Below are positions 1 through 55,067 of a DNA stretch of 55,067 nucleotides, in pieces (positions within the stretch are counted from its first letter, which is position 1; each line of letters opens with the position of its first letter). The translations under genes and the position numbers were made by a program. The DNA comes from Polyangiaceae bacterium (GTDB taxonomy: Bacteria > Myxococcota_A > Polyangia > Polyangiales > Polyangiaceae). Where the stretch lies: the NCBI GenBank assembly GCA_013214025.1, contig JABSRN010000109.1, positions 1 through 55,067 of the forward strand, written 5' to 3'. Under the pieces are notes generated by a model, which saw nothing but the letters and a program-made list of their open reading frames with translations, did no database searches and was not told the origin of the DNA.

Positions 1-182
1 GTGCCTCCGAGGTAGCAGCCCACCTCGACTACGTCTCCGGGTACGTCGCGGCGGGTGACCAAGTGGTCGAACCATGTGTAGAGGCGCTCGACCTGAAGCG
101 CCGAGGTCGGCACCGGGTAAAAGAGCTCAGGCGCGTAGCCTCGAACTCGCTTGCTGATCTGCCTACGCAATGTCTTGTACAT
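1..182 (-). CDS. SAM-dependent methyltransferase, N-terminal part (runs off window edge)
   Basis: The ATG lies at 182 on the minus strand and the frame stays open to base 1, giving about 60 residues. The start MYKTLRRQISKRV is followed by VERLYTWFDHLV and then GDVVEVGCYLGG. The last segment fits motif I of class I SAM-binding methyltransferases (acidic residue, then GxxxG), with the short helical lead typical of TylF/macrocin-O-methyltransferase-like and sugar-associated enzymes. The rest lies outside the window, so substrate and neighbours are unknown. The fold is a good inference; the exact subfamily is uncertain. Confidence 0.6.
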   Translation of the reverse strand, partial: MYKTLRRQISKRVRGYAPELFYPVPTSALQVERLYTWFDHLVTRRDVPGDVVEVGCYLGG

Positions 183-415
183 CGATAACTGGGCTCCGCT
201 GCCGAATATGGGGCGGTGTAGAGGACTTCGCGGGGGGCCGATTGCTCCCCGCTTTCGCCCATAATTAGCCCAATCGACATCGGAAAAGAAGGGCCAAGGA
301 GCGCCGCTGACGAGAAGTCGCAGCTGGCGGGCTCAGGCACGATTGTGCCCAAGGCTTTGCCCGACGGGGGGGGCAATCAACAGTCTGACTACAGCGACAA
401 AGGTACCCCTCGATC

Positions 416-649
416 ATGCGAATCTTCCTCACTACGCTCCTCAGTGTCAGCGTTATTGCCGTGGTGAGCAGCGCTACTGCACAAACCACGGTCACCAAGT
501 CAGCACCCGAAGCCGACAACTACACCTATTTCATGGATGCCGACGATCTAGCGGGCGGCGGGCTGGGTCCCATCGGGGGCGAGTTTCCCGGACGTATTCT
601 CGACGACGGCAGAGCTGGAGATCAGCCTTCGGGGACTTGTATTTGCTAG
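416..649 (+). CDS. Short secreted protein, probably a truncated family member
   Basis: 77 residues. MRIFLTTLLSVSVIAVVSSATAQ is a clean type I signal peptide with an ATAQ cleavage site. The mature start, with YTYFMDADDLAGGGLGP, resembles the N-terminus of a secreted family I associate with myxobacteria (a Tyr-Thr-Phe-Asp-Asp segment just after the signal). After about base 590 the reading frame stops looking like that family and soon ends. A PilZ-like reading frame begins in another phase at about the same place. I read this as the 5' part of a gene whose 3' part was lost and replaced by unrelated sequence. It may still make a short exported peptide. Confidence 0.4.
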   Translation: MRIFLTTLLSVSVIAVVSSATAQTTVTKSAPEADNYTYFMDADDLAGGGLGPIGGEFPGRILDDGRAGDQPSGTCIC

Positions 650-995
650 CGCCCATTCGATGAACGTCGGCGAGCGTTATTGGGCTGAATTCGAGATGGG
701 CTCCGGTGAGATATTTCGGGAGCTCGTGGCGGTGCGGCACAGCGGGCCATTGGCAACGGGACGGCGTGCTCGTTACGAGGAGGTGGCGGGAATCGGCATG
801 CCGTTGCGCTTCGAGGTCGACTGGGAATTCTGCCAAGTGTCGGACGAGATTCGTCAGCGGTTTTGGATTGCCATGGACGACCAATTGGAAAGCCTCGCCG
901 AGGGCGAGCCAAAGCCGCCGAGTCTCAACTGGATACGGGAGCCTAGTCGCCCCCGACGCTCGTCGTTTTCAGGGTCAGCGATGATTCGGCTCTAA
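552..995 (+). pseudogene. PilZ-like domain remnant without its own start
   Basis: The frame is open from 552 to 995 but the first ATG is at 660, inside the domain. Upstream of that ATG the translation gives ELEISLRGLVFASAHSM, which contains a D/N-x-S-x-x-G-like PilZ element (EISLRG). After it come GERYWAEFEM, a VRHS strand and a GIGMPLRFEVDW strand, the order of strands in a PilZ barrel. The N-terminal RxxxR segment is missing. A product starting at 660 would lack the first strands. It is either a remnant joined to the secreted-protein fragment at 416 or the second half of a frameshifted fusion. Two better PilZ genes lie at 24898 and 47588. Confidence 0.4.
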
Positions 996-1075
996 GCGGA
1001 TGCACAGGGAATCAACGCTGTAGGTCCCACGCCGTGCGTTGCGCGTAGCGCGAGCATGGCGTAAACGTTGAGGCC

Positions 1076-2257
<1,182 letters not shown>

Positions 2258-2349
2258 GGCGGCGGACCAGAGATAGGCCGTCTTTGCAGAGAAGCGGCGT
2301 TCGCAATTATATTGAACCTCGATAAGGTGCTCTTCGTTCCTGAAAGAAT

Positions 2350-3010
2350 GACGTCATATTCGTCGTCAATGAGTTTGTCGACGCGGTGAACAGTTCCGAT
2401 TCCGCGGGGAGTCACATTCTGTCGAGCTTTGGGTTCGGAGCGACGGTAGGCCGTGCCAAGCACTTGACTTATTCGGTCACGACGGAGCGGCAACTGGTGG
2501 AGAGCGACACGGTGGAATAGGAAGCCTGCTGTGCAACGAATGACTGTGGCTACGGTTTTGTCCGGTCCTTGGTGTACGGGGAGGGGCAGTAGGCTTCGGC
2601 GAAAAAGAGTAGCGCCAAGCTGGGAGCGACCCAGGGGGTGCTTCGCTTCGGTGCCGAAGGCCAGTTTGATGTGTTGCAAAGCCGCTCGGTGAGGGGCTGG
2701 CTCGCCGCCACTGTCGGCCTGACCCGCAGAGGGCAGCCGTCTTCGGTGGCGGAGGATTACATCGACGAAGATCGCCCCCGGGACGAAGCTGACTGTTTCG
2801 GCACCCGGAGTCAGCCCCGCGGGCAGAAAATACCGGCAGCGGGGGACGCGCTAGTGAGCGTGGGCGGCATGTTGCTTGCAGGGGGGCACGACATTGGGGA
2901 GCGTATTTTATTCGCTTCCCAATGGCACCACCCGCGCTCACTCGATGGAGCAGGCCGCGGCCCAGCGAGCGGCCGAACGATACAACGGCGCCCTGCGCAC
3001 CGAAGCCTGA
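2350..3010 (+). pseudogene. Decayed gene with two in-frame stops and a frameshift
   Basis: One phase reads as sensible protein from 2350: DVIFVVNEFVDAVNSSDSAG, then HLTYSVTTERQLVESDTVE, a TAG at 2518, EACCATNDCGYGFVRSLVYG, a second TAG at 2590, then SAKLGATQGVLRFGAEGQF and RSVRGWLAATVGL up to about 2880. After that the neighbouring phase takes over with GSVFYSLPNGTTRAHS and an Ala-rich end, MEQAAAQRAAERYNGALR, stopping at TGA 3008. I recall similar Cys-containing secreted proteins in myxobacteria but cannot name the family. No start codon is evident. Two stops plus a shift argue for real decay. Confidence 0.55.
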
Positions 3011-3210
3011 CGCGCCAACGTGGATGGCCGGGCAAGTCTGATCCCTTCGGGCATTGGTATCGTCGGTCGCTTCTGACTCCACTGACTGGATTTTCCCGAA
3101 ACAGCCCGCGCCAGGAGGTGAGCGCCGGGCAGTGCTGCTTACCAGGAAGCCGTCGACTCGGCTGGTCGGCCAGAGGCCTGAGGACCGCTTCGATCTGATA
3201 TCATTACCGA

Positions 3211-4239
3211 GTGCAGGCAAAGCGTGGACGGCTCTGGGGCAAGGTGGCTGCGACCGCGTGCGTGCTGGCGATGGCGGGCGCAGGGGCGTTCTGTTGGTTC
3301 TGGACCGATCGTCCAACGTTGCAGGATATCCAAGCCAGCAATTGGTCTGAACCATTACCGTCAGCTGACGGCCAGAGTGAGATCCGCGTCACTTGGTGGG
3401 GCGTGGCCACGCTGTTGTTCGACGACGGCGAGACCCAAATTCTTATCGACGGTTATTTTACCCGGGTGGGCGTGTGGGAGCTCGCGACGGCGCGGCCGGT
3501 GTCCCCCGACGGCAAAGCCATCGACTCAGCCTTAGATCGTCTGGGGGCGACGCGTGTGCGAGCCATCGTGCCGGTGCACTCGCACTTCGATCACATGATG
3601 GATACCGCAGAAGTAGCCAAGCGAACTGGGGCGATAGTCGTCGGCTCCCGGTCCACGGCCACCTTCAACCTAGGGATGGGGCTGCCTTCAAAACAGATGG
3701 TGACGCTCCCGAAGGAGGGCGGCACGCGAAAGTTTGGTCGCTTTGAGATCGAGTTGCGGCGGTCCTTACACGCGCCTTTGTCGCCCAAGGGGGGGCCGCG
3801 TTTTCCGGGTGAGATTGAACTGGCTTTCTCCTATCCCGCGCCGGTCTCCAGTTGGCGCGAAGGTGGGAGCTACACGGTGATTCTGCGGCACCCTGCTGGC
3901 ACGATTGTGGTGCAGGGGAGCGCGGGATTTGTTCCCGGGGCGCTCAAAGACGTAAAGGCGGACGTCGTGTTTCTCGGAATCGGCGGTCTGATCCGCATCG
4001 GCGAGCCCCATTTTCGCAACTATTGGCGCGAGGTGGTGAGGGCGACGGGGGCCCCCCACGTTGTGCCGGTCCACTACGACGATTTGACACGCCCCGCTGA
4101 TGCTCCCGCGATCGGGTTTTTTCCGCGGATGATCGACGACGCGCCGACGGTCATCGGCTGGATGCAGGAACAAACAGACGCGGACGTGAGCTTGATCCCC
4201 TGGCGAGAGCCCATTGTACTGCTGAGCGCCAAGCCCTGA
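3211..4239 (+). CDS. MBL-fold metallo-hydrolase, membrane-anchored or exported
   Basis: 342 residues from a GTG start. An N-terminal hydrophobic segment (about residues 12-31) suggests a signal anchor. The metallo-beta-lactamase metal motif HxHxDH is present as HSHFDH (residues 123-128), after a strand ending LIDGYF that carries the conserved Asp. A late VPVHYDDL supplies the terminal His. The usual middle His is less clear (VVQGSAGFVPG). The UlaG/NAPE-PLD-like branch, which begins with a TWWGVATLLF-type strand, is the best match. Substrate unknown. It stands alone, upstream of a convergent dehydrogenase. Confidence 0.8.
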   Translation: MQAKRGRLWGKVAATACVLAMAGAGAFCWFWTDRPTLQDIQASNWSEPLPSADGQSEIRVTWWGVATLLFDDGETQILIDGYFTRVGVWELATARPVSPDGKAIDSALDRLGATRVRAIVPVHSHFDHMMDTAEVAKRTGAIVVGSRSTATFNLGMGLPSKQMVTLPKEGGTRKFGRFEIELRRSLHAPLSPKGGPRFPGEIELAFSYPAPVSSWREGGSYTVILRHPAGTIVVQGSAGFVPGALKDVKADVVFLGIGGLIRIGEPHFRNYWREVVRATGAPHVVPVHYDDLTRPADAPAIGFFPRMIDDAPTVIGWMQEQTDADVSLIPWREPIVLLSAKP

Positions 4240-4266
4240 GTGGCGATTCCAGATGATTCGGTGGAT

Positions 4267-5187
4267 TCAGCTGATGAAGCGATGAACCGCTTCGTAGGCG
4301 TTGTCCTGGAAGGCCTCGTTATTGAGATCTTCGAAGATGGTGGCCTGATCGATCATGGGTCCGGTGAGCAGATTCTCCGCGCTGCCGTAGAACGCGCCGG
4401 TGGTGTAGGCCTTATCGTTGAGGGCATCGACGTAGCGTTTCGCGCCCACATCGAGGTCGTGCATCATGCCGAGCAGCGGTAGAATACGAAGCCCCACGTG
4501 AGTGAAGAAGAATTTCGTTAGTGGGGGCAAGTCGTTCATCACCTCGGTGCCGTCGGTGCCGCCAGGGCTAACCGTGATGACGCGGATTTCGGGATGTTTG
4601 CGCGCAATGGCGGCCATGCACATGGCCGACATGTATTTCACGGGTCCGTAGGCCACCATGGCTTCAACGGGTTGGGGGAAGAAGGTGCCGTCGCAGATGG
4701 ACACGAAGTCATCCACGGAAGACGTCTCCAGGGTGGGCCGTTTCATGCGCATCTTGGGGATGCCCCGGGCCGCTTCGGTACCGGCGAAGAGTGCGACCTG
4801 GGTGAGCTTCTTTGCGGCGAGCAGCTCTTCGAGCAAAATGGTGTGACCGAGCAGATTGGTCGCGAATAGCTGAATCGCGCCGCTCTCCGTCAATTGACCG
4901 GGATCGGTACCGCCCATGCCGCCGGCATTCATCACGAGCGCATCGATGGGTTCCGGGATGGCTTCGACGGCCGCTCGGACCGAATCCGGACTGGAGACAT
5001 CCACAATGATGATTTCGAAAACCTTGCGGCCGGTGGTCTCTTCCAACTCGAGCTTTGCCGCTTCGGCTCGCTCCGGGTTGCGACAACCGAGGTAGACTTT
5101 GGTGGTTTCGGGCTGCGTCCCGAGCTGGCGCGCACACTCTTTGCCTAGGCCGGCGTTGGCTCCCGTAATCAGTACACTCTTGATCAT
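4267..5187 (-). CDS. Short-chain dehydrogenase/reductase (SDR)
   Basis: 306 residues, near the usual size for classical to protochlorophyllide-reductase-like SDRs. The Rossmann glycine motif is TGANAGLG at residues 8-15, followed by an acidic/basic selector strand GCRNPERAE, which suggests NADP(H). The NAG motif is in ALVMNAGGMGG, and the catalytic pair is YGPVK (Tyr-x3-Lys). The Ser before the Tyr is less obvious. A good start is given by ATG with GGAGAGAATC upstream on the minus strand. Divergent from the MFS gene and convergent with the MBL-fold gene. Substrate cannot be read from sequence. Confidence 0.88.
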   Translation of the reverse strand: MIKSVLITGANAGLGKECARQLGTQPETTKVYLGCRNPERAEAAKLELEETTGRKVFEIIIVDVSSPDSVRAAVEAIPEPIDALVMNAGGMGGTDPGQLTESGAIQLFATNLLGHTILLEELLAAKKLTQVALFAGTEAARGIPKMRMKRPTLETSSVDDFVSICDGTFFPQPVEAMVAYGPVKYMSAMCMAAIARKHPEIRVITVSPGGTDGTEVMNDLPPLTKFFFTHVGLRILPLLGMMHDLDVGAKRYVDALNDKAYTTGAFYGSAENLLTGPMIDQATIFEDLNNEAFQDNAYEAVHRFIS

Positions 5188-5450
5188 GATTCTCTCCTGT
5201 AGGGCCGCTCAGGGACCGGTTCCGCGCGGCGGAGACTACGCAGATCTGGCCTGCTTCGTCGGATTTTCTTGGGGTGTGGTGTCACGGGGAATTGACGGTC
5301 AATATTGGTCGTGTGAGTCAATCGGCGAGCGCCCAAGATCGTTAGGGAATTCGCTAGTTCGGGGGCCAGCACGGGACCGCATCAGGCACTCAGCCCCTTG
5401 GGCTCGCCTGGACTGAAACAGCTCGGCACGGATTAACTCGGCACTGAATC

Positions 5451-6605
5451 ATGCAGGATAACGCGAAAAATCGAGGACGCCTGTTGATGGCGATGACCTT
5501 CGCTGCACCTCTGTCGTTCTCCGTCTGGATGGCGCTGCTCAACAATTTCGTTGTGGAGAAGGCGAAGTTTTCTGGGGCGGGAATTGGGCTGCTGCACAGC
5601 GTCCGGGAAGTGCCCGGCTTCTTGGCGTTCACTGCTGTGTTTGTTTTGCTCGTCGTCCGGGAACAAATCTTCGCGCTTCTTTCGTTGTTGCTACTCGGCG
5701 TTGGCGTCGCTCTCGCGGGGCACTTTCCGTCGGTGCTGGGGCTGTACCTCACGACACTATTGATGTCCGTTGGCTTTCATTACTTCGAGACTGTGCAACA
5801 GTCCTTGTCCTTGCAGTGGCTGCCGAAAGAGCGAACAGCGGAGTTTCTCGGAAAGTTATCCGCCACTCGCTCGGTCAGCGCGCTCTTGGCCTTCGGTTTC
5901 GTTTGGGTGTCCGGTACCTATTTCGCTATTTCCTATGAGTGGACATACCTCATCGCCGGGTCATTGACCGTTGGCGGGGCGCTGCTGTGTTGGCTGCTGT
6001 TTCCTCGGATTGAGACGAAGCACACTCAGCATAAACACCTCGTATTCCGTCGGCGCTATCGGCTCTACTACGTGTTGGTGTTCATGTCCGGCGCGCGACG
6101 TCAGATATTCGTCGTGTTCGCGAGCTTCATGATGGTCGACCGCTTCGGTTATAGCGTGTCGGAAATCGCGTCTTTGTATCTGCTCAACCATGTCATCAAT
6201 AGCTTCGCGAGCCCCTACGCCGGCAAATTGATCGCTCACATCGGGGAGCGTCGCTCGCTGATGCTCGAATACGTCGGGCTGATCGTGGTGTTCTCGAGTT
6301 ACGCCGTGGTGGCGGACGCGCGAATAGCCGCGGTGCTCTACGTGATCGATCACCTATTGTTTGGCATGGCGATGGCGACCAAGACCTACTTTCAGAAGAT
6401 TGCCGCCCCGGCGGACATCAGCGCGACCGCCGCCGTCAGTTTTACGATCAATCACATCGCCGCCGTCATCATCCCGGCTTTGTTTGGATTGTTGTGGCTC
6501 CAGATGCCGAGCGCCGTGTTCCTGCTGGGGGCGGCCATGGCGGTGGTGTCCTTCGCGCTTGCCACCCGAGTCCCGCGGCATGAAGAACTTGCGGCCGCTG
6601 CCTGA
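5451..6605 (+). CDS. MFS transporter
   Basis: 384 residues made of about 12 hydrophobic helices with short loops, and a longer basic cytoplasmic loop in the middle (IETKHTQHKHLVFRRRYR), as in the major facilitator superfamily. The first half contains a loop LPKERTAEFLGKLSATRS and the second half begins YVLVFMSGARRQIFVVFASF. No signature identifies the substrate; drug or metabolite efflux is a generic guess. It is divergent from the SDR gene across about 260 bp and is followed 83 bp later by the aquaporin gene. Confidence 0.8.
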   Translation: MQDNAKNRGRLLMAMTFAAPLSFSVWMALLNNFVVEKAKFSGAGIGLLHSVREVPGFLAFTAVFVLLVVREQIFALLSLLLLGVGVALAGHFPSVLGLYLTTLLMSVGFHYFETVQQSLSLQWLPKERTAEFLGKLSATRSVSALLAFGFVWVSGTYFAISYEWTYLIAGSLTVGGALLCWLLFPRIETKHTQHKHLVFRRRYRLYYVLVFMSGARRQIFVVFASFMMVDRFGYSVSEIASLYLLNHVINSFASPYAGKLIAHIGERRSLMLEYVGLIVVFSSYAVVADARIAAVLYVIDHLLFGMAMATKTYFQKIAAPADISATAAVSFTINHIAAVIIPALFGLLWLQMPSAVFLLGAAMAVVSFALATRVPRHEELAAAA

Positions 6606-6688
6606 AGAGGCGACCGCAACGGGGTTAGTCGGCGCTATCAGGCCAGGGCCCCCCGCAGCTAATTGACCGGCTGCGGTGATCCTCGTAG

Positions 6689-7396
6689 ATGGCTAGCATG
6701 ACGGCTCCCGAAAGCTCCGAAGAACCGCCCGTGGCGCGCGCTCTGCTCGCCGAAGCTATGGGCAGCTTCGCCCTGGTGTTCGGTGGCTGTGGCGCCATTG
6801 TCGTCAACGCTCAGAGCGGGGCGTTGGGCCATGTGGGGGTCGCACTCAGTTTCGGTCTCGTGATCGCCGTGATGATATGCGCGGTGGGGCACATCTCCGG
6901 GGCGCACTTCAATCCCGCGGTGACCCTTGCCTTTGGCACCCTCGGCAAGTTTCCGTGGAAACGGGTCCCGGCCTACTGGGGCGCTCAGTTGCTCGGTGCT
7001 GGAGTGGCGGCTCTTGCGGTCTCCTTGCTGTTCGGCACTGACGGAAATCTCGGGGCCACATTGCCTACGGTTCCCGTCGCTCGCGCCTTCGGCATTGAGA
7101 TAGTGCTGACAGCCCTGTTGATGTTCGTGATCACGGCGGTCGCCACGGACGCGGGCGCTTCCGGAAATATTGCGGGTCTAGCGATTGGCGGCACGGTTTC
7201 CTTGTGCGCGCTGTTCGCGGGACCCACCACCGGGGCATCGATGAATCCGGCGCGGTCGATCGGACCGGCCGTGGTGTCGGGGCAGCTGGATCACCTGTGG
7301 ATCTATCTCGTGGCGCCGGCGATGGGCGCTTGCTTGGGAGCGTGGCTCTATCAATGCTGCCGCTTGGATGAGTCCCAGAGGAGCGTCAGCTCCTAA
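6689..7396 (+). CDS. MIP-family aquaporin/aquaglyceroporin
   Basis: 235 residues, six membrane helices. Both half-helix signatures are intact: HFNPAV (NPA at 75-77) and MNPARS (NPA at 186-188). The Arg of the selectivity filter follows the second NPA. The run GNIAGLAIGGTVSLCALFAGPTTGAS before the second NPA looks closer to plant NIP-type and related bacterial channels than to AqpZ, so small solutes such as glycerol or metalloid hydroxides are possible as well as water. It sits alone between the MFS gene and the RCC1 gene; no arsenic genes are nearby. Confidence 0.88.
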   Translation: MASMTAPESSEEPPVARALLAEAMGSFALVFGGCGAIVVNAQSGALGHVGVALSFGLVIAVMICAVGHISGAHFNPAVTLAFGTLGKFPWKRVPAYWGAQLLGAGVAALAVSLLFGTDGNLGATLPTVPVARAFGIEIVLTALLMFVITAVATDAGASGNIAGLAIGGTVSLCALFAGPTTGASMNPARSIGPAVVSGQLDHLWIYLVAPAMGACLGAWLYQCCRLDESQRSVSS

Positions 7397-7475
7397 CGAC
7401 ATCCCTCTGCCCAGCACTGGGGCTGCGCCATCGGATGTCGCGATGCCTCTGGCCTAGCCGAGCATGACGCCTAGC

Positions 7476-7502
7476 GTTGTTAACGAAGTGTTGTTAACGA
7501 AG
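7476..7502. repeat. Two 13-bp repeats containing GTTAAC palindromes
   Basis: The unit GTTGTTAACGAAG occurs at 7476-7488 and 7490-7502, 14 bp from start to start. Each centres on the palindrome GTTAAC. They lie between the aquaporin stop and the large RCC1 gene, 130-330 bp before that gene's candidate starts, and could be an operator. No regulator is adjacent. Confidence 0.5.
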
Positions 7503-7714
7503 CGTCGTGAGCCCCAGCCGAATTGGGTCCCCTCGTGGTCTGCGTCCCCCATAGCTCTCGCACGAGCAAGCTTAGCGCCTGTGTGGGTGGGGGGGGCGGA
7601 GTCTTAAGGGGCATGCTTGGAGTGCGGCGAGGCATGGTAAGATCTGATGTTGACGCTGTTTTCTTTGGGAGCGGGCGTCCGACACAGCTCGCTGCAAGGT
7701 GGGCATCGGGGAAG

Positions 7715-10700
7715 ATGCAGAGTACGAGGAGCTGGAGTTCTGGCGGGTCGCCGACCCGGCGCGATCCCGTGCAGCCAGCTGAGAAGGCTCGTCACTCGCG
7801 AGTGTCGCGTTGTGTGTTGGCGATAGTTGCGGGGATCTCGCTGCTGAGCTGCGGTCGAGTTGGCTACGATGGCGAAGGCATCTCCGCCCGCCGCGGCGCC
7901 GACCCGGATGCCCGCGGCGGTGGCGACGCAGAGAACAAGGACGCATCGGCCACCGGCGGCGGCACCTCGGACGCTGGCGGCTTGGGCGGTACTGGCGGCT
8001 CGGGCGGTACTGGCGGCACGGCCGCTGGTGGCGGAAACACCGACGCCGGTGGTTCGGGTGGCCGCGATGCGGGAGGCAGCAGCGGCTCGGCAGATGCCGG
8101 CGAGGCTGGCGGCTCGGGTGGTACCGGAGCCTGTGCCACCGACCTGGACAACGACAGCATTTGCTCGACTAGCGACTGCGACGACAGTGTCGAGACGGGG
8201 TTCACGTGCTCTACCGGGTGCTCAACCTTCTACGACGACAATGACGTAGACGGCTTCGGCGACATAGGTTCGGGTGTGGTCGCCTGTCTCGCACCCTCGG
8301 GTTATCTCACGACCGCGACAGACGAGTGCCCGCTCGATACGAACCGAATGCTCGCTGGGGATTGCGGCTGTCCCGCCGCCCCTGAATTACCGACGATGGC
8401 GTGCAACGACGGCTTGTGTGACGCGAACAGTTTTTGTGATGGCTCGGGCAGTTGTGGGCAAGCGAGCGATTGCGTGGCCTATCCGCAGATAGCTGCCGCC
8501 TATTCGTCGACTTGCGTCATCGTCGACGGTGGCCGGGTGGCGTGTTTTGGTGATGCCATCCAGGGGCAGCTAGGAAGCGGCGACACCCAAGATAGATGGG
8601 CTCCCGTCTACGTCGGCGGGATCGATGACGCCGTTCAGATCTCGTGTGGTGACGAGCATTGTTGCGTTGTGCATCTGGACGCTACTGTGTCCTGTTGGGG
8701 CGACAATTTTCACGGCGGCCTCGGGGACGGAACGAATCTGGATCGCAAGCTACCAGGCAAGGTGCTACGCATCGCTGCTCAGGGGCCCGAGCTCAAGTGC
8801 GCCTACAAGGAGTCCGATACCAGCGGCTACTGGTTCTGTGACAACGAGACGGACTGGCTTACCGCCAAAAATCGCTGTGAGGCTTTCGGCAACGGAGCCT
8901 TTCTGGCTGAACCCGATACGATAGGCGCTACGCACTTCATCGGCGGCATGGTGCCGACGGAGCACTGGTTCGGAGCGCTGTACGATTCACCGGATTGGGA
9001 TTGGTCCTCGACCGGAAACGTATTCTGGAGCGGCAATTCGACCGGATCGACTCCTGCCGGCGAGTTCGAGTCGTGGGCGATCGGTGAGCCCAACATCGGT
9101 GCGGGCGCTTGCGCTAGCATGAACCTGGGCCCCGACTGGAACGCCGCTCCCTGCACAAATCTCCTCGACTACGTGTGCGAGCTGCCTAAGAACCCGCCGC
9201 CTCAGCTCCAGGGGGCGGTGGAAGTTGCCGCAGGCCGCGGGTTTTCCTGCGCATTGCTCGATAACACCGAGATCGTTTGCTGGGGCAAGGGCACTTCGGG
9301 ACAACTCGGCAATGGCACGAGCGATCAGTGGGTGCCGGTCACCGTGGGTGCTGGCGAGATCGGGATTGCTAGCGACTTGGTGGGAGCCGTCAGCATCAGC
9401 GCCGGCAAACTGCATGCCTGCGCGGTTCTGGCTTCAGGTCTGGCCGCTTGCTGGGGAAGTGGCGGCGACGGCCGGCTGGGCAATGGCGGTCTATTGGGCG
9501 GCTCAGATCCTGACTATGTGCATGGTATCGAAAACGCCGGCGTTTGTACCGCTAGTAATACTTCGGGTTGCCTCGCCAATGTGATTCAGATCGAGGCTGG
9601 CGACAACCACAGCTGCGCCATTCACGATCGCACCTTCGCGTCTTGCTGGGGAGCGAACACCAGTGGAAAAAATGGCACCACAGCATCGGTCCCGATTTTT
9701 CACACATTCCCGCGCCCGGTGCTCGACACCTTGGGCACCGGCGTGCTCGCGGATGTAGCGAAAATCGAAGCGGGGGGAGAGAACAGCTGTGCTGCGCTGT
9801 ATTCCGGTCAGGCCTACTGTTGGGGCGCGGGTCAGAGCGGCGAGCTGGGAGACGGCAACGAAGCGGTCTCGTTCTTGCCAGTACTGGTCTCGACACCGGC
9901 CAACGTGGAGCACGTCACGGTCTCCAATCGTAAACACGCCTGCGCGCTGCACGCGGACGGCACGATCAGCTGCTGGGGCGAGGGCAATTCGGGCAGATTC
10001 GGTGACGGCACCCAGGCGGACGCGATCCTACCGGTCAAGCCGGTGGGTTTGCCAGACATGGTTCAAGTGGACGCCGGAAGCGCCCACGGTTGCGGAGTGA
10101 GTGCCGCCGGCGACGTTTATTGTTGGGGCAGTAACGTGCTCAACGCCTTGGGTACGGCAGACGGTTTCGATCGTTACGGAGGCGTTCCGATCGCCCTGAG
10201 CGGTCCCGCCGTGGAGGTGGCGGCAGGCATCAGCAGCAGCTGTGCGCGAATGGTTTCCGGCACCGTCGAGTGCTGGGGTTCCGACCTAGTTGGGCAAGGC
10301 GGGGACGGAACCGTGGACAACCCCCCATCGACTGAGCCCCATCCGGTGACTGGGATCAGTGACGCCGTGCAGCTGACCGGCGGCGGACAACACTACTGCG
10401 TACTCACCGATCCCGCGTCCGCGGGCCAGGACACCGAGGTGTGGTGTTGGGGAGACAACACTTTTGGCCAGCTCGGCAACAACCAGACCGCTACGAACAC
10501 CGGCACGCCCCAGCAGGTTGTTGGATTGGGCAATTCTGGATCATTGGTTGACGCTGTCAGCATTTCTGCAGGCCTGGAGCATAGCTGTGCGGTTCTTAGG
10601 GATCAGCGGGCGGCGTGTTGGGGCGGAGGCAGTTTCGGACAACTGGGCACGGACGTGGGCGCGGAGCCCTATCCGCTATTGGTGGCGGGTGTCGGGGGCA

Positions 10701-11239
10701 CCGGTGATCTGAGCGCCTTGAGTACCGCTGGCGGCGCTCTGGGTTGCGGCAAATCCCACACCTGTGTGCTGTCCGACAACGGAGAGGCCTACTGCTGGGG
10801 GCTGGGTCTCAACGGTCGACTGGGCAACAATAGCAACTCCGACTCGGCGACGCCGGTGTTGGTGGCCGGAGGTAATCTGAACTTCAGCATGCTGTCCGCC
10901 AACAACAGCGCCCACAACTGTGCCCTACGCTCTGGCGGGGCAGGAGCTGGCACCGTCATGTGTTGGGGGCTGAACGCTCAATACCAGTTGGGTGATGGCA
11001 CCAATACGGACCGCTGGGTGCCGGTGCTGGCGAATCTCGGTGAGGCCGCTTTGGGAACCGGCGACCCGGATCTACTGGCGCCCGTCATTCACATTAGCGG
11101 CATGGCCGAGAGCAGCCTGGCAGTGCACGTCAACGGCATGGTTAGCGGCTGGGGCGAAGGGGCGACGGGGCGTCTGGGCACCGGCATGGACGGCATGTCT
11201 CGCATCCCCCGCGCGCTCTCCCGCCGCCCGCTACACTGA
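7715..11239 (+). CDS. Large lipoprotein of RCC1 repeats with an inserted C-type-lectin-like domain
   Basis: From ATG 7715 it is 1174 residues; GTG 7802 gives a more compact lipoprotein signal (SRCVLAIVAGISLLSC, lipobox LLSC), and the frame extends up to 7523. After the Cys come a Gly/Ala/Asp linker and a Cys/Asp-rich region (DNDSICSTSDCDDS). The bulk is about a dozen RCC1-type units, each with a CWG core followed by GQLG or GRLG and a GDGT-like turn, enough for more than one seven-bladed propeller. Between the second and third units (about bases 8800-9190) lies a C-type-lectin-like domain: WLTAKNRCEAFG, HWFGALYDSPDWDW, WAIGEPN, and a Cys pair ending YVCELP. Probably a cell-surface protein; ligand unknown. 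Confidence 0.85.
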   Translation: MQSTRSWSSGGSPTRRDPVQPAEKARHSRVSRCVLAIVAGISLLSCGRVGYDGEGISARRGADPDARGGGDAENKDASATGGGTSDAGGLGGTGGSGGTGGTAAGGGNTDAGGSGGRDAGGSSGSADAGEAGGSGGTGACATDLDNDSICSTSDCDDSVETGFTCSTGCSTFYDDNDVDGFGDIGSGVVACLAPSGYLTTATDECPLDTNRMLAGDCGCPAAPELPTMACNDGLCDANSFCDGSGSCGQASDCVAYPQIAAAYSSTCVIVDGGRVACFGDAIQGQLGSGDTQDRWAPVYVGGIDDAVQISCGDEHCCVVHLDATVSCWGDNFHGGLGDGTNLDRKLPGKVLRIAAQGPELKCAYKESDTSGYWFCDNETDWLTAKNRCEAFGNGAFLAEPDTIGATHFIGGMVPTEHWFGALYDSPDWDWSSTGNVFWSGNSTGSTPAGEFESWAIGEPNIGAGACASMNLGPDWNAAPCTNLLDYVCELPKNPPPQLQGAVEVAAGRGFSCALLDNTEIVCWGKGTSGQLGNGTSDQWVPVTVGAGEIGIASDLVGAVSISAGKLHACAVLASGLAACWGSGGDGRLGNGGLLGGSDPDYVHGIENAGVCTASNTSGCLANVIQIEAGDNHSCAIHDRTFASCWGANTSGKNGTTASVPIFHTFPRPVLDTLGTGVLADVAKIEAGGENSCAALYSGQAYCWGAGQSGELGDGNEAVSFLPVLVSTPANVEHVTVSNRKHACALHADGTISCWGEGNSGRFGDGTQADAILPVKPVGLPDMVQVDAGSAHGCGVSAAGDVYCWGSNVLNALGTADGFDRYGGVPIALSGPAVEVAAGISSSCARMVSGTVECWGSDLVGQGGDGTVDNPPSTEPHPVTGISDAVQLTGGGQHYCVLTDPASAGQDTEVWCWGDNTFGQLGNNQTATNTGTPQQVVGLGNSGSLVDAVSISAGLEHSCAVLRDQRAACWGGGSFGQLGTDVGAEPYPLLVAGVGGTGDLSALSTAGGALGCGKSHTCVLSDNGEAYCWGLGLNGRLGNNSNSDSATPVLVAGGNLNFSMLSANNSAHNCALRSGGAGAGTVMCWGLNAQYQLGDGTNTDRWVPVLANLGEAALGTGDPDLLAPVIHISGMAESSLAVHVNGMVSGWGEGATGRLGTGMDGMSRIPRALSRRPLH

Positions 11240-11240
11240 T

Positions 11241-11419
11241 TCGTTCGCAGGTTCTCGAACAGCGAATTCGCCGAAGGCGAACGCCGCAGGCGCGCAGGGC
11301 CGAGGACCCAAAATAAACAGGTTCGCCGGGACGCGGTGGACGAATGAGCGGAGTGACGTGTCCTCGCGCGGACAGGGGCAGGTCACGTAGCGATCGTTCG
11401 CAGGTTCTCGAATAGCGAA
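11241..11419. repeat. Pair of 26-bp direct repeats about 150 bp apart
   Basis: TCGTTCGCAGGTTCTCGAAC followed by AGCGAA occurs at 11241-11266. It recurs with one mismatch (C to T) at 11394-11419. The first copy starts at the stop of the RCC1 gene; the second ends at the 3' edge of the membrane-protein gene on the other strand. The repeats bracket a short gene-free spacer between convergent genes. They could be remnants of a small insertion or a dispersed repeat; no transposase lies between. Confidence 0.6.
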
Positions 11420-11420
11420 G

Positions 11421-11819
11421 TTACTCGTCGAGGATCCGGTTGCCCATCAGTCGCTCCCCCAGTTTGGCGCCCGCGAGCCCGAGGGCGAAGGCGATAGCCC
11501 CGCCGACCAGCAGCTTGGTGAGACTAAACGCGATGAAGCTAAACGGCGTAAACAGTGTCAGGGACAACATCAGTGCCACAGAGAGAAACGCTCCGGCTGC
11601 CGGTTCATAGATTCGCACGCCCGGCGAGATGACGCCAATGATCACGCCGCCGACGAAATAGCTTCCCAGATTCAGCAAGCCCTGCATCAAGAACCGTAGG
11701 CTGATGGATGTGTAGCCGCGCATGAGCGAGCCCACGAGTCCGCCTATCAACAGCTCGCTGGCGATGAACACAGCCATGCTGATGAGCATCCACTTTTTCG
11801 AGAAAGGGCGGCTAGTCAT
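11421..11819 (-). CDS. Small integral membrane protein, four helices
   Basis: 132 residues. The start MTSRPFSKKW is basic and cytoplasmic. Four hydrophobic segments follow: WMLISMAVFIASELLIGGL, the segment around LNLGSYFVGGVIIGVIS, the segment around AGAFLSVALMLSLTLF, and the segment ending GGAIAFALGLAGAKLG. The tail is charged. I do not recognise a named family. It lies 54 bp upstream of no coupled gene but points the same way as the kinase operon just beyond, which ends at 11874; it could be that operon's upstream-facing neighbour only by chance. Confidence 0.65.
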   Translation of the reverse strand: MTSRPFSKKWMLISMAVFIASELLIGGLVGSLMRGYTSISLRFLMQGLLNLGSYFVGGVIIGVISPGVRIYEPAAGAFLSVALMLSLTLFTPFSFIAFSLTKLLVGGAIAFALGLAGAKLGERLMGNRILDE

Positions 11820-11873
11820 GAGGCAGCGAGGCTACCACACGCGGGCGAAATACAGCGAACGCGGCGTTCAGCG

Positions 11874-12992
11874 CTAGGAAACCGACGCCCTCTCAAAGCT
11901 CACGGTGATGGCCAGCCCGGGCTCGGCGTTTTTTGCCGATACGCTAGCCTGCATTCGAGACGCCAGGGTGTTGACGAGAGCTAAGCCCAAACCCGTGCCG
12001 GGGTTCTTGCGGGTCAGTTCCTGTTCTTCGCCGCGATAGAAAGATTCAAATATTTTTGTCAGTTCGGCATCCAAGACGCCGGGGCCGCGATCTCGGACGG
12101 TGACATTCACCCGATCGACCGTCACTTCCGCGGAAATCGTGATGCGTCGGTCGGTGGCATCGCTAGCGTACTTGAGCGCGTTGTCCACTAGATTAAAGAA
12201 GATCTGCTCTACCGAGTCGGGATCTCGAAGTACGGCGGGGATATCGTCCGGCAGCTCTACGGCCAAGATAAAGCCGCTCTTTTCGATGTGGGGGCGTAGG
12301 GTACTCTCGGTTAAACGAATGGCCTCCGCGACGTCCCCGGCTTGGGGCTCCACGCTCGGCCCTTGCTCAATGTTGGAGAGCGAGAGCACGTTGCCAATCA
12401 AGCGGCTCAGGCGTTCGGCCTGCGCCGTGATGGTGCGGTAGTACTCCTGGGCTTTCTCGGGGCTTTCGAGGAGGCCTTCTTGCAGCATTTCGCCGTGCAT
12501 ACGAATGGCGGTGAGCGGAGTTTTGAGCTCGTGGGTCACTGCTGAGACAAAATTATTCTGGCGAGCCGCGAATTCGAGTCGAGCGGCGGCGAATCGGTAT
12601 AGGGCCCAGAGCCCCAACACGATAAACAACGCGAGGCCGGCGGTCAGAGGCAGCAACAACTGCTCGGTGATGGGGGCGTCGAGGGGAGCGAGTCGAAGCC
12701 AGGCGCTCAGGGTCGGCAGCGGATCTGCGAATTGATGGTGAAAGGCGCGGGCGGTGTCAGCAAGGGGATCGCTGACGCTGTCGCTGGCGCTCTTCAGACG
12801 ATCCGACATGGAGGAACCGGCGGATTTGACGTCGACGAATTCGGATAGTCCCCGTTCGTCCAGTACACGCTTTTTGAGAGTGTCGACCAGGGCGTCATTG
12901 TCGATGACATAACCTTCTACGCCTCCAGGTGCGGGGCGAAACAGTAGGGTTGTGCCTTCGCCCACCGATACTGCGTCAAACGGCGTGCCCAT
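11874..12992 (-). CDS. Sensor histidine kinase, kinase half of a split sensor
   Basis: 372 residues. The first 110 residues look extracytoplasmic and have no membrane segment in front of them. One helix follows (about 112-132), then HisKA with phospho-acceptor His154 in VTHELKTPLTAIR, N box NALKYA (about 271), G1 DRGPG (301-305) and G2 GTGLGLAL (332-339). The kinase core is complete. There is no HAMP domain. The start overlaps the stop of the gene before it (TAATG), so translation is probably coupled. A usual sensor kinase would have a first membrane helix ahead of residue 1; here that helix is in the upstream gene. The pair therefore act together, or are one gene split by a frameshift. Confidence 0.88.
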   Translation of the reverse strand: MGTPFDAVSVGEGTTLLFRPAPGGVEGYVIDNDALVDTLKKRVLDERGLSEFVDVKSAGSSMSDRLKSASDSVSDPLADTARAFHHQFADPLPTLSAWLRLAPLDAPITEQLLLPLTAGLALFIVLGLWALYRFAAARLEFAARQNNFVSAVTHELKTPLTAIRMHGEMLQEGLLESPEKAQEYYRTITAQAERLSRLIGNVLSLSNIEQGPSVEPQAGDVAEAIRLTESTLRPHIEKSGFILAVELPDDIPAVLRDPDSVEQIFFNLVDNALKYASDATDRRITISAEVTVDRVNVTVRDRGPGVLDAELTKIFESFYRGEEQELTRKNPGTGLGLALVNTLASRMQASVSAKNAEPGLAITVSFERASVS

Positions 12993-13720
12993 TAGTAGTA
13001 CCCCCGGGCGTAATCGGTGAACGGGTCCTTCGGTTGTTTACTTTTGGGCCGGCTAGGTTTCGGCGCCTGCTGCTTTCGACGCTCGGGAGCGCGGTTCAGG
13101 GACTTGATGATGTCGGAGCCAGAGCTCTTCTTAGACGGTGCCGCCGGGGGGGGTGGTGCGAAACTTTCTCGCTGCACTTCGAGAACAGTGCTTCGCTCCT
13201 TTTTGGCAGGGGCTTTCTTCTGCTTGCTGAGGAGACGGCGGGGAGGCTCTGCTTTTGGGGGGGTGGCCTTTTCTTCTTGGTTTTCGAGCTGCGCCGTTTC
13301 GTCGTCGGCGTGAGCGGTGAGCGGGAAGCGGTCGCCGGCGTGGTCGATAGCCCAGAGCATGCGCTGCCGGTTGTCTCGTGCAGTCCCGTCGGCGACGACC
13401 ACTTCATTGTGCCCATTCTGTTGGGAAAAGTATCCGACCACGAAGGGGGCCCAGGTCGCCGGATCCGTTTCCGCCAAACCTTCGTATGTGGGGCGTTCAC
13501 TCTCGCCGTCCAAAAATGCGGACACTTCGCGTTCCAGTTCATCGAACACTCGGGACGCCACCATGGCTTCGCGATCGTCCCGGGCTTGTTCCAGGCGGTC
13601 TTGAATTGCCCAGGAGAGGGCTGCCAAGCCGCTCAGCAGAACGAAACCGACCGCGAAGAAGCCGAGCCGCAGCTGCTTGAGCTGAGAGTTGCCGGCCGGT
13701 AGTACCCGGGGCGTGCTCAC
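12992..13720 (-). CDS. Membrane-anchored sensor-domain protein, first half of a split sensor kinase
   Basis: 242 residues. A helix at about 18-40 (LGFFAVGFVLLSGLAALSW) is followed by an extracytoplasmic region with ELEREVSAFLDGESERPTYE and WAPFVVGYFSQQNG, the style of input domain seen in myxobacterial sensor kinases. The second half is Lys/Pro/Ala-rich and ends DPFTDYARGYY. It contains no kinase motifs. The start overlaps the response-regulator stop by 4 bp (ATGA) and its stop overlaps the kinase start (TAATG). A one-base backward shift near the GGGGG just before the stop would join it to the kinase in frame. Confidence 0.75.
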   Translation of the reverse strand: MSTPRVLPAGNSQLKQLRLGFFAVGFVLLSGLAALSWAIQDRLEQARDDREAMVASRVFDELEREVSAFLDGESERPTYEGLAETDPATWAPFVVGYFSQQNGHNEVVVADGTARDNRQRMLWAIDHAGDRFPLTAHADDETAQLENQEEKATPPKAEPPRRLLSKQKKAPAKKERSTVLEVQRESFAPPPPAAPSKKSSGSDIIKSLNRAPERRKQQAPKPSRPKSKQPKDPFTDYARGYY

Positions 13721-14415
13721 TTGGCCCCGTCAGTCGCGAAACGATAGCCCAGCCCGCGCACCGTCTGAATGCTGCCGGCGGCCAGCGGGCTCAGCTTCTT
13801 CCGCAACTTGGCGATGTGTACGTCGACGGTGCGAGTCTCAATGGCTTCCGGGTTTTTCATCTGCCAAGCGTCGCGTAGCAACTGGCGACGACTGACGATG
13901 CGGCCGGGATCGTCCAGCAACATGCGAAGCACGTCTAGCTCCCGCGCGCTGAGCTCGACGCTGCCGCCTGGGCCGCTGGCGGTTGCGCGCGTTGGATCGA
14001 TGGTGAGCCCTCCTACGCTAAGAGTTTCGTCCGTAGCGCTTTGGCTCCGGCCTAGCAGGGCGTCGACGCGAGCCAGCAGCTGTCGCAGAGAGAACGGCTT
14101 CGTAACGTAGTCGTCGGCTCCCATCTCGAAGCCCCGCAGGATGTCGTCCTCGGAGCCTTTGGCTGTGAGCATGATAATGCCGCTGCTGTTTTTCGCGGCG
14201 CGCAGTTTCCGGCATACCTCGTAGCCGTTGAGCTCGGGGAGCATCACGTCCAGGAGGATGAGATCGAAGTCGCCGGCGGTGGCGGTATCCACAGCCGTTC
14301 GCCCGTCTTTCGCCCATTCGACTGCGTGGCCGCGAAAGGTCAGTACATCGCACAGCCCCTGCCCGATGCTGTCCTCATCTTCGACGACCAAGATTCTTGC
14401 TGTACCGGGAGCCAT
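13717..14415 (-). CDS. OmpR/PhoB-family response regulator
   Basis: 232 residues, the normal length. The receiver domain has acidic residues in VVEDED (12-15), phospho-acceptor Asp56 in LILLDVMLP, Thr84 in MLTAK, and Lys106 in VTKPF. The C-terminal winged helix contains LSARELDVLRMLLDDPG, the RTVDVHIAKLRKKL recognition helix and a VRGLGYRF wing. First gene of a tightly overlapping operon with the split sensor kinase. It faces the VWA gene across about 190 bp that hold three 13-bp repeats, which are a candidate binding site. Confidence 0.95.
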   Translation of the reverse strand: MAPGTARILVVEDEDSIGQGLCDVLTFRGHAVEWAKDGRTAVDTATAGDFDLILLDVMLPELNGYEVCRKLRAAKNSSGIIMLTAKGSEDDILRGFEMGADDYVTKPFSLRQLLARVDALLGRSQSATDETLSVGGLTIDPTRATASGPGGSVELSARELDVLRMLLDDPGRIVSRRQLLRDAWQMKNPEAIETRTVDVHIAKLRKKLSPLAAGSIQTVRGLGYRFATDGAK

Positions 14416-14551
14416 GCATTGAGGATAGCCCGATGCTCCGGGATGCGAAGCGGTGAAACGTAAAACGAATGTAAATCGATGGGCTGCTGGTTTTACGGAA
14501 GCGTTGCCCCGGAGCTCCCCGTTTCCGTCAGAGTGAGAGGTGCCGGCTCGT

Positions 14552-14590
14552 TAAGCCATCACCCTAAGCCATCACCCTAAGCCATCACCC
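14552..14590 (+). repeat. Three perfect 13-bp tandem repeats between regulator and VWA gene
   Basis: TAAGCCATCACCC is present three times head to tail at 14552-14564, 14565-14577 and 14578-14590, with no mismatches. It lies 15 bp before the VWA start and 136 bp before the divergent regulator start. OmpR-type regulators bind direct repeats, usually 10-11 bp apart; 13 bp is unusual. Being so close to the ribosome binding site (CGGAGGC, about 14597), it could also be transcribed leader. Confidence 0.65.
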
Positions 14591-14605
14591 AAGTACGGAG
14601 GCCTC

Positions 14606-16090
14606 ATGCGCCAGACACACAAAATGTGGATTTATGTAGCCGCTCTATCGAGCGTATTCTTCTTTTTGGCCACGGGGCAGCTCTCGTGCGCCCGTGCGGA
14701 CGTGCTAGCCAAGCACAGCCCGCGGCATCGTGACGTCAAAGCTCACGACCCAAAACCGTGGCAGCACACGACGCCTGCGGTGAACACGCCTGGGGTCAGT
14801 CTGCGGGCACAATTGGACCGCGGGGCGGTGCTGCAGAACAGCGCTGGCGTGGTGAGGGTAGAGGTCAATGTCGCCACGGGTCCTGAGACCGATGGGATCG
14901 TCGCGCGGGCGAGCGACATCGTGGTTGTCATCGACACGTCGGGCTCGATGAAGGGCGAAAAACTACGCTTCGCCAAACAAGCCACCTTCGAGCTCATCAG
15001 TCGCCTAGGGGATCAGGACCGTTTCGGGCTGGTGGAGTACAGCGACCACGGCACGGTCGTGGTTCCGCTGCAGCACGCCAGCGAACCCAACCGTCGTAGT
15101 TGGCGTCGAGAGGTCCAAAGGCTGCGTGCTCGAGCCAGCACGAACATCAGCGAAGGCATCGACGTGGGCGGCTCTTTGCTTGAGCGCGTCAGCCGCGATC
15201 AGCGCCCGGGTCGCCTCATTCTGTTGTCAGATGGTCTGGCAACTGCAGGCGACACCTCGGTTACTGGCCTGTCCCGGCGAGCCCACAATCTGGCTTCCAA
15301 CAACTTTGCGCTCACCACGATGGGCATTGGCTCGGGCTTCGACGAAAATGTCATGACCAGCCTGGCGACTGCGGGCACGGGCGCGTTCTATTACTTGGCG
15401 AAATTGAGCTATCTGCCGGAGTTCTTCGAGGGGGAATTGGCGTCGGCTCGCGGTACCTACGCCCGCTCTGCCGAGCTGCGCTTCGAGCCAGCCCAAGGCG
15501 TACAGCTGCTGGGTGCCATGGGTTTGCCCGTTCACCGAGATGGGCTGACGTCAGTGGTTCGGCTAGGGGGGCTGTATGCAGCCCGCTCTCGAACGGTATG
15601 GCTCACTCTCCGAGTGCCGACTTACAGTTTGGGTGACAAGGCGCTCGGTAGCCTGTCACTGAATTACTTGCGGCATGGTCGGTCGAACTTGGTGGCCGTG
15701 GGCGCGTTGCCGCGAGTGGCTTGCCTGAGCGACGAGCTGCGTTACCAGGAAAAAATTCATCGAAGCATCTGGGAGCGCGCAGTGCTGGACGATGTCTTCA
15801 ATCGCACCGAAGAAGCGTTCGGGGACGCCATCCGCTCGGGCAATCGCCAGGAGTTGAGAGTCGCCATGCGTCGTGCTGAAGATGAGAAAAGGCTAGCTCA
15901 GAGTATTGGGAGCGAGCGTGTGCTGCGCAAGTTGTCGGCCCTCAAGAAAGAGGCAGCGCATGCCGAGGTGGCCCAGCGCGCTCCGGCAGCCGTTCGGAAC
16001 AAGGCAGCGAAGAAGAGTAAGAGCCGTGCGTACCAGCAACGCAATGCATCCAGCTATCACGACTCCGCGGGCGCGATGCGCTCGTACTAG
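14606..16090 (+). CDS. Exported VWA-domain protein
   Basis: 494 residues. The N-terminus has a hydrophobic segment (WIYVAALSSVFFFLATG) ending QLSCARA, a signal peptide and perhaps a weak lipobox. The von Willebrand factor A domain starts near residue 104 with the MIDAS motif DTSGSM (110-115), continues with RFGLVEYSD, a Thr in STNISEGIDVGG, and LILLSDGLATAGD. A beta-rich region follows (SAELRFEPAQGVQLLG), then a helical Arg/Lys/Ala-rich C-terminus (about 380-494). This layout recalls Ca-activated chloride channel-like and VIT/VWA proteins. Ribosome binding site ACGGAGGC precedes the ATG. Divergent from the two-component operon, which may control it. Confidence 0.85.
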   Translation: MRQTHKMWIYVAALSSVFFFLATGQLSCARADVLAKHSPRHRDVKAHDPKPWQHTTPAVNTPGVSLRAQLDRGAVLQNSAGVVRVEVNVATGPETDGIVARASDIVVVIDTSGSMKGEKLRFAKQATFELISRLGDQDRFGLVEYSDHGTVVVPLQHASEPNRRSWRREVQRLRARASTNISEGIDVGGSLLERVSRDQRPGRLILLSDGLATAGDTSVTGLSRRAHNLASNNFALTTMGIGSGFDENVMTSLATAGTGAFYYLAKLSYLPEFFEGELASARGTYARSAELRFEPAQGVQLLGAMGLPVHRDGLTSVVRLGGLYAARSRTVWLTLRVPTYSLGDKALGSLSLNYLRHGRSNLVAVGALPRVACLSDELRYQEKIHRSIWERAVLDDVFNRTEEAFGDAIRSGNRQELRVAMRRAEDEKRLAQSIGSERVLRKLSALKKEAAHAEVAQRAPAAVRNKAAKKSKSRAYQQRNASSYHDSAGAMRSY

Positions 16091-16146
16091 CCCAGCGCCG
16101 GCGTCGAGGGGGTATCCTGATGGCGTCCGTTCGATGCTGCATCGGA

Positions 16147-16734
16147 TCAGGCAGCAGAGGACCAGTCCGCGTAAATTCGAATGGTGCCGGAGGTCAGTTG
16201 GGGCGAGTCCGTACGGGACCTGCCATCAAAGTCAACGTATCGCAGCGCAGCGCGGCAGTTGGCTTCAAAGGACAGCAGAGTACCGGGGCTCCGGAGGATT
16301 TCCTGTGGCAAGTCGTGGATTTCGATGCAGGCCTGCCTTTCGTCGCTACTGCGGCGGAGGTACCGAGGGTGCCCGCAGTTTCGATAGATGAGTGACCAGG
16401 CTTGGGGGGCCATGCGCATGATCGAGGCCGGATGACGACCGAACATGCGCACTGCACCGCTGGCCAAGGGCGCCATCAAGGGCATGGTCATGGCGTCTAG
16501 CAAGACGTTGGAATAGAGCGTTAGTGCTCTCTCCCGACCCCACAGCGCTAGCACGTCATCCACTACTTGGGCATGCACGTCGGAGGGAAACCATTCGAGG
16601 CGACCGGCATCGTGAATCGCTCCAGCTTGATCGCCGAGGTGCTCGTAGATTTGGGTCGACAGTTTGTCGTCCCGACGAACGTGGCGCAGCATCATGCGGG
16701 TGTAGCTGCCCCGAATCTCTGCTGTTCTATCCAT
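16147..16734 (-). CDS. Uncharacterised protein, perhaps DUF2378-like
   Basis: 195 residues. It begins MDRTAEIRGSYTRMML, has WFPSDVHAQVVDDVLALWG and LTLYSNVLLDAMTMPLM in a helical first half, and a beta-rich second half ending in IRIYADWSSAA. The mix of a helical bundle and the length of about 190 are like the myxobacterial DUF2378/TIGR02265 proteins, but I cannot confirm that from motifs. No signal peptide or membrane segment, so cytoplasmic. It is convergent with the VWA gene and divergent from the ceramidase-like gene. Confidence 0.6.
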   Translation of the reverse strand: MDRTAEIRGSYTRMMLRHVRRDDKLSTQIYEHLGDQAGAIHDAGRLEWFPSDVHAQVVDDVLALWGRERALTLYSNVLLDAMTMPLMAPLASGAVRMFGRHPASIMRMAPQAWSLIYRNCGHPRYLRRSSDERQACIEIHDLPQEILRSPGTLLSFEANCRAALRYVDFDGRSRTDSPQLTSGTIRIYADWSSAA

Positions 16735-16948
16735 GGTCTCTGGCTGGCGGCGCCGCGCTCCCGCTGGCTAACACCACGGCGTACTTTGCCGAATGATTAG
16801 CGTTAGCGCCAGCCTCGAACGCGGTTTGGGTCGATTAATGGTTGGGGTGCGCCAGGCAAAGGGGCGGAATGGACGGCGGACCGGGGGGGTGTGTACCGGT
16901 TGTGCTCGTATTCCAGGGTGGGGTACAAGGGCTGGCGTCTGCTTGACC

Positions 16949-17695
16949 ATGCCCCGTCCCATCGCCTTGCCGCTGCCTGCAGAATGCCCCTGGGGGGGAC
17001 TCCGCCCGCCCAACGTGGATTGGTGCGAGGAGAATCTGTGTTCGTGGATCGTCAACCCGGCCGACACCTGGTCGAACTTGGCGCTCATCGCGCTGGGCAT
17101 TTCTATCGTGCACCACTCCCGCTCCAGCAGTGCTCCAGGGCCGGTTGCTTTTGGACCGGCGACCATCCTGTTGGGGCTGATCTCATTCGCCTATCATGCG
17201 AGCTACAACTACAACCTTCAGCTGGTAGATTTTTTCGGCAATTTCGTCTGGTGCAGCGTCGTGATCGTGGCTCACGCCGTGCGCTTGGGCTGGGTGAGTC
17301 AAGCCAACGAGAAGCGCGCCGCCGTTGGTTTGATCACGGCGTCCAGCCTGATCGGCGGGGTGCTTATCGTGGTGAACCTACCTATCCAGCTGCTCATCGG
17401 AATGATGATCTTGACGGTGGTTCTGTTGGAGCCTGTCTTCCGTTACAGCAAGCGGGCCGGAAAACGCAGCACTCGCCTCGACAATTATTTGATCTCTCTT
17501 GGATTTCTGGCGGTTGGGGTCGCTGGAATCGCCATCGATGTCAAACGGATCGGTTGCGACCCCAGTAACCATTGGCTCCAAGGGCACTCGGTCTGGCACA
17601 TCTCTGGAGCGCTTGCGGCGTGGTGGATTTATCACGCCTTTGCATCCCAACCCGGCGTGCCCCCGCCTCCTGCGTCAGCGACCGGTGACGCCTAG
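16949..17695 (+). CDS. CREST/alkaline-ceramidase-like membrane protein
   Basis: From ATG 16949 it is 248 residues; an upstream ATG at 16793 would add an Arg/Gly-rich stretch of no family likeness. Motifs of the CREST hydrolase superfamily are visible: the N-terminal block WCEENLCSWIVNPADTWSN, a helix with SFAYHASYNYN, an Asp at LVDFFGNFVW, and a last-helix HxxxH-like block HSVWHISGALAAWWIYH. These give the Ser, Asp and His residues that hold zinc in alkaline ceramidases and PAQR proteins. Seven helices are plausible. Role: likely a membrane amide or lipid hydrolase. Its end overlaps the DUF2786 gene by 11 bp. Confidence 0.78.
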   Translation: MPRPIALPLPAECPWGGLRPPNVDWCEENLCSWIVNPADTWSNLALIALGISIVHHSRSSSAPGPVAFGPATILLGLISFAYHASYNYNLQLVDFFGNFVWCSVVIVAHAVRLGWVSQANEKRAAVGLITASSLIGGVLIVVNLPIQLLIGMMILTVVLLEPVFRYSKRAGKRSTRLDNYLISLGFLAVGVAGIAIDVKRIGCDPSNHWLQGHSVWHISGALAAWWIYHAFASQPGVPPPPASATGDA

Positions 17696-18521
17696 GGTGG
17701 ATACTCACGCCGAGGTACTCGACCGAGTCAGAAAACTGTTACGCCTCGCGCAGTCGGACAACCTGCACGAGGCCGGCAACGCAGCGGCCGCAGCTCTTGG
17801 CCTACTGGATCGACACCGAATCGATGGTGCGATTCGAGCGCGCCTGTTGGCGGGCGACAGTGGCCTGGGCGATAGCGAGCTGGGCGACCCGGCTGAACGC
17901 ATCGTCGATGGGCGAGGGAATCCGTTGGATAGCTCCAAACGCCTTCGCAAGTGGAAGATATTCTTGGCAGCGGGTTTGGCCCCACTCAACGATTGTCGTG
18001 TCTACACGCAAAAATCCGCCGCGCAGGCGAAGCTCGTCGAGCTGGTCACGGTGGGTCGGCAGAACGACATGGACGCCTTACGGATTGTCTACGAGTTCCT
18101 GGTGACTACCATCGAGATGTTGACGCGCAGTCACGGCCAGCAGGAAGACCGACAGTGGCGCGACAGTTTTCGATTGGGGGCTGCCGACACGCTGGTGCAG
18201 CGGCTATTGCGGCAGCGCGCTGAATTAACGGAGGCGCTGCTGACTCAGGCCTGGTCCTCCAAAGCGCCGTCGCCCGAGCCGATGAAGCTGGGCGGCCGCG
18301 CCAGCACCGAATCTGCGCACGTGCCCGAGCCCGCAGCGGGAGCCATCATTGTTTCCGAACGTGAGCTGCTCGACCAGCGCGGGATCGCGGTTGATACTTG
18401 GATGAACGAGCACCTCGGCGCGAGTGTGCGCCAAGGCCGGGGGATCCGCTACGAGGTGAGCGCCTTTGAAGCTGGGGGTAGTGCCGCTTGGTCGGTCGCC
18501 TTAGATCGCGATTCCGACTGA
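17685..18521 (+). CDS. DUF2786-family protein
   Basis: 278 residues from GTG 17685 (GTG 17697, just past the previous stop, is the alternative). The N-terminal helix pair RVRKLLRLAQSDNLHEAGNAA followed by ALGLLDRHRI is the DUF2786 signature. A middle region (RKWKIFLAAGLAPLNDCRVY, VTVGRQNDMDALRIVYEFLV) matches the C-terminal half often found with it. Predicted cytoplasmic. The family function is not established. It overlaps the ceramidase-like gene by 11 bp and is therefore likely co-transcribed with it. Confidence 0.78.
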   Translation: MTPRVDTHAEVLDRVRKLLRLAQSDNLHEAGNAAAAALGLLDRHRIDGAIRARLLAGDSGLGDSELGDPAERIVDGRGNPLDSSKRLRKWKIFLAAGLAPLNDCRVYTQKSAAQAKLVELVTVGRQNDMDALRIVYEFLVTTIEMLTRSHGQQEDRQWRDSFRLGAADTLVQRLLRQRAELTEALLTQAWSSKAPSPEPMKLGGRASTESAHVPEPAAGAIIVSERELLDQRGIAVDTWMNEHLGASVRQGRGIRYEVSAFEAGGSAAWSVALDRDSD

Positions 18522-18577
18522 CGCGTTCATTGCCCGCCCTCGCGTTCATCACCCGCCTTCGTGTTCATCGGTGCGGC
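18522..18577. repeat. Imperfect 19-bp tandem repeat between convergent genes
   Basis: CGCGTTCATTGCCCGCCCT at 18522-18540 is followed by CGCGTTCATCACCCGCCTT at 18541-18559 and a partial third copy (CGTGTTCATCGG). It fills the gap between the DUF2786 stop and the crotonase stop. I see no terminator hairpin in it. Confidence 0.5.
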
Positions 18578-18596
18578 GCCTTCAACGCCGCGACGT

Positions 18597-19469
18597 TTAC
18601 ATATTGTCGAGCAGGCTGGTGTCCGCCTCTGTTTTGGGAGCTTCAACAAACTCCCAATCCGTGAACTTGGGGGGACGTTCCGCCATATTCGACGAGATAG
18701 CTTCCATTAAGTTTTCGCCAGCGATGATGCGATCTTGTTCGATGGATTCGCGCAGTAGTGCGTCCGCCGCGTTGGCGTAGTTGGCGGCCTGAAAGATTCG
18801 TTTGTTGGCTCGAATCGCGTCCGGGCTTTTGCCGGCGATCTCGCGGGCCGTCTCCAGCGCGGCAGTCAACGGGTCACTCATCACGCGGGTGGCGAAGCCG
18901 TACTCCAGGGCTTCGGTGCCGGAGAATAGGCGCCCGGTGTAGACCAGCTCCCGGACGATATCCTCCCGGGCGAGACGGCACATGATGGGGGTGCCGCCCA
19001 TATCCGGTACTAGCCCCCAGTTGACTTCCATCACGCTGAGGCGCGCATCGGGCGTGACGTAACGCATGTCGGCTCCGAGCATCAATTGGAAGCCGCCGCC
19101 CACCGCGGCTCCGTGCACCGCTGCGATAACGGGTACCGGTAGCTCGCGCCACACCCAAGTGGCGTACTGCGGGTGATTGGCGATGCCATGGGTGCGCGGC
19201 TCGAGCATGCCTTGCTCTTTTGACTGATCGTTGAGAGGGGAGTCGTCGCTCACCAGCAATCCGAAGGTGGACTTGTCTAGGCCAGCGCAGAAGGCTTTGC
19301 CTTCGCCGGATATCACCACCACCCGAACGTTCTTGTCGGCGCCGAGGGCAGCCCCGGTCTCGCCGAGCGCCACGAGCATCTGTTTGTCGAGGGCATTCAG
19401 CTTGTCCCCCCGCGTGAGCCGCACATCGGCGACGCCGTCCGTGATGTTGACTGAGATCCGCTCGTTCAT
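18597..19469 (-). CDS. Crotonase/enoyl-CoA hydratase-family protein
   Basis: 290 residues from ATG 19469, chosen because AAAGGA lies 8 bp ahead and the family fold begins there (MNERISVNITDGVADVRL); the frame extends further upstream without family likeness. The oxyanion segment is GEGKAFCAGLD, then HGAAVGGGFQLMLGADMRY, then SVMEVNWGLVPDMGG. Of the two catalytic Glu of enoyl-CoA hydratase, the first position (GGGCEL in mitochondrial enzyme) is Gln here, while the second Glu (MEVNWGL) is kept. This predicts a crotonase with another reaction, or an isomerase, rather than a standard hydratase. The C-terminal helix ends ADTSLLDNM. Confidence 0.88.
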   Translation of the reverse strand: MNERISVNITDGVADVRLTRGDKLNALDKQMLVALGETGAALGADKNVRVVVISGEGKAFCAGLDKSTFGLLVSDDSPLNDQSKEQGMLEPRTHGIANHPQYATWVWRELPVPVIAAVHGAAVGGGFQLMLGADMRYVTPDARLSVMEVNWGLVPDMGGTPIMCRLAREDIVRELVYTGRLFSGTEALEYGFATRVMSDPLTAALETAREIAGKSPDAIRANKRIFQAANYANAADALLRESIEQDRIIAGENLMEAISSNMAERPPKFTDWEFVEAPKTEADTSLLDNM

Positions 19470-19740
19470 TGTTGGGTCCTTTGTGCGCTGTTCGGGCTTG
19501 GATCTATCGCCGCGGCCTCCGGGGGTCGAGAGCCTCCGGGATCCTGGACCGTAGTTTTCTGCGGGCGCGCACAAATGGAGCGGTCGGTGGCCGTGTTCCA
19601 TTCGGTTCGCCACACCTATGGATCAGATGGGTTCAATAAAGGATGGGGCAGGGAAGACGGAAGGGGCCGTGCCGGTCATCGGACACAATTGGTTCAAGTG
19701 TCGTATTGCGCTCCGGTCCGGCCGCCCGTATGGGGTAGGC

Positions 19741-20907
19741 ATGAGTTCCTCTACAGTGCCTTCCTCCCTGGGCTTCGGCCTTTTCCTCCCCCCGTTTCAT
19801 CCGGTTGAGGAGAACCCGTCCCTGGCATTGGAGCGAGACGCCCAGTTGGTCGAGCATGTGGAGCGGATGGATTTCGATGAGGCCTGGATTGGAGAGCATC
19901 ACTCCGGCGGCTGGGAAATCATCTCTAGCCCGGAGCTCTTCATCGCGGCGTTGGCGGGACGTACGAGTCGCATCAAGCTGGGCGCCGGTGTCGTGTCGTT
20001 GCCTTATCACCACCCGTACATGGTGGCCGAGCGAGCGATTCAGCTGAGCCATCACACCAAAGGACGATTCATTCTCGGTCTGGGCCCCGGTGCCCTGCCA
20101 TCCGACGCTGCGATGCTCGGACTGGACGCGCCGCAATTGCGACCTCGAACCCAACAAGCGGCCTCCGCTGTAGTGCGCTTGCTTGCCGGCGAGACAGTCA
20201 CTGAGGAAACCGATTGGTACACACTGCGAGATGCGCGGGTGCAGTTGCGCCCCTATCAAGGCAAACGCGTCGAGGTCTGTGCGGCATCCGTGGTCTCTCC
20301 CTCCGGCGCTGTACTGGCGGGGAGTCACGGCCTGGGGTTGCTCTCTATCGGTGGTACCAGCCAGGCGGGTTTCAGCGCTTTGGCTCAGAACTGGTCCGTC
20401 ACGGAAAAGAAGGCCGCCGAGGCGAAGAAGTCCGTGCACCGTAAGGATTGGCGCGTTGTTGGGCTGATGCATATCGCGCCCACCCGGGAGCAAGCCCGCG
20501 AGGATGTGAAATTCGGATTGGACGCTTGGGTCAAATACTTCAACGAGGTCGCAGCGCTGCCCCTGGTCCCGTCCGGGAGTGTCGAGTCGGCGCTAGATTC
20601 CATGATGGACTCAGGCATCGTCATGGTGGGCGATCCGGATGACGCCACGGCGCATATCCGCAATCTTCAGGAGCAGACCGGCGGTTTCGGCAAGCTGCTG
20701 TTGATGGGTCACAACTGGGCGAATTACGAGAATACTCGGCGGAGCTACGAGCTGATCGCTCGCTACGTCATGCCCAAGTTTCAGCACTTGAACCAGGGGC
20801 GCTCGGACTCGATGGAATACGTGCGGGCCCGCAACCCTGAGTTCTCGGGAGCCGCCGCCACCGCCGTAGCTGAAGCCGTCCAGCTCCACACCTCCGACGA
20901 CGACTGA
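19741..20907 (+). CDS. LLM-class flavin-dependent oxidoreductase (bacterial luciferase-like monooxygenase)
   Basis: 388 residues from ATG 19741; an in-frame ATG at 19618 adds a stretch without family likeness. The TIM-barrel start FGLFLPPFHPVEENP, FDEAWIGEHHSGGWE, KLGAGVVSLPYHHPYMVAER and GRFILGLGPGALPSDAAMLG are typical of this class, closest in style to limonene-monooxygenase-like members. Uses reduced FMN and oxygen on an unknown organic substrate. It is divergent from the crotonase across about 270 bp; a link in fatty acid or terpenoid breakdown is possible but unproven. Confidence 0.88.
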   Translation: MSSSTVPSSLGFGLFLPPFHPVEENPSLALERDAQLVEHVERMDFDEAWIGEHHSGGWEIISSPELFIAALAGRTSRIKLGAGVVSLPYHHPYMVAERAIQLSHHTKGRFILGLGPGALPSDAAMLGLDAPQLRPRTQQAASAVVRLLAGETVTEETDWYTLRDARVQLRPYQGKRVEVCAASVVSPSGAVLAGSHGLGLLSIGGTSQAGFSALAQNWSVTEKKAAEAKKSVHRKDWRVVGLMHIAPTREQAREDVKFGLDAWVKYFNEVAALPLVPSGSVESALDSMMDSGIVMVGDPDDATAHIRNLQEQTGGFGKLLLMGHNWANYENTRRSYELIARYVMPKFQHLNQGRSDSMEYVRARNPEFSGAAATAVAEAVQLHTSDDD

Positions 20908-21492
20908 GCGCTGCCTTCAAGGCGCCTGGCCAGCTGAAGCGCTGAAAATCGTGGTTTTAGACGCCTCGGCACCCCACATTCACCTGCATTTCTGGGGAAT
21001 TGCTCGCTCTCGCTAAAAGATCGGCCAGATCGCCACACCCGCACGTATTGCCCTGTGTGACGTTGGCGAACTCGAACAGGACCCGTGATATGACAGCATC
21101 TTCAAGTAGCAACTTCGTACGATCGGCCGTGAACAGCTCGGATCCCTTGGTTACTGGCAGCTGGGTCGCAGTTCCTACCGACGCCTCTACAGAGCGAGCG
21201 CCGGATCTGTCGCGATGGCTCTGCCCCGAGGCAAGCACTGCCGCTTCTTTCGACGCCGCTAGCTAGTGCGCGATTCACTTCTCTTGAAGGGAATCGCGAC
21301 CATGAAAAACATGCGTCAGATACGATCTTAGACTTAACTCGACGAGTTCCGCTCACCCAAGGTGAGCAAGTGACTCGAAATCCCTTCAGTGTATCTGAAT
21401 CCCGCACTAGTAGACGTTCGATTCTCCCGTCGCCCGTAAGCTGTGGAGGGTTCTATACTCCACCCAGGCTATTCTCCATCTAGACTGGGGCT
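20908..21492. other. Gene-poor stretch with a weak coding remnant
   Basis: I see no convincing gene. On the minus strand, about 20957-21130, the translation LFTADRTKLLLEDAVISRVL followed by a NTCGCGDLADLLARAS segment vaguely resembles a dockerin-like end, but it lacks a start. A hairpin is present at 21269-21298. The broken GT87 gene starts at 21493. Confidence 0.35.
21269..21298. other. Inverted repeat/hairpin
   Basis: CGCGATTC at 21269-21276 pairs with GAATCGCG at 21291-21298; inside it CTTC pairs with GAAG around a TCTT loop, with one A-G mismatch between the two stems. No T-tract follows on either side, so it is not a standard terminator. It lies about 200 bp before the GT87 pseudogene and could be an operator or a relic. 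Confidence 0.45.
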
Positions 21493-22681
21493 GTGACGAT
21501 CGACGCAGAGACAAGCGATGCCCCGGCACCCGAAGGTCATCGCTGGGAACTAAGCCTCGTGCAGAACGTTTTTCGCGGGCTCTCCCTTCTGGTTTTTGCC
21601 CTTGGCATCGCATCCCTCGCGGAGGGCCTCCTGCACAGCTGGCGCTCCCCTGGGGACTTGCAGCTGCCGACGGCGCGTCTGTTCATGGACGGCGTCAGCC
21701 CTTTCGCCGGGTAAGGCGATTCCGAACTACCTGCACCACTGGTCCCTGATCATCGCCCCGTTGTGCGAGTTGGAGCCCACCCACGCCGGCGTCCTGTGGA
21801 GCGAAAGCAATGCTGGTATCGGTTTGTGGTGTTGCCACGCGCTGGGTCGTCTCGGAGGCCACCGCCACGTCGTTCTGTTGGTTACAGGGCTGTTGTTCGC
21901 GTCATTGCCGTTTCGCGTTGGCATTGGTTACGGCCAAAGTTCCTTGTTCATCCTTGGATGTTTTTTTCTGTCCGTCATCAGCACGAGCCCCTGGTACCGA
22001 GGGCTGTTCGGGGCGCTCGCCTTGGCGAAATACTCCTTTGCCGGAGCGTGGGCTGGTCAGGCTCTCCGGCGTAGCCCGTCAGCGCTGGTGTATTGCGGCG
22101 GATTCTTAAGCTTATTCGTGGGACTCGGCGCTTGGTGGATATCTAGCGGAGACACCTGACTGGATGTGACGGGACCGCTGCAGGTGGCCTCTTCTGGGGT
22201 GCAGCCCGGTCATGGGGATCTGCTCACCCTCGTGGATATCTTCTTGGGCAAGTCTGAATATCCTCGCCTCGCCCTGGGCTTGTTCTTGATGGCAGGCAAT
22301 GTCGGGGGCGTGTGGTGGTGGTTGAGAGGGTCGACTGACCCGCTGTTTGCGTTAGCGGTCTCCGCTACCAGCTCGCTGCTCGTCGTTACCCACTTGGACT
22401 ACGACTACGTGTTCCTTTTGCCTGCCGTGGTGTTCTTGCTGTTTCGCGGCACGGCGATCGGTTTGTTGGGAATAGTCGCGACCGGCTACTGCTGGCAGCT
22501 GCTGAAAATTCTTCATGTGTTTGGCATATCGTCGAGTATTGGCTCGCCGATACTGGCGGTGGCCGTCCAATGTTTAGCCCACGGACTGGTGCTGTATTGC
22601 GTACTACGATTGCGGGATCTGCCCGACTGCCCGCTCTTGCGGCTGGCTATCAACGTGGCGTCGTCAGAGCCTGGTCGTTAG
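21493..22681 (+). pseudogene. GT87-family (DUF2029) glycosyltransferase, broken
   Basis: The first piece starts at GTG 21493 and ends at TAA 21712 after LFMDGVSPFAG. A one-base shift restores the frame: KAIPNYLHHWSLIIAPLCEL, then LLFASLPFRVGIGYGQSSLF and LALAKYSFAGAWAG. An in-frame TGA at 22157 interrupts, and the same phase continues to 22681 with HLDYDYVFLLPAVVFLLF. The motifs PNYLHH, SLPF-x-GQ-SL and KYSF are those of polyprenyl-phosphate-mannose-dependent GT87 enzymes. About ten membrane helices would be present in an intact copy. Two independent lesions point to real loss. The next gene on the other strand overlaps its end by 4 bp. Confidence 0.7.
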
Positions 22682-23397
22682 AGCAAGCCACCGAGACAGA
22701 TCCGAAGATCACAAGCGTCGAGCATACACTCAACAAATTCTTGTCGAGGCCCTGGAAGCATTGATGAAAGTCCGGCTCGGCACAATTCGGGAGTCCACAG
22801 AGCGGCGCGCGATGCAGGGGAGTCGCAGTGACTAAATAACGACTCGCAGGATCGAGCGACTTGGGCGAGCTGCGATGTGTTTTGGATCGCGCTGACCCCA
22901 CATTCGCGTAGCACGTTTGCCCGACACAGTTTTTCGGAACCATTGAGCGCCTCCAGGCAGCTGAGCAGCCGTCTGTGGGCGTCCGCAGACATCACAGTTC
23001 CGAGACCGCCGCAAAGCAGTTGCACGGCCCCGACACCACTGCATTTCTCTTTCCCGAATAATTCAAAACACGCCGGTGTCAGTTTCAGTGGTGGTCCGCG
23101 CGCCGGGTCCAGGGCATCAAGCACCAAAGTCTCGTCTTCGGCCTCGGTGCGAGTGGGAGTTGGCTGGCTACCCGTATCGTGGGGCTCCAACGACGATCCA
23201 GATTGGGAATTGGCCTGGGCGTCGTCGCTGCTGCCGGCCCGGTTGGCGGATCGCGTAGCGGAGCGAGCGGCGGCTCCAGCGGGTGTCGCGGAACTGTCGC
23301 TCGGCGGCCTCCCAGCGACGCAAGCCAGCAACGATAGCGCTGCGCCCAGGATGCTGAGGGCGAGTAGCTGACGTTGAACATTCGACGGGTAGCCCAT
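22678..23397 (-). CDS. Cys-rich lipoprotein
   Basis: 239 residues. Signal LLALSILGAALSLLAC with lipobox LLAC (residues 23-26). A Ser/Ala/Thr-rich linker runs to about residue 90. The C-terminal 140 residues hold about twelve Cys in regular pairs (ACFELFGKEKC, CLEALNGSEKLC, RECGV, SCESLFSHC, CMLDACDLRIC), suggesting a disulfide-bonded helical domain. I do not recognise a named family. It is isolated, convergent with the broken GT87 gene. Confidence 0.72.
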   Translation of the reverse strand: MGYPSNVQRQLLALSILGAALSLLACVAGRPPSDSSATPAGAAARSATRSANRAGSSDDAQANSQSGSSLEPHDTGSQPTPTRTEAEDETLVLDALDPARGPPLKLTPACFELFGKEKCSGVGAVQLLCGGLGTVMSADAHRRLLSCLEALNGSEKLCRANVLRECGVSAIQNTSQLAQVARSCESLFSHCDSPASRAALWTPELCRAGLSSMLPGPRQEFVECMLDACDLRICLGGLL

Positions 23398-23643
23398 TAC
23401 GGTGAGGAGCGCAGTGTATCACCCAGAACGCTGGTGTTTCGAATCGGAGTAGATCAGAACAATCGGGAAGAGCAGCACCAGCGAGACCCCGCTAGTTTGC
23501 GTCTTGCTAGTGGTGCGGATTCTTAGGATCGGTTCTTAAAGCGAGCCCATTCTGGAGGTTCATAGGATCGACCGTGTTGGTTTCATTGTTCCTGGATACT
23601 CCGATCCCTAGCTTGGTGACGAGCGGGCGGGGGGGGGCTAGTC

Positions 23644-23958
23644 GTGGGGCCGGGCGCCAAACCCGCACCGGGCGTGGAGGCGCGTGCAGGGAGCCGGGCA
23701 GCAGGCGGCGGCGAGCTGGTTCAGGTACGGATACCTGCAGCAGGCGAGAGCGGCTCGACCACCGTTGAAGTGAGGCGTCGCGCTGCGTACTCAACCCCCG
23801 GCGACAATAGCGAGGAAGCCCGCGCGGCTGATGCGCGCTTCCGTGTGGGCGGCGTGTTTTATGGGCTTCCGAACTCTAAACGCATCGTGATCTCGCACTG
23901 GGTGGACTCCCAGCGAGTCAAACTGTCAGCTCCAGAAGACAAGGCTCTCTTGAGCTAG
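23644..23958 (+). CDS. Possible small protein, uncertain
   Basis: 104 residues from GTG 23644, just after a TAG and a G9 run in the same phase. The second half reads sensibly (RVGGVFYGLPNSKRIVISHW, then SQRVKLSAPEDKALLS), while the first 40 residues are Gly/Ala/Arg-rich and look untranslated. It may be the 3' end of a gene whose 5' part is broken at the G-run. No signal, no motif I can name. Kept only because the second half has balanced composition. Confidence 0.25.
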   Translation: MGPGAKPAPGVEARAGSRAAGGGELVQVRIPAAGESGSTTVEVRRRAAYSTPGDNSEEARAADARFRVGGVFYGLPNSKRIVISHWVDSQRVKLSAPEDKALLS

Positions 23959-23979
23959 GGCGCGCTAGTTCGGGCTCAG

Positions 23980-24402
23980 TCAGCGCAGGGTGGCGCCGGA
24001 ATTTCGGAGATAAGCGGTGGCGAACACAGGGCTGGCGAAGACGTCAGCGCGAGAGAACACGCCGTCCGCTTGCAAGAGACGTTTGGCCTGCATCTGACCA
24101 GCGACCGTCTGGACGAGATAGGCCACCCGAGGAAAGTCGACCACCAAGTCTCGCCGGAAGCTGCGGAACCAATTCTCATATTCCGGGTCGTTTTTGCTTA
24201 CGGCCTGCCGTGAATCGAGCAGGAGGTAATGGTGTCTGCGTCCCAAGTTGTCGAGCGAGGTGAGCATAGGATTGCAGGCGGCTCTGGCAGCAGCGGCCGA
24301 TTCGAAGCTTTTGGAAGAACGCACAACCGTCACAATGGATTCCCCCGGCGGGATGGTGACCTTGAAGTAGTCATTTTCGAAGAGGGTGGAGTCGGAGAAC
24401 AC
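23980..24402 (-). CDS. STAS/SpoIIAA-like small protein
   Basis: 140 residues, no signal. Pattern: strand FKVTIPPGESIVTVVRSSKS, helix with AAAARAACNPMLTSL, strand HHYLLLDSRQA, then a helix YENWFRSFRRDL, a strand RVAYLVQTVAGQMQAKRL and an end ASPVFATAYL. This alternation, with a central LLLD strand and a final strand naming a position for an element to act on, is that of STAS/SpoIIAA-like proteins common in myxobacteria. Probably a cytoplasmic signalling or scaffold protein. It lies divergent from the PilZ-receiver gene across about 500 bp. Confidence 0.55.
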   Translation of the reverse strand: MFSDSTLFENDYFKVTIPPGESIVTVVRSSKSFESAAAARAACNPMLTSLDNLGRRHHYLLLDSRQAVSKNDPEYENWFRSFRRDLVVDFPRVAYLVQTVAGQMQAKRLLQADGVFSRADVFASPVFATAYLRNSGATLR

Positions 24403-24897
24403 GCCGACACGCTATGTAGAGATACCCGAAAAAGCAAGTTGCCCGCGCAGGGCATTCCGCCAGCCAACCGAGGCTGTGTCAATGCCCGCTGGACCCTCCG
24501 TCCAGTGGCGCAATAAGTTCCACAAATCCCAATAAAGTGCGGATCTGGGCCGTCCAAAGAGCGGTGCGATCTATCCGTTCGGGGCCCCCCGTCGAGACCG
24601 CCCGGTGTCTCGGTGGTGTGATTCAGCCGGTTGGGATGCGCCATGAGTACGCGCGGGCCCTGTGGATTGCCGGCGGGGACAGGCGAGATCCTCGAAGTTG
24701 CCGCCACTGGTTAGGGGGGGGACCGGGAAGAATCAGTGCAAATCAGTGTGGATGGGGGATATTCACGGCAGATCAGTGCCCTGCGTCGGCCGCTGGTGCT
24801 CGGCCCGGCGCGTCATCGATTCGGCGGCGCGGGGCTCGGCCTGCACGGCGGCTCACCGGTGCTAAACTTTCCCAGTAGCTCACTAGGGGGGTAGCGA
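24403..24897. other. Gene-free stretch upstream of the PilZ-receiver gene, with phased short repeats
   Basis: I find no gene. ATCAGTG occurs at 24732, 24742 and 24772, that is 10 and 30 bp apart, which puts all three on one face of the helix. They lie 120-170 bp before the PilZ-receiver start and could be an operator. A G8 run is at about 24713-24720. Confidence 0.4.
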
Positions 24898-25668
24898 ATG
24901 GAACGAAGGGGCAGCCTCCGGGTACTCACATCGAGCCCGGTATCAGCATGGTCAGATGGGGATTCGAGCACGCCAGGTGCGCATGCCTCGGCGGAGCCGG
25001 TGCCGTTGCGCCCGTCATTGTTATGTGATTTACATGACGTCTCGCTCACCGGTTTGGGGCTCTACTACCCTGAAGAACTCAAACCCGAGTCTCGCATCTT
25101 CGTTGATCTGGAGCTCATGGACGGTGTCGACTGCACCGTTTGGGGAACCGTGGCACGCCTCAAGCCCGGTCCCTTCGGGCACCTGACTGGCGTGAAATTC
25201 GAAGACTCAGCCGCCACGCAGTGGGCCCAACTGAGCCAGTTGCTCAAATCTCTGGTGGCGGCGGGTGAGCCTGATCGAGATCCATCGCCAGAGAACTACA
25301 CCGTGCTAGTGGTGGACGCCAGTCGGACTCAGGCGGCGCTGACAGTGGCTGCACTTCGAGCCTACGGCTTTCAGGTAGCCATCGCGAGCTCGGTGGACAC
25401 GGCGTTGAGCGTGGTGTTCCAGCAGCAGCCGGATCTCGTGCTCACGGATCTCTCACTGCCCGGATGTGACGGAATGGAGCTGTGTCGGCAGCTGCAGATG
25501 GATCTTCCGCAGCTACCGGTAGTCGTACAAACGGAGTTTTCGGCTCGCGGCATGCCCGAACGCATCCGTCGCTCGGGAGCGACTAGCGTGTTGTTGAAGG
25601 ATCACTGTGAAGCTCCGCTAGTCGCGGCGATCAACGACGCTTTGCACTTGACCGCAGCGGCTACCTAA
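24898..25668 (+). CDS. PilZ domain fused to a response-regulator receiver domain
   Basis: 256 residues. The PilZ part (about 1-115) starts MERRGSLRVLTSSPVSAWSD, with the RR...R motif, and has DVSLTGLGLYY (the D-x-S-x-x-G motif). A TVWGTVARLKPG strand follows. An insert of about 16 residues (GAHASAEPVPLRPSLL) separates the first and second strands. The receiver part (about 135-250) has VVDAS, phospho-acceptor Asp in VLTDLSLPG, and Lys in VLLKDH. The N-terminal PilZ is a sister of the stand-alone protein at 47588 (same MERR, WSDG and SLTG-GLYYP blocks). Expected role: joins cyclic-di-GMP sensing with phosphorylation. No kinase nearby. Confidence 0.85.
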   Translation: MERRGSLRVLTSSPVSAWSDGDSSTPGAHASAEPVPLRPSLLCDLHDVSLTGLGLYYPEELKPESRIFVDLELMDGVDCTVWGTVARLKPGPFGHLTGVKFEDSAATQWAQLSQLLKSLVAAGEPDRDPSPENYTVLVVDASRTQAALTVAALRAYGFQVAIASSVDTALSVVFQQQPDLVLTDLSLPGCDGMELCRQLQMDLPQLPVVVQTEFSARGMPERIRRSGATSVLLKDHCEAPLVAAINDALHLTAAAT

Positions 25669-25874
25669 GCTGTTCGGGGCAGCGCATGCGGCGTTCTGTA
25701 TTCGTTTTTGCAACTAGCCTGGAGCCGTTCGCGGACGATGAGCGCTGAATCGGACAGTATTGCTCGTCGCCCGAACGCGGAAAAAGGCGAATGATTCTAG
25801 GTGGTACACCGTTCGTTGAGCGGGCGCAGGGCCGAAGGCGGGCGCTGTTGGTTTTCGGCTGAAACCAATCGCTG

Positions 25875-26576
25875 ATGATTGGCGTACACTCAGGCATGTT
25901 CGGAAGTCAGATATCCAGTCTCAGGGGCATAACGTTTTGCTGTTTGCTGTGCCCGCTCGCCCTGACGGGTTGTAACGACGACGGCTCTTTAGACGTCGGG
26001 GGCGAATCATCCGCTGCGATGGGCACCTCGACCCCGTCGACTTCGACCGGTGGGACCGGCAGTGCCGATGCAAGCGGGGAGCTGACCCAGGAAGCGCTCT
26101 TAGCGGGCGGCTGTTTTTGGGGAATGGAGGAGTGGGCGCGACACCTGCCTGGCGTTTCCGAGACCTCCGTCGGTTATATGGGCGGCAGCGTGGAAGACCC
26201 CACCTATCGCGAGGTGACTGGCGGCGAGACCGGTCATGCCGAGACGGTACGACTCGTATTTGATCCGAGTCAGATGAGCTACGAAGAATTGCTATTGGGG
26301 TTCTTCAGGATGCACGATCCGACAACGGTGAATCGCCAAGGCAACGATGTGGGTACCCAGTACCGATCAGCGGTCTTCGTCAACACCGACGCCGAGCGAG
26401 AGACCGCAGCCGCCGTCATCGAGGTGGTAGATCGCTCGGGATTCTGGGCGATGGATGTCTACACCACCATCGAGGAGGCTGACGTTTACTACGAGGCCGA
26501 GGAGTACCATCAGGACTACCTCCAGATCCTGCCCAACGGTTACGACAATCACTTCGAGCGCGAGACTCCGTACTGA
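25875..26576 (+). CDS. msrA: Lipoprotein peptide-methionine (S)-S-oxide reductase MsrA
   Basis: 233 residues (ATG 25875; ATG 25896 also fits). Signal ends in LALTGC (lipobox LTGC), followed by a Ser/Thr/Gly linker to about residue 70. The MsrA domain begins LLAGGCFWGMEEW, with the catalytic Cys in GGCFWG. It continues with TSVGYMGGSVEDPTYREV, HDPTTVNRQGNDVGTQYRSA and the C-terminal YYEAEEYHQDYL, all hallmark motifs. Anchoring MsrA in the envelope suggests repair of oxidised methionine in exported proteins, which fits the lipoprotein-rich genome. No MsrB domain is fused; a resolving Cys was not looked for beyond the active site. Confidence 0.92.
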   Translation: MIGVHSGMFGSQISSLRGITFCCLLCPLALTGCNDDGSLDVGGESSAAMGTSTPSTSTGGTGSADASGELTQEALLAGGCFWGMEEWARHLPGVSETSVGYMGGSVEDPTYREVTGGETGHAETVRLVFDPSQMSYEELLLGFFRMHDPTTVNRQGNDVGTQYRSAVFVNTDAERETAAAVIEVVDRSGFWAMDVYTTIEEADVYYEAEEYHQDYLQILPNGYDNHFERETPY

Positions 26577-26628
26577 GTCAGCGGCGTACTGAACCAGCGG
26601 CGCTGTCGCCTGAACCACGGCGAGACGG

Positions 26629-27846
26629 CTAATTGACTTCGAATATCTCGATCAGCAGCTCCCCGACATTGTTGCCGGGGTTGCCGTCGTGATATTGGAA
26701 TCGAAGGAGATTGCCGAATCCGAGTCCCGTGAACTCGTACACATGGTCTGGGCTGTAGTCTCCCCAGCGGGGATTGCGGGTTGCATTCACTGAGTAGTCA
26801 TCAAATGACAACCCGACGTCCACGCCAGCGACTACGTCTAGTACGTTGGTGAGATCTTCTGGGTTGTCGGGATCAAAGTCGTAGTACTCAGCGTCGGCCC
26901 AGCGGGACACTCCGTCGATCAGGAAAATACCGCTGACGCGGACCATGTACCACCTCAGCAGCACTAAGGGTTCAGTGGTCCAGACCACCGTGCCGTCAGC
27001 CGGAATGGTGAAACTTTCGTGCAGCGTGTAGCCATCGTCTGGGTCTGGGCCAGCGTCACTGGCTCCGGCGTCGTTCCCCGAGTCTTGCTCGGTATCCGCA
27101 TCGGTACCCGCATCCGTTTTGGCGTCTATGCTCGTGTCGCTGGTGCTTGCCCCAGTGTCGTTGGAGCCTGGCCCCGTGTCGGTGATGCCAGCGTCGCTGG
27201 TGCCAGCGTCGGTTCCGTTGGACTGGCCGCTGTCGTCTTCGGCCCCGGTATCGCTAGCACCGCTGCTGTCGGGGGCGACGCTGCTATCGGGGGCCGAGCC
27301 GCTGTCCGTTAAGACGCTTGAATCTACGCCGATGCCGCCGTCGGAGCTTAGGCTGCCGTCAGGATCGGCGCTGGCGTCGAACACCGAATGGTTGGCGGCG
27401 TCGGACTCCCCGCCGTCGAGATCGTTGGTTTTATCCACTACCGTCAGTCCGTCGGACAAACTCATGTGGGTGCCGCTGGGGGAAACCACCTCGATATCGT
27501 AAACACCTGGGTTCAGTGTGCCGGGGAGCGTGACCACCAGCTCGGTCGCGCTGCGCCGGAACACGTCGCTGCCTTCTAGGTGTATCTTGCCGATGTCTAG
27601 AGCCCAGTGATTGTTGAGGGTCGGATTTTTGTCGCTGCTAAGGTCCACCGCGACGGTGTCGAGCAGGTTCTCACCGACAACGACCAGTACGCTGCTTTCG
27701 CCCATCGGCACGGTGGCGGGCTGCACGGAGAGCAAGCGCCCCTCGGGTTCGGACACTCCGCAGGACCACGCGAGACCGATCCCAAGCAGGAGGGATATCG
27801 CCCGAATGCTGCGTCCGGGAGTGGCGATGTTAAGATGGGGAGTCAC
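26629..27846 (-). CDS. TIG-domain lipoprotein with an acidic linker and LecA-like C-terminal domain
   Basis: 405 residues from GTG 27846, chosen because AAGG sits 5 bp ahead and because it gives the signal ending GIGLAWSC (lipobox WSC). An IPT/TIG-like domain follows (VQPATVPMGESSVLVVVGENLL, VVTLPGTLNPGVYDIEVVSP). A linker of about 140 residues rich in Asp, Ser, Thr, Gly and Ala comes next. The C-terminal 130 residues form a beta domain ending NLLRFQYHDGNPGNNVGELL, whose Asp-Gly-Asn-Asn turn resembles the PA-IL/LecA galactose lectin. Likely a surface adhesin or sugar-binding protein; the lectin call is inferred. Confidence 0.78.
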   Translation of the reverse strand: MTPHLNIATPGRSIRAISLLLGIGLAWSCGVSEPEGRLLSVQPATVPMGESSVLVVVGENLLDTVAVDLSSDKNPTLNNHWALDIGKIHLEGSDVFRRSATELVVTLPGTLNPGVYDIEVVSPSGTHMSLSDGLTVVDKTNDLDGGESDAANHSVFDASADPDGSLSSDGGIGVDSSVLTDSGSAPDSSVAPDSSGASDTGAEDDSGQSNGTDAGTSDAGITDTGPGSNDTGASTSDTSIDAKTDAGTDADTEQDSGNDAGASDAGPDPDDGYTLHESFTIPADGTVVWTTEPLVLLRWYMVRVSGIFLIDGVSRWADAEYYDFDPDNPEDLTNVLDVVAGVDVGLSFDDYSVNATRNPRWGDYSPDHVYEFTGLGFGNLLRFQYHDGNPGNNVGELLIEIFEVN

Positions 27847-28032
27847 AAGCACCTTGCGCCAGGAGAACCGGGCACCACCGTGAAGTGTACAGGAACGTGG
27901 CCGCTCCGGCACCCGTCGCGTTGCAGGATAGCTAGCCTGTGACCGCAATTGCCGGGGATGGATTGGGGTGCTGGCGTACCGACATATAGGGCTGAGGTGG
28001 CGGACGCGAGCTCCCGTGGCTCCCCATCCAAG

Positions 28033-28079
28033 CCCTTAAAGCAGTGCGGAGTCCCTTAAGCAGTGCGGAGTCCCTAAAG
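28033..28079. repeat. Tandem repeat at the 3' end of the barrel gene
   Basis: CCCTTAAAGCAGTGCGGAGT at 28033-28052 is followed by CCCTTAAGCAGTGCGGAGT at 28053-28071 and the start of a third copy (CCCTAAAGCAG). The third copy overlaps the stop of the outer membrane gene, so the array looks like duplicated 3' gene end. Confidence 0.5.
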
Positions 28080-28772
28080 CAGCGCCCGGTAACCGAGGAA
28101 TGCGCTGGTGCCGGCGAGGTGACTGTCGCCGGTGATGTGGTGATCGATGGTGCCCCACTGGGCGAGGATCTCAACCAAGATGCCACCGGGTCCCACGGCG
28201 ATCTCCGTGCCGATGGGGAGCCCGAGGCCCAACTTGGTGGACTGCTCGGTTGACTCGCCGAGATCTTGATCGCCGGCTGTGCCCGTGACCACGCTCTGCA
28301 AGAAGTACATACGAGGGCCGATGCCGATGTAGGGCGTAAACAGAGTGCTCAGCGTAGTGATCCGGTACATGAGCGTTGGCGCAAAGACGAGCTCCTTCTG
28401 GCGCAGTTCCCAGAAGTAAGTGCCGTCGGTGACGCGCTCGGGTGAGGTCTCTTCCGTTGCGCCGCCTTTAGCGCTGGGTGCCGTGTAGTCAACTCCGACA
28501 AACACACCGAGACCGCGGTTGAGTGTCGAAAACACGTAACCCAGCTCAAGCGCGTAGTGCGGGTAGGGGCTCAGTCCGTTGAAGGAGGCCACCCCGCCGA
28601 TCTTGGCGCCCAGCATGAACGCGCTGCCCGCGTCATCCGAGCTCGAAGACAAGTCCGCTGTGCTTATGCTTTTGTCAGCCGCTGCATCCTCTGCTTGGGC
28701 TGTGCCCGGCAACACGAACAGTGTCGCCATCGCGAAGGGAACGATCAAACCGAGATTGTGAAGTACGCGCAT
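28074..28772 (-). CDS. Outer-membrane beta-barrel-like protein
   Basis: 232 residues from ATG 28772, preferred because AAGGATCGAAC precedes it and the frame upstream overlaps the previous stop. A signal peptide MRVLHNLGLIVPFAMATLF ending GTAQAE is followed by an acidic linker. Alternating strands then follow: AFMLGAKIGGVASF, YALELGYVFSTLNRGLGVFVG, LVFAPTLMYRI, TPYIGIGPRMYF and VEILAQWGT, ending with AFLGYRALL. The final aromatic/hydrophobic end suits an OMP. It sits 17 bp after the TIG/Kelch lipoprotein gene, and the two are probably co-transcribed. Confidence 0.72.
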   Translation of the reverse strand: MRVLHNLGLIVPFAMATLFVLPGTAQAEDAAADKSISTADLSSSSDDAGSAFMLGAKIGGVASFNGLSPYPHYALELGYVFSTLNRGLGVFVGVDYTAPSAKGGATEETSPERVTDGTYFWELRQKELVFAPTLMYRITTLSTLFTPYIGIGPRMYFLQSVVTGTAGDQDLGESTEQSTKLGLGLPIGTEIAVGPGGILVEILAQWGTIDHHITGDSHLAGTSAFLGYRALL

Positions 28773-28789
28773 GTTCGATCCTTGAGTCA

Positions 28790-31700
28790 TTACCAGACCA
28801 CCGTTTCTGTGGTGGCGGTCGCGCCCCCGCCGTCGGCACCGCCTATCAGGAAGATGAACGCGCTCTGGATCGCGCTGCCCGACAGGTAGCGGTCCTGGGT
28901 GAACGACCAGCCCTCCGAGTTCCAGGCGCCGCTCTCTAGGAGAGGGGCCGTGAAGGAGTCGGTGTCGTCAAGCCCAGCGGCAACTGCGGATGAGCCGTTG
29001 CCTAGCCCGCCGAACGCAAAAAGTCGACCGGCGGCCGCCGCTGTTCCGTAGCCGACACGAACCGGGGACATCTTGGTGACGGAAGTGTCGCCGGTGCCGT
29101 TTGGGAAGTCGCCGAATTCTCCTCTGAGCTCACCGCCTGTGCTGACGAGCGCCGCCTCGACTTCACTGTCATCACCGCCAGTCGCTGTCATGCCACCTCC
29201 GAGATATACCCACGTGTCGCCGCCGGTGACGGCGCTGGCCGTCACGCTGTCGACAGTCCAAGAGCCGAACTGCCAGCGCCCGACAGCGGACTCCTCGACG
29301 CCGGTGGTCCAGCTGACGCCGACGCTCTGACGGCCGTTGCTGGCGATCGACACGTCTAGGTACTCGTAGGTGGTGCGACCGGTGTCGCCGTCGCGACCGA
29401 GCAGAGCGTATACGTACCACGTGGACGGATCTGCGGGATCCACGGCGGCAGCCCCCGCTGGGCCCTCGCGGGTGACCCCAAGGTTAGGCAAGGCTTGCCA
29501 GTCGCTGGTGGAGCCTTGGACAACTGGAGTGTCCGTGCCGAGGGTATCGCTGCCGTCGTCGATAAACGTGAGCGTGGCGCCATCCACGGTGCCGAGCAGG
29601 GTTTCATCGGTACCCGGAACGCCATCCTGAGGCGTGCGGTAGATGCGGTAGTTGATGATTCCGCTGAGATCGGCGCCCTCGGAATCTTTCGGCGCCGTCC
29701 AGTCCAGCTGCACCGTGACCGTTCGACCATCCACATCGCGCACCTGCACGATGATCGGGTCGCTGGACAGGGTTTCGCCGCCGAGGTTCACCGGGTCTGC
29801 GCCGTCTATCACGGCGGATACTCGGTAGGAGTAGAGGCCGGCACTGAGACCGGCACTGAGACCAGGAACCCCGAAACAATCTTGGTTACTTCCGCTCAAA
29901 CACAGATCCACGGTGTTGATGGTTGGGATCTCTTCTGGGGAGAGCACCAGCGCTCGTTCGCTAGAAGACAGAGCGCCGCTGCCGTCGTTGCCGCCAAACA
30001 CGTAGACGTAGCGCCCGATGGTGGCTGATCCCGCGAATGCGCGAGCCGTACCCATGCTGGGCGTGGTTTCTTGCCACGCGTTCATCTCGCCGAAGATGCC
30101 GATGGGCGCGAACTCAACGCTGTTCATGGCGTTGGCGACGTCGCCGTCATCCCCGCCGACGGCGTAAATAAACCGGGCGGCGCCCGTGGCTTTGACAGCG
30201 GAAGCTGTCAGAGCGCGGCGCGCGGTGTTCATTGTTTCCGCAAGCACTGGCGCTTCTAGGTTGTCGGAAGAGCCCGTAACGCCGATGGCCGAGAATTCAC
30301 CAAAGCTGCCGTCAGAGTTCGTCACCCGAACGACGCAGACGTCACCTGCGTCGAGTTGGCTGCCGATAAGAGTTGCCGTCTGGGTACAGGCGCCGGCAGC
30401 GCATATTTCGGTCACCTCGGAGGCGTCCATCGTGATCACTCCGCTACCCGTCTGGCAGCGTAGAGTGACGTCCGAGGACACGAAGTCCGTGCCGCGAATT
30501 TCGATCGGCGAGTTTTCCCCCGCCACGACCGACTGAGGCACGACATCGTCAATAACCGGGGGCGCGGTGCTAGTGGACGTGTAAGCGTCGGCAATGACCG
30601 CCACCGCAGAGTCCGGCCAAACGATGACCAGCTCATAGAGACCAGGAGGAGTGCCGGCGGGTACGACGGCCGTCAGCGTGTTGGCGTCGAGGACCGTGAC
30701 GCTCTGGAGCTGAACGGCCGGGGCGTCTCCCGCGGGGTTCAGGAATGCGCGTGGAGTCCCCGTGGCCCCCGGGTCGCTACCGAGACTGATCGTGATCGGT
30801 ACGTTAATGCTGTCGAGCCCGAAGGAGGGCACGACGGTGCCCGTGCTCACCACGGTGGTGTCCGTGATCGTCACGGCCGTTTGGAAGCTTGCAAAACAAC
30901 CAGACGAGTCTTGAACAGCAATGGTGTAGGGACCGACGGCCAATCCCGCAGGAACCGTGGCGTCGATCACATTGGTGCGACCGGCGGCCAAAGCGGCTGT
31001 CAGTGGGAACGACGTTGATTGGTCGGTTCCGCTCCACATCTCGACAGTGAACGGGGGCAGTACGGCAGTAACGTAGAGCTGCACTTTCGTGTTGATGCCG
31101 TTGAAGGCCACATGGGGATCTACGTTGAAGAGGATGGGGCCGTCTGTGCCGACGACGGTTTGATGGGGCGCTGTGTCTTCGCAGGTATCGGCGTTGATGA
31201 TGACCAGGTCGCAGGTTTCGCCCACGTTGATGCCGGGGCCGAAAGTAACGTCAGCTTCGGTGCTGCTGATGACGTCGACGCCGGTCGCGGTAACAACCGA
31301 GCTGTTCGGGCATCGCAGTTCGGCGCCGGCGTTGGCCAAGAAGCCCGTTCCGGTGACGGTAACGACACTGCCGCCGCTACATACCGTGGCGGGAGCGATG
31401 GATTCCACGGTGGGGGGCGGACTTACCGTGATGTTCATGGTGTCGACGCTGACGCAGCTCACCGGATCGGGGTTGGTGACCTCGATTTCATAATTGCCGA
31501 CTAGCAGGGCATCCTGGCTGACTGTGAAGGTCAGGCTGTCACATAGCTCGAGGCCGAAGGTGGCGTCGAGATCCGTCGGGGGCACGCAGCCAGCGAGGGA
31601 ATCCGGTGCGAATTCGAGACGAGTGCCGTCCACAGCCGTGATAGCCACCACGGGCTCGTCGCCGGCGTTGTCACCGGTGGTGATGCGCGCAAAGTTACCG

Positions 31701-32596
31701 CCCTCGATAGTGATGGTGGTGTCCGACTGCTCCACGCAAATGGTCGGAGGCAGCACGTTGGTGGCCAGTGGCGGGTCAACGATCACGACGCTCGGCGCTT
31801 CAGCGGATGCGCAGGATGCGGGCTCGGGGCTCGTGACGGTAAGAGAATAAGTGCCGGCCGGTACAACACCAGCCGCGAGAGTCGCGGTGATGCTTGTGCA
31901 CAGCTCGACGGTGCCGCCGGCAAACTCGCCGGGAATGGTCGTGCAGCCGTCCATCGTGATGGCACTGGCGGCAAGATCGATGGTCGTATCGCCGGCGATG
32001 AGGCTGACGGTGGGTTTGGCGCCCGCGACTACCAGCAAGTTCTCGCCGGTGATGACGAGCTGGCGGTCGGATTGCTCCGTGCACAACGCTTGGGGCACCG
32101 GGGCGACGTCGTCGATGCGGGGCGGGTCGACAACAGCTAGGCCCTGGGCTGTAGTGGTTTCCCGCAGACCGTCCGGATTCATCACGGTGATGTCATAGAG
32201 GCCAGCGTCGAGCGCGATGGGCGGCTCTTCCGAGACGCGGAAGGTCATCAGCTGTTGGCTCTCCCAGGTCAGGTTGTTCGCGAACTTTTCTTCCGGCTCA
32301 CCGGAGAACTCGATTTCGGTACCGGTGGCTGCGCCCCCCGACAAATCCTGAGTCTTGGTGATGGTTACGCTGGGCAGCACGAGCACCGACGGTTCCGCCA
32401 ATACGTTGCGGGACATCGGCGTGAAGCCGTCTCCGTTGAGCGTGACGATTGCGTCAGGCGAGACCCGCTGGGCGTTGCAGACCAGGCTGGGCTCGATAGA
32501 GCTGACCGATGGGGCGGGGCTGTCTACCTGGTGGGAGCAGGCGACGAAACCTAGCGATATTACGAGAGAAAACTGATGAATGCGGGTAGCCGACAT
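28790..32596 (-). CDS. Large TIG/Kelch-like surface lipoprotein
   Basis: 1268 residues from ATG 32596, with GGAGGA 10 bp ahead; TTG codons just upstream are less likely. Lipobox GFVAC. The N-terminal 750 residues hold five or more IPT/TIG domains, each with VxITGxNF-like starts and paired Cys (CVEQSDTTITIEGGNF, CSGGSVVTVTGTGF, VIDDVVPQSVVAGENSP). From about 780 onward are Kelch-like units (FIYAVGGDDGDV, YVYVFGGNDGSG, RLFAFGGLGNGS, FIFLIGGADGGG) interrupted by a fibronectin-III-like segment (INYRIYRTPQDGV). Ends at the stop only 17 bp from the barrel gene. Probably anchored outside the cell and involved in adhesion. Confidence 0.85.
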   Translation of the reverse strand: MSATRIHQFSLVISLGFVACSHQVDSPAPSVSSIEPSLVCNAQRVSPDAIVTLNGDGFTPMSRNVLAEPSVLVLPSVTITKTQDLSGGAATGTEIEFSGEPEEKFANNLTWESQQLMTFRVSEEPPIALDAGLYDITVMNPDGLRETTTAQGLAVVDPPRIDDVAPVPQALCTEQSDRQLVITGENLLVVAGAKPTVSLIAGDTTIDLAASAITMDGCTTIPGEFAGGTVELCTSITATLAAGVVPAGTYSLTVTSPEPASCASAEAPSVVIVDPPLATNVLPPTICVEQSDTTITIEGGNFARITTGDNAGDEPVVAITAVDGTRLEFAPDSLAGCVPPTDLDATFGLELCDSLTFTVSQDALLVGNYEIEVTNPDPVSCVSVDTMNITVSPPPTVESIAPATVCSGGSVVTVTGTGFLANAGAELRCPNSSVVTATGVDVISSTEADVTFGPGINVGETCDLVIINADTCEDTAPHQTVVGTDGPILFNVDPHVAFNGINTKVQLYVTAVLPPFTVEMWSGTDQSTSFPLTAALAAGRTNVIDATVPAGLAVGPYTIAVQDSSGCFASFQTAVTITDTTVVSTGTVVPSFGLDSINVPITISLGSDPGATGTPRAFLNPAGDAPAVQLQSVTVLDANTLTAVVPAGTPPGLYELVIVWPDSAVAVIADAYTSTSTAPPVIDDVVPQSVVAGENSPIEIRGTDFVSSDVTLRCQTGSGVITMDASEVTEICAAGACTQTATLIGSQLDAGDVCVVRVTNSDGSFGEFSAIGVTGSSDNLEAPVLAETMNTARRALTASAVKATGAARFIYAVGGDDGDVANAMNSVEFAPIGIFGEMNAWQETTPSMGTARAFAGSATIGRYVYVFGGNDGSGALSSSERALVLSPEEIPTINTVDLCLSGSNQDCFGVPGLSAGLSAGLYSYRVSAVIDGADPVNLGGETLSSDPIIVQVRDVDGRTVTVQLDWTAPKDSEGADLSGIINYRIYRTPQDGVPGTDETLLGTVDGATLTFIDDGSDTLGTDTPVVQGSTSDWQALPNLGVTREGPAGAAAVDPADPSTWYVYALLGRDGDTGRTTYEYLDVSIASNGRQSVGVSWTTGVEESAVGRWQFGSWTVDSVTASAVTGGDTWVYLGGGMTATGGDDSEVEAALVSTGGELRGEFGDFPNGTGDTSVTKMSPVRVGYGTAAAAGRLFAFGGLGNGSSAVAAGLDDTDSFTAPLLESGAWNSEGWSFTQDRYLSGSAIQSAFIFLIGGADGGGATATTETVVW

Positions 32597-32709
32597 GTGA
32601 GGGGAGTCCTCCAACAACCGGTTAGTGGGGGCAAGTCGGGAGCATTATCAGGGACTTGAGTCTATTTCGGTGTGCGAAGGCCCCTTATTGGCAGCAATTG
32701 CCCCGTTGG

Positions 32710-32723
32710 CTGACAGCTGTCAG
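32710..32723. promoter_or_regulatory. Perfect 14-bp palindrome upstream of the TIG/Kelch gene
   Basis: CTGACAGCTGTCAG is self-complementary over its full length. It lies 114 bp upstream of the ATG of the large lipoprotein gene on the minus strand. A palindrome of this kind in a promoter region is a typical operator shape; no adjacent regulator is known. Confidence 0.5.
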
Positions 32724-32778
32724 AGAGGTGGACAGACCTGTGTGCGTCGTAGCCAATAACGACACCCTCAAACGGGGC

Positions 32779-32834
32779 GCGCGGCCCCCGACGCTGAGAG
32801 GCGTCGAGTCCGCGCGACACCGGCTGGACCGGTG
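32779..32834 (-). terminator. Hairpin cluster downstream of the Cys-rich repeat gene
   Basis: Two short hairpins lie just after the stop of the gene at 32855-34030. One is CACCGG, CTGGA loop, CCGGTG at 32818-32834. The other is CGACGC, loop of 6, GCGTCG at about 32789-32806. No T-tract follows on the minus strand. The location supports termination, but evidence is thin. Confidence 0.3.
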
Positions 32835-32854
32835 GAATTAACAGCTGGGGGCGG

Positions 32855-34030
32855 TCAGTTGGAGAGGAATTCAGCGCAAATGTCGACAGCATTGGAGCAG
32901 GTGCCCCAGGCGTTTGGCCCGTAGGGGACTGCGAAGTCTTCGGAGGTGCTCGCACCGTTGCAGCTGCAGCTCAAGCCGTCAGGCGTCTCTTGGCAATCCA
33001 AGTTGCTGTAGTCGTAGACGCTCACCGTGTAGTCGCCGGATTGCATGTCACGCGAGCACTCGAAGCCCGCGCTGCACCAACCGTTGCTGGCCGACTGGTT
33101 GCTCAGCTGACAGCTGCTGGCTGTGAGTGTATCCGCCTGCGTTGCATCGCAAATCTGCTTGGCGTCCAAGCATACATCGTTGGAGACTTGGTCGAGACCC
33201 AGCTCGACGCGCAGATTCCTGTTGCCGTTGTAACACTCGCAGGACCAGCCATTGGGTGTCTGGTTGCAGTAGGTGTCTTTCCACGCGTTGGAGGTGGCGG
33301 TGCCACCGTTGGGTAGAACGGCGGCCTGGGTGCACTCCTCGCTACGGCTGCAGTAGCCGGGACCCGCGTCGCTATACTGGTAGCCGCACACCTCGGGCGC
33401 ATCGAACACGGAATCGGCATTGAGGCAGACGGATACGGCTTCCGCGCACATGTTCTCAGGGGGGACATCGCCGAGTTGCACATTCACCCAGCGGCCATCG
33501 GCGTCGCAGTAGCAATCGTTCGTGCCGTTCCAGTTATCGCAGGAGGCGTAGGCGTAGGTGCCCGGGCAGCTGAGATCGATGCTGCAGTAGTCCGGTCCCG
33601 CGTCGTGGTACATCGTCAGGCAATCATCCGGGATATCGATACCGGGGTAGTCGATGGGCTGACCCACAGGGCCCCAGACTCCGCCATCGCCCATGGGGTA
33701 CGGGGGCATCATGGGGGGGTAGTAACCGCCCGTGCCGCCATAACCGTAGCCGGGTTCAATGGGGTACCCTCCGTCATTGTAGTATGGATCGGGATACGAG
33801 CTGCCCGTGCCGCCGTAACCGTAGCTACCGGTGGCTCCGTAGCCGCCTGAGGGTGTTGCGGGAACTGGACCGTCGGCGCCGGCGCCGGTGGCTCCTGGAT
33901 CCACACCTTGGGCCCCGCCGGTCCCGCCGTCGTTCTCGTCACCGTCGGGGCCGGCGTTGACGACGGCTCCACAGGCGGTGGAGCCAAGGGCTACCAGGGA
34001 CACAACACACATCAGCTTTGCAAATCTCAT
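32855..34030 (-). CDS. Lipoprotein with Gly/Tyr/Pro-rich linker and three Cys-rich repeats
   Basis: 391 residues from ATG 34030 (frame also open upstream to 34189). The signal MRFAKLMCVVSLVALGSTAC has lipobox STAC. A low-complexity linker to about residue 125 has Gly-Tyr-Gly, Gly-Thr-Gly and Pro-Tyr runs. Then come three tandem units of about 85 residues, each with spaced Cys: an early C, YC or WC, C, a C-x-C pair (CYC, CEC, CSC) and a late CxxAxxxC (CAEAVSVC, CLDAKQIC, CSNAVDIC). Each probably folds around its own disulfides. Upstream of the start is a C10 run (plus-strand G10 at 34041-34050). Surface role is likely; partner unknown. Confidence 0.75.
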   Translation of the reverse strand: MRFAKLMCVVSLVALGSTACGAVVNAGPDGDENDGGTGGAQGVDPGATGAGADGPVPATPSGGYGATGSYGYGGTGSSYPDPYYNDGGYPIEPGYGYGGTGGYYPPMMPPYPMGDGGVWGPVGQPIDYPGIDIPDDCLTMYHDAGPDYCSIDLSCPGTYAYASCDNWNGTNDCYCDADGRWVNVQLGDVPPENMCAEAVSVCLNADSVFDAPEVCGYQYSDAGPGYCSRSEECTQAAVLPNGGTATSNAWKDTYCNQTPNGWSCECYNGNRNLRVELGLDQVSNDVCLDAKQICDATQADTLTASSCQLSNQSASNGWCSAGFECSRDMQSGDYTVSVYDYSNLDCQETPDGLSCSCNGASTSEDFAVPYGPNAWGTCSNAVDICAEFLSN

Positions 34031-34949
34031 TTTAGAATCCGGGGGGGGGGAGTCATTACAGTTCTGCGCCGTTAGAAGTCCACTATGCCCGGCTCGATTC
34101 GTGATGTGCCGAACATTCTCCTCCGTTGAAAGTCGATAGGCTTCGTTCTGATGACGAGCAAATCCAAATGTCGCTGAGGGCTCTGTCATTCGCCTGTATT
34201 TGCTTTCGACAAGGACAGAACGGTCTACGCGCGAATCCTCCCTACAACATCAGTGGCGTGGTCGCGATGAGGGGCGAGCGATGGGTGACGTGGTTGGTTC
34301 GAGGAACGGCTGCCCCGAGTTGGCGCGAATGCAGCGAACGATGTTCGACCCGTGATATGTCGTCGACGGGTCCTGTTGTGAGGAGAAATGAGATCGGGTG
34401 TTGCGGAGGATGCGACGTCGCAGTGGAGCCCTGACACGGCGCCGATGTCCGCTACTTGCTGGGGTGAGTGAACTATTTGCCTCGGCTGAAGATTTATTTT
34501 TAGTTCGCTGATCGCGGAAGGGTGCAGGGAGCTTTGATTTGTCGATGGACGTTTGTTGCACAGTGCGGTGTTTCTTGCGGACCGAGACTGGCCATCGGCA
34601 CCGTGTGGCAATCGCAGCGCTGAGCTTCGACGAGTCGTGCGCCTTCGCGACAGCGCGAACGATACTGCCGCCTGAAGCGGAGCCGAATGTAGATCTGTCG
34701 GGAATATTTGGGCGGTCCCAAAGAGACGCACGCCGAATTCATGGGTCGCCATGTTTGAGCGAGCTGGTGGTTCGGTGAGACGAAGTATCGTCTCGTTGCG
34801 CGGGTGGGTCTTTGATTGGCGGAACGCCCATTTGGCACGTTGATTTCCGAAGCGGAGTCGAGGGTGGAGTCAGCTGTGAGCTCTTGCCGGTACGCGGCGC
34901 GCTGGGTTGTCGTTGACCCAAAGTCTGACGGCGGGTGTAGTCTCAATTC
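34031..34949. other. Gene-free stretch of about 900 bp, with a C10 homopolymer near one gene start
   Basis: Translations on both strands lack coherent protein. G10 at 34041-34050 is C10 on the minus strand, 11-20 bases before the ATG at 34030, just where a ribosome binding site would be. Otherwise I see nothing in it. Confidence 0.45.
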
Positions 34950-35663
34950 ATGACTCGAAGCTATCGCACTCAATCCCCTGTGGCTTACTCGCTGCTGACT
35001 CTTGTGCTCGCCTGTGGCAACGCCAGTCCGGATAACCTATTCGCCAACGGCCTCGGCGGCGGGGCGGACACTGGCGTGGGGGACACTGGCGGCATCGAGA
35101 CACTCAGCACGACGACCGGGGGAACGTCCACCGGCGGGACATTGGCTCGAGACGCGTCCGATGGTGGAAGGTCAAGCGGCGGAACTTCGACCGGAGGTGC
35201 CGCAGGTGGGTCAGGCGGCGCCGTCGAGCCGTGGTCTCTACCGACGCAATCGAACCCAGAGCGCCCCGACCTATACGACGAGGGCGCATGTATCAACGAG
35301 GTAGATCTCGCGATTGATTGCGGCTTCGATGATAAATCGAACGAGTGCGGCAAACCCACGATGCCGCTGCGGGATTCTTGCGTAAATCTCAGTACGGCAC
35401 CGCTCACTGCCGAGGTAGACGAAAGCTGTGTGGCGGAGTGCCTGCAGACGGAGCTGCCCACTGGTTCGTCACCCTGTATCGCTTGTTACGCGACGCTGAT
35501 GAAATGCGCGTCCATCGAGTGCAAGAGCGAGTGTGTCTTCAATGGCGCGAGCATCGAATGCCGGCAGTGTGTTCATAACAAGTGCGGCTCCGGCGAAGGC
35601 AACTTCGTCGACTGTTCTGGGCGCAGTACGGATCCGGCTGTTAACTTCTGCAAAGTGGAGTAG
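34950..35663 (+). CDS. Cys-rich lipoprotein
   Basis: 237 residues. Signal SPVAYSLLTLVLAC with lipobox VLAC. A Gly/Ser/Thr linker extends to about residue 100. The C-terminal domain has fifteen or so Cys, with motifs ESCVAECLQTELP, SSPCIACYATLMKCASIECK and CRQCVHNKCGSG, typical of a compact disulfide-rich module. No recognised enzyme motif. It is similar in architecture to the protein at 22678 and to the broken gene at 51105, but not obviously homologous. Confidence 0.7.
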   Translation: MTRSYRTQSPVAYSLLTLVLACGNASPDNLFANGLGGGADTGVGDTGGIETLSTTTGGTSTGGTLARDASDGGRSSGGTSTGGAAGGSGGAVEPWSLPTQSNPERPDLYDEGACINEVDLAIDCGFDDKSNECGKPTMPLRDSCVNLSTAPLTAEVDESCVAECLQTELPTGSSPCIACYATLMKCASIECKSECVFNGASIECRQCVHNKCGSGEGNFVDCSGRSTDPAVNFCKVE

Positions 35664-35712
35664 CCGGATGCTGTCGGCCTGAGGCGCTGAGTGGTTGAGC
35701 GGAGGGCTCGGC

Positions 35713-36281
35713 TCAGTCGTCCGTGAGCCGAGCCGGTTTGGGGGCGATGCCGTACTCGGCCCGCAGTTCGTCGATGTCGCGTGTCATCACGGTCCAGGGA
35801 TCCCACTTGTCCGTCAGATCGATGGTCATGGCGGCGCCGCAGGCGATCGCTTGTAACATCGTATCGGGATTGAAGTAGCCGGACTCTGCCTTGGCCAGGG
35901 CGCCGATGCGAATGCCCAGGTGGAACTGCATGAGCCCGCAGAACATCCAGGTAAAAGGATCGGCCTTGCGGTCGCCAGCGTGAAAACCGATGACCTGCAT
36001 CTCGCCTGCGGGATCGGTGCCGTGCCGCCCAAAGTGTGAGTCAGATCGTGCAGGATGATTGGCTCTGGCGGGCCTCCGCGCTCTCCCGGGAACTGAAAGT
36101 CACTGCCTCGAATGAACTCGAAGTAGCGCTTGCCGAGACTGTTTTCCGGGTAGCCTTCGAGGGCGCGATACTTTTTCGCTAGTTCCGTGTTCTCGACAAT
36201 GCCTGATAGGCTGGCGACGGATTTTATGAGCCAGCCGAATCCGTCGCCCTGGGCCTGCTCTTGGGCATGGGTTTACTGCAT
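35713..36281 (-). pseudogene. Coq4-family-like protein, broken
   Basis: From the ATG at 36281 the frame runs only two codons (Met-Gln) before a TAA, then continues GFGWLIKSVASLSGIVENTE, KKYRALEGYPENSLGKRYFE, IILHDLTHTLG. One base is then lost, and the other phase gives HGTDPAGEMQVIGFHAGDRK, TWMFCGLMQFHLGIRIGALA and AMTIDLTDKWDPW to the stop at 35713. HDxxHxLxGxxxxxxGE, with the Asp and His residues, is the Coq4 signature. An early stop and a frameshift make it non-functional, unless both are sequencing errors. Confidence 0.6.
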
Positions 36282-36475
36282 CTGTTCTCCGTCATGTTGG
36301 GCACAGCGTGATGGTATTGGATTCAACAACAGTGAGTAGGGTCTACCTTTAGGGACAGCCGATAATGGTATAAACATTGGGGTCCACTTCACTCGCCGTG
36401 CTGTCCAAGTTCTATCATCGGGCGACTAAGGAGATCGCGTTTGTACGAACCGAGGCGGGCGGCGATAGAGTCATT

Positions 36476-36955
36476 CTAGACGGCGGCGCCATTCAGCTGC
36501 CGGTGTTCCACGACATCCAGTTCACGGCATACCTTCTCGCGCGCGATCGGAATTCGTCGCAGAGACCGTCGCCGTCGAGGATGCTTCGCCGCGAACTGTC
36601 TTCGAGCATGGCGAGGGCCTCGATGTTCCCGCGCGCTGGGAACAGGTGTTCTCCGATAATAGCGTGAAAGATAACGCAAGCCGCGCTGAATACGTCGCCG
36701 GGGGGGCCTATCAGTGCCTCGTCCTGACGCAGGGTCTCGGGGGCGATGTCGCCGGGTGCACCTGCCAGTATTCGCATAAAGGTGTTCTCGGCTCCAAAGA
36801 GCGGAGATCTTGAACACTTCGTTGTTTCCGACGCCGCAACACAGCACGCTGCGGGGTGAAAGGTTGCGATGAATCACCGACGCGCCGTGCACTGCTTCGA
36901 TGCCTTTGGTTAGGTACTTGATCAAGAGGCCGACACGCGCGGGCTGAAAAGCTCG
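36476..36955 (-). pseudogene. Serine/threonine protein kinase C-lobe remnant
   Basis: First phase: KYLTKGIEAVHGASVIHRNL, then SPRSVL, the catalytic loop HRDLKPxNxL with the catalytic Asp replaced by Asn. One base later the phase changes and LFGAENTFMRILAGAPGDIA runs into APETL (the APE motif) and DVFSAACVIFHAIIGEHLFP (the DxWS-like helix). The DFG Asp is absent too (ISALFG at the shift). No N-lobe is present. It is a decayed kinase, possibly already inactive before the shift. Myxobacteria have large kinase families. Confidence 0.6.
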
Positions 36956-37288
36956 ACCGGCTGTGCTGGCGCTGTAGGCACCATCATGGTTGGAGCCTAC
37001 AGCGAGATCGGGCGCTGCGTGTAACGCACGGACAACACCGCCCCAGCTGGCTATGTACTGTCCTCAGTCCCCTATTTCAGTATGCGTGATTCGAGTGCTC
37101 TCGCAATCGTGCGGGATCGGTTCGCATGAGTGATCCCGTCGTGTTGACGACGACTCCAGCCCACCTGTGGTGGCTCTGGCGGATATGTCATCGACATTCG
37201 CTTCCTTAACCGCGCCTTCCATTAACTAGGAATTTGCTCCTATGCAGGGTATCCGGCCTAGGATTTCGATTCACTGGAGGGTTTGAGT
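36956..37288. other. Gene-free stretch before the mechanosensitive-channel-like gene
   Basis: No gene seen. It holds the region before the start of the gene at 37289, with ribosome binding site CTGGAGGG about 9 bp ahead of that ATG. Confidence 0.35.
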
Positions 37289-38971
37289 ATGTCCGCTGTT
37301 ATCGCGTTGGTGCCGAGTTGGGTGAATATAGGTTGGGTCGAGGATCTAACTGCGACCGCTTACGAGCGTCTACCGACCGCGGGCACGGCCCTCGGAGTGA
37401 TGATTGGTGGCTGGATTCTGGCCTATATCATTCACAAGATCGTTTACGCGGGCCTGAAACGCACGACCATCAGCCGTGGCATGGCCAAGCTCCTGGGTGC
37501 TGGAGTGGACGAGGATAGTGACCACATCGAGCGGGCTGTCTCGAAGATCGTCTACTACATCCTGCTTGCCTTCGTGGCCGTGTGGTTCTTCGATTACCTG
37601 GAGATCGACGCTGTCACGCAACCCGTCGTGACGGTTCTCAACGAGTTTGCCGGCGCTGTACCGAACCTGACCAAAGCGCTGGTCATCGGCTTCATCGGCT
37701 TCTTGTTCGCCACAGGCATTCGCCGGGTTCTGCTCGGGGTCCTCGACAAGATGGGGCTCGAAGCGCGGATGCGAAAGCTTTCCGGCGAGTCTGAAGCCGC
37801 GGGCGACGAGCGGCCTATTGCGGAGACCGTTGCAGGAGCTGCCTACTGGTTCGTGCTCATCGTCGCTGCTATCCCTGTGTTAGAAGCCCTCAAGATCGGA
37901 GCGCTCGCTGAGCCCTTGTCCGCGGCCTTCACCACCGTCACGACCTATCTGCCTAAGATTGCCGGCGCTATCGTGTTGTTGGTGGTCGGCTACACGGTGG
38001 CTCGCATCGTTCGCGCTATAGTGGCGGGCGTGCTGGAGCGTGTTGGACTGGATCGCGCCATGAACCGCGTCGGCTTCGATCGCGTGCTCAAGGAGAGCAC
38101 CATCAGCGGCATCATCGGTAGCATCGTTATGGCCTTCGTGCTGTTGCAGTTCGCTATCAGCGCTGTCGGACGCTTGGAAATCCAAGAGGTGAGCGAGCCA
38201 CTCACCTTGATGCTGGAGAAGGTATACAGCTACTTCCCGAAGCTGCTGGTCGGCACCTTGCTGATGGCCATCGGCGTGATGATTGCTCGCGTCACGTCGA
38301 ACGTCGCATCCCGGCTGCTCGCGGCCATGGGTTTTAACACGCTGCTCGTTCACATCGGTGTCTTCAAGACGGTGTCCAAAGAGAGCAAACAGCAAGAGCT
38401 GGACTGGAAGAAGGCGATCCGCGAGAAGATGCGTCCGAGCGATGCGCCAGGAGCGAGCGAGGCGAGCGAGGCCGACAGCTCGTCGGATCTGCTGCGAGAC
38501 CGCGAGTCGGACCAAATTCAGACGCCCGCTGACGTTGGCGGTCTGATTATCGGCGCGGTTGTCGTGTTGTTATTCTTGCAGCAGGTGTTGAAAACGCTGG
38601 AACTGCACGGTCTTGCCGGAATGCTCGACGGCTTGCTGGCGTTCCTGCCAAGCGTACTGGTCGCGGCTGTACTCATCGGCGCGGGACTCTGGTCCGCCGG
38701 TTGGGCACGCAAACGAGTGGACGAGCTCACCCATGGCAACGAGGACCGCGTCGCTCGCTCCCTCGGCAGCTTTGCCTACGCTGGCACTGTTGGGGTCAGC
38801 ATCATGATGGCCCTGCAGCAGGTAGGGGTGGCTAATCAGCTCATCGGTATCGCGTTCGGCTTGGTACTGGGCTCCGTATGCCTAGCGCTCTCCTTGGCCT
38901 TCGGCCTCGGCGGTCGCGACGTCGCCGGTCGTATCCTCCAGAAGGAATACGAGCGCCAGAAGCGCCGCTAG
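37289..38971 (+). CDS. Multi-helix mechanosensitive-ion-channel-like protein (conserved TM helix repeats)
   Basis: 560 residues from ATG 37289; CTGGAGGG sits ahead of it, so the TTG at 37283 is not needed. About eight to ten hydrophobic helices, in repeating units containing GVMIGGWILAYIIHKIV, KALVIGFIGFLFATGIRRVL, KIAGAIVLLVVGYTVARIVR, KLLVGTLLMAIGVMIARV and SVLVAAVLIGAGLWSAGWAR, the 'conserved TM helix' repeat of CmpX-like proteins. The end LALSLAFGLGGRDVAGRIL carries the FGLGGRDVA signature. A charged cytoplasmic loop of about 75 residues (SKESKQQELDWKK to SDQIQ) splits the two halves. Likely an osmotic or membrane-stress channel or regulator. Confidence 0.8.
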   Translation: MSAVIALVPSWVNIGWVEDLTATAYERLPTAGTALGVMIGGWILAYIIHKIVYAGLKRTTISRGMAKLLGAGVDEDSDHIERAVSKIVYYILLAFVAVWFFDYLEIDAVTQPVVTVLNEFAGAVPNLTKALVIGFIGFLFATGIRRVLLGVLDKMGLEARMRKLSGESEAAGDERPIAETVAGAAYWFVLIVAAIPVLEALKIGALAEPLSAAFTTVTTYLPKIAGAIVLLVVGYTVARIVRAIVAGVLERVGLDRAMNRVGFDRVLKESTISGIIGSIVMAFVLLQFAISAVGRLEIQEVSEPLTLMLEKVYSYFPKLLVGTLLMAIGVMIARVTSNVASRLLAAMGFNTLLVHIGVFKTVSKESKQQELDWKKAIREKMRPSDAPGASEASEADSSSDLLRDRESDQIQTPADVGGLIIGAVVVLLFLQQVLKTLELHGLAGMLDGLLAFLPSVLVAAVLIGAGLWSAGWARKRVDELTHGNEDRVARSLGSFAYAGTVGVSIMMALQQVGVANQLIGIAFGLVLGSVCLALSLAFGLGGRDVAGRILQKEYERQKRR

Positions 38972-39004
38972 AACGGCGTTTGCCCTCGTGCTAGACCAGC
39001 ATCG

Positions 39005-39325
39005 ATGGCAATAACTACTGTGCTGAAGGCGCTTGGCGCCGCCGCTATCGGCCTGGGAGTTGGACTGATAGTGGCCGTAGGGGTTGGCGTGCGTCCGGCA
39101 TCGGCGTGCGATTGCCCGACGCTGGGCTAGGGATTGACACTGGTGGGCGTTGAGGTTTGGCGAGGTGTGTCGGATGGCGGTGCCGTGGACAGTGGCGCAT
39201 CGGACCGTGCCCTCGGGGATGTCGAGCATATCCGCTACTGGGGTGCGGGGGCGGAGCTCTCAGGAGGTGAGGATGTTACGCCTGTGTTGTTCAGTGAGCC
39301 GTGGGTGCGGATGAGCATGGGGTAA
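39005..39325 (+). pseudogene. Broken tandem copy of the small secreted protein gene at 39597
   Basis: From ATG 39005 a signal-like start (KALGAAAIGLGVGLIVAVGV, then ASACDCPTLG) runs to an in-frame TAG at 39128. The same phase continues GLTLVGVEVWRGVSDGGAVD, then SGASDR and RYWGAGAELSGG to 39325. The next gene has SACECG, VDVDSGASA and YWGDGADLTEQ at the matching places, so the two are duplicates. The TAG makes this copy a short secreted peptide at most. Confidence 0.55.
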
Positions 39326-39596
39326 CGATGAATGTTGTTCGTGGCTCGCTTTTTTGCCGGACTGCTCGGAAGTCTGGTTGTCGCCCTGGACTCGAGTGCG
39401 TTCGGAAGTCAGCCCTTGTAAAAGATATTGAGCTGGCCCCATGCGATGTCTTGCGGGTCTGGATGAAACTCGGCAACAGTACGTAAGGGAATTTTTCGCT
39501 AGTCGCTACCGATCCGTCATCACACATGGCCAGCGGTGCTAAAGTTACGAACCTACGTGTACGCTGAATCGTAAATCCCGTAAGCCGCTCAGGTTT

Positions 39597-39890
39597 TTGA
39601 AGCTCCTCGGTGGGGCGTTGTTCGGATTGGGGGTCGGCTTGCTGCCCGCAACTGCGTTGGGCGTGTCCCCAGCGTCGGCTTGTGAGTGTGGACGCAACAG
39701 ATGGATTCTAAGTCGAGTCGATGTGGACAGTGGGGCATCGGCAGTTGACCTTTCTCAGTACTGGGGCGACGGCGCGGATTTGACGGAACAGATCGAAGGC
39801 GCGATGATACTTTGGCACTACGAACCTTCGCTTGAACGTGAGCAAGAAGGGCCGTGGGGTCACTCGGTTCGCGTCTTGGTGAAGCCATGA
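39597..39890 (+). CDS. Small secreted protein
   Basis: 97 residues from a TTG start. MKLLGGALFGLGVGLLPATA is a signal peptide; ASACECG marks the mature start. The rest includes ILSRVDVDSGASAVDLSQYW, GDGADLTEQIEGAM and a charged end VLVKP. No known domain. It is the intact partner of the broken copy at 39005 and overlaps the next lipoprotein by 4 bp (ATGA), so the two are probably made together. Confidence 0.6.
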   Translation: MKLLGGALFGLGVGLLPATALGVSPASACECGRNRWILSRVDVDSGASAVDLSQYWGDGADLTEQIEGAMILWHYEPSLEREQEGPWGHSVRVLVKP

Positions 39891-40171
39891 CTGGCATCGT
39901 GCGCTACGCGTTTGTCGTCGGATTCATGGTCGGGCTGGCTCCCGTTCTTGGAGCATGCGACGGCACGCTCTGGAGTTGCCCGCCCGTACCCGCAGAGCCG
40001 CCTCAAGGTGACTTTGAAATGGCAGAAGTGGACTATTACGATGCGGATGGTAGCGGCGTGTATACCGATATCCCGGTTGCTCACCTGGGCGGGACTGTCA
40101 CGGTCACGGGTAATCAGGTTGTGTTCTCTTATCTAGGTGGCGCGGACCGGATCACCGTGACGTACGAATGA
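39887..40171 (+). CDS. Small lipoprotein
   Basis: 94 residues from ATG 39887, which overlaps the previous stop. Signal GFMVGLAPVLGAC with lipobox LGAC. The mature part, SCPPVPAEPPQGDFEMAEVD followed by TDIPVAHLGGTVTVTGNQVVFSY, is a small beta-rich domain with an acidic turn. No family recognised. Translationally coupled to the secreted protein before it. Confidence 0.62.
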   Translation: MTGIVRYAFVVGFMVGLAPVLGACDGTLWSCPPVPAEPPQGDFEMAEVDYYDADGSGVYTDIPVAHLGGTVTVTGNQVVFSYLGGADRITVTYE

Positions 40172-40190
40172 TTGAGACCGCTAAGACCTT

Positions 40191-41027
40191 CCAGAGTCTA
40201 TTTGGGCCGTTCCCCCGAGTATCGCGATGCTCGCGATGAGCAGGCGCTGACTCGCGCTCTCCGCCATGAATATCACGCTGCTGACCGGACGGGATGACCG
40301 GCACCGTGAGCTGAGCGAACGCCGCTGTAGAGGCGCGTAACTTGGGCAATACGGCGTACCAGAACGCGTAGCCCACCCCGGACGTGAGCGATCCGGCCAG
40401 AGCTGCCAGTGCGATACCGGAATCGCTGAGTAGTCGAGCGTGGGGCGTTATCAGCGTTATCAGCGTTATCAGCGTTACCGCTGCCGCCGCGACTGCGGCC
40501 AACACGAAGTTGCTCGCGGTGTTGCGAAGGCCGTCTCGTGATTCTCTGTCGAGAGCTGAGTAATAACCCCAGGAGACTCCCGCCACCATCATGAATAGCG
40601 ACTCGAACACAGGTGGCGCGCTCGCTCCGGGCAACAGCAGAGCGAGCAGTCCCAGCACGGCGAAGCTGAACCCGATCCACTGCGGACGCGTTATCTTCTC
40701 GCCGCGACGCATCGCCGAGACCAACAGGGTGAGCTGAACGGCAGCGAAGAGCAGTCGCGCGCCGACTCCGGTGTGCGGCTCGCGGTAGGTCCAGGCGAAC
40801 GGGAGCGTCTAGCCGAACAGCGCTAACGCAGACCGCCAATGGCTGTCGAGGCGCGGCAGACCCCGGTCGTGCACCGCTAGAATGCAGGCCAAGGTGAGCG
40901 CTCTAGTCCCGAGTCGCACCGAGGTGAAGCTCACGGCATGAATGGCTCCGGTACCGAGGGGGAGTCGACACCGGATGGCATTTCCGGCGAACGCTGCGCG
41001 CGCCAACAGGGTGAGCAGCAGGGTCAT
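40191..41027 (-). pseudogene. EamA/DMT-family transporter, broken
   Basis: From ATG 41027: MTLLLTLLARAAFAGNAIRC, GAIHAVSFTSVRLGTRALTL, up to an in-frame TAG at 40809-40811. The same phase goes on LPFAWTYREPHTGVGARLLF, ITRPQWIGFSFAVLGLLALL and SGVGYAFWYAVLPKLRASTA. After LTVPVI one base is shifted, and the other phase gives IFMAESASQRLLIASIAILG ending at 40191. These are all DMT/EamA landmarks (FAGNxxxCRLAL, the GYAFWYxxLP helix, LTVPV-xxxFMxESxxxRLLIA). A stop plus a shift argue against a sequencing slip alone. A 9-bp tandem repeat within it adds Leu-Ile-Thr copies. Confidence 0.72.
40447..40473 (-). repeat. 9-bp tandem repeat inside the broken transporter
   Basis: GTTATCAGC is present three times at 40447-40455, 40456-40464 and 40465-40473, followed by GTTACC. 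On the minus strand it encodes Leu-Ile-Thr three times. As the unit is in frame it does not itself break the gene. Confidence 0.6.
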
Positions 41028-41048
41028 GACCGAGTCGAAGGGCGGCGG

Positions 41049-41915
41049 TTACGGCCCTGATGAGGATCCAGATTGCGGAGTAGTTCGAGCTCCGGGGCTG
41101 GGGGAGGGCGCCTCGACCCAGTCCGCCTGGTGCTTCACGACTTCTTCATCGGTTGTGTACACGCTGTACTCGTAGCGGGTGTCGCTCAGGAAGGTCACCG
41201 GGCCCGGATAGTCGCTGAAGGGCCCGCCAACTTTCACGCGCTCGCCCTTCGGGATCGTGGGTCGTTCAATGATCGTCATCGCGCCACCGCCGACGGGCAC
41301 GCGCGCCACATTGCCCTTGATGTCTCGGCACAGGTACCACTTGCCGCCGGGTGAGAGTTTGGGGGAGAGGCAGTCGGCAAAGTGTTCTTCTTTGCCTGTG
41401 TCTAGGTTTTTTCGAACCGTCCGCACGGACACGTCCGGATACTCGGAGAGCTCTCCGCGTAGTAAATACTGATGGTCGGGGGATATCTCCCACGTGACGG
41501 GCCCGTAGGACTCAGCGACGTACGGCTGGCGCCCCTCAGTGAAGATGTGAAACGTCACGTCACACAAATGCCCCCCGCACTCGCTGACGGTTGTGAATAT
41601 CGCTGCGGTGCCGTTAGCGAGGTAGTCCAGGTGACACTCTTCCACCTCGGCTGACGCTTTAACGAGTGTCTTGCAGACGCTCTCGTCCCCCTCCGAATGC
41701 TGCTGGATCAACTCCTGCGCCGCGGGAGGCAACCCTGGCCTCCCGACCGCCGCTTCCGGAGTCGCTTCGACAACCGGCGGTGTCATGGCGCCCTCGTCGG
41801 AAACACTTGGGACGATCGCTAGGGAGGTCGGCGCAACAGCAGGCTCGGGCGCCTGACAAGCAGCGTGTAAACAGCCGGAAAGGCCCAAAATAATAACCGA
41901 GCTATCGCGCATCAA
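41049..41915 (-). CDS. Lipoprotein with possible beta-propeller-like blades
   Basis: 288 residues. The start MMRDSSVIILGLSGCLHAAC offers two lipobox choices (LSGC, HAAC). A linker rich in Pro, Ala and Glu runs to about residue 60. The remainder has strand-rich stretches: VTFHIFTEGRQPYVAES, VTWEISPDHQYLLRG, HFADCLSPKLSPGGKWYL and VARVPVGGGAMTII, which look like WD40/PD40-type blades (sensing or protein binding). Cys pairs suggest disulfides. Family not identified. It lies convergent with nothing and just upstream of a decayed stretch. Confidence 0.65.
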   Translation of the reverse strand: MMRDSSVIILGLSGCLHAACQAPEPAVAPTSLAIVPSVSDEGAMTPPVVEATPEAAVGRPGLPPAAQELIQQHSEGDESVCKTLVKASAEVEECHLDYLANGTAAIFTTVSECGGHLCDVTFHIFTEGRQPYVAESYGPVTWEISPDHQYLLRGELSEYPDVSVRTVRKNLDTGKEEHFADCLSPKLSPGGKWYLCRDIKGNVARVPVGGGAMTIIERPTIPKGERVKVGGPFSDYPGPVTFLSDTRYEYSVYTTDEEVVKHQADWVEAPSPSPGARTTPQSGSSSGP

Positions 41916-42080
41916 CGACCGCGAGCGTAGTGCAGTCTGGCGCCCGCGTCACGACGCTTGAGAGCGAGTGAGCGGTCAAATAGGCTCCCGCCCAAGCGCA
42001 GCGGGTACGGCTTGCGAGCAACGACATCGCTCTAAGCATGGGACCTGCCATGCACGGCGGCTATGCCAGAACGCTCAGCG

Positions 42081-42598
42081 TCAGAGGCGGATGCGTGGAC
42101 CGTCGGACTTTGCCCGGGAGGTCAGGTCGCAGTACATGCTGAAGCCGCAGGACTCAGGTTCTTCGAAGTCGCAGGGATCTCCGAGATCGCCGCAGGTTTG
42201 GGTTGCTTCGCGGCAGAACGTGTTGCGACTGCAGGGTAGCCCATCGGTGCCGCAGCGCTCTCCTTCCGACGCGGTGTCGCACGGATCGATGCAATAGCCG
42301 TCGCTGCAGGTGAGCCCTTGGGCATAGGTCGATTCTCTCCAATCGAGGACTAGCTCGTGAACCGTGCCAGCTTTGCCTATCTGTCGCCGGAAAAAAGGTG
42401 GCAATAGGAGCCGCTGTCACTCACCGGGTAGGCTGAGTCGCAGTCAATCGTGCGCTCAGCTGCCACGGCCGCGCAGGTTCCGTCGTAGTGGAGGGCGAGG
42501 CTCTCGGCTACCGCGATGGCTTCAGTAGGCCCCACGGAGAGCTCCGCGACGCACGCTTCCTTATCGGCATTGTGGCGAGCTGGAGGTAACGGGCGCAT
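42081..42598 (-). pseudogene. Cys-rich protein, broken by a frameshift
   Basis: First phase: CVAELSVGPTEAIAVAESLA, CAAVAAERTIDCDSAYPVSD, SYCHLFSGD. A base later the phase is different: ESTYAQGLTCSDGYCIDPCD, EGERCGTDGLPCSRNTFCRE, TCGDLGDPCDFEE, to the stop at 42081. The spacing of Cys is that of secreted modular Cys-rich proteins. No start codon or signal is visible in front, so the 5' end is also missing. Confidence 0.5.
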
Positions 42599-42936
42599 TT
42601 CGATCGAGACTCGTCAGTGGCGCCAACACTCGATGTGACGGTCGTCACGATGTTATGCGCTGCCAGCCCATGCCCGCCCTCGGCGAGTTCGCGCAGGAGT
42701 GAGACCCCTTCGCGATACCAATCTAGATGAGGACTCCAGGAGAGAACGGTGCCGAGAGACACTCGCGCGTTGGGCTCGCTCTCGCGGACGGGCGACTCAA
42801 GCAGGCTTCTCGCGATGGCCCAGTTTCCACGCTCGACGGCGTCACAAACTTGGACGGAGGTATCCTGGTTCGACATCAGCGACTGGCTAACGGCTTTGGC
42901 GCTCAGCTGCGGCAAGCCTAAGTAGAAGGCTTGCAT
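42508..42936 (-). pseudogene. Possible helical-repeat protein fragment
   Basis: 142 residues. SVQVCDAVERGNWAIARSLL and WYREGVSLLRELAEGGHGLA look like Sel1/TPR-like helix pairs. The last 40 residues (SSPWGLLKPSR) lose sense where the Cys-rich remnant takes over. It is likely a remnant of a longer gene; a short real protein cannot be ruled out. Confidence 0.35.
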
Positions 42937-43568
42937 AGAGGTTGGTGGGTGAGGAGAGGCTGTTGACTGGAATTGCCCTTGTCAGGGGGCACCCTTCAGC
43001 TCGACCTTCTTTTCGAGGTTGATGCTGAAACGCGCAGTTCGCGCCGTCACTCCACACCGGGCAGACGGGGTAGCTGACGGAGGCAAGATGAGTGCCTCCG
43101 CTATCACCACACCGCCCCCCCCAAGTTATTGGTCGACAGTCCCCAATGCAACGCATGCGAAGGTCGTGTCGTCCGGATAGTCGAAACGCCGCGCCTCTCT
43201 GGACGGATGTTCGGAGCGCATCAGATTTGATTGAGCGCGTATTCGAGCATTTTGTCTCGGACGTGCCGAAGGAGTTTGACAATTCGTGGCCTGAACGTTG
43301 TTCGTTCCGGATGCTGATGATTACGTTCCATATTTCCCCCACCAACTCGATATTCGGAGTGGATGCTTGCGCCCCGAACGGAGAAGAATGACACCCTGGA
43401 CGCAGGGCGCATGACCCGTCCTGAGCCATATGGTGGGGCATGGGTGAGTCGTTCCGGCGCAGCTTGGCTGCGAAGCAGCGCCCCCGCGGCCTGAGGGTTG
43501 TAGTTCGGAATACTGAGCCTCCCCCAGTTTCGTGGATGTTGCGCCTTGCAGCCAATCGAGGGGGGCAA
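42937..43568. other. Gene-free stretch before the multicopper oxidase end
   Basis: Several long open frames exist on both strands, but none has coherent composition, a start with signal, or a motif. A C8 run lies at about 43114. I see nothing else. Confidence 0.35.
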
Positions 43569-45203
43569 CTACTCAACATTAACCACGCCCATCATCCCCC
43601 CATGGGCATGCTCGAAAATATGACAGTGAAACAACCACGTACCCGGATAGTCCACGAACTCAGTCACAAAGCGCGTGACGGATTCAGGGCCGACGATGGT
43701 GGTGTCTTTCCATTCGCGATCGGTCTCGGGGGTTAGTCCGCCGCCGATGGGGCCCGTGCTCGATACCTGAAAACGGGTGCCGTGCAGGTGGAAGGGGTGA
43801 TCCATGTGCGTGGTGTTGACCAGCTCCCAGGTCTCTTTGCCGCTGTTGAACGGGGAGACGAGGGGAGTGAAGTTCGGCCAGACTTCGCTGTTGAGCGTGA
43901 AGGCGACGCCGCCGCCCCGGACGGTGGTCTCCCCCATGGTGATGATGTGTCGCGGATCGGTTTCGATCCATGCCTCGATGGGGGTCGCCGTGGCGGGCAT
44001 GGGGGTATTGACGTCGAGAGCGCTGGGACTGTAGCGGACTGTTGCTAAGGGCAAGTCACCGGGATCGGCCATGTCGTGACCGCGATCGTAGTGTTTGGTG
44101 ACGAACGCGTAGTCTTGGCCAGCGTTACCGGTCATCTGTACGAGGAAGTCGACTCGCTCGGAGGGGGAGATGAGTAGTTCGCTCACCACCTTGGGCGCCG
44201 CAAGGAATCCCTGGTCTGAGCCGATGTGAACGAGCTGATGGCCCTCGAGGGAGAGATTGAAGAAGCGTGAGTTGGCGGTGTTGGTGACTCGCCAGCGTTC
44301 GACGGAGCCGCCCTGCACGTTGATGACCGGGTTCATCTTGCCGTTGAGTAGGAGGCGATTGCCTTGTCGGCCCATCATGCTGACGAAGGTCATGCCCATG
44401 CTGCCGTCGTCGTTCAGAATGTGCGCGGGGCTCTCGTCCCGGGGCTCCACCTGTCCGCTGTCGTCCACCAAGATGTCGTCCACGGACAAGATGCGCTCGA
44501 CGTCGACCACTGGCTCGGGAGTATTGGGGCGGATGACAAACATGCCGTACAGCCCGCGCTCGATCTGTACGTCCGAGCGAAAGTGCGGGTGGTACCAGTA
44601 CAGCGACGGGTACATGGCTTCGAACTCGTAGGTGTAGCTTTCGCCGGGCTCGATGGGGGGCTCGGGCATGTTGGGTACACCGTCCATCTCGATGGGGAGG
44701 GCAAGGCCGTGCCAGTGCACCGTGGTGGGCTCAGGCAAATTGTTGGTGACGTGGATGCGGACCAGGGTGCCCTCGACGACGTCAATGAGCGGACCGGGAA
44801 CGGAGCCGGGCAGGGTGGCGTTTTTGTAGACGTACGCCGAGGTGAGCACGCCTGGGGTGAGCTCGACGTCCTCGATGGCGACTTCCATGTTGCCTTCGAA
44901 GATCGCCGGATCGTCGTTGATGTCGATGAGCGGCGTGAGGCTGATGTCTTGGTCGGTGGCTGCGGGCTGGACCACGGTGGGGCCGAGCACGTCCATCTTC
45001 ATGCAGGCGCTGTCCATGCACATGGAGCCCGGCCCCATGTAGATGCAGTCGTGATCGGTGACGCACTCGCCCTCGCTGAGCGCGCTGTCATCGTCCGCCC
45101 CCGAGTCTGTCGGGGACGTGGTGGGGGTGTCGTCCGAGCATGCGGACAGCGCCAAGGCGGCGAGCAGCCACGGTCGCGCTGCCCGAATGCTCGCGAGCAT
45201 CAC
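43569..45203 (-). CDS. Multicopper oxidase, lipoprotein
   Basis: 544 residues. Signal with lipobox LSAC (about 19-22), a Ser/Asp linker, then a Cys/Met-rich stretch (CVTDHDCIYMGPGSMCMDSA) that may bind metal. The three cupredoxin domains carry all copper-site motifs: HWHG (163-166), HPHF (205-208), HMDHPFHLHG (466-475) and the type 1/3 bridge HCHIFEHAHGGMM (526-538), with a Met axial ligand. These identify a laccase/CopA/CueO-like oxidase. Its start overlaps the partner lipoprotein by 4 bp (ATGA). Likely oxidises metals or phenolics at the cell surface. Confidence 0.93.
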   Translation of the reverse strand: MMLASIRAARPWLLAALALSACSDDTPTTSPTDSGADDDSALSEGECVTDHDCIYMGPGSMCMDSACMKMDVLGPTVVQPAATDQDISLTPLIDINDDPAIFEGNMEVAIEDVELTPGVLTSAYVYKNATLPGSVPGPLIDVVEGTLVRIHVTNNLPEPTTVHWHGLALPIEMDGVPNMPEPPIEPGESYTYEFEAMYPSLYWYHPHFRSDVQIERGLYGMFVIRPNTPEPVVDVERILSVDDILVDDSGQVEPRDESPAHILNDDGSMGMTFVSMMGRQGNRLLLNGKMNPVINVQGGSVERWRVTNTANSRFFNLSLEGHQLVHIGSDQGFLAAPKVVSELLISPSERVDFLVQMTGNAGQDYAFVTKHYDRGHDMADPGDLPLATVRYSPSALDVNTPMPATATPIEAWIETDPRHIITMGETTVRGGGVAFTLNSEVWPNFTPLVSPFNSGKETWELVNTTHMDHPFHLHGTRFQVSSTGPIGGGLTPETDREWKDTTIVGPESVTRFVTEFVDYPGTWLFHCHIFEHAHGGMMGVVNVE

Positions 45204-45697
45204 TCAGATTCCAACAGAAAGATGCACGCGGGGGATCCCGTGATGGGGGGGCAGTGCGCGTCGATGCTGGTGCCAGCAGCGTTGAGGGTGCCGGAGCAAC
45301 CTTCGAAGTCACCGGTGAAGCTGACGGAGTTACCCGATATCGAGGCGCCTTCGGGCATCATGTCCATGTCCCACTCGCCAAGGGTGATGGTGCAGCCGTC
45401 GACCGAAATCGGGCCGCGCATCACCATGGAGAAACACTCGGGGGTCGCCATCATGGATCCGCCTTCCAACTCCGCGGGGCCGCCTTCGCCAGAACCGCTA
45501 TCGGCGGGCGTTGTGGTCTCGAGTGTGTTCTTCCACGCGCCCGGAACAACAGAGCCACAGGCGGGGCCCGTATCGGCGTTGGTTCCGCCTTCGGTTCCGC
45601 CGCCGTCTGTTGTGGGGTCGGACGTGGCGTCGTCGTCACAGCCGGCAGTGAAAGAGAGCGCGCAGATGGCGATGGCGGATAGTTTAAGAATATTCAT
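45200..45697 (-). CDS. Small lipoprotein partnered with the multicopper oxidase
   Basis: 165 residues. Signal KLSAIAICALSFTAGC, lipobox TAGC; an Asp/Thr/Gly-rich linker follows. The remainder is beta-rich (CTITLGEWDMDMMPEGASIS, SVSFTGDFEGCSGTLNAAGT), with four Cys and many Met. First gene of the two-gene unit with the oxidase, overlapping it by 4 bp. A copper-carrying or scaffold role is plausible but inferred. A C9 run (plus-strand G9 at 45723-45731) lies 26-34 bases ahead of the ATG. Confidence 0.68.
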   Translation of the reverse strand: MNILKLSAIAICALSFTAGCDDDATSDPTTDGGGTEGGTNADTGPACGSVVPGAWKNTLETTTPADSGSGEGGPAELEGGSMMATPECFSMVMRGPISVDGCTITLGEWDMDMMPEGASISGNSVSFTGDFEGCSGTLNAAGTSIDAHCPPITGSPACIFLLESE

Positions 45698-46017
45698 GGG
45701 ATGCTCCGTTGTCAGGATCTAAGGGGGGGGGCTGACGGGCCGAAGGTAGTCCGAGGATCTGCCTCCGACCAGCGCTTTTATGGCACTACGAGGTCGCGCG
45801 TGAGCTGGTGTCCCAATCGCCAAATTTAGCTGAAGTTTTCTCGATGATCGGATGCCGTGGTCATGCCGATCGGACTGTTCGTCGGGACAAAGGGGCCAAG
45901 CAGCGCTCGTGTCGGCGATCGTCTAAAAGCGCGTTTATCCGGGACCATGAGCACCCTTTCCGGGGGGGAATGATGAGATTGTCGGGCGTGATGGCACAAT
46001 GAGTCTGTGTCGGGCGT
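45698..46017. other. Gene-free stretch with a G9 run
   Basis: Contains the upstream region of the oxidase operon, including G9 at 45723-45731 and a second G-run at 45962-45968. No gene seen. Confidence 0.4.
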
Positions 46018-46546
46018 GTGTATCTAACTGCCGGAGCCATTCTCATGGTGTGGGCGACGGCGTGTACCAAAGAATCCACGCCGGAACGCAGTTCACTCGT
46101 CAGCTCTCCGGGGATCGATAGCGGCACGGGCGGAGTGGGCACTGGAGCGGGCTGGTGAACGTTGCCCCCGATAAAGAGAATTACCTCTGCGAGGGTTACC
46201 CACTACTGTTGTTTTTAGCGGAGACGAGCCGGTTTCGTTCTTGTCCATGGGTCACGACTACAACACGGGGATCTTCGGCTGCACCGACCGCCTCCTTATT
46301 CGTGGTTACGATGGGCAACAATGGGCGGTGCCGACGCCGCTGGGCAAGGGCGATGCCAGCTGGGCTCACCAGAGGGGAGACACTGTGCTCGCGGTAGCAA
46401 GTTTTGAGATGTACGTCAGTGAAGACCGCGGGCAGCTTTCCGACACGCTGCCATGTCGGAAAGCTGTACAGCTGCGCGGCCGACTACTAGCTGCGGGGTG
46501 GAAAACCCCGTCCTTGCACCGCAAATCCTCCCGACACGGCCCGTGA
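46018..46546 (+). pseudogene. Broken lipoprotein gene with a BNR/sialidase-like segment
   Basis: A GTG at 46018 begins a lipoprotein signal (YLTAGAILMVWATAC, lipobox ATAC) and a Ser/Gly linker, ending at TGA 46156. The next phase then reads LPTTVVFSGDEPVSFLSMGH, IFGCTDRLLIRGYDGQQWAV and EMYVSEDRGQLSDTLP, similar to BNR/Asp-box sugar-hydrolase-like repeats (the SxDxG pattern). A shift between the signal and body breaks it. It contains a 13-bp inverted repeat at 46433. Confidence 0.5.
46433..46466. other. Perfect 13-bp inverted repeat (hairpin)
   Basis: CAGCTTTCCGACA at 46433-46445 and TGTCGGAAAGCTG at 46454-46466 are exact reverse complements, separated by the 8-nt loop CGCTGCCA. No T-tract follows. 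It falls at the end of the broken lipoprotein and about 170 bp before the fatty acid hydroxylase gene. It could be a terminator-like or regulatory element, or a relic of a mobile element end. Confidence 0.6.
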
Positions 46547-46633
46547 CGCCACCTGGCATGTAAGTCGCAATGTATCTGGGACATCAAGTGCTGGGGTCAC
46601 CCCAATCACCTTTCACTGAGCGTCAGTTTTATC

Positions 46634-47530
46634 ATGTCCCATTCTGTCCCTTTCGAGAGCACCAGCGAGTCTGCCGAGTCCAAGCGTCCGGCGCTGATCA
46701 CCTGGTTCATTCTGCCGGTGCTCGTGTTGCTAGTTCCTGCCGCCACCTGGCAGTTACTGGGCAAAGATATCCCGCGCCCGGCGGCTTCCGGGGCTCCTAT
46801 CTTGTTCACTCTCACCAGCCTCTTGGTGCTCGAGCGCTTGTTCCCCATGCACCGGTCGTGGAACAAGCGCCCAGACGGCTTGGACTTGTTTCTGTTAGTG
46901 GCGAATCGCGCGGTGGACATAGCCGTGCTCGCCGGGACGGTGGGCTTCGTCGCCCAGTTCGGCGAAGCGCTCAAGCTCGGCACCTTGTGGCCCACGAGCT
47001 GGCCTGTCGCTCTTCAGGTCATGGCGGGCATCGTCATTGCCGAGAGCGTTCGCTACGGCATTCATCGTTTCTCGCATCGTCCCGGTTTCTGGTGGCGTGT
47101 GCACCGCACCCACCATGAGCCCGAGCGCATGTACTCGCTGAATGGCCCCCGTCTACACCCGGTCAACTTCCTTTGGGTGACGGCGGCGAACACGGTGCCG
47201 CTACTGCTATTGGGTGCCGAGCTAGAGACGGTCATTCTCGTTATCAACACCACGGTGGTGTTTGTCATCTTTCAGCACGCCAACGTGAACTTTCGCTTCG
47301 ACGGCATTCGGCACGTGTTCGCCACGCCGGACATGCATCGCCTGCATCACGCCAAGAACGCCCCGTCCGGAGGCGTGAACTTCTCCGTGGTGCTGCTGAT
47401 CATCGACCGTCTATTCGGCACCTTCGCCCATCGCGAAGACATCGCCGCCCACGGCATTGGCCTGGCCGACAATAGCCCTCAGTGGACTAGAACCGTCCAC
47501 AGTGGACTGACTACGAGAACCCGTCAGTAG
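46634..47530 (+). CDS. Fatty acid hydroxylase/sterol desaturase family membrane enzyme
   Basis: 298 residues, four or more helices. The diiron His motifs are present: HRFSH (144-148, HxxxH), HRTHH (157-161, HxxHH) and HRLHH (235-239, HxxHH), plus His in FQHANVNF and IRHVF. This identifies the integral-membrane hydroxylase/desaturase superfamily, which acts on lipids, sterols or carotenoids. The end (GIGLADNSPQWTRTVHSGLT) is poorly conserved. It is convergent with the PilZ gene. Substrate unknown. Confidence 0.9.
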   Translation: MSHSVPFESTSESAESKRPALITWFILPVLVLLVPAATWQLLGKDIPRPAASGAPILFTLTSLLVLERLFPMHRSWNKRPDGLDLFLLVANRAVDIAVLAGTVGFVAQFGEALKLGTLWPTSWPVALQVMAGIVIAESVRYGIHRFSHRPGFWWRVHRTHHEPERMYSLNGPRLHPVNFLWVTAANTVPLLLLGAELETVILVINTTVVFVIFQHANVNFRFDGIRHVFATPDMHRLHHAKNAPSGGVNFSVVLLIIDRLFGTFAHREDIAAHGIGLADNSPQWTRTVHSGLTTRTRQ

Positions 47531-47587
47531 ACGCACGAGGGGAGGTGGCCCCCGCTTGTGCACGGTTACAGAAAGAAGCCGCTGCCC

Positions 47588-47923
47588 TCAGTTGGTGAGG
47601 CTGGCGGCTTCGACCGTTCGCAGCAGGTACGTGAACAGGCTGCGCTGGTACGCTTGTTCGGCTTGCTCGAACTCTACGCCGGTGATGATCTGTTTGCGGG
47701 ATCCCGAGCGGACGACGGTGCCCCAGACTGGGTAATCCATGCCTCCGGTGAGTTGCAGTCCCAGGTAGATGCGTGAATGGGCCTCCAGTCGGTTCGGGTA
47801 ATAGAGACCACATCCAGTAAGCGAAACATCGTGCAGCTCACAGGCGACGAGGGGTGATTCCCCATCTGACCACACGGTGACAAGGTTTGAAGCCAACACT
47901 CGATGACTATCTCTGCGTTCCAT
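47588..47923 (-). CDS. Stand-alone PilZ-domain protein
   Basis: 111 residues, one PilZ barrel. The RR...R motif is in MERRDSHRVL; DVSLTGCGLYYP is the D-x-S-x-x-G motif; a barrel strand YPVWGTVVRSG and ITGVEFEQAE follow. It is a paralogue of the N-terminal half of the protein at 24898 (both begin MERR, both have VWSDG or AWSDG, SLTG and WGTV), but lacks the insert and the receiver. Predicted to bind cyclic-di-GMP; targets unknown. No neighbours suggest its role. Confidence 0.85.
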   Translation of the reverse strand: MERRDSHRVLASNLVTVWSDGESPLVACELHDVSLTGCGLYYPNRLEAHSRIYLGLQLTGGMDYPVWGTVVRSGSRKQIITGVEFEQAEQAYQRSLFTYLLRTVEAASLTN

Positions 47924-48387
47924 GGAATCCCCCTCTCGCGTATAGCGAATCGTAAGCTGAGCCTAGCACCGTGATTCAACTATGCCGGGGCATTGTCAAA
48001 TCGCTGTCGGTTGCCGTCGATGAGGTCACAGGTGCAGCCTGTTGACGACGAATAACTCGTTATCGCTAGCGGTAAATGCAATACTAGTTCCCCACGAGTT
48101 CGCGTCTCCAACTCCAGAAAAATAGTCCCTGGGACGCGAGCGACAGCCGGCGTCCCGTTGTTCCCGCGGAGCTCTGCGCGTGCCGGCTGTTTCTCTTGAG
48201 ATGTTTGTTGCGGCGTCAACACGCGCTCTTGTCGTCTCGGGACTGCCGGGCGTTGCCGGGTGTTGCCGGGTGTTGCCGGGTGGGCCAGGCGCTGCCCCGT
48301 GGGCACGGACCTGCCGCACTATCGGCTCGGGCGAGCGTGTTCGGTGGATATCCTGCGGCCGTTCCCCGGAACGGGTATGCTGCTGCT
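47924..48387. other. Gene-free stretch ending in a tandem repeat
   Basis: No gene seen. It includes the promoter side of the PilZ gene and a 10-bp tandem repeat at 48252-48281. Confidence 0.35.
48252..48281. repeat. 10-bp tandem repeat
   Basis: GTTGCCGGGT is repeated exactly three times at 48252-48281, with a partial copy before it (ACTGCCGGGC). It lies about 107-136 bp ahead of the YkgJ-type gene start. Length is near one helical turn. Confidence 0.6.
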
Positions 48388-48726
48388 GTGGTTCCGGAGG
48401 AATTTGACTGCGAACACTGCGGGGCGTGCTGCCACCAGCGGTCCGGCACTATTTTGGTCGAGGCGAGCGATTTGGTGCGCTGGAAACGTGCGGGGCGAAC
48501 GGACTTGCTCGACGCTGTGGAGCCCGGTCACTTCGGTCTCGACGCGTTCAAGATGAAGGACGGTGCCTGTACCCATCTCGGAACAACCGAGAACCCCGCC
48601 GCCTGCCGCATCTACCCGGATCGCGGCACCGTATGCCGGGCCTTCGAGGCAGGCTCCCAACAATGCCGAGAGTTCCGTCGAGATCGCGGCATCGAGCCGC
48701 CGCTCGAACGCCAGCCGCGAGCGTAG
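48388..48726 (+). CDS. YkgJ-family Cys-cluster protein (putative zinc- or iron-binding)
   Basis: 112 residues from GTG 48388, which opens MVPEEFDCEHCGACC. The Cys cluster CxxCxxCC (C8, C11, C14, C15), then DGACTHLG, PAACRIYPDR, TVCRAFEAG and QQCREF are all family features. The frame is open further upstream, but that part is not protein-like. Probable metal-binding cytoplasmic protein; function of YkgJ proteins is not well known. The following 130 bp include GAGCG-repeat-like, non-coding DNA. Confidence 0.8.
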   Translation: MVPEEFDCEHCGACCHQRSGTILVEASDLVRWKRAGRTDLLDAVEPGHFGLDAFKMKDGACTHLGTTENPAACRIYPDRGTVCRAFEAGSQQCREFRRDRGIEPPLERQPRA

Positions 48727-48862
48727 CGAGCCGAGACGGGGAGGCGAGGTTGCGGTGCCGAGTAGATACGCGAGGTTATGACGCGAGCGAGCCGCGGAGC
48801 GCAGCGATGTTGGCGAGCCGTGCTCAGGAGCCGAGGCAGCTGAGCGGGATGTTGCCCTTGCT

Positions 48863-49075
48863 TTAGCCGCCGACGCGGTCGCAGGTGGTCTCGCAGAGCG
48901 CTATGTCGCCATTGTCGTCGACATAGTAGCCGTTGTTGCTGCCGCCGGCGACGGCGCTGTCGGCCTTGGTCAGAGTCTCGGCGAGCTCGCCGGAGGACGG
49001 CGTGAATTGCACGCTTGCCGAATCAAGGTCGCCGATGCCGCCGCCGGCGGTGGGTATCGTGAAGTTGCAGCCTAC
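48863..49075 (-). pseudogene. C-terminal fragment of a Cys-containing VWA-type lipoprotein
   Basis: Minus-strand translation from about 49075: VGCNFTIPTAGGGIGDLDSA, SVQFTPSSGELAET, NNGYYVDDNGDIALCETTCD. The pattern C-x-(F/Y)-x-(L/I)-P, a LD-S...V-x-(F/Y)-TP strand, a GWYYDD-like turn and a last CxxxC is what I recall from the C-termini of myxobacterial VWA-type lipoproteins. Its N-terminal part is missing: at about 49075 the DNA switches to a LuxE-like reading frame on the other strand. Confidence 0.5.
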
Positions 49076-49973
49076 GACGGATTGCTGTTCAAACACATGA
49101 AACTGGTGAGCATTCCCGACGCCGAGGTGGTTCACCTCTTGACCTCTCGCGGGACGTTTGGGCAGACGCCCTCACGCATTTACCTTGGGCGCGAGACCGC
49201 CGGACATCAAGCGAAGGCACTGTTACGCATCACGCGAACCTTGCTGGGCCGCAAACGCTGTCCGACGGTGATCGTGGACACGGAGGAGGTCCTGCGCGGT
49301 CCGTTTAAGAGCAGCGCCCGGGTTGCGGGCATTCTTGGTTTCGGTAAACTTGGCCGAGACCACTTTCATCTGCTGGATGACCAGATGCCGCTCCGCTGGG
49401 ATAAATTGTCGAGCTTCCTGGAGAAGCACCGCGATTCTCGGATCTTCTTTCTCGGCTCTACGTTCATGATTTGGCAACACATAGTGTTGGCGGCGCGAGA
49501 TGACGGGCGCCAATTTGATGTCATGGACGCCGTGTTGATCCATGGGGGTGGTTGGAAAAAGCTAGTGGACCAGGCTGTAGGTCCCCAAGACTTTGCCCCA
49601 GCGTTGACCAAGCGCTTCGGTATTCAGACGGTGCGCAATGATTACGGCATGGTGGAGCCGGTGGGCTCGATACATTCTTGAATGTGAGGTGGCCCATCTG
49701 CACGCGCTGAGCTACGCGGATACGCTTGTTCGAAACCCCTCGAGTCTTGAGCCTGCCCCGGACGGTGCTGAGGGACTGATTCAAGTGTTGAGTGTGTTAC
49801 CAAAGAGTTATCCGGGCCACAGTATCTTGACGGAAGGTCTCGGCACTTGTGTTGGTTGCGACGACTGTGCCTGTGGTCAGCAGGGAGCCTGCTTTGCGGT
49901 TTCGGGTTGGGCTCCGACGGCGGTGGCATTGGATTGTAGCGATACCTACGTGGCTCCCGGAGTGCGCCCATGA
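49064..49973 (+). pseudogene. luxE: LuxE-type acyl-protein synthetase, truncated and frameshifted
   Basis: Protein-like from about 49064: AAYDGLLFKHMKLVSIPDAE, HLLTSRGTFGQTPSRIYLGR, then VILGFGKLGRD-type and IFFLGSTFMIWQ strands, and VRNDYGMVEPVGSI. A one-base shift at about 49675 gives ILECEVAHLHALSYADTLVR, EGLIQVLSVLPKSYPGHSIL and CDDCACGQQGACFAVSGWAP to 49973. TS(S/R)GTFGQxPSRIYL (nucleotide-binding), NDYGMVE and PxSYPGHSxLTExLG are LuxE hallmarks. The N-terminal portion is absent, and the shift disables the rest. It is followed by a LuxC-like gene through an ATGA overlap. Confidence 0.7.
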
Positions 49974-50536
49974 CGCTACAACTCGTGGTCGCGCCCCGTG
50001 CGGACGATTGGCGTACGCAGTGTCGGGAGTTGGAGGCACAGCCGGTACTGAAGCTCTTTTTGCCGGCGGCAGTTGAGTTGGTGAGGCGCTTCTCTGAGAG
50101 CCTGTTGTCGGATACCGAGTTGCTGCAGCTCGCCGCCGAGTCAGCATCGGAGGATTTGGGGGACGGTTTGCGAGTGCTGACCGCTGCCTGTCATTTGGCC
50201 GCAAGCGGACCGGTCGAACCGTTGGGTGAATTGAACACGCAAACGCCGCGGGGGATCTGGCTAGAAAAGTCCGACCCACTGGTGCGCGAGTTGCGTCCTG
50301 GCGGCGGCTTCCTCCCTGAGCTCAGTCTGCCGTCGCTTGAGGCGCTGGCGGAGGTGTTGTGTGAGCGCGATCAAATTCTGAGCGTGGCTGGTTTCGAAGC
50401 GTCAGAACTGAACGCTTTGGTTGGGGGACTGCCGGCCGGTGCCGTGGCTCGGATCGCGCTGGTGGGTGAGGCATTGGTCTTCGATTCAGTGTGGGACGGT
50501 CAAGAGTTCTTGATCAGTTTTAGCCGCACGTTGTGA
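49970..50536 (+). pseudogene. luxC: LuxC-like acyl-CoA reductase, apparently with the central domain deleted
   Basis: 188 residues, an open frame, against about 450 for LuxC. The first 80 residues (ELVRRFSESLLSDTELLQLA) fit the start of such reductases. The C-terminal 100 (LPSLEALAEVLCERDQILSV, AGAVARIALVGEALVFDSVW, DGQEFLISFSRTL) fit the end, with the typical G-x-AL-x-F-D-x-VWDG motif. The central NAD-binding and catalytic Cys region is missing, so the product cannot reduce acyl-CoA. The start overlaps the LuxE stop (ATGA), as in a LuxE-LuxC pair. It could instead be a short protein of another kind, but the tail motif argues against that. Confidence 0.5.
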
Positions 50537-50609
50537 ATATCCGCAACCTGACGCCGTCCACACTAGATGCCAGCTGCAGCTGACGCTGTCCCTATGATAT
50601 ACCGCCCGG

Positions 50610-50927
50610 GTGAGTCTATTGGACACCTGGAAAACCCCCGTGGGGAAAATACGAATTAGCGGGGCCTTAGAGGGTTTCTCGTTTGTGGTCTTGATGTTGA
50701 TTGGCCTGCCGCTCAAGTACGGTATGGGGATCCCCGAGGTGGTCAAGGTGACGGGCCCTATCCACGGCATGTTGCTTATGTGGCTTTGGTATCAAGTGGC
50801 CGGTCTTGTGTGGGAGCAGTCCTGGGGCTATCGCCGGGGCGCCATTGTATGTGGGGCGTCCTTGTTGCCCTTCGGTCCGTTCTTGATTGACGGCTGGCTC
50901 AAGCAACAGCCAGCTCCGATCGCTTGA
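50610..50927 (+). CDS. DUF3817-type membrane protein
   Basis: 105 residues from a GTG start. It fits the DUF3817 plan: GKIRISGALEGFSFVVLMLI, GLPLKYGMGIPEVVKVTGPI, HGMLLMWLWYQVAGLVW and ASLLPFGPFLIDGWL. The EG-x-SF-x-x-L-x-x-I-x-x-PLKY motif and the HG in the second helix are typical. Three to four helices. Function of the family is unknown. Alone between the LuxC-like remnant and a broken lipoprotein. Confidence 0.82.
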   Translation: MSLLDTWKTPVGKIRISGALEGFSFVVLMLIGLPLKYGMGIPEVVKVTGPIHGMLLMWLWYQVAGLVWEQSWGYRRGAIVCGASLLPFGPFLIDGWLKQQPAPIA

Positions 50928-51104
50928 CTGATTTCGTCGGTCGTTGAAAGTTTCTACCGGAGAGCCAGCCCGTCGGTTTCGTCGGATTCTATATTTGGCG
51001 GTCGGTGAACGCGTAGCAGCGGAAAGCTCTGAGCACACTGCGAGGGAAGGACGGATTCATCTCGGCGCGTTGACAAGAGTAGGGGGGCCGCGCATCCTGC
51101 CCTG

Positions 51105-51500
51105 ATGAAACGTGAACTTTACGTCCTGGTTTTTTGTTTTGCTGCTTCGGCGTTGCTGACAGCTTGTGGGGACGACGACACTGACGACTCGGGGGGCACG
51201 GATTCCGGCGCCTATTCTGCTGCGTGATCAATGGGCGGCACGTCATCAACGGGCGGCACGTCATCAACGGGCGGCACAGGCAGCGCATCGGAAGCGTGCA
51301 CGACCTACTGCGGGGACATCGAAGTATCGTGTCCGGGGACTGACAGTCAATTCACCGACGCCGCGGAATGTCTAACGGAGTGCGCGGACTTGGCCTCGGC
51401 TGATCTCGACTGCCGTATTGTGCATTTGAGCTACGTGTTGAGCGAGGCCGATCGCAATCCGCACTGCGACCACGCTGGTGGCGTCAGTCAGTGTAACTAG
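51105..51500 (+). pseudogene. Small Cys-rich lipoprotein with an in-frame TGA
   Basis: From ATG 51105: ELYVLVFCFAASALLTAC, lipobox LTAC, then Asp/Gly-rich linker, then TGA at 51225. The same phase continues (SMGGTSSTGGTSSTGGTGSA) and then EACTTYCGDIEVSCPG, AAECLTECADLASADLDC and DRNPHCDHAGGVSQC to 51500. The downstream part is coherent, and the Cys spacing (C-x3-C, C-x7-C, C-x3-C) and HCDHA end match a small lipoprotein family I recall from myxobacteria. A single change at the stop separates it from an intact 132-codon gene. A frameshift is not involved. Confidence 0.55.
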
Positions 51501-51686
51501 CCGGCCCGTTCAGCGACACTTCTGGCGGACAACGCCAGGGGAGTGTCGCTGGGCGACGGGCAACGACCCTGCCCGACATACAGAGAAGCGACCCGTCTAG
51601 GCACAGATGCCAGCGGCCCTGCGCACGTGAACGCCGTTGGGTGACCTTTGATAGCGTCGACACCGCCCCGGGTGTAGGGTGCGCCG

Positions 51687-51869
51687 ATGGCGAAGGTTGT
51701 TAGCCTGAACAAATTCCGGAAGGCAAAGGCGAAGAAGCAACGCCAGAAGACGGCGGAACAGAATCGCGTCCGCCACGGGAGGACGAACGCCGAAAGAGAA
51801 GAAGCGGAGGCCGAGCGTCAGCGCGCGGAGCGACTTCTCGATGGCGCCAAGCTGACGCCCGAAGATTGA
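51687..51869 (+). CDS. DUF4169-family small protein
   Basis: 60 residues. MAKVVSLNKFRKAKAKKQRQ, then AEQNRVRHGRTNAEREEAEA and a RLLDGAKL end: all features of DUF4169 (N-terminal LNKFRK, ENRVxFGR, and a final LDG). Highly charged and helical, probably cytoplasmic. The family has no assigned function. It converges with rsgA. The ATG follows GTGCGCCG with no strong ribosome binding site. Confidence 0.82.
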   Translation: MAKVVSLNKFRKAKAKKQRQKTAEQNRVRHGRTNAEREEAEAERQRAERLLDGAKLTPED

Positions 51870-51912
51870 ACGGGCTGATCGGCGAAAGGGTGCCCTCGAA
51901 ACGGTCGCTAGG

Positions 51913-52977
51913 CTATCGGGGATTGCGTTTCGAACGCTTGGATTGTTTGTCAGATTGACTCGCGCGTCTTTGTCCTTGCCGGAAATCGGCACGAGATTGA
52001 GCTTCTCGTTTCGTCGCGAGCTCGGCCAGTTCCGTAGCCTGCTTGAGATAGGCGGCGAGACGATCGGCTTCAATGTCGCCACTGTCGACGGCAGCGACTA
52101 CTGCGCAGCCGGGTTCCTGCCGGTGTGAGCAATTCTGAAAGCGGCACTGCTTTGTGTAGGGCTCAATTTCTGGATAGGTCGCTGCGGTCGCGTCGGGTTT
52201 ACCCCACAGCGCCAATTCCCGCATGCCGGGAGTGTCGATGATGATTCCCGAGTCGGTGACGATCAGTTCGCGATGGCTGGTGACGTGGCGCCCCCGGGAG
52301 TCGCTCTCACGGACGGGGCCGGTGAGCTGGGTCTCCTCGCCGAGCAAGGCGTTGCTGAGAGTCGATTTTCCGACGCCTGAGGAGCCGACGAATGTGCCCG
52401 TTCTGCCGGGTCCCAGGTGGCTGCGCAGGACGTCGAGCCCGATATTCTGAGGCGCACAGACGAGTGCCACGTCCACGTTCGGCGCGATGCTCGCCACCTT
52501 CGCGACATAGCTGTTGGGATCATCGCAGAGGTCGATTTTGGTCACCACAACGACGGCTTTCGCGCCTCCCTCGCTGACCGCCGTCAGATAGCGCTCGATC
52601 CGGCGGAGGTTGAAGTCTCCGGGCGGGGAGGTCGTGATGAACACGACGTCGATGTTGGCGGCGACCACTTGGACTCGGACAGCCTCACCGGCTGCCTTGC
52701 GAACCAGCTCCGTCCGGCGGGTAAAGCGCCGCACGATGAGCCATTTGCCGTCGGGATCTTGCTCGAGCCCCACCCAGTCGCCGACCGCCGGGCGCAGGGC
52801 GCTGTCCGTTCGAAGAGTCGGACTGACAGCGGCTCGTTGGGTCTGCCCCTGGTCGTTGATGATGCTGAACTCGCCTCTATGTTCGGCGGACACTCTGGCG
52901 GCTATAATACCGGTTGCCTCGGCGTCGAATTCCTTCTGGAGTTCGTCGGTCCAACCGAGAGTGCGTAAATAGGACAA
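51913..52977 (-). CDS. rsgA: Ribosome small subunit biogenesis GTPase RsgA
   Basis: 354 residues, normal length. N-terminal OB fold, then a circularly permuted GTPase: G4 TKID (146-149), G1 GSSGVGKSTL (198-207), and G3 DTPGM (248-252). The C-terminal zinc knuckle has C278, C283, H285 and C291 (CRFQNCSHRQEPGC). The tail is Lys/Arg-rich. Matures the 30S subunit with the loss of a ribosome factor. It shares orientation with hflX (which lies upstream, 32 bp away), so the two may be co-transcribed. Confidence 0.95.
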   Translation of the reverse strand: MSYLRTLGWTDELQKEFDAEATGIIAARVSAEHRGEFSIINDQGQTQRAAVSPTLRTDSALRPAVGDWVGLEQDPDGKWLIVRRFTRRTELVRKAAGEAVRVQVVAANIDVVFITTSPPGDFNLRRIERYLTAVSEGGAKAVVVVTKIDLCDDPNSYVAKVASIAPNVDVALVCAPQNIGLDVLRSHLGPGRTGTFVGSSGVGKSTLSNALLGEETQLTGPVRESDSRGRHVTSHRELIVTDSGIIIDTPGMRELALWGKPDATAATYPEIEPYTKQCRFQNCSHRQEPGCAVVAAVDSGDIEADRLAAYLKQATELAELATKREAQSRADFRQGQRRASQSDKQSKRSKRNPR

Positions 52978-53009
52978 GGGGCAGTTCCGGAGAAGGGGCG
53001 CCGCAGGGC

Positions 53010-54377
53010 CTAGGTCGCCTCTGCGAAGACGCGTTCGAGACCGCCGAGCACGGCACGAGAGGCCCGAACGGTGATTCGCGTACCGTGTTCGTTGTGGCTC
53101 TCGTGTAATACATGGCAGCGTTCGTGCAACATCGCCACGTGGGCTTGCCGTGTATAGGGCAGAACAAATTCGTGTTCGTCCATATCGCGTTCGAAAAATT
53201 CGACAATGCGTTGATGCAAGTCCGCCACGTCGGAATCGCTATGGGCGGACATCAGTACCGCGTCAGGAAACTCTGCCGTTAGGGAGCGTTTCTGAGCATC
53301 ACTCAGCTGGTCGGATTTGTTGAGCACGAGTAGGCGCTCGCTGTCGTCCGCTTCGATATCCGATAGAGCCGTTATTGTGACTTCCATCTGGTCGCGGAAC
53401 GCGGGGTCCGATGCGTCGACTAGATGTAACAGCAGGCTCGCGTCTCGTGCTTCTTCCAAGGTGGAGTGAAAGGACGCGACCAGATCGTGGGGGAGGTTCT
53501 TGATGAAACCGACTGTGTCGGAGACGAGGATAGCCGGGCGGGTGACGGGCTTCAGGGTCCGCACGGTAGTTTCGAGAGTGGCAAAGAGTTGATCGGCGAC
53601 GTACATATCGTCGCCGGTGAGTTTGCGCATCAGCGAGGACTTGCCGGCGTTGGTGTAGCCGACAACGGCGACGGTGGAGGATTCTCCCCGGCGGTTCCGT
53701 TGGGTTTCCGCCGTCTTGAGTACGGTCTGAAGTTCGCGTCGCAACTCGGAAATTCGGTCACGGACCTGGCGACGATTGAGTTCCAGTGTGGTTTCGCCGG
53801 CGCCCTTGCCGCCGACTCCACCTCGTTGACGGTCTTCACCGCCGCCGGTTTCACGGAGGCGAGGAGCCATGTAGGCGAGCCGAGCGATTTCGACCTGCAA
53901 GCGAGCTTCTCGGCTCCGGGCGTGTCGCTGAAAAATCGACACCACGACCATACTTCGGTCCAACACTTGCGCCCCGGTGGCTAGCTCCAGATTGCGTGTC
54001 TGTCGCGGAGACAAATCTTGGTCGACGAGCACGACGGTCGCTCGTTTGTCTTCGTCTACGGCGTCGGCGACGAGCTCGGGCTCCTCACGATCCGTTCCTT
54101 GGGGCACATAGCCAGGAACCACGCCGATGCCGCCGGTGAGGGCTGCCAGTTCCTCAAGTTTGCCTCCGCCGATACCAGCGGCGACGGCGGGGCTGTCTCG
54201 TCGTTGGGTGACTCGGCCGACTACGTCGAGTCCCAGGGTCTTGCCGAGGCGGCTCAGTTCGAGCAAAGAAGCGTCAAATTCCGCGTCGTTGCAGCTGGGT
54301 AAGCGGATTCCGACCAGGACGGCGCGGGGGCGCGGCCCCGTGGCCTCGCGAACAATCGATTCTACCGGTTCGGACAC
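53010..54377 (-). CDS. hflX: Ribosome-associated GTPase HflX
   Basis: 455 residues from GTG 54377, chosen because the family core (PRAVLVGIRLP) begins 17 residues later, in line with known HflX. In-frame ATGs at 54455 and 54512 are further alternatives. The N-terminal domain holds GIGGGKLEELAAL; the HflX glycine linker GGVGGKGAGETTLELNRRQV is clear. G1 GYTNAGKSS (240-248), G3 DTVGF (287-291) and G4 NKSD (353-356) are intact. Binds the ribosome and splits stalled 70S under stress. It lies divergent from the DinB gene across 120 bp. Confidence 0.93.
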   Translation of the reverse strand: MSEPVESIVREATGPRPRAVLVGIRLPSCNDAEFDASLLELSRLGKTLGLDVVGRVTQRRDSPAVAAGIGGGKLEELAALTGGIGVVPGYVPQGTDREEPELVADAVDEDKRATVVLVDQDLSPRQTRNLELATGAQVLDRSMVVVSIFQRHARSREARLQVEIARLAYMAPRLRETGGGEDRQRGGVGGKGAGETTLELNRRQVRDRISELRRELQTVLKTAETQRNRRGESSTVAVVGYTNAGKSSLMRKLTGDDMYVADQLFATLETTVRTLKPVTRPAILVSDTVGFIKNLPHDLVASFHSTLEEARDASLLLHLVDASDPAFRDQMEVTITALSDIEADDSERLLVLNKSDQLSDAQKRSLTAEFPDAVLMSAHSDSDVADLHQRIVEFFERDMDEHEFVLPYTRQAHVAMLHERCHVLHESHNEHGTRITVRASRAVLGGLERVFAEAT

Positions 54378-54497
54378 GGCGGGACCATGCACCGGCCGGA
54401 ACTTTCGCGCAAGGCTGGCACCAGATCCTCCCCCGTCTGGTACGCGATTCCCCATTTGGCTCACGAGGCCACGGCGGCGCTGTGTACGGTCCCGCGC

Positions 54498-55043
54498 ATG
54501 AGCACAGAGCAATATCAGGCGATGGCGCGTTACAATTCGTGGATCAACTCGAGGCTAGTGGACGCTACTTTGACGTTGAGCGACGAGGAGCGGAAACGTG
54601 ATCTGGGTGCGTTCTTTGGTTCCATTCATCGCACGTTGAATCACGTTCTGTTGGGGGATTACGTGTGGATGAAGCGTCTCACGGGCGGGGGGCAAGCTTG
54701 CACGCCGTTGGATGCCCAGGGCGTAGAGATCGGCATTCAGGGATTGGATCATGTTTTGTACGATGACTTTGCTTTGTACACTGCGCGGCGTCGGGAGCTG
54801 GACGGCGAGTTGCTGCGCTTTGCTGAACAGCTGAGTGAGAGTTGGTTGGCGGAAACCATGAGCTACGCCAACTCCAAAGGCGTGGTGCGTCGACATCCCC
54901 GCTGGTGGGCAGTCGGTCATCTATTCAACCACCAGACGCACCACCGCGGTCAGGTGACCGCGATGCTGACGCGGCTCGGCGTGGATCCGGGGCCGACCGA
55001 CTTGATGGTCATGCAGTGGAGCGAAGCCGAGGCGCAGCAGTGA
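54498..55043 (+). CDS. DinB-family protein
   Basis: 181 residues from ATG 54498; an ATG at 54387 extends it without homology. Four-helix bundle: MSTEQYQAMARYNSWINSRL, TLNHVLLGDYVWMKRL (metal His), the long third helix, and WWAVGHLFNHQTHHRGQVTA, which supplies the HxxxH-like metal His pair and the HHRGQV signature of the DinB/YfiT superfamily. Probably metal-dependent, possibly thiol-transferase or stress-related. It stands divergent from hflX. Confidence 0.88.
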   Translation: MSTEQYQAMARYNSWINSRLVDATLTLSDEERKRDLGAFFGSIHRTLNHVLLGDYVWMKRLTGGGQACTPLDAQGVEIGIQGLDHVLYDDFALYTARRRELDGELLRFAEQLSESWLAETMSYANSKGVVRRHPRWWAVGHLFNHQTHHRGQVTAMLTRLGVDPGPTDLMVMQWSEAEAQQ

Positions 55044-55051
55044 GGTTCCCC

Positions 55052-55065
55052 GGGGGGGGGGGGGG
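55052..55065. repeat. G14 homopolymer at the window end
   Basis: Fourteen G residues in a row at the extreme end of the window, after the DinB stop. It may be a real homopolymer or an assembly-end artefact. Confidence 0.6.
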
Positions 55066-55067
55066 CA

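Follow-up and report, generated by a model that had tools for sequence, protein, structure and literature searches.

A gene in the window (the whole stretch of 55,067 nucleotides from a Polyangiaceae bacterium that was analysed here) encodes a putative lipoprotein in which a C-type-lectin-like domain (CTLD) interrupts an array of 14 RCC1 repeats, and a full-length paralog in the same genome carries the insert at the identical point. Both the RCC1 propeller and the CTLD are binding folds of wide occurrence; what is new is their combination, the parts themselves being well known, and no new kind of system is involved. The architecture is rare, confined to one genome among those searched. The initial annotation had proposed a lipoprotein with about a dozen RCC1 blades and a CTLD between the second and the third. 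The lipobox, the RCC1 array and the exact position of the insert were all borne out, while the count was revised to 14 repeats. The two outcomes that would have spoken against that proposal, a common architecture or an insert with another fold, were not encountered within what was searched.

Table 1. Features of the RCC1-CTLD gene (positions in the window).
Feature	Positions	Strand	Basis
Possible N-terminal extension	7712..7801	+	In-frame ATG at 7712, GGGGA; paralog N-terminus comparable
RCC1-CTLD lipoprotein gene	7802..11239	+	1145 aa from GTG 7802
Lipobox LLSC (signal peptidase II type)	7841..7852	+	Translation; IAGC at the equivalent place in the paralog
Low-complexity linker, Ser/Gly/Asp/Ala-rich, ~95 residues	7853..8134	+	Translation
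Cys- and Asp-rich segment with DxDxDG-like motifs	8135..8470	+	Translation; without Pfam match
RCC1 repeats 1-2	8471..8776	+	Pfam, repeat profile
CTLD, in the loop between RCC1 repeats 2 and 3	8789..9190	+	Pfam, AlphaFold, structural match
EPN motif of the CTLD (QPN in the paralog)	9086..9094	+	Motif comparison
WNA replacing canonical WND (WDD in the paralog)	9137..9145	+	Motif comparison
RCC1 repeats 3-14	9191..11236	+	Pfam, repeat profile, structural match

The reading frame is intact. Its possible start at GTG 7802 and the upstream in-frame ATG, which has GGGGA just 5' of it, are equally likely; the ATG would place about 46 residues ahead of the lipobox Cys, compared with about 45 in the paralog. 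Both copies have a lipobox ending in Cys, as expected of bacterial lipoproteins. The linker that follows is 53% identical to that of the paralog, and the Cys- and Asp-rich segment, at 68% identity, is among the most conserved parts of the protein. A Pfam search of this segment gave no match even at E 10. The protein had no match in NCBIfam. We take the segment to resemble MopE-type metal-binding or thrombospondin type-3 repeats, and it is possibly a Ca2+-binding stalk. On the 5' side of the gene lie an MFS transporter and an aquaporin-family gene, and on the 3' side, on the opposite strand, a histidine kinase/response regulator pair. A VWA-domain protein is encoded at 14606-16090 of the window, next to a histidine kinase/response regulator pair. 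No obvious operon was seen, and the neighbours give no hint of a pathway.

Assignment of the repeats to the RCC1 superfamily is secure, with scores of 339 bits for PF25390 (cut-off 150, E 4e-101), 211.5 bits for PF00415 (cut-off 21.7) and 204 bits for PF13540 (cut-off 22, 13 stretches). With a repeat profile built from the protein itself, 14 repeats were counted in each of the two paralogs, and a Cys pair can be read from the translation in 13 of the 14 repeats of the present copy. RCC1 relatives from the same family have mostly 7 or 14 repeats; the complete ones have 7 or 14 and are uninterrupted, and the few arrays with other counts are largely clipped by locus ends. None of the relatives sampled shows a gap longer than 45 residues from one repeat to the next, and in this comparison only the RCC1-CTLD protein and its paralog have the 148-residue break that holds the CTLD. 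Because the count is 14 here and 7 or 14 in the relatives, the simplest reading is that the array forms two seven-bladed propellers, with the CTLD probably placed in the loop that joins repeats 2 and 3 of the first. In an AlphaFold model of the whole protein, which is too poor (pLDDT 69, pTM 0.50) for propeller closure or the orientation of the CTLD to be judged, the repeats match UVR8 (Z 22.3) and BLIP-II (Z 18.2), and the insert matches langerin (Z 13.8).

Structure prediction supports the identity of the insert. Modelled alone on an alignment of 66 related CTLDs, the domain folds with a pLDDT of 93.2 and a pTM of 0.87, and the best structural match is codakine (Z 19.1, rmsd 1.4 Å, 116 residues aligned), followed by collectins, the asialoglycoprotein receptor and langerin. 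Fold searches with the insert list CTLDs, a result that does not by itself set other families aside. Pfam Lectin_C scores 25.6 bits on it (cut-off 22.6) and 35.1 bits on the insert of the paralog, and when solved structures are searched with a profile of both domains, codakine and mannose-binding protein come up. Six Cys are conserved in both paralogs, as in long-form CTLDs, and four Cys columns are invariant across the 66 domains. By sequence and model, then, the insert is a long-form CTLD.

Whether this fold binds sugar is another matter. Canonical sugar-binding CTLDs have an EPN (or QPD) motif, an acidic residue just before the next Cys, and WND. The corresponding Ca2+-site-2 set reads EPN-GAC-WNA here and QPN-SSC-WDD in the paralog. 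The acidic residue ahead of the Cys is therefore gone from both copies (GAC and SSC vs EDC), and the full set of ligands is present in neither. Certain CTLDs elsewhere in the genome read EPN-ENC-WND. Since the ligands are incomplete in both paralogs, Ca2+-dependent sugar binding is doubtful and should not be the default assumption, and the earlier view of the lectin-like fold as a sugar-binding surface is not supported as it was stated. Of the five ligand positions, the RCC1-CTLD protein keeps three and the paralog three or four, which makes some binding of metal or sugar possible.

The paralog (contig C54:12374-15802, 1180 residues) has all parts in identical order and is about 60% identical overall, the figure being 59% for the CTLD and 50-70% for the repeats. 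About 3.5 kb from it, a gene resembling those of lipoproteins contains two Lcl_C stretches (L099:15365-16354). Between the paralogs dS is 1.5 upwards in every segment, a level that is high or saturated, against a dN of about 0.25-0.52; the CTLD has a dN of 0.33 and a near-saturated dS of 2.25. Every segment, the CTLD included, is thus under purifying selection. Taken with the shared insertion point, this argues that the insertion preceded the duplication and that both copies have been maintained. A chance event or an assembly artefact was considered and rejected: the paralog is full-length, lies on another contig and has the insert in the identical place, and both copies are under purifying selection, with dN far below dS. 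The architecture is an established one. In a tree of the 66 CTLDs, the nearest relative of the pair is a CTLD on contig C18 of the same genome, with weak support (98/29). Recruitment of the domain from the genome's own stock of CTLDs is plausible.

Both kinds of part are common in the family, RCC1 proteins occurring in 87 of 98 genomes and CTLDs in 77 of 108. Their combination had been suspected to be rare, and the searches agree. Full-score matches to the CTLD profile came from this genome only among 108 family genomes, 183 order genomes and a sample of the phylum. Across 317 genomes of the class, a blade-CTLD-blade profile was matched end to end only by the RCC1-CTLD gene and its paralog; these architecture scans scored the top candidates per genome (in the class scan, the best 8 of up to several hundred), and a divergent fusion could escape them. 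At 125 CTLD loci from other genomes, read with short flanks, no RCC1 repeats were found in the same reading frame as the CTLD. Scans of genome contigs of 84,980 species and of viral contigs with short exact peptide patterns, which reach close relatives only, revealed no relative in either set. Nor did we find a relevant paper linking RCC1 and C-type lectin in one bacterium.

Several other arrangements of these domains were observed. At one of the 125 CTLD loci (L125, genome G154), a seven-repeat RCC1 gene and a CTLD gene (1-1479 and 1495-3312) are convergent and about 15 bases apart; this pair may be an unfused counterpart of the fusion, or a coincidence. Lectin_C was matched 60 times at E 0.01 in the genome studied here; at E 1e-4, a threshold at which no other family genome shows more than 8, the listed matches number 39. 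This genome also carries, on the minus strand of contig C122 of G000 (L102:318-13931), an open reading frame of 4538 residues with 33 Lectin_C stretches; a second frame, 4210 residues long and containing numerous CTLDs, is on contig C142. Frames of more than 10,000 residues in which CTLDs lie between repeated domains occur in a different family of this order (L111, G166:C75), and G167 has one of 7554 residues.

We propose that the protein is an extracytoplasmic lipoprotein scaffold for binding, with two RCC1 propellers and an inserted CTLD of non-canonical or protein-binding character, a reading that we consider evenly poised. The protein would be exported as a lipoprotein, with the linker and the Cys/Asp-rich stalk providing reach. 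The two seven-bladed propellers would offer faces for binding protein, like those of RCC1, UVR8 and BLIP-II, and the CTLD would project from the ring of the first at the repeat 2/3 loop; together they could form one extended recognition surface. On this surface the CTLD would bind protein, or bind without a canonical calcium or sugar site, and candidate partners are other cells, components of prey or matrix, and the cell's own surface proteins. An outer-membrane, surface-exposed location is suggested by the lipobox, and the Cys pairs of the repeats with the six Cys of the CTLD suit an oxidising, extracytoplasmic site. An RCC1-repeat protein of Myxococcus xanthus has been detected in outer-membrane vesicles (PMC4158809). 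Both the role in binding and the kind of ligand are our inference. A more specific version, which we hold only tentatively, is a lineage-restricted surface receptor in which the RCC1 platform displays a CTLD with a decayed calcium site as part of a composite protein-recognition face, the two diverged paralogs differing in specificity.

The domain could instead make the protein a genuine Ca2+-dependent lectin adhesin, its CTLD binding sugars of prey or matrix and its propellers serving mainly as a presentation platform. The closest structural matches are indeed sugar-recognition domains (codakine, collectin-11, mannose-binding protein), this copy keeps EPN and the paralog W-D-D, and some of the genome's other CTLDs retain both EPN and WND. 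But neither copy has the full ligand set, given GAC or SSC for EDC, WNA here and QPN in the paralog, and we regard this explanation as improbable. We rate as just as improbable a scaffold of the BLIP-II type, an inhibitor or receptor whose propeller face binds protein while the CTLD decorates the side and acts structurally or sterically. BLIP-II, described as a secreted binder (PMC9218822), is a bacterial RCC1 propeller, and the repeat region matches it in fold (Z 18.2). A decoration need not be conserved, however, whereas the CTLD is as conserved (59%) as the repeats (50-70%) and under similar constraint, and there is no known enzyme partner.

Known diversity-generating retroelement (DGR) proteins use CTLD folds, and the genome has one reverse transcriptase, so the CTLD might be thought a DGR target and the protein a hypervariable receptor. 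Yet the domain is internal, not at the 3' end of the gene, the sole reverse transcriptase found sits on another contig (C34), and a protein-level search of the genome found no near-identical second CTLD coding region. We consider this explanation very unlikely. On the scaffold reading that we prefer, this genome keeps two copies of a protein in which one binding fold was set into a loop of the other, an example of how these soil bacteria may create surface binders out of common components. The pair also lends itself to experiments that ask which of the faces does the binding.

The array resembles the RCC1/BLIP-II superfamily (RCC1, UVR8, the RLD of HERC2, BLIP-II) in repeat sequence, in seven-repeat periodicity and, by structural match, in fold, but here there are 14 repeats and a 148-residue break with a CTLD. 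MXAN_0889 of M. xanthus, found in outer-membrane vesicles, is likewise a myxobacterial RCC1-repeat protein; it is likened here by description, not by sequence, and is listed only as an RCC1-repeat protein, with no CTLD mentioned (PMC4158809). With the CTLD superfamily (codakine, collectins, langerin), the insert shares the fold, the six long-form Cys and the EPN and W-rich core motifs, but it is embedded in a propeller loop and its Ca2+-site-2 ligands are incomplete. Bacterial surface proteins decorated with CTLDs are known in intimin and invasin (PMC3008723); in those passengers, however, the CTLD decorates a row of Ig-like domains that stands on an outer-membrane barrel, whereas here it lies inside the RCC1 array of a lipoprotein.
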